44,822 nucleotides of DNA from SAR86 cluster bacterium (GTDB lineage: Bacteria; Pseudomonadota; Gammaproteobacteria; Magnimaribacterales; Magnimaribacteraceae), in the NCBI GenBank assembly GCA_022447025.1, contig JAKUUL010000006.1, forward strand, positions 1-44,822, in the 5' to 3' direction. Each line of letters begins with the position of its first letter. Position 1 is the first letter of the stretch. Under the pieces are notes generated by a model, which was not told the DNA's origin, made no database searches, and saw only the letters and a list, made by a program, of their open reading frames with translations. Both the position numbers and the translations under genes were made by a program. Shown here piece by piece: positions 1-44,822 of the stretch.

Positions 1-58
1 GCGAGCCAGTAAATCCCTGACAAATCACCTTAGTATTTTTACTTAATAGAATACTCAA
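1..58 (-). CDS. sucD: Succinyl-CoA synthetase alpha subunit (5' fragment)
   Basis: Only the first 19 codons lie in the window; the gene continues past the left edge. The peptide ([18 protein letters not shown] after the start) matches the well-conserved SucD N-terminus, including the QGFTG nucleotide-binding start. The start codon is TTG at 58-56, inside the sucC stop (TTGA overlap), so the two subunits are translationally coupled. SucD carries the phosphohistidine and CoA site of the enzyme that interconverts succinyl-CoA and succinate with nucleotide phosphorylation; those parts are outside the window. The assignment rests on this peptide plus its position after sucC. Confidence 0.88.
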
Positions 59-1227
59 GATGCGCTCCCTTTAGAGGCCTCTACCACCAACTTAGCTGCA
101 TCTTCCAACCCAGAAGCACTGATTATATTGAGTCCGCTCTCAGCCAGTTTATCTGACCCTATCTCTGCATTATTACCTTCAAGCCTTACAACCACTGGGA
201 CATTAACTCCAATTTGTTCTACTGCTTCAATTATTCCATCAGCAATAACATCGCAACGGACGATACCTCCAAAAATATTGATAAGAACAGCCTGAACAGC
301 CTTATCAGATAATATTATCTTAAAAGCTTCTGAAACTCGTTCTGAATCAGCAGCTCCACCTACATCAAGAAAGTTAGCCGGCTCACCCCCATGAAGCTTA
401 ATAATATCCATGGTTCCCATGGCTAAACCCGCACCATTCACCATGCAACCTATATTGCCTTCTAAAGATACATAACTGAGATTCCATTTAGAAGCATGTG
501 ACTCTCTTTCGTCTTCTTGAGAAATATCATTCATTTCAGCTAGAGATTCCTGTCTATACAAGGCGTTTGAATCAATGTTTATTTTTGCATCTAAACAGAT
601 TAAGTCTCCTTCAGATGTTATGACTAGTGGATTAATCTCTAATAATGATAAATCTTTCTCAATAAACATCTTAGATAAAGAAAGATACAAATCTTTAAAC
701 TGTCCTTTTTGAATTTCATTTAATTCCAGTTTTGTTGCTAATTCATTAGCTTCACTAGTTGAGGGTCCTTTTAAAGGATCAATTGCAACCTGAAAAATCT
801 TTTCTGGAGTAGTAGCGGCCACTTCTTCTATATTAACGCCCCCCTCTTTTGATGCCATGAAGACTAACCTTTGAGAAGCCCTATCTATGACAGCACCTAG
901 ATAAAGTTCTTCAGCTATATCAGTACATTCTTCAACTAATATCGTATTTACGGGCTGTCCATTATCATCTGTTTGGTAAGTAACCAAGTTCTTGCCTAAC
1001 CACTTCTGAGCAAAAGCCACTGCTTGCTCAACTGTATCGACTAATTCAACCCCTCCAGCTTTACCTCTTCCTCCAGCGTGAACCTGTGCCTTAACCACCC
1101 ATCTATCACCTTTTAAAGAATTAATAGCTTCTTTAATTTGCTCAGAGTCATTAACTGGGATGCCGTTAGAGACGGATATACCGTATTCTCTAAAAAGAGC
1201 TTTAGATTGATACTCATGAAGATTCAT
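55..1227 (-). CDS. sucC: Succinyl-CoA synthetase beta subunit
   Basis: 390 residues, the usual family length. It opens [17 protein letters not shown], the typical SucC start, followed by an ATP-grasp nucleotide-binding domain ([17 protein letters not shown] near residues 45-61) and the C-terminal CoA-ligase-type domain with [15 protein letters not shown] and [10 protein letters not shown]. With SucD it catalyses the substrate-level phosphorylation step of the TCA cycle in the cytoplasm. It overlaps the lpdA stop by ATGA upstream and the sucD start downstream, so it belongs to the sdhCDAB-lpdA-sucCD transcript. Nothing is unusual in the protein itself. The oddity is the absence of sucAB upstream. 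Confidence 0.97.
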
Positions 1228-2651
1228 TTTCTTTTCCTATTATTTAAATGAATTGCTTTACCTTTTGATGACAACACAGCCTCATGCAATGCTTCAGAAA
1301 CTGTGGGATGACTAAACATGATTGAACCTAACTGCTCTGAATTTAAATTAGATTCCATTGCTATTAGACCTTGCTGAACAACATCTGCAGCTGAAGGGCC
1401 CAAAGCATGAACCCCAATTATGGAATCATCTTCTTGATTGACCACTACCTTAACAAAGCCACTTCCTTCATTAGAAGTTAATGCTCTAGCATTGGCTTGA
1501 AAAGGAAAGGTGCCCACTTCAACTTTTATATCTTTTTTTAGTGCACTCTTTTCAGAGTATCCTGCCCAAGCTATCTCAGGATGTGTATAAATTACGAAAG
1601 GGATATTTTTATAATTAATACTGGAATTTTTTCCAGCAATTTTTTCCGCAACCATGATCCCTTCTTGAGACGCTTTATGCGCTAACATTGGACCTCTAAC
1701 TAAATCTCCAATGGCATATATATTTTGTACATCGGTTTGACAGAACTCATTGACTCTCACAAAACCTTGATCTTCTAACTCTATACCTAATTTTGGATCA
1801 AATAGACCTTCAGAAGCGGGCTTCCTTCCTACAGCAAAAATAACTTTGTCTACTTCAAGATCACCTAACTCTTTATTACTTAAGATCATTCTTACTTTAT
1901 TTTCAACTAGCTCTAGACTTTCTACCTCCGTCCCTAAATGTATATTTAGACCTTGTTTACTAAATACTTTTAGAGCTTCTTTTGAGACGGCATCATCGGC
2001 ATTAGGTAGGAATTCTGTTAAAGCTTCACATATAGTTACTTCGGAGCCCAGTCTAGACCACACGCTACCCAGCTCGAGTCCAACAGCCCCAGCTCCAATA
2101 ACAGCAACTCTATTAGGTACTTCCTCTATCCTTAATGCTCCATTTGAGCTTAACAGTAATTTTTCATCAAAAGGAAGGCCCGGGAGCTCTATAGGTTTTG
2201 ACCCAGAAGCTAAAATGATATTTTCAGCAGTTATATTTGAATCATCACTTTCGCTAATTATTTGTAAAGTGTGTTCATCTGCAACGTATGCTTGACCTTG
2301 GATTACATCTATTTTGTTAAGCTTGAATAATCCAGCTACTCCTTTGCTCATTGTCGAAACTATGCCATTCTTTCTTTCATGCATTTGATTAAGATCAAAC
2401 GAGATTTTCGAAGCTTTTATGCCATGAACCTTAAGATTTTCATTAGCATTTAAAAGAACTAACGAGCTCTCCAAAAGAGCTTTAGAAGGAATGCAACCTA
2501 CGTTTAAACAAGTACCTCCTAAAGCAACCTCTTTCTCTTGAGTCACCTTTTCTACGCAAACAGTTTTTAATCCAAGCTGAGCACAGCGTATAGCTGAAAC
2601 ATAACCTGCAGGACCCGAGCCTATGATTGCTACATCATAGTTATTGGCCAT
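1224..2651 (-). CDS. lpdA: Dihydrolipoamide dehydrogenase (E3)
   Basis: 475 residues. The N-terminal FAD motif ([12 protein letters not shown]) is followed by the redox disulfide [16 protein letters not shown], the NAD motif [19 protein letters not shown] and the C-terminal dimer-interface catalytic pair in [14 protein letters not shown]. It reoxidises the dihydrolipoyl groups of 2-oxoacid dehydrogenase complexes and of the glycine cleavage H protein, using NAD+. GGGAGAAG precedes the ATG. It sits 23 bases after sdhB and overlaps sucC by four bases. In this position one would expect sucA-sucB before it, but neither is present. Its partner here may therefore be pyruvate dehydrogenase or glycine cleavage encoded elsewhere, rather than an OGDH complex. 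Confidence 0.96.
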
Positions 2652-2674
2652 AAAACTTCTCCCTTATATCTCCT

Positions 2675-3415
2675 TTAGCCCTTTCTATTGATTAGCTTTT
2701 TCCTGATATTCGATATTGCTTCTGTGGGATTTAGTCCCTTTGGACATACTGAAACACAATTCATTATTCCATGACATCTATAAAGGCTAAAGGCATCATC
2801 TAAATCGTCTAAACGTTCCTCCGTTGCTTGATCTCTAGAATCCGCAATAAATCTCCAAGATTGAAGAAGTGCAGCCGGACCAAGAAATTTATCTGGATTC
2901 CACCAAAAGGAAGGACAGGCTGTTGAACAGCAACCACATAAGATGCATTCGTAGAGTCCATCTAATTCCTCTCTTTCTTCTGGAGACTGCATTCGTTCTT
3001 GTTCGGGGTCTTCATCTTTGGTTATAAGATATGGCTTAACTTTCTCTAACTGATCAAAGAACTGTTTCATATCAACTATTAAATCTCTCACCACGGGAAG
3101 TCCAGGCATTGGTTTTAAGACTAATTTATCTCTTTTTACGGCTTCAGAAAGAGGCGTCACACATGCCAGACCGTTTTTTCCATTTATATTCATTCCATCA
3201 GATCCACACACCCCTTCTCCACAAGACCTTCTAAAAGAAAGGGAAGTATCTTTCTCTTTAGCTATAAGAAGAGCATCCAGAACCATTAGATCTTTATTCA
3301 CAGGTACTTCTATTTCAATATCTTGCATGTATGCCTTTTCATCTTTACCCGGATCAAAACGATAGATATTTAAGGTAAGCGTTTTAACTTCTTCTAATGG
3401 TATTGTTGCACTCAT
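2675..3415 (-). CDS. sdhB: Succinate dehydrogenase iron-sulfur subunit
   Basis: 246 residues, standard SdhB length. The N-terminal ferredoxin domain carries the [2Fe-2S] ligands in CGEGVCGSDGMNINGKNGLAC. The C-terminal domain carries CILCGCCSTACP for the [4Fe-4S] centre and CHGIMNCVSVCPKGLNP for the [3Fe-4S] centre. It passes electrons from the SdhA flavin to ubiquinone at the SdhCD membrane anchor. The ATG overlaps the sdhA stop by one base (TAATG), indicating coupled translation. It is followed directly by lpdA rather than by sucA. Confidence 0.97.
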   Translation of the reverse strand: MSATIPLEEVKTLTLNIYRFDPGKDEKAYMQDIEIEVPVNKDLMVLDALLIAKEKDTSLSFRRSCGEGVCGSDGMNINGKNGLACVTPLSEAVKRDKLVLKPMPGLPVVRDLIVDMKQFFDQLEKVKPYLITKDEDPEQERMQSPEEREELDGLYECILCGCCSTACPSFWWNPDKFLGPAALLQSWRFIADSRDQATEERLDDLDDAFSLYRCHGIMNCVSVCPKGLNPTEAISNIRKKLINRKG

Positions 3416-5208
3416 TAATATGACCTCTCTGAAGGTTGAAAAGCTTGGACGGTAGTTGGCCTAAAATTGACATCTCTTTTTGAGACAGTTTTGGTAGAAG
3501 AAAAATAAATAGAATGCTTTAACCAGTTATCGTCATCTCTTTCAGTATAGTCATCTCGTGCGTGCGCACCCCTACTTTCTTTCCTCTCATTTGCGGTTAT
3601 TGCTGTTGCCTCTGCAACTTCAAATAAGTTTTGCATTTCGAGTGCCTCGATTCTAGCTGTATTAAAGGAAGCTGATTTATCAGATAAATATATGTTTTCT
3701 ACAGCTTCTCTTGAGTTACCTAAATCCTGTATTCCTTTTTCCATAAGATCTTCTCTTCGAAAAACGCCGAAGTTATTTTGCATATTATTCTGCATCTCCT
3801 TTTTCAATTCATCTGTTTCTTTGCCTCCTTGGGAAGCATTTAGTTTATTAAGTCTACTCAAGGCCTGCTCTATATCTTCATTAGAAGAAGGCTTTAAATT
3901 TGCACCTTGCTTAAGAGATTTTTCAATAGAAATTCCTGCAGCCCTACCAAACACAACTAAATCTAGTAATGAGTTTCCGCCTAGTCTATTACCTCCATGA
4001 ACAGAAACACAAGCGACTTCTCCTGCAGCATAAAGTCCGTTTACAACTGAATCTGCGCCATTTTTTATAGTAGTAACTTGACCTTGAATATTAGTTGGAA
4101 CTCCTCCCATCATATAGTGACAAGTAGGTACTACAGGAATTGGTTCAACTGCAGGGTCTACATGCGCAAATGCTTTAGATAGTTCTGTTACTCCAGGTAA
4201 CCTTTTATGCACCACCCCAGGACCTAAGTGATCGAGTCTTAACATGATGTGATCTTCATTTGGACCACAACCTCTTCCCTCTAGAATTTCTTTAGCCATT
4301 GCTCGAGAAACTACGTCTCTGCTTGCTAAATCTTTGGTGTTTGGCGCATATCTCTCCATAAACCTCTCGCCATCTTTATTAATTAAATATCCTCCCTCGC
4401 CTCGACAGCCCTCAGTTACTAGGGTCCCATGCCCATATATGCCCGTAGGATGAAATTGCCACATCTCAATATCTTGCACAGGAAGTCCTGCACGTAGTGC
4501 CATACCTATTCCATCTCCTGAGTTAATAAGTGCATTTGTAGTGGAAGCGTAAATTCTGCCAGCTCCCCCAGTTGCTAATACAGTTGCCTTAGATCTTATA
4601 TAGAAAATTTCTCCGGATTCTATTTCAAAAGCTACTACTCCAGTAACTTCATCTTCAGAATTAAGAACAAGATCTATTGCAAACCATTCATTTAAAAAAT
4701 TGGTTCCTGCTTTTAAATTTGCTTGATAAAGAGTGTGCAAAAGACTATGACCAGTCCTATCTGCTGCTGCACATGTTCTAGAAGCTTGTCCACCTTTACC
4801 ATAATCCTTAGATTGGCCACCGAAAGGTCTTTGATAAATTCTTCCTTCCTCTGTTCTGGAGAAAGGCATCCCCATATGTTCTAGTTCGAAAACAGCCTTA
4901 GGGCCTTCACTGCACATATATTCAATGGCATCTTGATCTCCAATGTAGTCAGACCCCTTAACAGTATCAAACATGTGCCATCGCCAATCATCTTCAGGAT
5001 CATCGCTTTGGATTGCACAAGTAATCCCACCTTGGGCTGATACAGTATGCGACCTAGTTGGAAATACCTTTGAAATAACTGCAGTGTTCAACCCTGACTC
5101 TGCTAATTGCAGAGAAGCTCTCATTCCAGAGCCTCCACCTCCTATGATAATTCCATCAAAATCTTTAATAGGTAGGTCTTGAGCTTTTATGATTTCATCA
5201 ACTTTCAT
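3415..5208 (-). CDS. sdhA: Succinate dehydrogenase flavoprotein subunit
   Basis: 597 residues from the ATG at 5208, five bases after the sdhD stop. An in-frame start 60 bases further upstream would lie inside sdhD and adds no family sequence, so the downstream ATG is chosen. Visible features are the FAD dinucleotide motif [19 protein letters not shown], the covalent-flavin histidine in SHTVSAQGG, the catalytic-site segment with HPTGIYGHG, and [20 protein letters not shown] near the C-terminal third. It oxidises succinate to fumarate on the cytoplasmic face of complex II. Sequence and length are ordinary for a proteobacterial SdhA. Confidence 0.97.
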
Positions 5209-5213
5209 AATGT

Positions 5214-5564
5214 TTACCAAACAATTAATAATGACCAAAGGGTTATGGAGCCTATTATCAAAGCACAAGATATCCTGTAAAGCTTGTTAATAGTAGGTCC
5301 AAAATTTCCCAATCTAGCCAAGGTTAAATAATCAGTACCTATAGCCCAAGTACCTATCCAAGTATGAACACCAAAAGACAAGAGAAATATTGTAGTAGAT
5401 ATCTTCATTACAACATTCTCAAACAAGCCATTCCACAACACAAAAGTTAGTGGTGCATGGCTAACGATAAAGAAAGTTAAAAAAGCAAAATACCCGAAAA
5501 GAATTAATGAGCTTATTCTTACTACAAGAAAGTCATTAGTTCCGGACCCAAATATTCCTTTCAT
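5214..5564 (-). CDS. sdhD: Succinate dehydrogenase membrane anchor subunit D
   Basis: 116 residues with three hydrophobic membrane segments (about residues 15-35, 52-75 and 95-115). The segment [14 protein letters not shown] holds the quinone-site region and a His that fits the conserved SdhD pattern (H-x-xIG-x-W-x-x-x-TDY). With SdhC it anchors the dehydrogenase and helps form the ubiquinone and haem b site. It is separated from sdhC by one base and from sdhA by five. Identity follows from this motif and from the strict sdhC-D-A-B order. Confidence 0.92.
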
Positions 5565-5565
5565 A

Positions 5566-5955
5566 TTAAATAAATATTTTTACAAACAAGAAGCTTGCTA
5601 CCAATAAAAAAATTAAATTATAGATCCATGAAATGATCGTTCCTGATTTAAGTTCTTCTCCTATACCAAAAAAATCAGATAACACCTTTTTTATACCAAG
5701 CAAAGAATGATAAAGAAAACCAACTAGAAACAGATAAAACACTGCCTTAAGAGCAAGAAGATTATTTAAATCTGCTACCAGACTTAAGAATTCACCTTCA
5801 GAAGATAATGAACGGTCGAACATCCACACAGAAGTTATAAAAATACAAAATAATGCAAACCCTGAAATTCTGTGCAATATTGAAGAAACTCCAATTATAG
5901 GTAGGTCTGTTGCTAAAGGGTTTAGGTAAATTGGACGCTTGTCTTCTTCTTTCAT
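5566..5955 (-). CDS. sdhC: Succinate dehydrogenase cytochrome b556 subunit
   Basis: 129 residues, the first gene of the complex II operon. The N-terminus has the family signature RPIYLNPL followed by ISGFALF-type helix I with the quinone-site segment SSILHRISG. Three transmembrane helices follow. The His in FLYHSLLGIKKVLSDF fits the haem axial ligand position; the second His common in H-x-x-x-GIRH is Lys here. Together with SdhD it forms the membrane anchor and ubiquinone reduction site. The 54 bases upstream hold a perfect TATAAT that may begin the sdh-lpd-suc transcript. gltA, often divergent from sdhC, is not present. Confidence 0.94.
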   Translation of the reverse strand: MKEEDKRPIYLNPLATDLPIIGVSSILHRISGFALFCIFITSVWMFDRSLSSEGEFLSLVADLNNLLALKAVFYLFLVGFLYHSLLGIKKVLSDFFGIGEELKSGTIISWIYNLIFLLVASFLFVKIFI

Positions 5956-5983
5956 CAGGCTTTCTAAGCTGTAATGGGCTGGG

Positions 5984-5989
5984 ATTATA
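5984..5989 (-). promoter_or_regulatory. Candidate -10 box of the sdhCDAB-lpdA-sucCD promoter
   Basis: A perfect TATAAT reads on the minus strand 29 bases before the sdhC ATG, in the only gap (54 bases) separating sdhC from the MFS gene upstream. No good -35 hexamer lies at 16-18 bases spacing; TAGCAT at 17 is a poor match. The promoter is therefore either activator-dependent or a chance match in AT-rich DNA. Its position where a new functional unit starts makes it plausible. Confidence 0.4.
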
Positions 5990-6009
5990 ATTTGGCAGTA
6001 AGCCTAATG

Positions 6010-7260
6010 CTATAAAGTTTTTTCTGCTAACTTGCTTTTGCTAATGTATGAGGCAATTAAGAAAACAAGAGCGAAGATAGGCAGGATTATTAGGAAAGGA
6101 AGTACTGGTGAAGCTTCGTATAAAAAACCACCTAAAAGAGGTCCTATAGAAAACCCCAATCCAGGTGCAACCATAGCTAAACCTACTGCAGCTCCTTGAC
6201 TTTCCGAATCTGCATTTAAAGAAGCAGCTGCTGTATATCCTGGAGTCCCTAAGCCCATTCCAAGTCCAATGATAGACATTCCGAATACATAAATAATGAA
6301 ATTGTCGGCGGACACTGCTACTAAGGTACCAATTATAAAGAAAGGAGTTGACCACTGAACCAGTCTAATGGGTTGTATTTTAATTTTTTGAACGATAGTT
6401 AATTGTGCAACTATTGAGGTCAGTGCCATAAATCCTAAAGCTATACCTAAACTTTGCTGAGTTACTAAAATTGATAATGAAAAAGTATCCTGAAGATAGA
6501 ATGCTGTGATGGATTGAATGATCGCAAAAGATGAAAATATTAGTACGCCAGTTGATATTAGCATGAGATTTTTTTTGTCAAAATTAAATCCTTGCTGAGG
6601 GCTATTTTTTTCTTGTCTGACAAATGATTCGGGTAGATAAAAATATACAAAAAACAAAGCAAGCATCATAAGAAAAGACATTAACAAAAGAGGCATCAGT
6701 CGACCGTAAGGCGCCCATGCGGTTGGGAAAATAGCTGTATTAGCTAAGAGAAAAGCAATAAATGATACTAAGACTGGACCCAAGATAGTACCTACGTTAT
6801 TAGCTGCTCCAAATTGCCCCATTCCTGCAGATCTATTTTCTTCGGTAGTAACATCAGCCACTGTAGCACCTGTTGCAGGTCTCATTCCTGCACCTAAAGC
6901 AGAATTAATAACTCTGGCTAACAGCATAAGAAAAATAAGGGTAGTGAAGGTGAAGTAACCTATTAGCCCTAAATAAGCTACCCAACAAAAAAGAAAGGTT
7001 GAAGCAATATATCCGACTAACCCTATTATAAGTACAAACTTCCTTCCTTTTCTGTCACTTAATTTACCCCAATAAGGAGTAAAAATTAGAAACATTAAAG
7101 CTGAGAAGGAAACTAGAGAAGTAATTAATTTAACACTAAAGCCTAGTTCACGACCTATAAGTGGCATAGTTTGCCAGTAAACAGATTGACCCATGCTTAC
7201 AAAAATAACAGTTGGAATTAACAGGGTTATTATTCGTTTATTTCTTTCTTCTGAACTAAT
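6010..7260 (-). CDS. Major facilitator superfamily transporter (probable ATT start)
   Basis: A polytopic membrane protein with about 12 hydrophobic helices. The MFS loop 2-3 signature GKLSDRKGRKFVLIIG is present, plus the second-repeat pattern around TPGYTAAASLNADSESQGAAVGLAMVAPG. The overall pattern resembles TetA/DHA1-type drug or metabolite antiporters; the substrate cannot be told. The first ATG (7194) falls in the middle of helix 1. Reading upstream in frame gives SSEERNKRIITLLIPTVIFVS, a proper charged N-terminus and the first half of the helix. AGAAGG lies eight bases before an ATT at 7260, so I place the start at that ATT (416 residues). The ATG form would be 394 residues. It directly follows the peptidase gene. 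Confidence 0.8.
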   Translation of the reverse strand: MSSEERNKRIITLLIPTVIFVSMGQSVYWQTMPLIGRELGFSVKLITSLVSFSALMFLIFTPYWGKLSDRKGRKFVLIIGLVGYIASTFLFCWVAYLGLIGYFTFTTLIFLMLLARVINSALGAGMRPATGATVADVTTEENRSAGMGQFGAANNVGTILGPVLVSFIAFLLANTAIFPTAWAPYGRLMPLLLMSFLMMLALFFVYFYLPESFVRQEKNSPQQGFNFDKKNLMLISTGVLIFSSFAIIQSITAFYLQDTFSLSILVTQQSLGIALGFMALTSIVAQLTIVQKIKIQPIRLVQWSTPFFIIGTLVAVSADNFIIYVFGMSIIGLGMGLGTPGYTAAASLNADSESQGAAVGLAMVAPGLGFSIGPLLGGFLYEASPVLPFLIILPIFALVFLIASYISKSKLAEKTL

Positions 7261-7265
7261 AGTTT

Positions 7266-9407
7266 TTACCTTCTATTCTTATCAATGCGCAACAAAAAAG
7301 CATACTCCATAGCCACTTCTTCTAAACTAGCAAATCTACCACTAACCCCGCTATGTCCAGCAGAAAGGTTTACTTTCATTAATACAGGATTATTAGACTT
7401 ATTATATTCCCTTAATTTAGCGACATATTTAGCAGGCTCATAGTACTGAACTTGTGAATCCCATAATCCAGCGGTTACTAAAGTACTAGGGTAGTTAAGA
7501 TCATCAATATTATCGTATGGAGAATATTGCATAATATATTCAAACTCATCTTGGTTTTCTGGATTCCCCCACTCATCGTATTCTCCTGTAGTTAGAGGAA
7601 TTGTAGGATCAGACATCGTAGTAATAATATCTACGAATGGGACATTTGAAATGATACCGTTATAAAGTTCAGGTTCCATATTCATAATAGCGCCCATTAG
7701 CATTCCACCTGCACTTCCGCCAGCTGCATAAACCCTTTCATAATCAGCATACCCTTGTTTAATAAGTCCTTTAGTTACGTCGATAAAATCATAAAAGGTA
7801 TTTAACTTTTTAAACATCTTTCCATCTTCATACCACTGCCTTCCAAGTTCTTGACCTCCCCTAACATGGGCAATAGCAAACACAAATCCTCTATCTAAAA
7901 GCGTAAGTCTGGTTGAGCTAAATCCGGGATCGATAGAATTACCATAAGAACCGTACCCATAAACTAAAAGGGGATTTTTACCTCGTTTAAATAAATCTCT
8001 TTTATAGACCAAGGAAACAGGTACTTTTGTACCATCTCTAGCCACAATAGCTTTTCTTTCAACTTTATAAACACTGGGTGAGAAAGTTCCTAGTACCTCA
8101 GCTTGCTTGAGTAGTTTTCTTCTGCCTGTTACTAGGTCATAAGAATAAACACTTTCAGGGGTTCGCATGCTTGTATAACCAAAATACAATTTCTTGCTGT
8201 CGTACTCGGGATTAGCTGCAAAATATGTTGAATAAGCCGGATCATTAAATTTAACTTTCCTCAGAAGTTTTCCTTTTGAGCTCATTACCCTAATTTGCCT
8301 CAAACCTTTTTCTCTTTCTAGTAAGACAATGTTTGAAGGATAGGTTAAAAAAGATTGCAACAAGACATCATCTCTGTGTGGAACTAATTCTTTCCAACTG
8401 GACTTCTTAGATGCATTTCTTAATGAAGTTTCAATTAATCTAAAGTTTTTTGCTTGCCAGTTTGTGAGGATAAGTAATCTATTAGCATCATCTTCTACTG
8501 AATAAAGGTGATCATCTTCTCTTTCAAATACCTTTATTGGTTCACTTTTTGGATTTGAAGCATCAATTAAAAGAGTTTCGCTACTTGTTGTACTTGAGAT
8601 ATCTATTTCTATGTATTTCATAGAACGAGAATTCCCAACGGTAACGTAAAAGGTTTCGTCTTTTTCTTCATACACCAATTGGTCTTGAGTTTGTTTATCT
8701 CCAATTTTGTGCCTATAGACCTGATAGGGAAGAAGGGTTTCTTCTTCCCTTAATACATAAAATAAATATTGACCATCAAGAGACCAGGCCATTGCACCAG
8801 AAGTATTTTTAATACTGTCATTTAGAAATTTTTCAGCTCTAATATCCTTTACTCTCAGCTCATATTTTCTTCTTCCGGTTGTATCCTCAGCTATAGCCAT
8901 CAAATCTTCTGAAGGCGAGATGCTCCAATTAGATAGGGTGTAAAACTTAGATTCTTTAGCTAAAATATTTACATCTAAGATTACCTCTTCTTTCTTTGAT
9001 TTAAGTTTCTTACGAACGTATATGGCATGTTCATTATCCGGTTCATACCTTCTAAAATACTCGTAGGTTCCAAAAGGAATGGGAACTGAATCTTCTTTTT
9101 TAGGAATTCTTGAAGTTATTTCTTCAAATAACTCGTCTCTCTGATCCAAATCAGCCTTAAACCACTCTTCTAGATACTTATTTTCTGATTTAAGGTGATT
9201 TATTACTTCTGGATTCTTTCTTGTGTCATCCCGCATCCAGTAATATTCATCAGTTCTTACTACTCCATGTGCCTCAAATTGGACAGCTTCTTTTTTTGGT
9301 TTCGGAGAATTCAATTCTTTCAAATCTCTTGCTTGTAGTTGATTAGGGCTAACAAAAAGAAAACAGACTAACAGAAAAAAGACAATTTTATTGTTATCCC
9401 TTGTCAT
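7266..9407 (-). CDS. Oligopeptidase B-like S9A serine peptidase with signal peptide
   Basis: 713 residues. An N-terminal hydrophobic segment (KIVFFLLVCFLFV) ends near QLQARDL and looks like a Sec signal peptide. The mature part opens with the S9A pattern DEYYWMRDD, continues through a beta-propeller-like region and ends in an alpha/beta-hydrolase domain. The catalytic Ser is in AGGSAGGMLMGA, the Asp probably in TAGLWDSQV, and the His in SAGHSGVSGR. Oligopeptidase B cleaves short peptides after basic residues. E. coli PtrB is cytosolic, so a signal peptide suggests a periplasmic version. The ATG overlaps the der stop by one base (TAATG). Prolyl oligopeptidase specificity is the alternative. 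Confidence 0.85.
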   Translation of the reverse strand: MTRDNNKIVFFLLVCFLFVSPNQLQARDLKELNSPKPKKEAVQFEAHGVVRTDEYYWMRDDTRKNPEVINHLKSENKYLEEWFKADLDQRDELFEEITSRIPKKEDSVPIPFGTYEYFRRYEPDNEHAIYVRKKLKSKKEEVILDVNILAKESKFYTLSNWSISPSEDLMAIAEDTTGRRKYELRVKDIRAEKFLNDSIKNTSGAMAWSLDGQYLFYVLREEETLLPYQVYRHKIGDKQTQDQLVYEEKDETFYVTVGNSRSMKYIEIDISSTTSSETLLIDASNPKSEPIKVFEREDDHLYSVEDDANRLLILTNWQAKNFRLIETSLRNASKKSSWKELVPHRDDVLLQSFLTYPSNIVLLEREKGLRQIRVMSSKGKLLRKVKFNDPAYSTYFAANPEYDSKKLYFGYTSMRTPESVYSYDLVTGRRKLLKQAEVLGTFSPSVYKVERKAIVARDGTKVPVSLVYKRDLFKRGKNPLLVYGYGSYGNSIDPGFSSTRLTLLDRGFVFAIAHVRGGQELGRQWYEDGKMFKKLNTFYDFIDVTKGLIKQGYADYERVYAAGGSAGGMLMGAIMNMEPELYNGIISNVPFVDIITTMSDPTIPLTTGEYDEWGNPENQDEFEYIMQYSPYDNIDDLNYPSTLVTAGLWDSQVQYYEPAKYVAKLREYNKSNNPVLMKVNLSAGHSGVSGRFASLEEVAMEYAFLLRIDKNRR

Positions 9408-10777
9408 TATTTCTTAGTTCTTTTGATCATTCTTTTTCTTTTCTTTTTTTGTCTTCCAGTCAATGTATTTGGTTTGTCTTTATAGGGATTATCGCTTTCA
9501 CGTAATTCTATGAATAAAGGTGTAGATCTCAGTTTTAAATGTTCTCTGAAATAATTTTCTATATATTTTTCATAAGAAGAAGGAAGTTTTTTCAAGTTAT
9601 TTCCATGAATAATAAATAAAGGAGGGTTTTTTCCTCCTTGATGGGCATATCTCAACTTTGGTCTAAATCTTCCTACTAATGGAGGGGGTTGTTTTTTTAT
9701 GGCTTCATTTAAAATCTTATTGAGTGCTGATGTGTCAAAGTCCTTGCTGCTAGATAGGTAAGCTTCTTCAGCTAAATTTAATAATTCCTTTAAGCCTTTA
9801 CCTTCTTTGGCTGAAATTAAAGTTACGCTTACAAACTTTGCAAAATTTAACTTTCTGAATATATGATCAGTTAAGTTAGATAATTCTTCTTTATTCAAAA
9901 GGTCAATTTTATTAGCCACAAGTAGAACCGGCTTTCCAATTGATAAAGCGAGTCCTAATAAATGCATATCTTGATCAACAAGTGGCTCTACAGCATCTAA
10001 AATATGGATAACAACATTGGACTTCTTAATTGCTTCTAAAGATTGTGAAATAGAAAATTGTTCCACTTTACCCTTGGCAGCACTTTTTCTTCTAACCCCT
10101 GCTGTGTCTATTAAAGTTATTTCTCCTTCTTTAACGGGAACTTCTATTGAGTCTCTTGTGGTTCCTGATTCTGAAGAAACTAAGACTCTTTCGAATCCTG
10201 ATAATTTATTTAATAAAGTCGATTTACCAACATTTGGTCTACCCAACAAGGAAACAACTAAGTTATTTCTTTTTTCTAGGCTTGGTTCAGACTTTGGTGA
10301 AATTTCTAGTAGAGCTTTCTTTATCCTATCTAAACCTTGGTTATGTGCAGCGGAAATTATGACCTTATCTTGGAACCCTAGTTGATCAAACTCTGTACTG
10401 AATTCAAAATCTTTGGCGTTGTCTATTTTATTAACTATTAGCTTAACGGGCTTATTGGTTTTTCTTAGCTTCTTAGCGATTTCTTCATCAAGAGGTACCA
10501 ATCCGTCTTTTCCGTCCACCATAAAAAACAAGAAGTCGGCTTCTTCAATTGCTAAATTTGTCTGTTTTATAACATCTTTACTTAGGTTTGAAGAATCACT
10601 TCCTAAGCCGCCAGTATCAATTAATATGGCTGAAGACATAGAGTCTCCCCCATACTGCCTATCTCGAGTTAAGCCAGAAAAATCAGCTACAAGTGCAGCT
10701 CTGGATCCAGTTAATAAATTAAATAAGCTAGATTTACCTACATTAGGTCTCCCAACAATGGCTACTATAGAAGACAT
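9407..10777 (-). CDS. der: Ribosome assembly GTPase Der
   Basis: 456 residues with two tandem GTPase domains. The first P-loop, GRPNVGKSSLFNLL, is near residue 9 with NKID further on; the second, GRPNVGKSTLLNKL, is near residue 179 with DTAGVRRKS and NKIDLL. A C-terminal KH-like domain and a very basic tail (RQKKKRKRMIKRTKK) follow. Der is an essential 50S assembly factor. It follows bamB in the conserved hisS-yfgM-bamB-der order, with 43 bases between bamB and der. The family length and domain order are normal. Confidence 0.97.
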   Translation of the reverse strand: MSSIVAIVGRPNVGKSSLFNLLTGSRAALVADFSGLTRDRQYGGDSMSSAILIDTGGLGSDSSNLSKDVIKQTNLAIEEADFLFFMVDGKDGLVPLDEEIAKKLRKTNKPVKLIVNKIDNAKDFEFSTEFDQLGFQDKVIISAAHNQGLDRIKKALLEISPKSEPSLEKRNNLVVSLLGRPNVGKSTLLNKLSGFERVLVSSESGTTRDSIEVPVKEGEITLIDTAGVRRKSAAKGKVEQFSISQSLEAIKKSNVVIHILDAVEPLVDQDMHLLGLALSIGKPVLLVANKIDLLNKEELSNLTDHIFRKLNFAKFVSVTLISAKEGKGLKELLNLAEEAYLSSSKDFDTSALNKILNEAIKKQPPPLVGRFRPKLRYAHQGGKNPPLFIIHGNNLKKLPSSYEKYIENYFREHLKLRSTPLFIELRESDNPYKDKPNTLTGRQKKKRKRMIKRTKK

Positions 10778-10820
10778 GACTCAATATGTTCAGTAATGAA
10801 AAATAAGTAATTATAAAGAG

Positions 10821-11984
10821 TTATGTAAGAGATAAGAAAAACAACCTGCCTTTATCATCGGTTATTGCTAACTTGTCTCCTTCAGAAACTATTTCGACAA
10901 TTGGATTCTTTGAAGCTCTGAATCTACCTAAGAAAGAACCATCACCGCCATTAATTATATGGATGTACCCTTCAAAATCACCAACAGCTATATTCCCTCT
11001 AACGCTTACCGGAGAAGTTAAGCCTCTTAACTTTAACCCTTCTTGTTGCCATAAAACTACGCCTGAAGACAAACCAAAAGCTTTTAAGATATCTTTATCA
11101 TCTATAGCAACAACTCTAGATCTAACCTCAACTAAGTCTTTGGTGGTTGAAACCTTTTCTTGCCATATAGGCCTGCCCTGTTGCAGATCTATAGCAGTTA
11201 TATGGCCTTGATATGAGGCTGACACTAACACATCACTGGCAACTACAACTTTCCCATCTATATCTACAATTCTTTCCAGCTCGGAAGCAGCTTCATTAAT
11301 TGTGATGGGCAATTCTAATCTTACAGCACCTGAATCCGGGTAGATCATTGCCACTGTTCCATTTGCGAATCCTGTAAAAATAAACCCTTGTTCTAATATT
11401 GGAGTAGAAGTTCCACGCAGACTTAAGTTAGGTACAGTAACTTGGTGTATCCAGCTCTGCTCCCCATCATCAAAATCAAATCCCGTTACACTCCCATCTG
11501 CTCCCTGCGCAACAACAACACTGCCATTTGTAATCGGTGAAGAAAGTATTTCGCTAGTAGCTTGAGCTCTCCAAGTCTCTTCTCCATTTTCTTGGTTTAA
11601 AACTACTACTTCACCATCCAAAGTTCCATAAATAATTTTTCTAAAAGCAGTCTCTATTCCTCCTGAAGCTTGATCATCTGTTTCCTTTTCCCATAGCTTT
11701 CTTCCATTACTTTTTTCAAAAGCAAATAATTCTCCTTCAGCATTTATATAAAAAATTCTTTCTCCGCTTATAGAAGGAGAAATTCTCCCCTGAATTTTTT
11801 CTTTTCCTACCTTTGCATCCCACAAGCTACTGATACTGATCTTTTGAGTTATTTCTTCTAAGACAGCTGGAAGTTCTATTTCCTCTTCATCATCTCCCCA
11901 GAATTTCAACCCACTTAAAGAAGAACAGCCACTTAAAATTATTAGTGACAGGAAAATTGTAAAAAGCTTTAGGGTTTTATGCAT
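10821..11984 (-). CDS. bamB: Outer membrane assembly lipoprotein BamB
   Basis: 387 residues. A lipoprotein signal peptide ends in the lipobox LSGC (Cys20), followed by an acidic linker (GDDEEE). The rest shows repeated PQQ/WD-like propeller blades, each with the GxVxxxxxxxGxxxW pattern (for example AFEKSNGRKLWEKET, VLNQENGEETWRA, GFDFDDGEQSWIHQ). BamB binds BamA in the BAM complex that inserts beta-barrel proteins in the outer membrane. It starts one base after the yfgM stop and is followed by der. Confidence 0.95.
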   Translation of the reverse strand: MHKTLKLFTIFLSLIILSGCSSLSGLKFWGDDEEEIELPAVLEEITQKISISSLWDAKVGKEKIQGRISPSISGERIFYINAEGELFAFEKSNGRKLWEKETDDQASGGIETAFRKIIYGTLDGEVVVLNQENGEETWRAQATSEILSSPITNGSVVVAQGADGSVTGFDFDDGEQSWIHQVTVPNLSLRGTSTPILEQGFIFTGFANGTVAMIYPDSGAVRLELPITINEAASELERIVDIDGKVVVASDVLVSASYQGHITAIDLQQGRPIWQEKVSTTKDLVEVRSRVVAIDDKDILKAFGLSSGVVLWQQEGLKLRGLTSPVSVRGNIAVGDFEGYIHIINGGDGSFLGRFRASKNPIVEIVSEGDKLAITDDKGRLFFLSLT

Positions 11985-11985
11985 T

Positions 11986-12624
11986 TCAGATATCCAGATT
12001 AGCTAATTTCATTTTTAAAATTGCTTCTACCGACTGACTTTGGTTTGATTCAAGTGCTTTGAGATAACTTAACTTAGCTTCTGCATAGGAGCCCAATTTT
12101 TCTTCAGCATCGCCTTTAACTTCATGTAGTGAACTACTCATATTTTCAGATTCGTTAATTATTTCTAAAGCCTTATTGGAATTATCGTTTGCTATCAAAA
12201 CTCTAGCTAGTCTTAAACGTGCAGTTGCTTCAATTGGATCAAAATCTGACCCCCATTTTGAATCGTGCCTCTGCAATATCCACATAAGATGCTCTTCAGC
12301 TTTATTAAGATCTTCTTCTTCAACAGAAATTTTAGCAAGATGAAAAGTTACTAAATCTGCATAAAGTGTATTTGGATATTTTTTAATGATCTGGTCAGCT
12401 AATACTTTTTGATCTAAATCATCATCATTTAGTGAATTAACGAAAGATTCATACATGTCTGCAGAATCTTGTAAGTTACTTAATCTATTTTGTGACCAAC
12501 TTTCCCACCCAAAAATTCCTGCACCTAACAAAACCAATGAAAGCAATATCAGATACTTATACTTATCCCACAAGGAACTCAGGAATTCTGTGTTCTCTTC
12601 TTCCGTTGAAGAAAGCTTAACCAT
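11986..12624 (-). CDS. yfgM: YfgM-family periplasmic chaperone/TPR protein (ancillary SecYEG translocon subunit)
   Basis: 212 residues. A charged cytoplasmic N-terminus (SSTEEENTEFLSSLWDKYKY) precedes a single transmembrane segment (about residues 24-43, LILLSLVLLGAGIFGWESW). The rest is a helical domain with TPR-like repeats. In E. coli YfgM contacts SecYEG and the PpiD chaperone. It sits between hisS and bamB as in other gammaproteobacteria, seven bases after hisS. The family is recognised mainly by architecture, the EEENTEFL-type N-terminus and this position. Confidence 0.88.
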   Translation of the reverse strand: MVKLSSTEEENTEFLSSLWDKYKYLILLSLVLLGAGIFGWESWSQNRLSNLQDSADMYESFVNSLNDDDLDQKVLADQIIKKYPNTLYADLVTFHLAKISVEEEDLNKAEEHLMWILQRHDSKWGSDFDPIEATARLRLARVLIANDNSNKALEIINESENMSSSLHEVKGDAEEKLGSYAEAKLSYLKALESNQSQSVEAILKMKLANLDI

Positions 12625-12631
12625 TTGATTA

Positions 12632-13906
12632 TTAGTATAGTTTTTTTAGTCTGTTTATAATTTGGTCCAAACTAAGGGTCTCTTGAGATTCTTTTATTGC
12701 GAGGTCCTTAATTGAGATCGTATTATCCTTTAACTCTTCTTCACCCACAATCAATGCGATTTTGGATCCTGATTTATCCGCCCTTTTAAATTGAGAATTA
12801 GCACTTGTGACCTGTAAGTTTACCTTCAAGTTAATAGTCGGAATTGCTTCTCTAATTTTTTCAGCATTGATAAGAGCATAGGAAACCGAGTCATCAGTTA
12901 GACATATGAAATTACAGTCGAGTTCAGTTTCTGTCGTTACATTATCCTTAGAATACTCTTTAACAAGTAAGATTAACCTTTCCAACCCCATAGAAAATCC
13001 AACTGCAGGGCTATCTTTACCGCCTAACTGGCCTACCAGGTCATCATACCTTCCCCCTCCACAAACAGTGTCTTGAGCCCCAAGATCTTTTGTTTTCCAC
13101 TCAAAGACAGTTTTGTTGTAATAATCTAATCCTCTAACCAGCTTATCGTTTACCTCAAAATTAATATTTAATTTAGTAAGTAAATCTTTTAACTTATTGA
13201 AGTGATCTTCAGATTCAGAATCTAGCTGGTCTAAAATCGAAGGTGCATTAACTAAAATTTCTTTAATTTTTTTAGATTTAGAATCTAAAATTCTAAGTGG
13301 ATTTTCTGTTAGTTGTCTTTGTGAATTTTTATCTAATTCGCTAGAAAATGATTGAAAGAACTCTTGTAAAAGATTTTTATATTTTTTTCTAGTATCTGAA
13401 TTGCCTATACTATTTATCTCTAAATTAACCTGGTTTTTTATCCCTAGAACATCCCATAAGTTAGTAGCCATCATCATTAGCTCAGCATCTACATTATGGT
13501 TATCTATACCAAAAACTTCCGCACTAGCCTGATGGAATTGCCTGGATCTGCCCTTTTGGGGTCTTTCGTACCTAAACATCGGGCCCATATACCAGAGCCT
13601 TGGAGAATCAACTCTTAAAAGATCATTTTCTAAACAAGCTCTCACACAACCTGCTGTACCTTCTGGCCTTAAAGCAATGCCATCTCCATTCCTGTCTTCA
13701 AATGTATACATTTCTTTAGAAACAATATCTGTTGATTCCCCTACAGACCTAGAAAACAATTCTGTCTGTTCTACTATAGGAAACCGAATTTCATCATAAG
13801 CATATGAAGCAAAGATAGATCGAATACTTGCCTCTACAAATTGCCAAACTGAAACTTCGCTTGGGGTCACATCATTCATGCCTCTTATTGTTTTAAATTT
13901 AGTCAT
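12632..13906 (-). CDS. hisS: Histidyl-tRNA synthetase
   Basis: 424 residues, normal for bacterial HisRS. Class II motif 2 appears as MFRYERPQKGRSRQFHQ. The HisRS-specific segments LVRGLDYYNKTVFEW and GGGRYDDLVGQLGG bind histidyl-adenylate, and motif 3 is GFSMGLERLILL. The C-terminal anticodon-binding domain follows. It charges tRNA-His in the cytoplasm. It starts three bases after the ispG stop in the conserved ispG-hisS pair, so the two are probably co-translated. Confidence 0.97.
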   Translation of the reverse strand: MTKFKTIRGMNDVTPSEVSVWQFVEASIRSIFASYAYDEIRFPIVEQTELFSRSVGESTDIVSKEMYTFEDRNGDGIALRPEGTAGCVRACLENDLLRVDSPRLWYMGPMFRYERPQKGRSRQFHQASAEVFGIDNHNVDAELMMMATNLWDVLGIKNQVNLEINSIGNSDTRKKYKNLLQEFFQSFSSELDKNSQRQLTENPLRILDSKSKKIKEILVNAPSILDQLDSESEDHFNKLKDLLTKLNINFEVNDKLVRGLDYYNKTVFEWKTKDLGAQDTVCGGGRYDDLVGQLGGKDSPAVGFSMGLERLILLVKEYSKDNVTTETELDCNFICLTDDSVSYALINAEKIREAIPTINLKVNLQVTSANSQFKRADKSGSKIALIVGEEELKDNTISIKDLAIKESQETLSLDQIINRLKKLY

Positions 13907-13909
13907 TTC

Positions 13910-15025
13910 TCAATCTGATTTTGCTATAAGTGTTTCCTGATTATCCTTTTGCTTGTTAATTTTTTCTCTTATTAAAGATTCAAGATGATCAACTAAATTT
14001 TCACTTTCTATTTTATGATCAGGCTTGCCATCAACATAAATTAAGTTTTTTGGTGAAGCACCAGTTACGCCCAAAGCTACATGTTTAGATTCACCCGGAC
14101 CATTTACGTAACATCCTATTACCGCAACATCCAAGTCTTCAGCTACATTTTCAAAACGTCTTTCAAGTTCGTTCATCGTTCCTATAACATCAAAATTCAT
14201 CCTTGAACAACTAGGGCAAGCAATGAAATTAATTCCTCGAGATCTTAGCTTTAAACTTTTGAGTATGTCGAAACCTACTTTTATTTCATTCTCTGGTTCA
14301 GAGGCTAAAGAGATCCTTATGGTATCTCCTATTCCTTCCAACAACAGTGATCCCAGGCCTATAGCAGATTTAACAGTTCCTGACCTAAAGCCTCCAGCCT
14401 CAGTAATGCCTAAATGAAGAGGTTGTTCAATTAGTTTAGAAATCTTTCTATAGCTATCCATAGTAAGAAAAACATCAGAAGCTTTAATACTCAGTTTGAA
14501 GTTATTGAAGTTAAGAGACTGTAAAATTTCAACATGATTCATAGCTGATTCAACTAATGCATCTGCAGTTGGCTCTCCGTATTTTTTTTGTAGCTTCTTC
14601 TCTAATGACCCCGCATTAACTCCAATTCGAATTGGTACGCCATGATCCTTCGCTGAAGAAACAACTTCTTCTACCTTTTCTCTTTTTCCTATATTGCCTG
14701 GATTTATTCTCAAACAATCTGCTCCGTTCTTAATTACTCCTAAAGCTAGTTTATGATCAAAATGAATATCTGCTATAAGTGGTACTTTTGATTCTTTCTT
14801 TATTTTGGAGAAAGCAGCAAGAGAGTCTTCGTCTGGTACGGAAATCCTTACCAAGTCAGCTCCAGTTTCTTGGAGGCTATTAACTTGAGCTAGAGTAGAC
14901 TTCACATCTCGAGTATCAGTGTTTGTCATACTTTGCACTGAAATAGGAGCTCCCCCTCCAATAGGAACATCACCAACCATTATTTGCTTGGATTTTCTCC
15001 TTTTAATTTGACAAGGTAAATTCAC
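13910..15025 (-). CDS. ispG: 4-hydroxy-3-methylbut-2-enyl diphosphate synthase (flavodoxin)
   Basis: 371 residues. The TIM-barrel N-terminal part has the family start [18 protein letters not shown] and [10 protein letters not shown]. The C-terminal domain carries the [4Fe-4S] ligands in FIACPSCSR and [11 protein letters not shown]. IspG performs the penultimate step of the MEP isoprenoid pathway, reductively converting MEcPP to HMBPP. It needs an Fe-S cluster, which the upstream isc genes could supply. The start codon lies 23 bases inside the rodZ stop, so translation is coupled. A start at the internal VGDVPIG methionine would remove conserved residues. Confidence 0.97.
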
Positions 15026-15884
15026 TACATCTCCCTTCAGGTAAGACCAAACAACTTACATTAGTTTTAACATTTGTGGTAGAGGCAAGGCTAACTTTTA
15101 CATCATTGTAAAATAACTCTACTCTTTTACTATTTCCTATCAGTAATTTGAACGGACCTAGTCCTTCAAAAAACATTGAAGTGCCGGCTTTAGCTAACCT
15201 GTATTCAATAATTCCATTTTTGTCCATTAACTCAATCCAGCAATCTCCTGAGAAATTCATTTCTATAGTATTAATTGTTTCAATTGAAAGCTTATTGGTT
15301 TCATCTTTTACATCATCAGTTATCTCTAAAGCAATTACTTCTTCTTGGATATTTAAATCTGGAATATTCTGTGAAGTGTCTTGTTCAAGTTCAATACTTA
15401 AGGCTGGTTTTGTATTTAAAATAGGTGGGATATCATTTGAGTTTTGAATTTCAGTTTCTGAAAAACTTCTATCTTCTTTCTTCTCAGAATCATTATTTCT
15501 TTCAGGAATGAAAGCAATTAACAAGGTTATAGAAGCAATTAAGAAGAAAATAAGTGCATAAATGTAGGAAACCTTTTTCTTGGTTTCATTTTTCTGCTCT
15601 TTTTTTATACCCTTCTTCTCTAGCCTTCTTTGATCTTTTAAGTATCTATCAAAGGCTGCAATGACTGTTTCTGGGTCTAAATCTAATTTCTTTGCGTAGG
15701 CTCTTAAGTATCCTTTGACATAAGTAGGCCCAGCCATGATAGAAAAGTTATTCTCTTCTAAAGCTTCCAAGTATTTTTCTGGAATGCTTAGTTCAGAAGA
15801 AAGTCTTTTGTATCTTCGTCTAGTCTTTTTCCTCGCTTCTTTTAGAAGCTGTCCGGGGTAAATTCTTTCTTCTTTTTCGGACAT
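15003..15884 (-). CDS. rodZ: RodZ-like cytoskeletal/HTH membrane protein
   Basis: 293 residues. The N-terminal HTH_25 domain (about residues 8-85) has the family pattern [27 protein letters not shown] and [19 protein letters not shown] basic stretch and one transmembrane helix (about residues 108-128, [21 protein letters not shown]) follow, then an acidic periplasmic linker and a C-terminal DUF4115 domain ([13 protein letters not shown]). RodZ links MreB filaments to the cell-wall elongation machinery. It lies between ndk and ispG; in many gammaproteobacteria rlmN and pilF lie between ndk and rodZ, but they are absent here. Confidence 0.88.
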
Positions 15885-15898
15885 TGGCCGCTCTCTAC

Positions 15899-16303
15899 TT
15901 AATGTTCTGGAAAAAAGTAGGCAACCTCCCTAGCTGCTGATTCTAATGAATCTGAACCATGAACTGCGTTTGCATCAATAGATTCTGCGAAATCATGTCT
16001 TAATGTTCCTGGATCAGCCTCCTTTGGGTTTGTGCTACCCATCAAAGAACGATATCTTAATATAGCTTCTTTGCCCTCTATTACTTGAACCTGAACTGGA
16101 CCAGAAGTCATAAAATTAATTAATGCTTCAAAAAAAGGCTTTCCCTTATGCTCAGCGTAAAAGCCTTCAGCTTGATTCCGGGTTAGTAATAACTCCTTCT
16201 TGAGTACAATATCTAAACCAGAATCTTCAATCCTGGCACAAATTTGTTCTGTGTACCCTTTCTTTACTGCATCAGGTTTAATAATTGAGAGCGTATTTTG
16301 CAT
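15899..16303 (-). CDS. ndk: Nucleoside diphosphate kinase
   Basis: 134 residues. The N-terminus [13 protein letters not shown] and the catalytic-His segment NAVHGSDS are both present, with [10 protein letters not shown] and the substrate-site DPGTLRHDF before it. It transfers the gamma phosphate between nucleoside tri- and diphosphates through the phosphohistidine. AAAGGA precedes the ATG at good spacing. A 58-base gap with a TATAAT box separates it from iscX, so it may start a new transcript that continues into rodZ-ispG-hisS. Confidence 0.97.
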
Positions 16304-16335
16304 CTATTTTCCTTTAGAAGCCGGTTTTGCGCGGC

Positions 16336-16365
16336 ATTATACTTATTAAGTGGATAAATAGTTAA
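16336..16365 (-). promoter_or_regulatory. Candidate ndk promoter
   Basis: On the minus strand a perfect TATAAT (16341-16336) follows TTAACT (16365-16360) with an 18-base spacer; TTAACT matches the -35 consensus at four of six positions. The following bases are GC-rich (GCCGCGC), an unusual stretch in this AT-rich DNA. The -35 overlaps the iscX stop codon. The placement in the only gap between iscX and ndk supports it. Confidence 0.5.
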
Positions 16366-16556
16366 TCAACTTCTTCTATCCAAGCCATTTGAATGGCCTC
16401 TAGGATTTTTTCATTTGACCTATTTGGCTCATCATCAAAATCATCTAATTCTGTAACCCATTTATGTAGGTCAGTAAAAAGGATATACCTAGGGTCAACT
16501 TCAGGAAATTTTTCTGACAAGTCTATAGCTATGTCGTTTATATCTACCCATCTCAT
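16362..16556 (-). CDS. iscX: Fe-S assembly protein IscX
   Basis: 64 residues. It is acidic, with the IscX pattern ILFTDLHKWVTELDDFDDEP and SNEKILEAIQMAWIEE, close to the 66-residue E. coli protein. IscX binds IscS at the same face as frataxin and Fdx and modulates cysteine desulfurase activity. It is the last gene of the isc operon, seven bases after fdx. Confidence is high because the family is short but very distinctive. Confidence 0.95.
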   Translation of the reverse strand: MRWVDINDIAIDLSEKFPEVDPRYILFTDLHKWVTELDDFDDEPNRSNEKILEAIQMAWIEEVD

Positions 16557-16563
16557 AAAAAGC

Positions 16564-16902
16564 TCAGTTAGTTTCAGAAACCATATTTATAGTATATTTT
16601 GGTAATTCGACCTCTAAATCTTCGTTACCGATTACTATTTGACAACTTAATCTAGATTCTGGTTCAAGACCCCAAGCTTTATCTAACATATCTTCTTCTG
16701 AATCAGATGCCTCTTCTAATGAATTGAAACCTTTTCTTACAATGACATGACAAGTTGTACAAGCACAAGAAAGTTCGCAAGCATGTTCTACAGGAATTCC
16801 ATTGTCTAAAAGCTTCTCACAGAGATACTCACCTGGAGAGATTTCTAATTCGATACCCTCAGGACATATTTCTTCGTGGGGATACAGCTTTACTTTTGTC
16901 AT
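16564..16902 (-). CDS. fdx: Isc-type [2Fe-2S] ferredoxin
   Basis: 112 residues, adrenodoxin-type fold. Cluster ligands are visible as CELSCACTTCHV plus the later Cys in SRLSCQIVIG. The N-terminus TKVKLYPHEEICPEG matches the Isc ferredoxin subgroup (E. coli Fdx) rather than plant-type ferredoxins. It provides electrons for cluster assembly on IscU. It follows iscA by 28 bases. In E. coli and Pseudomonas hscB and hscA lie between iscA and fdx; here both are missing. Confidence 0.95.
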   Translation of the reverse strand: MTKVKLYPHEEICPEGIELEISPGEYLCEKLLDNGIPVEHACELSCACTTCHVIVRKGFNSLEEASDSEEDMLDKAWGLEPESRLSCQIVIGNEDLEVELPKYTINMVSETN

Positions 16903-16930
16903 TTTTAAACTTAGAAAAGAAAAAAGATAA

Positions 16931-17287
16931 CTAATCTATTTCAAAGCTTTCACCACAACCACAGACCGCTTTTACATTAGGATTTAAAAACTTAACTTCC
17001 TCATTAACCCCCTCAGTGACAAAATCAACAGTTGTCCCTTTAAGATAGGTAAAAGATTGAGGATCTATACAGATCTGTAGGTCCTCGCAGTTAAATACTA
17101 AGTCTTCATCTTGTATATCGGTTATAAAATCCATAGCGTAGGTATAACCTGAACAACCGGAAGCTTCTTCAACAGAAAATCTTATGCCTCTAACGGTTTT
17201 CTCTAAAGAAAGACTGTCTTTAAAATGCTTTACTGCAGCAGTTGAAAGCGAGAATCCGTTAGGATCAAAGGATTTTGGTTGACTCAT
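16931..17287 (-). CDS. iscA: A-type Fe-S carrier IscA
   Basis: 118 residues. The three conserved cysteines of the A-type carriers are present: one in EEASGCSGYTYAMDF and two in the C-terminal CGCGESF. It receives clusters from IscU and delivers them to apo-targets. It lies nine bases after iscU in the isc operon. ErpA or SufA are sequence alternatives, but the position makes IscA the natural name. Confidence 0.93.
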   Translation of the reverse strand: MSQPKSFDPNGFSLSTAAVKHFKDSLSLEKTVRGIRFSVEEASGCSGYTYAMDFITDIQDEDLVFNCEDLQICIDPQSFTYLKGTTVDFVTEGVNEEVKFLNPNVKAVCGCGESFEID

Positions 17288-17295
17288 TGGTATGC

Positions 17296-17700
17296 TTAAA
17301 TCTTTGTTTCGTAATCCTCTACGGCTTGCTTAATACTATCTTCAGCCAATACCGAACAATGAATCTTTATCGGCGGCAGATCTAAAGCTTCTGCTATTTC
17401 AACATTCTTTATCTTTTTAGCTTCTTCTAGGGTTTTTCCTTTCAGCATGTCAACCAATTCACTTGATGACGCTATTGCAGACCCACAACCATAAGTTTTA
17501 AATTTCACATCTTTTATTACATGAGTATTATCTTTAGCTTCACATTTAATTTGCAGCCTCATCACATCACCACAAGCCGGTGCTCCCACCATTCCTGTAC
17601 CAATATCATCTTCCGATGGATCCCATTTTCCCACGCTATTTTTTTCTGGTTCTTTTAAAGTTTTTTCAAACTTATCTATTACTTTTTTGCTGTATGCCAT
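17296..17700 (-). CDS. iscU: Fe-S cluster scaffold IscU
   Basis: 134 residues. The conserved cluster-binding residues are in APACGDVMRLQI, YGCGSAIASSS and KIHCSVLAEDSIK. The chaperone-recognition motif is LPPIK, against LPPVK in E. coli. IscU holds the nascent [2Fe-2S] cluster built from IscS sulfur and transfers it with help from HscA/HscB. The near-intact motif suggests that HscA still exists, although it is not encoded in this operon. Confidence 0.97.
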   Translation of the reverse strand: MAYSKKVIDKFEKTLKEPEKNSVGKWDPSEDDIGTGMVGAPACGDVMRLQIKCEAKDNTHVIKDVKFKTYGCGSAIASSSELVDMLKGKTLEEAKKIKNVEIAEALDLPPIKIHCSVLAEDSIKQAVEDYETKI

Positions 17701-17719
17701 TAAGCACCTCCCTTAATAA

Positions 17720-18934
17720 TTAATGCTGAACCCACTCAACCTTATCTAAATCAATACCATCTTGATACATGTCCCAAAGTGGAGACAGCTCTCTTAACTT
17801 TGTTACGGAGTCTTGAACTAGATCGATTGTGTAATCAACTTCCTGTTCTGTTGTAAACCTTCCTAAAGCGAACCTGATAGAACTATGAGCCAATTCATCT
17901 TTCAAACCTAAAGCTCTCAATACATATGAAGGCTCTAAGCTAGCTGAAGTACAAGCTGAACCTGAAGAGACAGCTATATCTTTCAGAGCCATAATCAAAG
18001 ACTCTCCTTCAATAAAGTTGAAACTCACATTGAGAAATCCTGCCACTCTTTTTTCTTCATGACCATTAAGATGAACTTCCTCTATATCTTTCAACCCTTT
18101 CCAAAATTTTTCCCGTAATGCACTAATCCTAGCATTATCTGAACTCATTTCTTCTTCGGCTAATTTAAAAGCCTCTCCCATTCCTACTATTTGATGTGTG
18201 GGCAGAGTACCTGATCTCATTCCACGTTCATGTCCTCCACCATGTATCATGGCTTCAAGCCTCACTCTTGGCTTTCTCCTTACAAAAAGCGCTCCAATGC
18301 CCTTTGGGCCGTAAGTCTTATGTGCTGAGAATGACATCAAATCAACCTTTAGGTTAGCTAAGTCTATAGGTACTTTACCTGTACTTTGAGCTGCATCCAC
18401 ATGAAACACTAATCCATTTTCTCTAGTGATTTCGCCAAGCTTCTCAATATCATTAATCACGCCTATTTCATTATTAACATGCATTAAAGAAACTAAAATA
18501 GTTTCATCTTTAATATTTTTAATTAGCTCTTCTGGTTTAATTATTCCTGTAGTATCAGGATCTAGATAAGTTACTTCAAAGCCTTCTCTTTCTAGTTGCC
18601 TACAGCTGTCTAAAACAGCCTTGTGTTCAAGTTTGGAAGTAATAATATGATTTCCTTTTTTTCTGTAGAACCTTGCCGCTCCTTTAATAGCTAAATTGTC
18701 AGATTCAGTTGCTCCTGAAGTCCATACTATCTCTCGGTTATCGCAATTAACCAGAGAAGCAACATTTGCCCTGGCTTCTTCAACAGCTTCTTCAGCTTTC
18801 CAACCAAATTCATGTGATCTGGAAGCAGGATTACCATAGTTGCCCTCTAATGAAAGGCACTCTTGCATTTTTGCAACTACTCTTGGATCCACAGGAGTGG
18901 TCGAAGCATAGTCAAGATAAATTGGTAATTTCAT
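17720..18934 (-). CDS. iscS: Cysteine desulfurase IscS
   Basis: 404 residues from the ATG at 18934, equal to the E. coli length. An in-frame TTG four codons upstream would overlap iscR and leave no room for the AGG ribosome site, so the ATG is chosen. Features are [14 protein letters not shown] at the start, the PLP lysine in [14 protein letters not shown], the substrate loop HERGMRSGT and the catalytic cysteine loop [20 protein letters not shown]. It takes sulfur from cysteine for Fe-S clusters and tRNA thiolation; the nearby tusA is a known sulfur acceptor. The start lies one base after the iscR stop. Confidence 0.97.
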
Positions 18935-18935
18935 A

Positions 18936-19385
18936 TTAACCTGCAATTATTAAATCCTTGTTCTTTTTTTGAAAAGAGACCCTTTTGTCAGCAATAACAT
19001 CTTCTAAAGATTTATTAACCAAAAAATTACCTACCTGGCTGTTAAGTTCAGACCAAAGATCATGTGTCAAACACCTATTTCCTGAATGACAATCAGCTGA
19101 TCCTCCACATTGTGTAGCATCTAGCGTGTCCTCTACAGATACTACTACTTCAGAAATGTTTATTTCTGTACTGGGTTTAGCTAACCTATATCCTCCTCTT
19201 GGTCCTCGAGAAGCTTGCACAATACCTGATTTTCTCAAGTTTCTGAATAACTGCTCTAAATAAGAAACTGGCATGTCTTGTCTTTCTGCAATCTTTGAAA
19301 GTGAAATGTAATCCCTGTCTATTTGGTGCAAAGAAAGGTCAAGCAAAGCAGTTACAGCATATTTTCCTTTAGTAGTAAGCCTCAT
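18936..19385 (-). CDS. iscR: Fe-S-sensing Rrf2 transcription factor IscR
   Basis: 149 residues. The N-terminal winged helix [20 protein letters not shown] and the recognition region [16 protein letters not shown] match IscR. The [2Fe-2S] ligands appear as Cys-Gly-Gly-Ser-Ala-Asp-Cys and RCLTHDLW (three cysteines and a His). Holo-IscR represses its own operon when clusters are plentiful. This start gives the exact family N-terminus, although no ribosome site precedes it. The upstream promoter holds a good match to a type 1 IscR site, consistent with autoregulation. The korC operon is divergent, 207 bases away. Confidence 0.96.
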
Positions 19386-19394
19386 AGGAACGCA

Positions 19395-19426
19395 ATTTTA
19401 TATTTCCGAGTAATTTTGTCAAGAAT
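19395..19426 (-). promoter_or_regulatory. iscR promoter with candidate IscR type 1 operator
   Basis: On the minus strand TTGACA (19422-19417) and TAAAAT (19400-19395) are spaced by 16 bases, a strong sigma70-like promoter. Bases 19426-19402 fit the published IscR type 1 consensus ATASYYGACTRWWWYAGTCR (first 20 positions) and its right end at about 20 of 25 positions by hand alignment. The operator covers the -35 element, as for a repressor. The -10 box ends nine bases before the iscR ATG, so the transcript would be nearly leaderless, which agrees with the missing Shine-Dalgarno sequence. Confidence 0.65.
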
Positions 19427-19532
19427 TAGCTATATGTACCTTTTAATATATAAAAAGAATAAAGTAAAGCTTTATTTCTATTAAAAAAACAAGTATTTTT
19501 TCTAAAAAAAGCTTTCAATATCAGCATTTATA

Positions 19533-19559
19533 TGTACCATACAAAAAAAGTAAGGTACA
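19533..19559. promoter_or_regulatory. Inverted repeat TGTACC-N15-GGTACA upstream of korC
   Basis: A perfect 6-base inverted repeat with a 15-base AT-rich centre ends 33 bases before the korC ATG. A third copy of the half-site, in the context ATATGTACC, lies at 19435-19440, about 98 bases upstream and beside the iscR promoter. The spacing is about that of adjacent major grooves, so a dimeric regulator is plausible. It differs from an IscR type 2 site, where the CC and GG half-sites are 13 bases apart rather than 15. The rest of the 19441-19592 gap is AT-rich with no clear promoter. Confidence 0.45.
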
Positions 19560-19592
19560 GTCTAACTAAAGGGAGATTAAAAATTAACCAGT

Positions 19593-21608
19593 ATGGATAC
19601 TAGATACCTATTTAAAAGGCATAACACTTGGTGGGTTAAGGTAGCTGTTCCAAGAACCTTACGTAACCAGTTGGGATATGATCTCAGACAGTCTTTAAAA
19701 ACCCATAATCTAGAAGAAGCTCAAGATTTAAGGTGGTCAGTTATTGAGTCCTTAAAGGAGAAAATTGAGTTAACTAGGCAATCTCCTCTCCAAGATCATA
19801 AGGAAGAAGAAACAAACATATCAGTAGAGACTTTTATGCCTGTAACTGATACCACTAACCCTCAGTATTACCATAAAGTTGTGGATTGCCAATATGCTTG
19901 CCCTTCTCACACTCCTGTTCCTGAATACATAAGACAAATCTCACAAGGAAACTATACAGAGGCTTATATGATTAACTGGGAATCAAATGTTTTCCCAGGT
20001 ATTTTAGGAAGAACATGTGATAGACCATGCGAACCAGCTTGTCGAAGAACTAGAACTCATGAAAAGCCTGTAGCAATATGTAGACTAAAAAGAGTAACCT
20101 ACGATTACAAAGATGATATAACCCATCTTTTACCCGAAGTTCCTCAAGAAAAAACAGGAAAAAGACTAGCTCTTATTGGTGCAGGCCCAGCTTCACTTAC
20201 TGTGGCTAGAGACCTTCTTGTTCTTGGTCATGAATGCATACTTTTTGAAAAGGATCCTCAAGGAGGAGGACTGATGAGAACTAATATCCCAGCTTTCAGA
20301 TTACCAGTTGAAGTTCTAGATGATGAGGTTGATCAAATTATAAACATGGGAATTGAAACGAGGTTTAACTCTGAAATAACGAGTATGGAGTCATTACTTG
20401 AAGAAGACTTTGACGCTATATTTGTGGGAACAGGCGCACCTAAGGGTAAAGATCTTAGTATTGAAGGAAGGCAAGAAGCCGAAAATAATATACACATTGG
20501 TATTGATTGGCTAACCAGTATTGCTTTTGAACACACTGACTCTATAGGGAAAAAAGTGTTAGTTCTAGGCGGAGGAAATACGGCTATGGATTGCTGCAGA
20601 TCCTCGCTGCGTCTAGGGGCTGAAGATGTAAAAGTAGTGGTTAGAAGTCCATTTGACCAGATGAAAGCTTCTGAATGGGAAATAGAAGAAGCAATGGAAG
20701 AACATATACCTATATTTGAAAACCATGTACCTAAAAAATTCCTTTTAAATGAAGGGAAGCTGGTGGGTATGGAGTTTGAAAAGGTTGAAGCAGTCTTTGA
20801 TGAAGAAGGCAAAAGATCTTTAATTCCTACAGGTGAAGATCCAGTAATCTTTGAGTGTGATGATGTTCTTGTTGCTATCGGTCAAGACAATGCATTTGAC
20901 TGGATAGAAAGAGACATAGGTATTGAATTTGGTGAATGGGATATGCCTGTTGTGGATAAGATTACTTTTCAGTCTTCCCATCCTAAAGTTTTCTTTGGTG
21001 GGGATGCTGCTTGGGGACCAGAAAATATTATCTGGGCAGCAGCTCATGGCCATCAGGCCGCAATTTCTATTGATAAATTCTTTAATAACCAAGATCTCTA
21101 TGACAGGCCTGATCCTACAACAAATATTGTGAGTCAAAAAATGGGCGTGCACGAGTGGTCTTATGATAATGACATCTCTCAAGCTAAGAGATTCCTAGTA
21201 CCCCATGCTGACCAATCAATATCTTTAAAAGACATAAAAGTTGAGGTCGAGTTAGGTTTTGACGATAAGCAAGCTTTTGAAGAGGCTCAAAGATGTCTTA
21301 ATTGTGATGTACAAACAGTGTTTGCAGAAGATTTATGTATTGAGTGTGATGCGTGTGAAGATATATGCCCAACAGATTGTATTAATTTCATTGATAATTC
21401 AAATGAAGAGGATTTAAGGAACAATTTAAGAATACCAGCTTTAAATCTGGATCAAGATCTGCTTGTTTCAGACAAACTAATACAAACCCAAAGAGTAATG
21501 GTAAAAGATGAAGATGTCTGCCTTCATTGTGGACTTTGTGCAGAAAGGTGCCCAACTGGAGCTTGGGACATGCAGACTTATCTTTATGAAGAAGCAAAGG
21601 TTTATTGA
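19593..21608 (+). CDS. KorC-like FAD/Fe-S NAD(P)H oxidoreductase subunit with N-terminal DUF6538-like domain
   Basis: 671 residues. Residues 1-60 (YLFKRHNTWWVKVAVPRTL, then LRQSLKTHNLEEAQ) resemble DUF6538, the N-terminal arm domain of tyrosine recombinases. From about 82 the protein is GltD-like. A DPD-type Fe-S domain has Cys99, 103, 142, 146 and 150; the FAD motif GAGPA is at 196-200; the pyridine-nucleotide motif GGGNTA is near 326-331. Two [4Fe-4S] ferredoxin motifs (CIECDACEDICP and CLHCGLCAERCP) lie in the last 100 residues. It probably moves electrons between KorAB and NADP(H), as KorC does in Azoarcus evansii. The stop overlaps the korA ATG. A start at Met82 (19836) would remove the extra domain but has no clear ribosome site; GGGAG lies 17 bases before the ATG used. 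Confidence 0.82.
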   Translation: MDTRYLFKRHNTWWVKVAVPRTLRNQLGYDLRQSLKTHNLEEAQDLRWSVIESLKEKIELTRQSPLQDHKEEETNISVETFMPVTDTTNPQYYHKVVDCQYACPSHTPVPEYIRQISQGNYTEAYMINWESNVFPGILGRTCDRPCEPACRRTRTHEKPVAICRLKRVTYDYKDDITHLLPEVPQEKTGKRLALIGAGPASLTVARDLLVLGHECILFEKDPQGGGLMRTNIPAFRLPVEVLDDEVDQIINMGIETRFNSEITSMESLLEEDFDAIFVGTGAPKGKDLSIEGRQEAENNIHIGIDWLTSIAFEHTDSIGKKVLVLGGGNTAMDCCRSSLRLGAEDVKVVVRSPFDQMKASEWEIEEAMEEHIPIFENHVPKKFLLNEGKLVGMEFEKVEAVFDEEGKRSLIPTGEDPVIFECDDVLVAIGQDNAFDWIERDIGIEFGEWDMPVVDKITFQSSHPKVFFGGDAAWGPENIIWAAAHGHQAAISIDKFFNNQDLYDRPDPTTNIVSQKMGVHEWSYDNDISQAKRFLVPHADQSISLKDIKVEVELGFDDKQAFEEAQRCLNCDVQTVFAEDLCIECDACEDICPTDCINFIDNSNEEDLRNNLRIPALNLDQDLLVSDKLIQTQRVMVKDEDVCLHCGLCAERCPTGAWDMQTYLYEEAKVY

Positions 21609-23437
21609 TGAGCAATATTAAGAGCACAAATGAGTTTGTCATAAAATTTGCAAACGTAAATGGTTCAGGATCTGCAAGCGCTAATCAAATGTTTGCTAAA
21701 GGAGTTTTCAGATCTGGAGTGCCTGTAAGTCCGAAGAATATTTTTCCTTCTAATATACAAGGCCTTCCTACTTGGTTTGAAGTGAGAGTTAGTGAAAAAG
21801 GATATTTAGGCAGAAGAGAGGGTGTGGATATAGTTGTTGCGATGAATCCTCAATCTTATAACCAAGATCTGATGGAATTGAACTCTGGAGGGTATTTACT
21901 GTATGACTCTTCATGGAAAAGGGACTTTAAAAGAACTGATATAAATGTAATTGAAATTCCTCTTACAAAACTCTGTGTAGAAGAATTCTCAAACCCCAAG
22001 CAAAGATTATTATTCAAAAATATTGTGTATGTAGGAGCGCTTTCATATCTATTGAATATGGATAAAGAAATTTATGAAATCCTTATCAAAGAACAGTTTA
22101 AAGGCAAAGAAAAACTCATAGATCCAAATGTTAAAGCACTTAATCTTGGGTACGACTACGCTAGAGAAAATCTTAAAGAAATTTGTGAAATTAAAATAGA
22201 AACATCTGATAAAACAAAAGGAATGATTCTAACTAGCGGTAACGATGCTTCAGGACTTGGATGTGTTTATGGTGGAGCTACAGTTTGTGCTTGGTATCCA
22301 ATAACACCATCCACTTCTTTAGCTGAAGCGTTTACAGACTATAGCGAAAAGTTGAGAGTGGAAGAAGAAACCAATAAAAATAAATACGCCATTATTCAAG
22401 CCGAAGATGAGTTAGCAGCAGTAGGGATGGCTATAGGTGCAAATTGGAATGGAGCAAGAGGTTTTACTGCAACTAGTGGTCCGGGGATATCCTTAATGAG
22501 TGAATTCATAGGTTTAGCCTATTTTGCAGAAGTTCCTCTAGTGCTTTTTGATATTCAAAGAGGCGGACCTTCTACAGGCATGCCAACGAGGACACAACAG
22601 TCTGATGTTTTGTCTTGTGCTTACGCTTCTCATGGTGATACAAAACATGTCTTACTGATTCCTTCAGACCCAAAAGAATGTTTCGAGTTTGCAGCTGAAG
22701 CATTTGATCTTGCAGACAGGATACAAACACCGGTTATTGTTCTTTCGGATTTAGATCTAGGAATGAATGATTGGACCTGTCCAGAATTCAAGTGGGATGA
22801 CACTAAATTATTTGATAAAGGTAAAGTTTTGCATGGAAAAGATCTTGAAGAAATAGAGAATTTTGGTAGATATTTGGATGTGGATGGAGATGGAATACCT
22901 TATAGAACCTATCCTGGTGCCCACCCAGAGAAAGGTGCCTATTTTACAAGAGGGACATCGCACGATGAGTACGCTAAATATACAGAAGATGGAGTAGTGA
23001 ATGCCAGAAACTTATCTCGTTTGCTCAAAAAGTATCAAACTGCTTCAGAATTAGTCCCAAATCCTATTTTTAAACAGGAAACAAATACAAGCTCTATAGG
23101 AGTCATTTACTATGGAAGTACTGAGGCTTCCATGCAAGAAGCTCTCGACCTGCTGCATGAAGAAGGAGTAATCCTTGATGCCATGAGATTAAGAGCTTTC
23201 CCTTTTAACTTGGAAGTTTGGGAATTTATAGAAGACCATGATTTGCTTTTTATAGTTGAACAAAATAGAGATGGTCAAATGCGAACTCTAATTATGGCAG
23301 AAGGAGGAATTATTCCAGATAAGCTAGTTTCAGTTTTATGTTTTGATGGCCAACCTATAACTGCTGATTTCATCTCAAATAAAATAAGCTCCCACTTAAC
23401 AGGCAGTCCATCTAAAACAGCTGTTGGAGGAAAATAA
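21608..23437 (+). CDS. korA: 2-oxoglutarate:acceptor oxidoreductase, fused gamma-alpha subunit (KorA)
   Basis: 609 residues from the ATG at 21608, which overlaps the upstream stop (TGATG) and has AAAGG seven bases before it. The N-terminal 190 residues are the gamma domain (FANVNGSGSASANQMFAKG); the alpha domain follows, with YPITPST near 229-235 and RGGPSTGMPTRTQQSD near 317-332. That last motif is typical of the 2-oxoglutarate branch rather than pyruvate enzymes. With KorB it oxidatively decarboxylates a 2-oxoacid to acyl-CoA, passing electrons to ferredoxin or here probably to the KorC-like flavoprotein. The fused layout matches aerobic KorA proteins such as the mycobacterial one. Substrate is inferred, not proven. 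Confidence 0.88.
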   Translation: MSNIKSTNEFVIKFANVNGSGSASANQMFAKGVFRSGVPVSPKNIFPSNIQGLPTWFEVRVSEKGYLGRREGVDIVVAMNPQSYNQDLMELNSGGYLLYDSSWKRDFKRTDINVIEIPLTKLCVEEFSNPKQRLLFKNIVYVGALSYLLNMDKEIYEILIKEQFKGKEKLIDPNVKALNLGYDYARENLKEICEIKIETSDKTKGMILTSGNDASGLGCVYGGATVCAWYPITPSTSLAEAFTDYSEKLRVEEETNKNKYAIIQAEDELAAVGMAIGANWNGARGFTATSGPGISLMSEFIGLAYFAEVPLVLFDIQRGGPSTGMPTRTQQSDVLSCAYASHGDTKHVLLIPSDPKECFEFAAEAFDLADRIQTPVIVLSDLDLGMNDWTCPEFKWDDTKLFDKGKVLHGKDLEEIENFGRYLDVDGDGIPYRTYPGAHPEKGAYFTRGTSHDEYAKYTEDGVVNARNLSRLLKKYQTASELVPNPIFKQETNTSSIGVIYYGSTEASMQEALDLLHEEGVILDAMRLRAFPFNLEVWEFIEDHDLLFIVEQNRDGQMRTLIMAEGGIIPDKLVSVLCFDGQPITADFISNKISSHLTGSPSKTAVGGK

Positions 23438-23438
23438 A

Positions 23439-24494
23439 TTGACTTATATAGTTAAACCGAAGAACCATCATCCTGACCTAGAAAAGAATGAGCTTGGGCT
23501 AACAAGAAGAGACTATGAAGGCTCAATTTCTAGCTTATGTGCTGGTTGTGGACATGATTCCATTAGTGCAGCTATTTTAGAAGCTTGTTTTGAGCTAAAT
23601 ATATCTGCTCACAATGTTGCAAAATTATCAGGAATTGGGTGTTCTTCAAAAGCTCCAGCTTATTTTTTAAACCAGTCACATGGATTTAATTCAGTTCATG
23701 GAAGAATGCCTTCTGTAGCTACTGGAGCAAATCTAGCTAATCATGAAATGTTGTATCTAGGAATTTCAGGTGACGGAGACACAGCTTCTATTGGTATAGG
23801 TCAATTTGTCCATGCTGCTAGAAGACAACTAAATGTTGTTTATGTAGTAGAAAACAATGGAACTTATGGACTAACTAAAGGGCAATTTTCTGCTACTAAT
23901 GACCTAGAATCAAAAAGTAAATACGGAGAAGACAATCTTTTTCCTTCAATTGACTTGGCTGCAATGGCAATACAGCTTGGTGCGAGCTTTGTTGCAAGAA
24001 GTTTTTCAGGAGATAAAGAACAACTTGTCCCTCTTTTAAAAGCTGCAATGAAACATAAAGGGTTTTCTTTCCTAGATATTATCTCACCTTGTGTAACCTT
24101 TAATAATCACGGTACTTCGACTAAAAGTTATGACTACATTAGAGAACATAATGAATCAGTTTCTAAACCAGATTTTGTTCCTTTAGGGAAAGAGATAACT
24201 ACCAGCTATGAAGAAGGTCAAAGTGTTCAAGTTCCTTTACATGATGGTTCATTGATCTCTTTAGAAAAATTATCCAAAGATTTTGATCCGAGCAATAAAG
24301 CTTCTTCTTTAGCAAAAATTAACAAAGCGGAAGAGGAAGGTAAAGTTTTAACGGGGCTCCTTTACATCAATACAGAATCTAAAGACTTAAAAGAGACTCT
24401 AAATGTAGTAGATAAGCCTTTAAATCAACTCAGTGAAAAGGATTTGTGTCCTGGGGCAGAGAAATTACAAGCAATCAACAAAGATCTTTGTTGA
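23439..24494 (+). CDS. korB: 2-oxoglutarate:acceptor oxidoreductase beta subunit (KorB)
   Basis: 351 residues from TTG at 23439. GGAGG lies eight bases before it, and the korA stop ends one base before it; another TTG 15 bases upstream would overlap the ribosome site. The thiamine diphosphate motif runs from SGDGDTASIG (111-114) to ENN (138-140). Candidate [4Fe-4S] ligands are Cys34 and Cys37 (CAGCGH), Cys68 (GIGCSS) and Cys218 (SPCVTF). Both features match 2-oxoacid:ferredoxin oxidoreductase beta subunits of the KorB branch. It ends one base before the convergent purC stop. The main alternative is another branch-specific 2-oxoacid substrate. Confidence 0.88.
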   Translation: MTYIVKPKNHHPDLEKNELGLTRRDYEGSISSLCAGCGHDSISAAILEACFELNISAHNVAKLSGIGCSSKAPAYFLNQSHGFNSVHGRMPSVATGANLANHEMLYLGISGDGDTASIGIGQFVHAARRQLNVVYVVENNGTYGLTKGQFSATNDLESKSKYGEDNLFPSIDLAAMAIQLGASFVARSFSGDKEQLVPLLKAAMKHKGFSFLDIISPCVTFNNHGTSTKSYDYIREHNESVSKPDFVPLGKEITTSYEEGQSVQVPLHDGSLISLEKLSKDFDPSNKASSLAKINKAEEEGKVLTGLLYINTESKDLKETLNVVDKPLNQLSEKDLCPGAEKLQAINKDLC

Positions 24495-24495
24495 T

Positions 24496-25212
24496 TTACT
24501 CTATACCCAGTTTTTTAGCTATTATTTGATAAGATTCAACAACATCTCCCAAGTCTTGTCTGAATCTATCTTTATCAAGTTTTTCTCTTGTTTCAGAATC
24601 CCATACCCTACAGCCATCGGGAGTAAATTCATCACCTAAGAGTAAGTCGCCATTAAACGAGCCAAACTCTAACTTATAATCTACAAGTATCATTCCAGCT
24701 TCGGCGAACAACTCCTTGAGTAAGTCATTTACTTGAAAAGTTTTTTCTTGCATTTGTTTTACTTGTTCCTCTGAGGCCCAGCCAAAAGATTTAATGTGAA
24801 ATTCGTTAATCATTGGATCATGGAGTTCATCATCCTTATAAAAGAATTCAAAAGTTGGAGGATTTAGATCTATGCCTTCTTCTACGCCAAGCCTTTTACA
24901 AATACTACCTGCTGCTATATTCCTAACAACACATTCAACCGGAATCATTTCTAATTTTTTAACAAGACTTTCAGTTTCTGAAATTAGTTTTTCAAAATGA
25001 GTAGGAACTCCTTTCTGTTCAAGAAAATCCATGATGAAAGCATTGAATTTATTATTAGTAGAACCCTTTCCTTCTAAACTTTCTTTTTTTACCCCATCAA
25101 AAGCAGAGGTGTCATCTCTATAATGCATAAAGTAATAATCCGGATTAGAACTTTCATATAATGACTTTGCTTTACCTGAACTGATTAATTTTCCTTTTTC
25201 AATATTTTCCAT
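24496..25212 (-). CDS. purC: SAICAR synthetase
   Basis: 238 residues. Features are the N-terminal [27 protein letters not shown] region (shown here only in part: GKAKSLYE), [21 protein letters not shown] and the C-terminal [20 protein letters not shown]. PurC condenses CAIR with aspartate using ATP in purine synthesis. It is the last gene of dapA-bamC-purC, the same order as in E. coli, eight bases after bamC, and it ends tail to tail with korB. Confidence 0.97.
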
Positions 25213-25220
25213 AACATTAA

Positions 25221-26222
25221 CTATGATAATGATTGGTTAATCTCTGAGAGAACATCTCTTTCAAATATCTCTCCCTCTTCATCAGCACTGTCTACTGTCA
25301 CAGTGCACTTATTCTGATCTAACCTTTTAATGTAAATTTTAAAGTCGGGATTATTGCTTGTATTACGACTCCTTTTAAACAATCTTTTAGCAAACCCTTG
25401 TTCTTCTTGTTCTTGAGAAAAAGTAACAAAAAATACTCCCTCTGTGCGATCCAAATCATTTACAGTAATCATTGCTTCTTTAAGTGCTCTATCGACTGCA
25501 GCCCAAGCTCTTGGAAACTCTAAGTTCATTTCTATGAAGTTTGAGCCATCTTCGGATTGTTTCAGAACAGCCTTTTGACCTACATTAAGGTTCAAGGCAA
25601 CTAAAGAAGTACCCCCAGATGAAGGAGCTTCTGATAAAAATTCGAGAGCAGTTCTTAAAACAGAATCTTCAAGGTTGTCTTCCATATTGACACGAACCCA
25701 GTTGTCATCATCATCTTTAATTAGGTGAGAAAGGAAGATCTCAGAACTTGCTTGTCTTATACCGTGCTCTATTTTCATTTGTAACTTCGTTTGCTCCGAA
25801 CTTACTAAAAGTTCGTCACTCTCAAAAATACCTGTATTAGGATCTTCGTAGGACAAACCAAAATTACTTGATGCCCAAAAGTCTTTCATTAAAGGCCAAA
25901 CACTGCTCGGAAGTGCCTCAACATAAAGCCACCTAATTTCACCTAATTTATGCATTCTTATTTCATTTGTTGACCCAGACGAAAATACCTGTGCAGGTAA
26001 TGGAATTTGATAAGAATCTCCTACTAGATTTTCTGTAGTATTGGGAATCGGGTAATAATCAACTATAGGTCTGGTGGATTCCTCAGAAGAACTTTTTATA
26101 GGTTCAGATTGCCTCTCTTTTAAGTAATCATATCTATGATCTTCCAATATCCATCCGCAAGAACTAAGTGTTAAAACTATTATCGAAGAAAAGAAATATT
26201 TTTTTTCTAAAGAAACTTTCAT
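25221..26222 (-). CDS. bamC: Outer membrane assembly lipoprotein BamC
   Basis: 333 residues. The signal peptide ends in the lipobox LSSC (Cys22), followed by [15 protein letters not shown], which resembles the unstructured BamC N-terminus that binds BamD. Two helix-grip domains follow; the second begins near [25 protein letters not shown]. BamC is a non-essential BAM complex subunit. The dapA stop and this ATG are adjacent without a gap. The family is divergent, so the name relies partly on the dapA-bamC-purC order. Confidence 0.9.
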
Positions 26223-27110
26223 TTAATTTGTAAGACCTAATTTATTTAGTATAAGTTCAATTTCAGGTATGCACTGTTTATCTAAAACTGTAAGTGGAAG
26301 CCTTATGCCCAAGGGAATCCTTCCCAATTTGTTTAGCGTCCATTTTACAGGAATTGGACTGGTTTCAATAAATAACACTTCATGAAGATCAGTTAATTCT
26401 GAATCTATTTCTTGAGCTCCTTTAAAGTCTCCTTCTAAAACCAAGTTACAAATATTTGAAATCTTTTCTGGCACTACATTTGCTGTAACTGAAATTATTC
26501 CATGACCCCCTTCACTAAGAAATTTAAAAGCTGTTAAGTCATCACCAGAATAAAAAAGGAAGGATTCATCTTCGATACAACTTTTCAATTCAGTTAATCT
26601 TTGTGGGTCGGGCGAAGCTTCCTTGATTCCTACAATATTCTCTTTTTGGGATAAGATTGCAACAGTTTCAGGTAAAAGATCACAAGCCGTTCTTGTTGGT
26701 ACGTTATAGAGTATTTGTGGGATATCCACATCCGAAGCTATTTCCGAATAGTGTTCAATTAGCCCCTTTTGAGTTGGTCTATTGTAATAAGGGGTAACAA
26801 GAAGAGCAGCTGTAGCACCAGCTTCCTTGGCTGCTGAAGTTAAGTAGATAGCTTCTTTTGTTGAATTAGCGCCAGTGCCAGCAATTATCGGTATTCTTCC
26901 GCCTGAGTGGTTTACAGATTGCTCTATTATTTGAACGTGTTCAGCAACATCTACAGTCGCTGATTCACCAGTTGTTCCCACAGAAACAATAGCAGAAGTG
27001 CCAGACTCTATATGCCAATCTATTAGATCAAATAATGACTGCCAACTAATATTACCGTCAGCTTCCATTGGAGTAACTAAGGCAACTATCGATCCTTTTA
27101 CACTAAACAC
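26223..27110 (-). CDS. dapA: 4-hydroxy-tetrahydrodipicolinate synthase
   Basis: 295 residues, the family length. The start FSVKGSIVALVTPM, the site segment VGTTGESATV, the tyrosine in ILYNVPTRT and the Schiff-base lysine in VGIKEASPDP are all visible. It condenses pyruvate with aspartate semialdehyde at the branch to lysine and diaminopimelate. It begins the dapA-bamC-purC group. The 80 bases upstream separate it from divergent bcp, so a promoter should lie there; I see only AT-rich DNA and no convincing -35. Confidence 0.97.
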   Translation of the reverse strand: MFSVKGSIVALVTPMEADGNISWQSLFDLIDWHIESGTSAIVSVGTTGESATVDVAEHVQIIEQSVNHSGGRIPIIAGTGANSTKEAIYLTSAAKEAGATAALLVTPYYNRPTQKGLIEHYSEIASDVDIPQILYNVPTRTACDLLPETVAILSQKENIVGIKEASPDPQRLTELKSCIEDESFLFYSGDDLTAFKFLSEGGHGIISVTANVVPEKISNICNLVLEGDFKGAQEIDSELTDLHEVLFIETSPIPVKWTLNKLGRIPLGIRLPLTVLDKQCIPEIELILNKLGLTN

Positions 27111-27190
27111 AACAAACTAATCGGGTAAGTAATTCTGGTTATTTAAATAATTTTCTAATAAATTTATTATATCAATAATAAGGAGAATAT

Positions 27191-27661
27191 ATGGCAACAC
27201 CAAAAGTAGGCAATAAAGCACCTGTTTTTAAAGGAATTTGTACTGGAGAGGGAAGTGTAGACCTTTCTAAGCTTAAAGGAAAAAAGGTGGTCCTTTACTT
27301 TTATCCAAAAGACAGCACCCCAGGATGTACAACAGAGGGACAAAATTTTAGGGATTTATATAAGGCCTTTAAAAAAGAAGGTGCTTTAATATTTGGTCTC
27401 TCCAGAGAGTCTTTGAAATCTCATGAAAATTTTAAAACCAAACAATCTTTCCCTTTTGAACTAATTTCAGATCCAGATGAAAAAATATGCAATCAATACG
27501 ATGTAATTAAAGAAAAAAGTATGTACGGAAGAAAGTACATGGGCATAGATAGGAGTACCTTTCTAATAGATGAAAAAGGGAAATTGGTACAAGAGTGGAG
27601 AAAAGTAAAAGTAACAGGCCATGCTCAGGAAGTACTGGATACAATAAAAGCCATGAAATAA
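27191..27661 (+). CDS. bcp: Thioredoxin-dependent thiol peroxidase (Bcp/PrxQ)
   Basis: 156 residues. The peroxidatic cysteine sits in YPKDSTPGCTTEGQNFRD, the Bcp/PrxQ motif. The resolving cysteine found five residues later in E. coli Bcp is absent, so this is likely a 1-Cys variant or uses the later Cys in EKICNQYDV. It reduces hydroperoxides in the cytoplasm. AAGGAGA precedes the ATG. It is divergent from dapA, as in E. coli, and converges on the perM stop. Confidence 0.95.
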   Translation: MATPKVGNKAPVFKGICTGEGSVDLSKLKGKKVVLYFYPKDSTPGCTTEGQNFRDLYKAFKKEGALIFGLSRESLKSHENFKTKQSFPFELISDPDEKICNQYDVIKEKSMYGRKYMGIDRSTFLIDEKGKLVQEWRKVKVTGHAQEVLDTIKAMK

Positions 27662-27664
27662 AAT

Positions 27665-28717
27665 TTATTCTGAAAGAGGTTTAGGCCAAGAATTGATTAT
27701 GGCTTTGACAAATGTTGCCAGCGGAATGGCAAAAAAGAGCCCCCAAAAACCCCAAATACCACCGAAAAATAATACTGCTATTACTATGACTACAGGATGA
27801 AGTTTATTTCTGGCTGAAAAAAGTAAAGGCACCAGCACATTACCATCAAGAGCTTGGATTATTAGGTACATGCCGAGGAGCCACCAAAATTCTGTTGATA
27901 TTCCCCATTCATATAACCCTACTAGTAAAACGGGAACAGTAACTAAAATAGCTCCAAAAAAAGGAATCATCACAGACAGGCCCACTAATAAAGCAAGTAA
28001 AAAGGTATACGGAAGTCCCAAAAAACTAAAAGCTAAGTAGCTAACTGAAGTCACTATAAAAATTTCTATTAGTTTCCCAGTTACGTAGTTATAGAGTTGA
28101 TCGTTCATTTCATTGAAGATTGAGTCCATCAAACCCTTTTGTTCTGGGGCAAAGAAGCTAATTAGAGGTAAAAGAGTTTCCTTGTCCTTAACAAAGAAAA
28201 AAACCATCAGTGGAATCAAAATTGCATAGATTAAAGCACTAAAAGCAAAGCTAATAGTCCCTGCAATTTGACCCAAGGCTTGTGCTAAAAGAGTATTTAA
28301 TTGCGAACCTAAATTAGCAAAAAGATTGGGTAATTCATCTTCAGAAAAATATTCTGGGTAAGAACTAGCTAAATTAGAAAGTACATCCTGAAGAGATTCA
28401 ACTATATTCGGTAAGGTTTGAATAAAAGAATTTATCTGTGAACCTATTACAGGCAGAATCAAAAAAAGACTGGTGTATAAAGCAAAGAAAACTATCAATG
28501 AAGTAGTAAGGGACAACCATCTTGGAAATCTCAAATTTTCTAACGCGTGAACTAAACCATTTAATAAAAAAGCTATTACTAAGCTTATAAGAATAGGCAG
28601 AAGTATTCCGCCAAAGTAAAAAAGAAGGAGAAAAGAAGCTAATAAAAAAATTGCAAAGTATACGGTCTCTTCATTGAAGAAGAATCTTTCAATTAATTTC
28701 TTTAAAAGATCTAACAT
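27665..28717 (-). CDS. perM: AI-2E family (PerM-like) membrane transporter
   Basis: 350 residues with seven or eight hydrophobic helices. The AI-2E family appears in the C-terminal half: YNYVTGKLIEIFIVTS, PYTFLLALLVGLSVMIPFFG and GNVLVPLLFSARNKLHPVVI. Members include PerM and TqsA; the substrate of this copy cannot be told. The perM-bepA neighbourhood is also seen in E. coli, which supports the symbol. It begins three bases after tusA. Confidence 0.85.
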   Translation of the reverse strand: MLDLLKKLIERFFFNEETVYFAIFLLASFLLLFYFGGILLPILISLVIAFLLNGLVHALENLRFPRWLSLTTSLIVFFALYTSLFLILPVIGSQINSFIQTLPNIVESLQDVLSNLASSYPEYFSEDELPNLFANLGSQLNTLLAQALGQIAGTISFAFSALIYAILIPLMVFFFVKDKETLLPLISFFAPEQKGLMDSIFNEMNDQLYNYVTGKLIEIFIVTSVSYLAFSFLGLPYTFLLALLVGLSVMIPFFGAILVTVPVLLVGLYEWGISTEFWWLLGMYLIIQALDGNVLVPLLFSARNKLHPVVIVIAVLFFGGIWGFWGLFFAIPLATFVKAIINSWPKPLSE

Positions 28718-28720
28718 TAA

Positions 28721-28945
28721 TTACTTCTTTTTTATTCGGTAAATGAACTTTCCACTGTTCTGTTCTGCATGAACAAGCTCATTTCCACTTATTTTCGCAT
28801 AAGAAGCAAAATCTTCCCAAGAAGTTGGGTCAGTTGCCGTTACTTCAAGAATTTGTCCGCTCTTGAGATCAGCAAGTGATAACTTGGTCTTTAGCAACGG
28901 TAAAGGGCAATCTAAGTCATTGGCATTTAAGTATTTATTCGCCAT
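28721..28945 (-). CDS. tusA: TusA-like sulfurtransferase
   Basis: 74 residues. The single motif LDCPLPLLKTKLSLADL contains the CPxP active-site cysteine of the TusA/SirA family. TusA takes persulfide sulfur from IscS and passes it on for tRNA 2-thiouridine and other sulfur pathways. iscS is in this window but not adjacent. The YedF-type subgroup is the alternative. A gap of 70 bases separates it from the divergent bepA. Confidence 0.85.
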   Translation of the reverse strand: MANKYLNANDLDCPLPLLKTKLSLADLKSGQILEVTATDPTSWEDFASYAKISGNELVHAEQNSGKFIYRIKKK

Positions 28946-29015
28946 ATTTAAGGATAGTTTTTGAACTCATTGCTATTATGTAAGTCAATATTTTAATTAG
29001 GGCCATTATAACGAT

Positions 29016-30476
29016 ATGACTTGGAATAAAACTTTAAGTTCAACGCTAAAAAGAAGTTTACTTTTGATGACTTTGATGACTTCATCTCTTCAAGTCGTTT
29101 CAGAAGAATCTTTACCTGAACTTGGAGATACTTCTTCTTCCGCCATCTCATTAGATTCTGAATATAGATTGGGCAGACTTTATATGGCTCAACTCAGGAG
29201 ATCCTTGCCAGATTTACAAGACCCAATAGTTCAAGATTACACTGAACATCTCATTTACAGAGTGGGTGAATACAGTCAACTTCAAGACAGAAGATTGAAC
29301 ATAGTGCTAGCTAGGGATAAAGGTGTAAATGCTTTTGCTGCGCCAGGAGGAATTATAGGGGTTTTTGCGGGTCTTATTTACCACTCTGAAACCGAAGGTC
29401 AATTTGTATCAGTTCTAGCACATGAATTAGCTCATTTAAGTCAAAGGCATTTCGCAAGAAACCTGCAAAGACAACAAGACAGGAGTATCTCCAATGCTTT
29501 AATCTTATTAGCTAGCATTGCAGTGGCAGCCTCTTCCAACAACCCTGAAGCCGTTGTGGCTGGACAACAAATTTTAACTCAACAAGCCTTATCCTATAGT
29601 CGTACAAACGAACTGGAAGCAGACAGAATTGGCTTTTTAACCATGATTTCTGCAGGTTTTGATCCTGAAGGACAGCCTCAAATGTTTGAAAAGTTACAGG
29701 CTCTGAGTAGATTAAGTGGAGCCAATGAACTTGAATTCCTTAGATCTCACCCTCTTACAAAGAGAAGGATAAGTGAATCGAGGATAAGGGCTCAAGAAAT
29801 AAAGGGCTCAAATTATAAAAATAGTTTGGAATTTGAATTAATAAAACAAAGAATAAACATTGGTTTTTTTAAAACTTCACGCCAAGCAGTAACGCAATTA
29901 AAACAAGAACAAAGAAGAGCAAAAACTGAAAGACAAAAAATTATTTCTGCATACGGACTTGGTTTGGCACTATCTAGAGATAATAAGTACAGTGAGGCCC
30001 TTGATGAAATAAGGCAAGCCCTTAAGTTAGATCCAGAGAATTTGATATTACAAACAGCATTACTGGAAATTCACTTAAATGCAGGAAATGGACTAGAGGC
30101 AGTAGGCGTGGGAAAAAGTTTATTAGAAATGAATCCATCCAATTACCCTATTTCAATGCTTTATGCCAGGGCACTTATGAATCAAAAACAATACGATGAA
30201 GCTGAAGAGGTACTAAAAACTTTGTTGCTAAAAAGAAAAGAAGATCCTCAAATTTGGTATTGGTTAGCAGAAGTTCAAGGCCTGGCAAGAAAAATAATAG
30301 GTTTACACCAATCGAGAGCTGAATATTTTTATCTCACTGGCAATTATGATCGATCTATTGAACACCTGAGATACGCCTTAGAGCTAGCAGGAAATAATTT
30401 TCAACTAAATGAAGTTCTGCAAACTAAAATAGAGAATGTCTTTGCTACGAAAGAAGAACTAAAGGACTTTACTTAA
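29016..30476 (+). CDS. bepA: Periplasmic M48 metalloprotease/TPR chaperone BepA
   Basis: 486 residues. A signal peptide (SLLLMTLMTSSLQVVS) precedes the M48 protease domain with the zinc motif HELAHLSQRHFARN, the third-ligand glutamate in NELEADRIGFLTMI, and FAAPGGIIGVF upstream. The C-terminal half holds TPR repeats (KYSEALDEIRQALKLDPENL and QYDEAEEVLKTLL). BepA degrades or helps mature outer membrane proteins such as LptD and acts with the BAM complex, whose subunits bamB and bamC are nearby. It overlaps the convergent HIT gene by four bases. Confidence 0.94.
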   Translation: MTWNKTLSSTLKRSLLLMTLMTSSLQVVSEESLPELGDTSSSAISLDSEYRLGRLYMAQLRRSLPDLQDPIVQDYTEHLIYRVGEYSQLQDRRLNIVLARDKGVNAFAAPGGIIGVFAGLIYHSETEGQFVSVLAHELAHLSQRHFARNLQRQQDRSISNALILLASIAVAASSNNPEAVVAGQQILTQQALSYSRTNELEADRIGFLTMISAGFDPEGQPQMFEKLQALSRLSGANELEFLRSHPLTKRRISESRIRAQEIKGSNYKNSLEFELIKQRINIGFFKTSRQAVTQLKQEQRRAKTERQKIISAYGLGLALSRDNKYSEALDEIRQALKLDPENLILQTALLEIHLNAGNGLEAVGVGKSLLEMNPSNYPISMLYARALMNQKQYDEAEEVLKTLLLKRKEDPQIWYWLAEVQGLARKIIGLHQSRAEYFYLTGNYDRSIEHLRYALELAGNNFQLNEVLQTKIENVFATKEELKDFT

Positions 30477-30814
30477 CCAGGAGGCCAGTTAAATTCCCTT
30501 CCAGCTATAAGGTGAACGTGGAGATGAAAAACTGTTTGCTGAGCCCCTGCCCCATTATTTACTACTAATCTAAAAGCATCTTCAATACCAAGGTCTCTGG
30601 CTATATTACCTGCGACTAAAAATAGATGTCCCAATAATTCCTTATCTTCTGTATTCGAATCAGAAATTTTTTCTATCCTTTTTTTGGGGATTATTAAAAT
30701 ATGTATGGGAGCAACAGGATTGATGTCTTTAAAGGCCAAACAACTTTCATCTTCATAGACAATATCTGCAGGTAATTCTTTATCAATTATTTTTTGAAAT
30801 ATCGTTTCACTCAT
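30473..30814 (-). CDS. hinT: HIT-family purine nucleoside phosphoramidase (HinT-like)
   Basis: 113 residues. The N-terminal ETIFQKIIDKELPADIVYED and the histidine triad in QTVFHLHVHLIAGREFNWPPG define a HinT-type protein. HinT hydrolyses AMP-lysine and other nucleoside phosphoramidates. The length and the GREFNWPPG ending match bacterial HinT. It ends four bases inside bepA and is followed upstream by a small DUF1543-like gene on the same strand. Confidence 0.92.
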   Translation of the reverse strand: MSETIFQKIIDKELPADIVYEDESCLAFKDINPVAPIHILIIPKKRIEKISDSNTEDKELLGHLFLVAGNIARDLGIEDAFRLVVNNGAGAQQTVFHLHVHLIAGREFNWPPG

Positions 30815-30820
30815 AAGTTT

Positions 30821-31090
30821 CTATAACTTTTTTGATTCATCATACCCAAGAATTTTTTCTTGTTTAGAATTTTCTCCTTCCTCTAAAGAAACCTTGTATC
30901 CATCAACATAAGATAGCTCTTTTATTCCATCTATATGCATTTTCTTATCCTTAAATTCTTTTAGATTTAAGATGTTATCTTTAGCTTTTTTAGGGTCTTC
31001 AGCTACAGTGAAGAAATTCATATGAACCTCATAAAGCCCTTCTCCAATTGAAGGATCGTAGAAACCAACATGCACCATGTATAAATTCAT
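30821..31090 (-). CDS. DUF1543-like small protein
   Basis: 89 residues, without signal peptide or membrane helix. The pattern MVHVGFYDP, then VHMNFFTVAEDPKKAK, then HIDGIKELSYVDGYKVSL resembles DUF1543, a family of unknown function. It lies six bases before the HIT gene on the same strand, so the two are probably cotranscribed. A charged C-terminal tail (GENSKQEKILGYDESKKL) extends past the domain. No function is proposed. Confidence 0.7.
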   Translation of the reverse strand: MNLYMVHVGFYDPSIGEGLYEVHMNFFTVAEDPKKAKDNILNLKEFKDKKMHIDGIKELSYVDGYKVSLEEGENSKQEKILGYDESKKL

Positions 31091-31119
31091 AACTTAACCT
31101 TATTTAATTTTATTCAAAT

Positions 31120-31464
31120 TTATAAACGAATCCCTAAACGTGAAAGTAAAGCAATATATAACCAGTAAACTAAAACAGTGGCAATAATTGAAATAAAAAT
31201 GGAATAAATAAAATCTAATTTTTTTAAGGCTAAAGGTAAAACGACAAAGAAAGTTAAAGAAGGAGGGATTAATAAGAGTATAGAGTTAGTGAGATCAACC
31301 ACAGGTTTAATTTCCTTGGTATCAAAATACAACCAAGTTATTGCCAGAGCAGAGGTTAGGGGTATCGAAGCTAATATTCCTGCAATAAAGCTTGATCTTC
31401 TTGCTATTTCTGAAATGGCAACAATGATTATTACCGTAATGATTGTTTTAACGACTAAATACAT
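31120..31464 (-). CDS. DUF3147-like membrane protein
   Basis: 114 residues with four hydrophobic helices. The sequence VVAISEIARRSSFIAGILASIP, seen here in part as SEIARRSSFIAG, and the LPLALKK loop fit DUF3147, a family of unknown integral membrane proteins. It is 30 bases upstream of the DUF1543-like gene on the same strand. The divergent neighbour starts 53 bases away. Function is unknown; the family name itself is a pattern match by eye. Confidence 0.65.
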   Translation of the reverse strand: MYLVVKTIITVIIIVAISEIARRSSFIAGILASIPLTSALAITWLYFDTKEIKPVVDLTNSILLLIPPSLTFFVVLPLALKKLDFIYSIFISIIATVLVYWLYIALLSRLGIRL

Positions 31465-31516
31465 AACTTATAGATTTCTACTTATTTTTAATTCTCAAGT
31501 ATCATTATAGAAAATA

Positions 31517-32098
31517 ATGGCTAATAAGAATAAAGATAAAGATTCTGAACTAGAAATTTCTCAAAAGGAGTTACAAGATTTAATTGAAACCTTAGATCCT
31601 AAAAGAAATATTCAAGACTTAGCTGCATCGGCAGCAGAGGTAATAGCCAGTGCAGGTTTTTCAACTCATTGGGATGATATTTTACCCATGTTGGATGATG
31701 AGCACATTCAAGAGCGATTAAGACTAGCTGCACATATTATTTTTAGAGCTAAGTTGGTGTTAGAAGAAATGGAGAAAGACTCTTCGTTACACAATATTGT
31801 TTATAACACAATGCTAATGATGGATGCCCTAGAGGTTGCTAATATAAAGGGATATATCCCACCTACTTCTGAAGTAAATTTTAAGAAGATGAAAGCCGAA
31901 ACTTCCACTATGAATATGGCAGTCAAAAAGGAAAAAATTATAGATACAATTAGGCAATTGGCAAAAGAAAACCCAGATAAAGGTATAACCTGGTTAAGAA
32001 AAAGAGCTTCTACTCTATTAAGTTCTGCCGAAAAGAAAGGTTATAGCTATAGGCAAATACAAAGAGACACAAAAGGAATGAGAATTAGAAAAGATTAA
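31517..32098 (+). CDS. Hypothetical protein with possible DNA-binding C-terminus
   Basis: 193 residues that I do not recognise. It is charged, with no signal peptide, membrane helix or cysteine. Residues 20-110 are predicted helical and include RLRLAAHIIFRAKLVLEEME and a run rich in methionine (NTMLMMDALE). The C-terminal 45 residues are basic and hint at a helix-turn-helix (GITWLRKRASTLLSSAEKKG, then YSYRQIQRDTKGM). No clear ribosome site precedes the ATG. It stands alone between two oppositely directed genes and ends tail to tail with crcB, with two bases between. Its length and lack of frame breaks make a real gene likely. Confidence 0.75.
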   Translation: MANKNKDKDSELEISQKELQDLIETLDPKRNIQDLAASAAEVIASAGFSTHWDDILPMLDDEHIQERLRLAAHIIFRAKLVLEEMEKDSSLHNIVYNTMLMMDALEVANIKGYIPPTSEVNFKKMKAETSTMNMAVKKEKIIDTIRQLAKENPDKGITWLRKRASTLLSSAEKKGYSYRQIQRDTKGMRIRKD

Positions 32099-32100
32099 TT

Positions 32101-32463
32101 CTAGTTTTTGATTAACTGCATACCAATCCAAGTAGCAATTAGGCAGCCAATTACGGTAAAAATAATATAACTTAATACTGCTAACCAATTTCCCTGTTCT
32201 ATTAATTGAAAGGTTTCTTTTGAGAAAGCAGAAAACGTAGTAAAAGCCCCTAGAAAACCTATTAATAAAAGAGGTTCATAGATCTCTTCATATTTAGGAC
32301 CAATAAGATTAATTAGAATTCCTAATAAGAAGCAGCCAAGTATATTTACTGAAATAATGCCTAATGGGAAAAAAAGAAATTGGGATTTTTCTATTAGTTC
32401 AGAAATAATAACTCGAGAAAGAGCTCCTGTGGCACCGCCTATGAGAATCAGAAAATACTTCAT
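32101..32463 (-). CDS. crcB: Fluoride channel CrcB/Fluc
   Basis: 120 residues with four transmembrane helices. The Fluc signatures GGATGALSRVII at the N-terminus and GFLGAFTTFSAFSKET in helix 3 are present, with SVNILGCFLLGILIN. Fluc dimers export fluoride. No fluoride riboswitch is visible: the gene starts eight bases after the 3' CCA of tRNA-Lys on the same strand, so expression may depend on tRNA read-through or on a leader within the tRNA. Confidence 0.94.
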   Translation of the reverse strand: MKYFLILIGGATGALSRVIISELIEKSQFLFFPLGIISVNILGCFLLGILINLIGPKYEEIYEPLLLIGFLGAFTTFSAFSKETFQLIEQGNWLAVLSYIIFTVIGCLIATWIGMQLIKN

Positions 32464-32471
32464 CTTTTAAA

Positions 32472-32548
32472 TGGTGGGCCGTCGGCGACTCGAACGCCGG
32501 ACCAATTCCTTAAAAGGGAACTGCTCTACCAAACTGAGCTAACGGCCC
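32472..32548 (-). tRNA. tRNA-Lys (anticodon UUU)
   Basis: Read on the minus strand, a 77-base cloverleaf folds by eye: acceptor stem GGGCCGT/ACGGCCC, D arm GCTC/GAGC, anticodon arm GTTCC/GGAAT with loop CTTTTAA, and T arm CGGCG/CGCCG with TTCGAGT. The anticodon TTT sits in the loop centre, reading AAA and AAG. The 3' CCA is encoded (TGG at 32472-32474). It has a good promoter upstream and lies directly before crcB. Confidence 0.96.
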
Positions 32549-32558
32549 ATGAGCGGGC

Positions 32559-32564
32559 ATTATA
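32559..32564 (-). promoter_or_regulatory. Candidate -10 box of the tRNA-Lys promoter
   Basis: TATAAT reads on the minus strand 10 bases before the tRNA 5' end, followed by the GC-rich stretch GCCCGCTC. Such discriminators are typical of stringently controlled stable-RNA promoters. The -35 region is weak (CTACTT at 17 bases). The 32549-32636 gap otherwise holds only this promoter before the cupin stop. Confidence 0.6.
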
Positions 32565-32636
32565 CATACGTAATTAATTCAAAGTAGCGAGATTATTACC
32601 TAAAAACTCTTCTGAGTTTCCCTAAGTAATAAAGTA

Positions 32637-33065
32637 TCATCCCTTCATTCTTTGCCACTCTTCCCAACCTAAATAACCGGTAAAGTTCTTATCGTCAAAA
32701 AAGATGACAGGCCCATTACTGATAAAGAGGTATTCAGTATCTTCCAAAGCAGTTGTTTCATCATGAAGCATTCCATTTGGTTCATAGACATAATCCCCTG
32801 CATTAAGTAAACCATCCCTAACCTGTAATTTCCCGGAAAGAATAAATGTATGCGAACCAGCCAGGTGCTTATGAGGATCAGCTGAAAATCCTTTAAGCCA
32901 TCTAAAAAGAACTGCCCAAGTTCCGCTTTCTGAACCAGTATAAAGAATCTTAGCAAATGCCCTGTCATCGCCTTCAACATACGGCATCCAATCCATCTTT
33001 GATGCTTCCACCAAAGTATCCATTAATTCAGTATTAACTGGTTTTATTTCTTGTGATAAACCCAT
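32637..33065 (-). CDS. Cupin-domain protein
   Basis: 142 residues from the ATG at 33065, which has GGGAGG six bases before it. An in-frame TTG five codons upstream overlaps that ribosome site. A single cupin barrel shows metal-ligand candidates in DPHKHLAGSHTFILSGKL and EPNGMLHDET. It resembles ChrR-like cupins and the 2,4'-dihydroxyacetophenone dioxygenase group; the reaction cannot be decided. It stands alone between tRNA-Lys and cpoB. The 93-base gap upstream holds two short inverted repeats. Confidence 0.72.
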   Translation of the reverse strand: MGLSQEIKPVNTELMDTLVEASKMDWMPYVEGDDRAFAKILYTGSESGTWAVLFRWLKGFSADPHKHLAGSHTFILSGKLQVRDGLLNAGDYVYEPNGMLHDETTALEDTEYLFISNGPVIFFDDKNFTGYLGWEEWQRMKG

Positions 33066-33158
33066 AATAAACCTCCCCAATTTATTATTTTTTCGTTGAT
33101 TTACCGTAAACTGAAACCTTTAAGATTTCAATGTTTTAAATTGAAATATTTAAAAAAG

Positions 33159-33833
33159 TTAATTTGGTTTCTGATTAGAGGCTTCTATGGATTTTTTTGC
33201 TAACTCAGCTGCTCCGGTATCTGGGTATTCAGAAATAACCCTTGAGAAGTAAGAGTTAGCTATCTGATCATTCATCAAGGCTCTCTCCAGTACGCCTAGT
33301 TTGAATAAGCTATCTGCAACCCTTGGATGGTCAATAAATTTTTCAACTACTACCAAATAATGCTCTCTAGCATCTTCAAAAAGTTGTTGAACTAAATAAA
33401 GCTCTCCAGACCAAAAATATGCGTCAGCAGAATAGGCCCCTTCAGGATAAGAAATTATCAGCTCGCGAAAACTTTCTAAGGCTTCAGCGTATCTTGATGC
33501 CTCAAATAATTCCAAAGCACCTTTATATAAATCAATCTCTTCGGTCGAGTTGTATTGTTGCCCATTTAAGTATTCAGTAGCCAGATCCTCTTTTTCTTCT
33601 GAAAGAAGATTATGCAACCTTTTATCTAAATCAAGATATCTTTGTTGCTGAAGTTCTTGATAGCGTTCTATCAGATAAGTATTTTCTTCAATCAGATTTC
33701 TAAGAGTTGCGATTTCCTGCTCTAAATCACTTATTTTTTGGTAAATTAAGTCTAGGGACTCCTCTTCTTCAGAAAAAACCCCTAGCGGAAAAGCTAAAAT
33801 AGTTAGAAAAAATAAAAAAAGAGATCTTTTCAA
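33159..33833 (-). CDS. cpoB: Cell division coordinator CpoB (YbgF)
   Basis: 224 residues. After a signal peptide (SLFLFFLTILAFPLGVFS) comes an N-terminal coiled coil (LIYQKISDLEQEIATLRNL) that trimerises, then TPR repeats (YKGALELFEASRYAEALESF, LYLVQQLFEDAREHYLVVV). CpoB links PBP1B and the Tol complex during septation. It follows pal by 12 bases as the last gene of ybgC-tolQRAB-pal-cpoB. Confidence 0.93.
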   Translation of the reverse strand: MKRSLFLFFLTILAFPLGVFSEEEESLDLIYQKISDLEQEIATLRNLIEENTYLIERYQELQQQRYLDLDKRLHNLLSEEKEDLATEYLNGQQYNSTEEIDLYKGALELFEASRYAEALESFRELIISYPEGAYSADAYFWSGELYLVQQLFEDAREHYLVVVEKFIDHPRVADSLFKLGVLERALMNDQIANSYFSRVISEYPDTGAAELAKKSIEASNQKPN

Positions 33834-33845
33834 ATCGTTCTAAAT

Positions 33846-34313
33846 TTACAATACTTTTACTACTGCTCTTCTATTTTTAGACCAAGAAGATTCATTGGAA
33901 CTGTAAGCAACAGGCCTTTCTTCTCCATAACTAACTGTTGTGATACTACTAGAAGGAACCCCGTTGACTTGAAGTAATTCAGAAACGACGTTAGCTCTTC
34001 TTTCGCCTAAAGCTAAATTATATTCCCTTGTACCTCTTTCATCGCAATGCCCTTCTATTCTTACCTTACTCGAACTAGATTTTATAGATTTAGCAAGCTC
34101 ACGAATTTCTGATATAGCAGAAGAACTTAGATTATATTTATCGTAATCAAAGTATATTGTACCTCCTACTGGGCTATCAGAATCTGAGTATCCAGGTTCT
34201 GCAACAGCAGAAACAGTTTCAACTTCCACGGCTCGATCCATTGAAATTGCAGCACATCCACTAAAAGAACATATTATGGCTGCCAAGACTAAAAATTGAT
34301 CAAATAAACTCAT
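33846..34313 (-). CDS. pal: Peptidoglycan-associated lipoprotein Pal
   Basis: 155 residues. The signal peptide ends in FSGC (lipidated Cys20). The C-terminal OmpA-like domain contains IYFDYDKYNLSS and the peptidoglycan-binding segment EGHCDERGTREYNLALGERR. Pal tethers the outer membrane to the wall and binds TolB. AGGAG lies before the ATG. A 75-base gap to tolB with AT-rich DNA may hold a separate promoter, but none is clear. Confidence 0.96.
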   Translation of the reverse strand: MSLFDQFLVLAAIICSFSGCAAISMDRAVEVETVSAVAEPGYSDSDSPVGGTIYFDYDKYNLSSSAISEIRELAKSIKSSSSKVRIEGHCDERGTREYNLALGERRANVVSELLQVNGVPSSSITTVSYGEERPVAYSSNESSWSKNRRAVVKVL

Positions 34314-34388
34314 ATTTAAGCTCCTTTTCTTAATTATACTTTTTTTTATTTAAAATAACCTCTTGGAATTAGACTACTTTTAAAGGAA

Positions 34389-35687
34389 TTAGTTGCCTGT
34401 GGAAACCAACAAAGGGGACCAACTTGGCTCCCTCACACCTCCTGAATTCGTCGGTAGAATAAATCTTGTTTTTCCATCTATAGATATTCCTGCAAGAATA
34501 TCTTTTTCTTTATCTTTAGTGGCATAAATGATTACTTTTCCGTTGGGAGAAATAGTGGGAGATTCATCAAGAGTAGTATCCGTTAAAATTTGTAACTTAC
34601 CCGTTCTAAGATTTTGAACAGCAATATGAAACAATCCATCTCTTCTGTGTACAAATACAAAGCTCTTTCCATCAGGAGTATATCTAGCTCTAGCGTTGTA
34701 GGTTCCTTCAAAAGTTTTTCTTCTAATCTTCTTATTGGTAACATTCATTTCATAAATTTGTGGGGATCCACTTCTATTTGAAGTAAAAATTATTTTTCTT
34801 CCATCTGGTGACCAATCTGGTTCTGTATCAATTCCAAAATGGTCTGTTAGCTGCTTCCATTTATCATTTTCTAAGTCATATCTAAAAATATCTGGATTGC
34901 CTTCTTTAGAAAGAACAGCTGCTAAATACTTATCTGAAGGAGACCAATTTGGAGAGCTATTAATGCCTCGTTCAAGTTTTAATCCTTTTCTTTTCCCTGT
35001 ATAAATTTCTTGGATAAATATTCTTGAAGTACCTTCTTCAAAGGAAACATAAGCCAAACGCTTTCCATCAGATGACCAGCTAGGTGACATCAAAGGCTCG
35101 CTAGAAGAGAAAATACTAGAGTCATTTCTTCCATCTATATCGGTAACTCTCAGGAAGTATTTTTGTTCAGGTTCCCTATTTTGGTTTATATATGATATTT
35201 TTGTAGAAGATATACCTGGTAAACCATTGATTTCATTGTATATTCTATCACTTATAATATGAGCAAGAGCATTTAAATAAGAAGCAGATCCGACACTAAT
35301 TGATCTTTTCATTAATCTTTCTCTAGTAACATTAAAGAGTGAGAAATTCACTACGATTTCTTGCAGACTTTCTCCTCTCGAAGCTGTTCCTAAAACTAGA
35401 TAGTCAACATCTAAGAGCTTCCAATCTCGGTAAAATATTTCTTGTTCAGAATTAGGCAAACTTAACATTTCTTTTGGGGATAAAGATACAAATTCACCAA
35501 ATGACTCAAGATCAGAAGAAATAATTTGATGCAGGTATTCTCTTGGTGGATTTTCAAGATTCCATGCTATAGGAACAATTGCTATCCGAATTGGATCTTC
35601 TATCCCCTTAGTAATTTCAATTCTCAGATCAGAGGATAAAAAAGAACTATAAATAATAAATAAAGATGTCAAAATCCTTAAGATCAT
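34389..35687 (-). CDS. tolB: Tol-Pal system beta-propeller protein TolB
   Basis: 432 residues. A short hydrophobic start (ILRILTSLFIIYSSFLSS) is probably a signal peptide. An N-terminal alpha/beta domain (RIAIVPIAW) follows, then a WD40-like propeller of repeats of the type PSWSSDGKRLAYVS, PNWSPSDKYLAAV and PDWSPDGRKIIFTS. TolB connects TolA to Pal in the periplasm. It follows tolA by four bases. Confidence 0.96.
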   Translation of the reverse strand: MILRILTSLFIIYSSFLSSDLRIEITKGIEDPIRIAIVPIAWNLENPPREYLHQIISSDLESFGEFVSLSPKEMLSLPNSEQEIFYRDWKLLDVDYLVLGTASRGESLQEIVVNFSLFNVTRERLMKRSISVGSASYLNALAHIISDRIYNEINGLPGISSTKISYINQNREPEQKYFLRVTDIDGRNDSSIFSSSEPLMSPSWSSDGKRLAYVSFEEGTSRIFIQEIYTGKRKGLKLERGINSSPNWSPSDKYLAAVLSKEGNPDIFRYDLENDKWKQLTDHFGIDTEPDWSPDGRKIIFTSNRSGSPQIYEMNVTNKKIRRKTFEGTYNARARYTPDGKSFVFVHRRDGLFHIAVQNLRTGKLQILTDTTLDESPTISPNGKVIIYATKDKEKDILAGISIDGKTRFILPTNSGGVREPSWSPLLVSTGN

Positions 35688-35691
35688 AGGT

Positions 35692-36303
35692 CTAATTATC
35701 GGGATTAAATACTAGAGTAAACTTTCTAAAATGGTTATCAAATAATTTTCTTCCCATATCTAAATTTTCGAATTTAGAGACTTTCTGAACTGCATTTAAA
35801 GCAGAGTTATCAAAAGCCTGGTTACCGCTGGATTTAGTTAGATTAACTTGAATAATTTCTCCAGTAGGAACGAGTGTTATAAGTATTTCCACTGTCATTC
35901 CCTTTTGCGCTGAACTTGGTTGTTTCCAATTCCTTATTACTTGATCTCTGATAAGATTTGAAAAAAAAGAGATTTCTTCAACAGAACTTTTTGTCTCATT
36001 ATTTATAATCTCTTTTAGCAATAAATCCTTTTCTACTTTTATATTTTCTAACTCAGCTCTTGTATCCGCTGTCTCTATAATTGGAGAAGCTATTACTGGT
36101 TCTTCATAAATCTGCTTTTTGACCATCTTATTATTAGTTATCTTTTTAAGGACTTGTGGTTTTTCAAATACAAGATAAGCAGGCATAGGCTCAATTTTAT
36201 TTAGCGAATAAAGATTATCAATTTGAAAGAAATTAGCAAAAGATAAAACTAACCCCATATGAAGAACAAAAGAAACTAGAAAACCAGAGAAATAGTTTTG
36301 CAC
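35692..36303 (-). CDS. tolA: Short TolA-like energy-transducing protein
   Basis: 203 residues, about half the length of E. coli TolA (421). One N-terminal membrane helix (FLVSFVLHMGLVLSFANFF) is followed by a short charged spacer (about residues 45-110) instead of the long helical domain II. The C-terminal TonB_C-type domain has FFSNLIRDQVIRNWKQPSS and LVPTGEIIQVNLTKSSG. TolA carries proton-motive force from TolQR to TolB-Pal. Position between tolR and tolB is the best support for the name; TonB-like is the alternative. Confidence 0.86.
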   Translation of the reverse strand: MQNYFSGFLVSFVLHMGLVLSFANFFQIDNLYSLNKIEPMPAYLVFEKPQVLKKITNNKMVKKQIYEEPVIASPIIETADTRAELENIKVEKDLLLKEIINNETKSSVEEISFFSNLIRDQVIRNWKQPSSAQKGMTVEILITLVPTGEIIQVNLTKSSGNQAFDNSALNAVQKVSKFENLDMGRKLFDNHFRKFTLVFNPDN

Positions 36304-36306
36304 AGT

Positions 36307-36732
36307 CTAAGAGGATGGCGGTTGAGTGATTAAACCTACATCTTCAGCACCTGAAGCTTGAAGAACTGACATTAACTCCATTACTTTCTGATATTTGACT
36401 CCCCCATCTCCTCTTACTACTACTTGCAAAGAAGGGTTTGCTTTAAGAATCTTCTCTACCTGTATAGAAATCTCGTCTAGACCAAGAGGAATATTCTTAG
36501 TAGCTTGGGTTTCAAGAAAAAATGTACCTTCAGATTTTATAGAAATAATTAATGGGTCATTTTTTTCTCTTGGAAGAGGTTCAGAAAGAGTCTCAGGGAG
36601 ATTTACTAGAACGCCTTGAACCATTAAAGGAGCTGCTATCATAAAAACCACTAGCAGCACTAACATTACATCAATATAGGGAACCACATTTATCTCTGAA
36701 AGTAGTGTCCTTCTTCGTCTTCTTGAAGTCAT
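36307..36732 (-). CDS. tolR: Tol-Pal proton channel subunit TolR
   Basis: 141 residues. The single helix contains the functional aspartate in NVVPYIDVMLVLLVVFM, preceded by the basic RRRRR-type N-terminus. The periplasmic domain ends in VMELMSVLQASGAEDVGLI. ExbD/TolR proteins form the proton channel with ExbB/TolQ. The ATG overlaps the tolQ stop (ATGA). Confidence 0.96.
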   Translation of the reverse strand: MTSRRRRRTLLSEINVVPYIDVMLVLLVVFMIAAPLMVQGVLVNLPETLSEPLPREKNDPLIISIKSEGTFFLETQATKNIPLGLDEISIQVEKILKANPSLQVVVRGDGGVKYQKVMELMSVLQASGAEDVGLITQPPSS

Positions 36733-37397
36733 TTCTTGTAAAGGTCTCTATGAAGAACAATAGAGAATTCATCCATGAAATCTTCGAAACTTGAGAGAAG
36801 GCTTTCAACAGAAGTCGTATATCGGTTGTATGCAATTAAAGCTGGTATGGCTGCAAATAAACCTATGGCTGTAGCTATCAAAGCTTCAGAGATGCCTGGT
36901 GCTACTGTAGACAATGTAGCTTGATTTGTTTCTGCCAAGCCCCGGAAAGAATTCATTATGCCCCAGACAGTTCCAAATAAACCTACATAAGGAGATGCTG
37001 AAGCTACTGTGGCTAAAAAGGGTAAGTGTTTTTCCAAGGTTGTCTGCTCCCTAGAAAGAGATATCCTCATAGCCCTTTCAGCGCCCTCTAAAACAGTTTC
37101 AGGTTCTAGGTCCTGGCTTTTAATATTTTTGTATTCTTGATAACCAGATCTAAAAATGCGCTCAGCTCCAATGGAAACATGGTTCTCATCTTCTCCTTGA
37201 TCAAAAACAGCTTCTAAACCTGCATCAGACCAGAACAAGTCTTCAAATCTAACCAGTTCCTCTTTAGATTTATTTAAAAATATCCATCTTTCAAAAATTA
37301 CCATCCAGGAGAATATAGAAGCTAATAAGAGCAAAAAGATAACCAGCTGAACTACTAAGCTAGCATTGATAAAAAGATCGATGACTGAATATGACAT
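36729..37397 (-). CDS. tolQ: Tol-Pal proton channel subunit TolQ
   Basis: 222 residues with three membrane segments, near residues 10-35, 130-152 and 165-190. The MotA/TolQ/ExbB domain shows LPFLATVASASPYVGLFGTV, WGIMNSFRGLAE and PGISEALIATAIGLFAAIP, the ion-channel region. It forms the pentameric core around TolR. It follows ybgC by five bases and overlaps tolR by four. Confidence 0.97.
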   Translation of the reverse strand: MSYSVIDLFINASLVVQLVIFLLLLASIFSWMVIFERWIFLNKSKEELVRFEDLFWSDAGLEAVFDQGEDENHVSIGAERIFRSGYQEYKNIKSQDLEPETVLEGAERAMRISLSREQTTLEKHLPFLATVASASPYVGLFGTVWGIMNSFRGLAETNQATLSTVAPGISEALIATAIGLFAAIPALIAYNRYTTSVESLLSSFEDFMDEFSIVLHRDLYKK

Positions 37398-37402
37398 AAT
37401 TT

Positions 37403-37801
37403 CTATAGCAATGATTTCATACCTTGATATAACTTACTAGGGAGAGCTTTGGGCTTAAAGTCTTTCAAAGCAAGACAGCCACATTTAATAACTCCTCCAC
37501 ACAATAAATTGCCTTCCTTGGTGAGAGCTTCTTGATTGAAGTCAAAACTGACCTTTCCGGCTTTAATTATTTGAGTATGAACTTCAATTTGCTGGTCTAG
37601 GCTGGCAGGTTTTTTAAATTCAACAGAAACTTCTCTAACAACAAAAATTGCACCTTTTTCCATTAGTTCTTTCTGCTTATAACCTATCTCTCTTAGAAAC
37701 TCTGTTCTAGCTCTCTCAAAAAATTTTAAATAGTTTGCGTAGTAGACCACTCCTTGCGCATCTGTATCTTCATAGTAAATCTTAATGGGTAATATATGCA
37801 T
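37403..37801 (-). CDS. ybgC: Acyl-CoA thioesterase YbgC (Tol-Pal associated)
   Basis: 132 residues, a single hot-dog fold. The family motif IYYEDTDAQGVVYYANYLKF carries the catalytic aspartate, followed by FFERARTEFLREIG. E. coli YbgC hydrolyses short or medium acyl-CoA and interacts with phospholipid enzymes. It is the first gene of the tol cluster, starting two bases after the PD-(D/E)XK nuclease gene. Confidence 0.95.
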   Translation of the reverse strand: MHILPIKIYYEDTDAQGVVYYANYLKFFERARTEFLREIGYKQKELMEKGAIFVVREVSVEFKKPASLDQQIEVHTQIIKAGKVSFDFNQEALTKEGNLLCGGVIKCGCLALKDFKPKALPSKLYQGMKSLL

Positions 37802-37803
37802 CT

Positions 37804-38214
37804 TTATAAATCATGGTTTTCTATATCTTCCTTATAAAGATTCTTTAGAAGAAAGATAAAATCTTCCCAAAGTAAATCTGCGGTATACGGAGCATTAATA
37901 TTTAATTCAGAATTAATTGCCCCAAGGGGAACTCTCACCTTTATAGGCCTCCTATCAAACTTATATACCAGAGCCGGGATGCCTTGTTCACTGGTAGCAT
38001 CAAGCACTTGCTGCCACCACGCTTCCAGAGGCTCTGCACCCGAACCATACCTTTTACACTCTATGTACCATCTTCCTAACATTAAATCTGGGAGGTGTTT
38101 CTCTCTAGTCTGTTCTAAAATCCTTCTGATATTATTTTTTAGACCAAGGTCCTCGGTCAATAGGTTCCCTATTTCTCTTTCAAATGAAGCGCCTTTATTT
38201 CTTGAATTTGTCAT
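37804..38214 (-). CDS. PD-(D/E)XK nuclease, Hjc/phage-resolvase-like
   Basis: 136 residues. The opening NKGASFEREIGNLL has the KGxxxERE pattern of Holliday junction resolvase Hjc and phage PD-(D/E)XK nucleases. The likely metal site is Glu12, Asp43 (LPDLMLGRWYIECKRYG), Glu52 and Lys54. A Trp-rich stretch (EAWWQQV) follows, as in phage-type members. It lies in the place that holds ruvC-ruvA-ruvB in many gammaproteobacteria, two bases from ybgC and two from yebC. A structural substitute for RuvC is therefore possible. Restriction-type or other DNA nuclease roles are alternatives. Function is inferred only. Confidence 0.75.
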   Translation of the reverse strand: MTNSRNKGASFEREIGNLLTEDLGLKNNIRRILEQTREKHLPDLMLGRWYIECKRYGSGAEPLEAWWQQVLDATSEQGIPALVYKFDRRPIKVRVPLGAINSELNINAPYTADLLWEDFIFLLKNLYKEDIENHDL

Positions 38215-38216
38215 TT

Positions 38217-38963
38217 CTAATTTAGATGTTCAATAATCTCTTCAGGAAAATCAGCGTTGGAATGAACATTTTGAGTGTCGTCAAGATCTTCTAGAGCTTC
38301 TAAAAGTTTATAAATTTTTAACGAAGTTTCTAGATCAGTTGAAACACTTGTCTCTGGTATTAAACTAATTTCTGATTCTATTATCTCAATTTCTCCTTCT
38401 ATCAGTGCTTTTTTAACTGCTTCAAAGTCTTCAGGCAAGGTAGAGATAGTCATCGAATTATCTAAATTTTCTTCTATATCTTCAGCTCCAGCTTCTATTG
38501 TAATTTCCATCACTTGTTCAAAATCTGAATTATTACTTATCTGTATTAATCCTTTTTTAATAAATAGATAGGAAACTGAGCCATCAGTGCCTAAGTTTCC
38601 ACCAGCTTTAGTAAAAGCGTGTCTAACCTCAGCTACAGTTCTATTATTATTATCTGTCATTGATTCAACAATAACTGCAACACCACCAGGACCATATCCT
38701 TCATAAGTAGTTTCTTCTAAATCCTCCCCATCAGCTGAACCAGATCCCCTTTTAATAGCTCTTTCAATGGTATCCTTTGGCATATTGGCAGTTAAAGCTT
38801 TATCAAGGGCTGTTCTTAATCTGGGGTTATCTTCTGGAGTAGGCCCTCCTAGCTTCGAAGCAACAGTCAATTCTCTTATTAAGCGCGAAAATATTTTTCC
38901 TCTTTTAGCATCTTGTCTGCCTTTTCGATGCTTTATATTTGCCCATTTTGAATGCCCAGCCAT
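38217..38963 (-). CDS. yebC: YebC/PmpR family transcriptional/translational regulator
   Basis: 248 residues. The N-terminal domain AGHSKWANIKHRKGRQDAKR, with LIRELTVASKLGG and MPKDTIERAIKRG, is the YebC signature. GPGGVAVIVESMTDNNNRTV follows. Long annotated as a DNA-binding regulator, the family has recently been linked to translation of proline-rich sequences. It lies two bases after aspS and directly before the nuclease gene. Confidence 0.96.
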   Translation of the reverse strand: MAGHSKWANIKHRKGRQDAKRGKIFSRLIRELTVASKLGGPTPEDNPRLRTALDKALTANMPKDTIERAIKRGSGSADGEDLEETTYEGYGPGGVAVIVESMTDNNNRTVAEVRHAFTKAGGNLGTDGSVSYLFIKKGLIQISNNSDFEQVMEITIEAGAEDIEENLDNSMTISTLPEDFEAVKKALIEGEIEIIESEISLIPETSVSTDLETSLKIYKLLEALEDLDDTQNVHSNADFPEEIIEHLN

Positions 38964-38965
38964 AA

Positions 38966-40738
38966 CTAGTCATCCTCATCAACAACAATCTTTAATTCTT
39001 CTAGTTGTTCTAAAGAAGCTTGACCTGGTGCGTCAGTCAATAAACATGAAGCTGTTTGGGTTTTTGGGAAAGCTATTACATCTCTTATAGATTCAGAGGA
39101 GGTCAAAAGCATAATTAAACGGTCATAACCTATAGCCAATCCAGCATGAGGAGGACATCCGTGTTGTAAGGCAGATAGTAAAAATCCAAACTTTTCTTCA
39201 CTCTCTTTTTTGTCTATTCCCAATACTTGTAACACCGAGGACAGCATTTCATGATCATGAATACGAACCGACCCACCTCCTAGCTCTAGGCCATTAAGAA
39301 CAACATCGTATGCATTAGATAAACAGTTAAGAGGATCAGTTTTAAGTTCCTCTTCTGTACATTTAGGAGATGTAAAAGGATGATGAAGAGGTGTAATTTC
39401 TCCACTTGCATTAAGTTCGAACATAGGAAAATCTGTTATCCAGCAAGGAGCCCAATCTTTATTTAATAAATTTAAGTCTTTTCCTAACTCAACCCTCAAT
39501 GCAGCTAAAGAGTCATTAACTATTTTTTTAGGACCAGCTCCAAAAAAAATAATATCTCCTTTCGTTGCTCCTACCTGTTTTAGTAATACTTTTACAATAT
39601 CATCTTCTAAAAATTTGATAATAGGTGATTGCAAACCCTCTTTGCCTTTCTTAGGATCTTCTACTCTTATGTAAGCTAACCCTTTAGCACCAAAGTTTGA
39701 TACAAAATCTGTGTAGTCATCTATCTGTTTCCTTGTTAATTCTTCCCCTCCAGGAACTCTCATACATGCAATTCTTGCATCTTGAGAATTTGCTGGTTCC
39801 TTAAAGACTTTAAATTCTGTATTTATAAATAATTCTGAAACATCTTCTAAAATAAGTGGGTTCCTTAAATCTGGTTTATCGGTACCAAATTTTGCTATTG
39901 CTTCCGCGTATGTCATCTCAGGAAACTTACCTAACTTAACTCCTAAAATCTGTGAGAAAACCTCCTTCAATAATTCAGTAACTAAATCTTTAATGTTTTG
40001 TGAAGTAACAAATGAACACTCCAGGTCTATTTGAGTAAATTCAGGTTGTCTGTCTGCACGGAGATCTTCATCTCTAAAGCATCTAGCAAATTGATAATAT
40101 CTTTGGAAACCTGAAGCCATTAATGTCTGTTTAAATAGTTGAGGAGACTGAGGAAGCGCAAAGAATGAACCTGGATAAGTTCTGCTAGGTACTAAATAAT
40201 CTCTTGCTCCTTCTGGAGTTGCTTTTGTAAGCAATGGAGTTTCAATTTCAATAAATTCATTGGCTTCAAGATAATCTCTAACGCATTTAGAAGTTTTTGA
40301 TCTTAATCTAAGATTCTTCTGCATTTCTTCTCTTCTCAAATCTAAGAATCTATACCTAAGTCTCGTCTCTTCCCCTACTGAAGCGTATTCATCTAGTTGG
40401 AAAGGTGTAGGTAACGAAGAATTTAAAATTTCTAATGAAGAACCTACTACCTCTATTTCTCCTGTATCCATCTCAGGATTGACTGTACCATCAGGTCTTT
40501 CTCTCACTTTTCCTTCTACAGAAATTACATACTCATTCCTACAAGACTCTGCTAGAGCAAAACTATCCTCGTCATCTGGGTTATAAACTACTTGCACTAC
40601 ACCAGATTCATCTCTCAAATCGAAGAAAATAACTCCTCCATGATCTCTCCTTCTATGAATCCAACCGCAAAGCTTAATAACAGAACCAACTTCTTTTTTG
40701 GTTAAAGATCCACAGCTAATATTTTCTAAATTTTTCAT
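38966..40738 (-). CDS. aspS: Aspartyl-tRNA synthetase
   Basis: 590 residues, bacterial-type AspRS. The N-terminal OB fold anticodon domain ([20 protein letters not shown]) is followed by the class II core with [20 protein letters not shown] (motif 2) and [15 protein letters not shown] (motif 3). The GAD insertion domain lies between. It charges tRNA-Asp. It follows the FmdB-like gene by 10 bases and precedes yebC, a common gammaproteobacterial order. Confidence 0.97.
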
Positions 40739-40748
40739 AGTTTAAATT

Positions 40749-41045
40749 TTAAGAGTTTTCTGATTTGACCTCTTTCTTTTTATTCTGTTCCTTCTTTTTT
40801 GGGCTTTCATCCTTAGTTTTGTCTTTGTTAGCTGGCTTATCATCATCATTTTTAGCTAAGTTCTTCTTTTTTCCTGTCTTAAAATCAGTTTCATACCAAC
40901 CTGTCCCTTTTAATCTAAAAGAAGGGGCAGTCGGTACCTGTTTAAGTTTAGGATTTTTTACCTTAAAAGAATCAAGTTCAGATATCTTCATCTGAATCTC
41001 AATCAACTTTCTTTTACCTTTTTCTTTAAAAACGTAAGTGGGCAT
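40749..41045 (-). CDS. FmdB-like protein lacking the zinc ribbon cysteines
   Basis: 98 residues. The start MPTYVF and the segment APSFRLKGTGWYETDFKTGKKK match the FmdB family, whose members usually begin MPIYEYxC and bind zinc through CxxC...CPxC. Here there is no cysteine at all: the ribbon region reads KEKGKRKLIEIQM and PKLKQVPT. The C-terminal 35 residues are a lysine-rich low-complexity tail. It lies just upstream of aspS, where FmdB-like genes are common. It may be a degenerate or repurposed member; function is unknown. Confidence 0.72.
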   Translation of the reverse strand: MPTYVFKEKGKRKLIEIQMKISELDSFKVKNPKLKQVPTAPSFRLKGTGWYETDFKTGKKKNLAKNDDDKPANKDKTKDESPKKKEQNKKKEVKSENS

Positions 41046-41140
41046 ATTAATTGTTGAGGATTATACCAACTTAAGCTTATTTACTTATTATCTCGTTTAC
41101 TGTTTTACTAAATGTTAATATTAAATAAAGAAAATTAACG

Positions 41141-42412
41141 ATGAAAACTAGTAATTTACTCTTAGCTACTCAAAGAGAAAACCCTTCTGATGCTGAAACT
41201 ATAAGTCATCAATTGATGATAAAAGCTGGGCTAATAAGGAAAGTAGCCTCAGGTGTATATAACTGGTTACCTCTTGGTATAAAGGTTCTAAGAAACGTAG
41301 AAAATATAGTTAGACAGGAAATGAACGATTCAGGGGCTCAAGAAGTTTTGATGCCAATGGTCCAGCCAAGTGAACTATGGAAAGAAACAGGAAGATGGCA
41401 ACAATATGGCAAAGAATTACTAATTTTTGAGGATAGACATGATAGAGAGTTTTGTTTAGGTCCTACTCATGAAGAAGTAATTACTGACTTGTGTAGGAAT
41501 GAAATTAGAAGTCATCGACAACTGCCAATTACCTTTTATCAAATACAAACTAAATTTAGAGATGAGATTAGACCTAGATTCGGAGTAATGAGGTCTAGAG
41601 AATTCATAATGAAAGATGCGTACTCTTTTGATCTTTCTGAGGATGAGATGAATGATAGCTATCAATCTATGAGAGAAGCCTATATAAAGATTTTTGATTC
41701 ACTTGGTTTAGATTACAGGATAGTAAAAGCTGATAGTGGAGCCATAGGAGGATCCGATTCAGAAGAATTTCATGTGTTAGCGAACTCAGGTGAAGACCTA
41801 TTAGCATTTAGTGATAAGAGTAATTATGCAATAAATGCTGAATTATTAATTGAATCTATGTCTGACCAAAATCCAGAAAGCTTAGAGGGACAAGACAGTC
41901 CGGATGGGAAAGGTAAATTACGATTAAAAAGAGGCATTGAGGTAGGTCATATCTTTAAATTAGGAAAGAAATACTCTGAAAGCATGAAACTTACTATACA
42001 AACAGAAAAAGGCAATATTCATCCTGAAATGGGATGTTATGGAATAGGCATATCAAGAATAGTTGCTGCTGCTATTGAGCAAAACCATGATGAAAAAGGA
42101 ATCATCTGGCCTAAGGAGATTAGCCCTTACGGAACTGCTTTAATTGAGATTAATCCTAAAAGTGATACTAAGCTAAAAACCCAATGCAGTGAAATATACA
42201 ACTCACTTAAAGAAAACGGTCATGAAGTTCTTTGGGATGATAGAGACCAAAGTGCTGGTGTGAAATTTTCAGACATGGAGTTAATAGGCATTCCTCAAAT
42301 GATTATCATTGGGGAAAAGTCTTTCAAAGAAGGCAAGGTTGAAATCAAAATAAGAGGTGAAGATAAAATAACCTTACTCAACCTAGACGAAGTTATAAAT
42401 AAGACTCTTTAA
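41141..42412 (+). CDS. proS: Prolyl-tRNA synthetase without the INS editing domain
   Basis: 423 residues, about 150 fewer than the gammaproteobacterial norm near 570. The class II core is complete: LMIKAGLIRKVASGVYNWLP, the motif 2 region IQTKFRDEIRPRFGVMRSRE, and GCYGIGISRIVAAAIEQN (motif 3). The anticodon-binding domain follows (DDRDQSAGVKFSDMELIGIP). The INS domain, which deacylates Ala-tRNA-Pro and normally lies between FSDKSNYAIN and SPDGKGKL, is replaced by a short linker at about residues 238-250. Proofreading would need a trans-acting protein. The 95-base gap upstream holds no convincing promoter. Confidence 0.94.
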   Translation: MKTSNLLLATQRENPSDAETISHQLMIKAGLIRKVASGVYNWLPLGIKVLRNVENIVRQEMNDSGAQEVLMPMVQPSELWKETGRWQQYGKELLIFEDRHDREFCLGPTHEEVITDLCRNEIRSHRQLPITFYQIQTKFRDEIRPRFGVMRSREFIMKDAYSFDLSEDEMNDSYQSMREAYIKIFDSLGLDYRIVKADSGAIGGSDSEEFHVLANSGEDLLAFSDKSNYAINAELLIESMSDQNPESLEGQDSPDGKGKLRLKRGIEVGHIFKLGKKYSESMKLTIQTEKGNIHPEMGCYGIGISRIVAAAIEQNHDEKGIIWPKEISPYGTALIEINPKSDTKLKTQCSEIYNSLKENGHEVLWDDRDQSAGVKFSDMELIGIPQMIIIGEKSFKEGKVEIKIRGEDKITLLNLDEVINKTL

Positions 42413-42428
42413 CTAAATTTAAAAATAA

Positions 42429-43448
42429 TTACTCTTTGTCAGTTAGAGTTTCTAGTATCTGTTTTTCTATTTTTTCAGCTATCTTAGGGTTCTCTTCCAG
42501 AAATAGAACTGCGTTAGCCTTACCTTGTCCTATCTTCTCACCCTCTAGGCTATACCATGCTCCTGATTTCTCTACGATACCCAAATCAGACCCTCTGTCT
42601 AAAAGCTCTCCAAGTCTATTTATCCCTTTATTGTAAATAATCTGAAACTCAGCCTGTTTAAAAGGAGGAGAAACTTTATTTTTTACAACCTTAACTCTAG
42701 TTTCATTACCTACAGCCTCATCTCCTTCTTTAACTGTACCTATCCTTCTAATATCCAATCTAACTGAGGAATAAAATTTAAGAGCATTGCCTCCAGAAGT
42801 AGTCTCGGGACTTCCAAACATTACTCCTATTTTATGTCTAATCTGATTAATAAAAATGACTAAAGTATTAGATCTTTTAACATTACCTGTAATCTTTCTT
42901 AACGCTTGCGACATTAACCTAGCTTGAAGGCCAACATGGGTATCTCCCATTTCTCCTTCAATCTCAGCCTTTGGTACTAATGCGGCTACGGAGTCAATTA
43001 CCAAAATATCTATTCCACCGGAATGGACCATTATGTCAGCCACTTCTAAAGCTTGCTCTCCTGTGTCAGGCTGAGAGATAAGTAATTCTTCAACATTCAC
43101 TCCTAGTTTCTCAGCATATATAGGATCCAAGGCATGTTCTGCGTCAATGAAGGCCGCTGTACCACCAAGCTTTTGACATTGAGCAATAACCTCTAAGGTT
43201 AAAGTTGTTTTTCCAGAAGATTCAGGACCATATATTTCCACAACCCTTCCCCTTGGTAAGCCACCGATTCCCAGCGCTAAGTCTAGTCCAAGTGATCCGG
43301 TTGGTATGGCTGGTATTTTCTCTAGTTTCTTATCCCCCATACGCATAACAGTTCCCGCTCCAAATTGTCGTTCAATTTGTCCGAGTGCTGCGTCTAGCTG
43401 CTTGTTTTTATCTGCTTCTTTGATATTCGTTACCTTCTTTTGCGCCAT
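42429..43448 (-). CDS. recA: DNA recombination protein RecA
   Basis: 339 residues. The Walker A motif is GPESSGKTT, followed by the [10 protein letters not shown] segment and Walker [10 protein letters not shown]. Loop L1 appears as [20 protein letters not shown] and loop L2 as [16 protein letters not shown]. It drives homologous recombination and LexA autocleavage. GGAGG lies just before the ATG. A perfect SOS box precedes the promoter. recX is not downstream; the gene ends 16 bases from the convergent proS stop. Confidence 0.98.
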
Positions 43449-43476
43449 GTCTACCTCCTTCAGGGTTTACGTGGCG

Positions 43477-43482
43477 ATTATA
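43477..43482 (-). promoter_or_regulatory. recA -10 box
   Basis: A perfect TATAAT on the minus strand lies 29 bases before the recA ATG and five bases downstream of the SOS box. At 17-base spacing the -35 is CTGTTT, formed by the SOS box itself, a weak match. The layout resembles that of E. coli recA, where operator and -35 overlap. Confidence 0.65.
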
Positions 43483-43487
43483 CATAA

Positions 43488-43507
43488 TACTGTATAAATA
43501 AACAGTA
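43488..43507. promoter_or_regulatory. LexA (SOS) box of recA
   Basis: TACTGT, eight AT bases (ATAAATAA) and ACAGTA form a 20-base LexA site with perfect half-sites, matching CTGT-N8-ACAG. On the minus strand it overlaps the region upstream of TATAAT (43482-43477), the probable -10 of recA. The box covers the -35 zone, so LexA would block recA transcription until DNA damage. The pncC gene ends just beyond it (stop at 43512). Confidence 0.88.
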
Positions 43508-43511
43508 CTAT

Positions 43512-44006
43512 TCAATTCTTTTTTACAAGCTCAATTGTACCCATTAAAGCTCTTTCAACCGAGGAATATCTGATCTCATTCCTTTCCCCAGCGAAATACT
43601 CTGTGGAGGTTATTACATCTTGGCCCTCCATCTTCCAAGCAAAACATACTGTTCCAACTGGTTTTGTATCTGTTCCTCCTGCAGGACCAGCAATTCCACT
43701 TATTGCAACTCCAACATTAGCACCTGATTTGTGTAAAGCACCGGAGACCATTTGTTCCACAATTTCTTCACTCACAGCACCAAAATTATCTAAGTCTTCT
43801 GAAGAAACTCCCAAAATTTGAGTTTTGGCTTCATAGGAATATGTCACAAAAGAAGATCCAAACCACTCAGAGCTCCCGGGGATAGAAGTTAGTGCATGCC
43901 CTACCCAACCACCTGTACAAGACTCTGCACAGGTAAAAGAATAATCTTTTAATTTAAGTAGTTCTCCTAGTTCTGAACTTATTGTTTCTAACTTTTCTTG
44001 ATTCAA
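43512..44006 (-). CDS. pncC: Nicotinamide-nucleotide amidase PncC (CinA C-terminal type)
   Basis: 164 residues from TTG at 44006, preceded by GAGGGA six bases before. A further TTG 30 bases upstream is possible but lacks such a site, and the family length near 165 favours the shorter form. Motifs are [34 protein letters not shown] and [19 protein letters not shown]. It hydrolyses NMN to nicotinate mononucleotide in NAD recycling. It lies upstream of recA, a common pairing, and is divergent from fdxA. Confidence 0.93.
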
Positions 44007-44111
44007 AATAGGTCCCTCTATACGGATAAAACGCAATTAGACCAGAATTCAGATTATTGTCCAGATAGTAGTTCGTTACATAAGTTGATAGAATCCGCCT
44101 TCCATAATGCC

Positions 44112-44435
44112 ATGGCTTTTATAGTTGTAGAATCCTGTATCAAATGCAAACTCACTGACTGCGTTGAAGTCTGTCCTGTTGACTGTTTTTATGAAGGGCC
44201 AAACATGCTAGTCATAAACCCTGATGAATGCATTGATTGCGCTTTATGTGAACCAGAATGTCCAGTAGATGCTATCTACTCAGAGGATGAAGTCCCAGAA
44301 GATCAAATCCCATTTATTGAGTTAAATGCGGAACTTTGTATGGAATGGCCAAATATTACTGAAGAAAAAGATCCTCCTGAAGATGCTGATGATTGGAGAG
44401 AAGTAAAAAATAAAATCAAGTATCTTGAAAAGTAG
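44112..44435 (+). CDS. fdxA: Seven-iron ferredoxin FdxA
   Basis: 107 residues from the ATG at 44112, exactly the family length. A longer in-frame reading upstream would add 38 residues with no family match. The cluster ligands are in [19 protein letters not shown] ([3Fe-4S]/[4Fe-4S]) and [17 protein letters not shown]. FdxA is a 7Fe ferredoxin found near mutS or recA in many gammaproteobacteria. It could serve as an electron partner for low-potential enzymes such as KorAB, but nothing here links them. The gap 44007-44111 holds no convincing promoter. The tail overlaps the convergent DUF368 gene by 20 bases. Confidence 0.94.
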
Positions 44436-44822
44436 ATGATAATTTTTGTAAAAGTAAAATAAACAAAATACCAATAATTAACCCTAAGAAAGCTTCGATA
44501 TACCCTAATTGATAGTTTGGTAAAGAAATCTTCCATTCACCAGATTTCCACAGCAAAGGAATACTCAATAACACTAAGGAGTAGAAAAATCCTAAAAGAT
44601 GCTCTGGATAATCTTCGTAAGCTCTTTTGACTAGTCTAATAAACAGCAATAACCCTATAAGGCATCCAGAAAATAAACTTGAGAGAATTATCAAATTAAA
44701 TTCTTTAAGGGAAAGAATAACTAATTCGTAGATTCCTAAAAGTAATAATATGAAGCTTCCAGAAATCCCAGGAAGAATAAAAGCACAAACTGCCACAAAA
44801 CCACCTAAAAAAATGTAGATTA
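44416..44822 (-). CDS. DUF368 family membrane protein (C-terminal part)
   Basis: About 135 residues remain and the reading frame runs open off the right edge, so the start is outside. The helix segment [21 protein letters not shown] is the internal signature of DUF368; the GTG codon at 44796 is inside the frame and not a real start. Four hydrophobic helices are visible. Some DUF368 proteins recycle undecaprenyl phosphate across the membrane (PopT group). It ends 20 bases inside fdxA, tail to tail. Confidence 0.85.

Follow-up and report, generated by a model that had tools for sequence, protein, structure and literature searches.

A contig from a SAR86 cluster bacterium, a member of a free-living and very abundant ocean lineage, carries a single small nuclease gene at a place where ruvC, ruvA and ruvB would be expected. 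A preliminary description of this DNA proposed that the gene could be a replacement of RuvC, acquired from a phage and fixed at the original locus. The window, by which we mean the whole stretch of DNA analysed (44,822 nucleotides, contig JAKUUL010000006.1 of assembly GCA_022447025.1), comes from a bin of 1.23 Mb in 123 contigs, estimated as 74% complete with 2.8% contamination. The gene and its neighbours are arranged as follows:

38966–40738, minus strand: aspS, aspartyl-tRNA synthetase, conserved upstream flank (named from sequence; order-wide synteny)
38217–38963, minus strand: yebC (TACO1/YebC/PmpR), upstream flank, the ruvC neighbour in most gammaproteobacteria (curated models)
37804–38214, minus strand: Hjc-like PD-(D/E)XK nuclease (PF24608 / phrog_244), predicted Holliday-junction resolvase, 136 aa, catalytic residues E12, D43, E52 and K54
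37403–37801, minus strand: ybgC, tol-pal-associated acyl-CoA thioesterase, downstream flank (TIGR02799 above cut-off; curated models)
36729–37397, minus strand: tolQ (PF01618; synteny)
36307–36732, minus strand: tolR (named from sequence and position; synteny)
35692–36303, minus strand: tolA (named from sequence and position; synteny)
34389–35687, minus strand: tolB (named from sequence and position; synteny)
33846–34313, minus strand: pal (named from sequence and position; synteny)

The reading frames bear out exactly the picture of one 136-residue gene squeezed between yebC and ybgC, as it begins with ATG and lies precisely 2 bases from each neighbour. Within the window, the nuclease locus contains no further phage genes and no methyltransferase partner, and a promoter scan of the operon returned fewer sites than shuffled sequences did and so carries no information. 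The protein contains the motifs KGASFERE, LPD and ECK, so that the PD-(D/E)XK elements noted earlier (KG-xxx-ERE, PD and ExK) are indeed present as E12, P42-D43 and E52-C53-K54, numbered with Met as residue 1. The four putative active-site residues, E12, D43, E52 and K54, are invariant across the aligned SAR86 and phage rows.

Pfam places the protein in PF24608 (PDDEXK_15, "phage putative endonuclease") with 38.3 bits against a cut-off of 27 (E 1.6e-9), and PHROGs matches it to phrog_244 at 51 bits (E 4.2e-13). The latter carries the label 'RusA-like Holliday junction resolvase', which we set aside as annotation only, because the RusA profile PF05866 does not match the protein. The RuvC profile PF02075 likewise gave no match in Pfam, neither the Hjc model PF01870 nor the RecU profile PF03838 was reported at E values up to 1, and no NCBIfam or PADLOC model matched. 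A chance reading frame can be ruled out by the family matches, by conservation throughout the order and by purifying selection.

In other gammaproteobacteria, yebC adjoins ruvC in 25 of 30 RuvC loci, and 20 longer loci show the order (aspS)-yebC-ruvC-ruvA, with ybgC and/or tolQ downstream in 16 of them, in agreement with the synteny claimed at the outset. The full ancestral order would then be aspS-yebC-ruvC-ruvA-(ruvB)-ybgC-tolQRAB-pal, where the position of ruvB follows established knowledge. STRING neighbours of RuvABC, which include YebC, YbgC and the Tol proteins (PMC3403352), agree with this slot. The SAR86 nuclease therefore occupies the exact former place of ruvCAB, one gene for three, and fixation at the original locus is supported by the aspS-yebC-nuclease-ybgC-tol order in SAR86 set against ruvCA in the same slot elsewhere.

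This arrangement is not a peculiarity of one genome. Of 199 genomes in the order, 177 were found to carry the nuclease, in single copy; these cover all 22 genera and all 4 families (here f1 to f4) and include 38 of 40 near-complete genomes, the other two giving no match. A contig of SAR86 cluster bacterium REDSEA-S09_B4 encodes a protein 100% identical to it, and SAR86 is also the source of most of the 80 genome loci nearest to it. Genomes sampled from three families preserve the arrangement aspS-yebC-nuclease-ybgC-tolQ-tolR-tolA-tolB-pal, and in the genome examined from the fourth (f4; G004, locus L201, 6902–7926), ybgC has been lost and the nuclease directly abuts tolQ, with the rest of the order kept. 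Across the order, the nuclease has the highest mean identity of the gene cluster (64.5%, compared with 60.5% for YebC, 57.1% for AspS, 48.6% for TolQ and 43.4% for YbgC), and it is under strong purifying selection, with dN of about 0.03–0.16 and synonymous sites near saturation. Given its order-wide conservation and low dN, the nuclease is an old, selected core gene; the replacement put forward for this DNA is supported, but it is order-wide and old instead of being confined to the present genome.

Two local departures were seen in f3 genomes. In one of them (G129, locus L109, 4998–8574), two extra genes lie between the nuclease and ybgC, which by eye encode a 551-aa thiamine-diphosphate-enzyme-like and a 478-aa aldehyde-dehydrogenase-like protein. 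An f1-type nuclease is carried by this genome and by a second f3 genome (G108, loci L049/L110); the genes at L049 and L109 suggest one exchange within the order.

Next, we searched for the genes that the nuclease might have displaced. RuvC (PF02075) was found in 0 of 199 order genomes, the window's own bin included, with positive controls detected; in a class-wide sample, which takes in a few SAR86 genomes, 343 of 369 have it. Among near-complete genomes, the two are mutually exclusive, with the nuclease in 38/40 and no RuvC in the order, against RuvC in 298/313 in the class sample. RuvB was absent above the TIGR00635 equivalog cut-off of 299 bits in all 39 genomes searched. Matches to RuvB_N (E 1e-3 to 1e-9) occur in 198 of 199 genomes, which we do not accept as RuvB given best TIGR00635 scores below 30 bits; the best TIGR00635 matches are reading frames of about 420, 530–550, 640 and 750–810 aa, which, judged by length alone, are other AAA+ proteins such as RarA, DnaX, FtsH and Lon/Clp. 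RuvA was found in none of 40 near-complete genomes, and RusA (PF05866) in none of 39 order genomes. The sole above-cut-off RuvA match among the 199 comes from the window's own bin, on a contig of 3.25 kb (C98 of G000; locus L200, 2547–3146), where an intact ruvA and an RND efflux gene converge and neither ruvB nor ruvC is present. This contig is probably a contaminant, since ruvA is absent from every sister genome, although this is not proved.

A ruvCAB set elsewhere in the genome would have refuted the replacement, and apart from this lone ruvA, nothing of the kind was found. The proposal that RuvC was replaced is therefore supported, with RuvC missing and the nuclease in its slot, but not its restriction to RuvC: the replacement is wider, because RuvA and RuvB are gone as well.

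The same genome search addressed RecG, which is kept at full length in most tested f1, f3 and f4 genomes, as well as within part of f2. For 14 near-complete genomes of f2 (genera g8, g11, g14 and g15; for example G002, G006, G014 and G018), the best RecG match is a reading frame of about 1000–1100 aa, with one fragment. By its length, this is presumably Mfd, and RecG therefore seems to have been lost in these four genera, so that the obvious branch-migration partner is not universal in SAR86.

The AlphaFold2 model of the nuclease, built from an 18-row alignment, has a pLDDT of 88.9 and a pTM of 0.85. Foldseek against the PDB ranked Archaeoglobus Hjc first (E 4e-3, probability 0.99), with the restriction endonuclease 3ndh among the lower matches, and viral structures matching the model include proteins annotated as Holliday junction resolvases. 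In the VIA comparison, the best ten rows were all archaeal Hjc/Hje (Z from 10.4 down to 7.6, aligned over roughly 100 of the 135 residues), followed below by Cas4-like and SPARDA nucleases at Z of about 7.5 and RecU entries at about 6. A match to a nuclease family of unrelated specificity would have spoken against the proposed role; the nearest structures are instead Hjc/Hje resolvases.

Sequence comparison is consistent with this fold. Searching PDB sequences with the single protein or its profile returned only chance matches. Against a small alignment of solved Hjc/Hje sequences (with entry 1gef as the check on the P. furiosus Hjc sequence), profile-profile comparison gave an E value of 9e-8, compared with a best E of 0.03 among 100 column-shuffled controls, and it brought the KG-xxx-ERE, D and ExK elements into register. 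In this alignment, E12, D43, E52 and K54 correspond to Hjc E9, D33, E46 and K48, and the motif likeness to Hjc that had been noticed by inspection is thereby substantiated. The SAR86 protein resembles archaeal Hjc/Hje (PF01870; 1gef, 2wcw and 1ob8) in predicted fold, in size, in the KG-xxx-ERE motif I and in the PD and ExK elements, but shares just 16–28% identity with them and, unlike them, is encoded by a bacterial/phage gene, here in a yebC-tol operon. As the Pfam Hjc model does not detect it, we do not call it a PF01870 member; we file it under PF24608 and infer from these similarities that it may work like an Hjc.

The relatives of the nuclease outside SAR86 are largely viral. The SAR86 protein is a direct member of the PF24608/phrog_244 phage family. 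Many marine viral contigs carry homologues 38–56% identical to it, and a few Pseudomonas and Roseobacter phages carry relatives as well. Genes near the nuclease at 59 distinct viral loci include those for DNA polymerase A (PolA), primase-helicase, SSB (phrog_378), thymidylate synthase, Sak4-like and Sak-like annealing proteins, and YqaJ and RecB-type exonucleases. The phage homologues sit in replication/recombination modules, in contrast to the SAR86 clade, whose members are single-copy chromosomal genes at one fixed place. Among cellular genomes, the family is rare: outside SAR86 it occurs in 3 of 365 genomes of the class sample, each of which also has RuvC, and in 6 of 298 Pseudomonadota genomes of a phylum sample. 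Several of the inspected non-SAR86 loci look like prophage.

In a tree whose root is arbitrary and which contains several long branches, the SAR86 rows form one clade (96/97) beside otherwise phage rows, with one viral contig, L202, placed inside it near f2. Together with the phage genomic context, this clade upholds the suggested acquisition from a phage. The viral contigs L202 and L203 carry, at about 6.0–6.4 kb and 3.8–4.2 kb, respectively, a nuclease 56% identical along its full length, L203 giving the same match as L202; it is possible that both are SAR86 phages that captured the host gene. The simplest reading would be that the SAR86 ancestor acquired the gene once from a phage, that a phage later captured the host copy and that one exchange took place within the order.

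Our preferred explanation, to which we assign a probability of roughly 0.8, is that a phage-derived, Hjc-like Holliday-junction resolvase replaced ruvCAB in situ in the order's common ancestor and acts today as the resolvase of the SAR86 chromosome. The locus, its conservation, the absence of RuvABC and RusA, the fold, the active site, the phage ancestry and the phage context were computed here; dimerisation, junction cleavage and the role in vivo are inferred, and we found no biochemical or genetic data on PF24608 or on the SAR86 nuclease. In the mechanism that we envisage, a homodimer of the nuclease would bind the four-way junction, E12, D43 and E52 of each subunit would hold Mg2+ while K54 positions the phosphate, and the two subunits would nick opposing strands symmetrically. 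Branch migration could be driven by RecG where it is present and, in the RecG-less genera, may be spontaneous or depend on another helicase. Phage resolvases act without RuvAB, and this independence would explain the loss of RuvA and RuvB together with RuvC. We lean, with little more than even confidence, towards the broader statement that the whole order exchanged RuvABC in full, with its branch-migration motor, for a single phage Hjc-like nuclease at the original locus, and that in four genera this nuclease works without either RuvAB or RecG.

The PD-(D/E)XK fold is common to nucleases of many specificities, which counts against the resolvase explanation. The nuclease could accordingly be specific for another branched substrate (flaps, replication forks or D-loops), with junctions left to RecG, to RecQ/topoisomerase-type dissolution or to YqgF and no dedicated resolvase in the cell; such a division of labour would fit the retention of RecG in most SAR86 genomes, as well as the structural similarity to Cas4-like and SPARDA nucleases. 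We consider this improbable, though still worth bearing in mind, as the gene is kept even in RecG-less genomes and lies exactly in the ruvCAB slot, and as Hjc/Hje are its closest structures.

Much less plausible is a defence or restriction-type nuclease that came to rest in the former ruv locus by chance. Nucleases of this fold are common in defence systems and 3ndh appears among the Foldseek matches, but PADLOC models do not recognise the protein, there is no methyltransferase partner at the locus, and the gene is single copy, present in nearly every genome of a small-genome order and better conserved than its neighbours. That the gene is merely left over from a recent prophage, or arose through faulty binning, and has no role is hardly credible: its nearest non-SAR86 relatives are phage genes and the rare matches in other Pseudomonadota lie in phage-like regions, yet it is fixed at one locus across four families and 22 genera, under strong purifying selection and without other phage genes around it, and this order-wide synteny refutes such an origin.

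Compared with known systems, the Hjc-like resolvase proposed here shares the genomic slot and the inferred role of RuvC (PF02075) without any sequence match to it, and RuvC has a different, RNase H-like fold. Of the proteins tested biochemically, Hjc_15-6 of Thermus phage Tth15-6 is the closest precedent: a phage-borne, archaeal-like Hjc that cleaves Holliday junctions and X-shaped DNA and has an E-SD-EVK set (PMC8805305). Its E-D-ExK active site is like that of the SAR86 nuclease (E-PD-ECK), a likeness that concerns signatures only, without direct sequence comparison; Hjc_15-6 is phage-encoded, whereas the SAR86 nuclease is a fixed chromosomal gene. RecU of Firmicutes and Mollicutes is likewise a PD-(D/E)XK resolvase that replaced RuvC across a whole bacterial lineage, although it is structurally further from the SAR86 protein. 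RecU acts together with RuvAB, which was retained, and is encoded far from ruvAB (PMC3403352), whereas SAR86 lost RuvA and RuvB and has the new gene in the old locus.

Less than 2% of sequenced bacteria are reported to lack RuvA and RuvB, and most of these are small-genome parasites (PMC3403352). Searching the open literature, with subscription papers outside the search, for SAR86 together with Holliday junction, ruvC or RuvABC loss, we found no report of a replacement. SAR86 appears to have lost all three ruv genes and to rely on one phage-type nuclease. If true, cells would here clearly have handed a core step of DNA recombination to an enzyme from a phage, and in the genera without RecG, the Holliday junctions of a free-living bacterium would be resolved by a resolvase acting alone, without either of the two well-known branch-migration enzymes. 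It becomes testable whether one small resolvase can do the work of RuvABC and whether RecG is needed, and a candidate function emerges for PF24608, a family that is common in phages and whose name says no more than putative nuclease.
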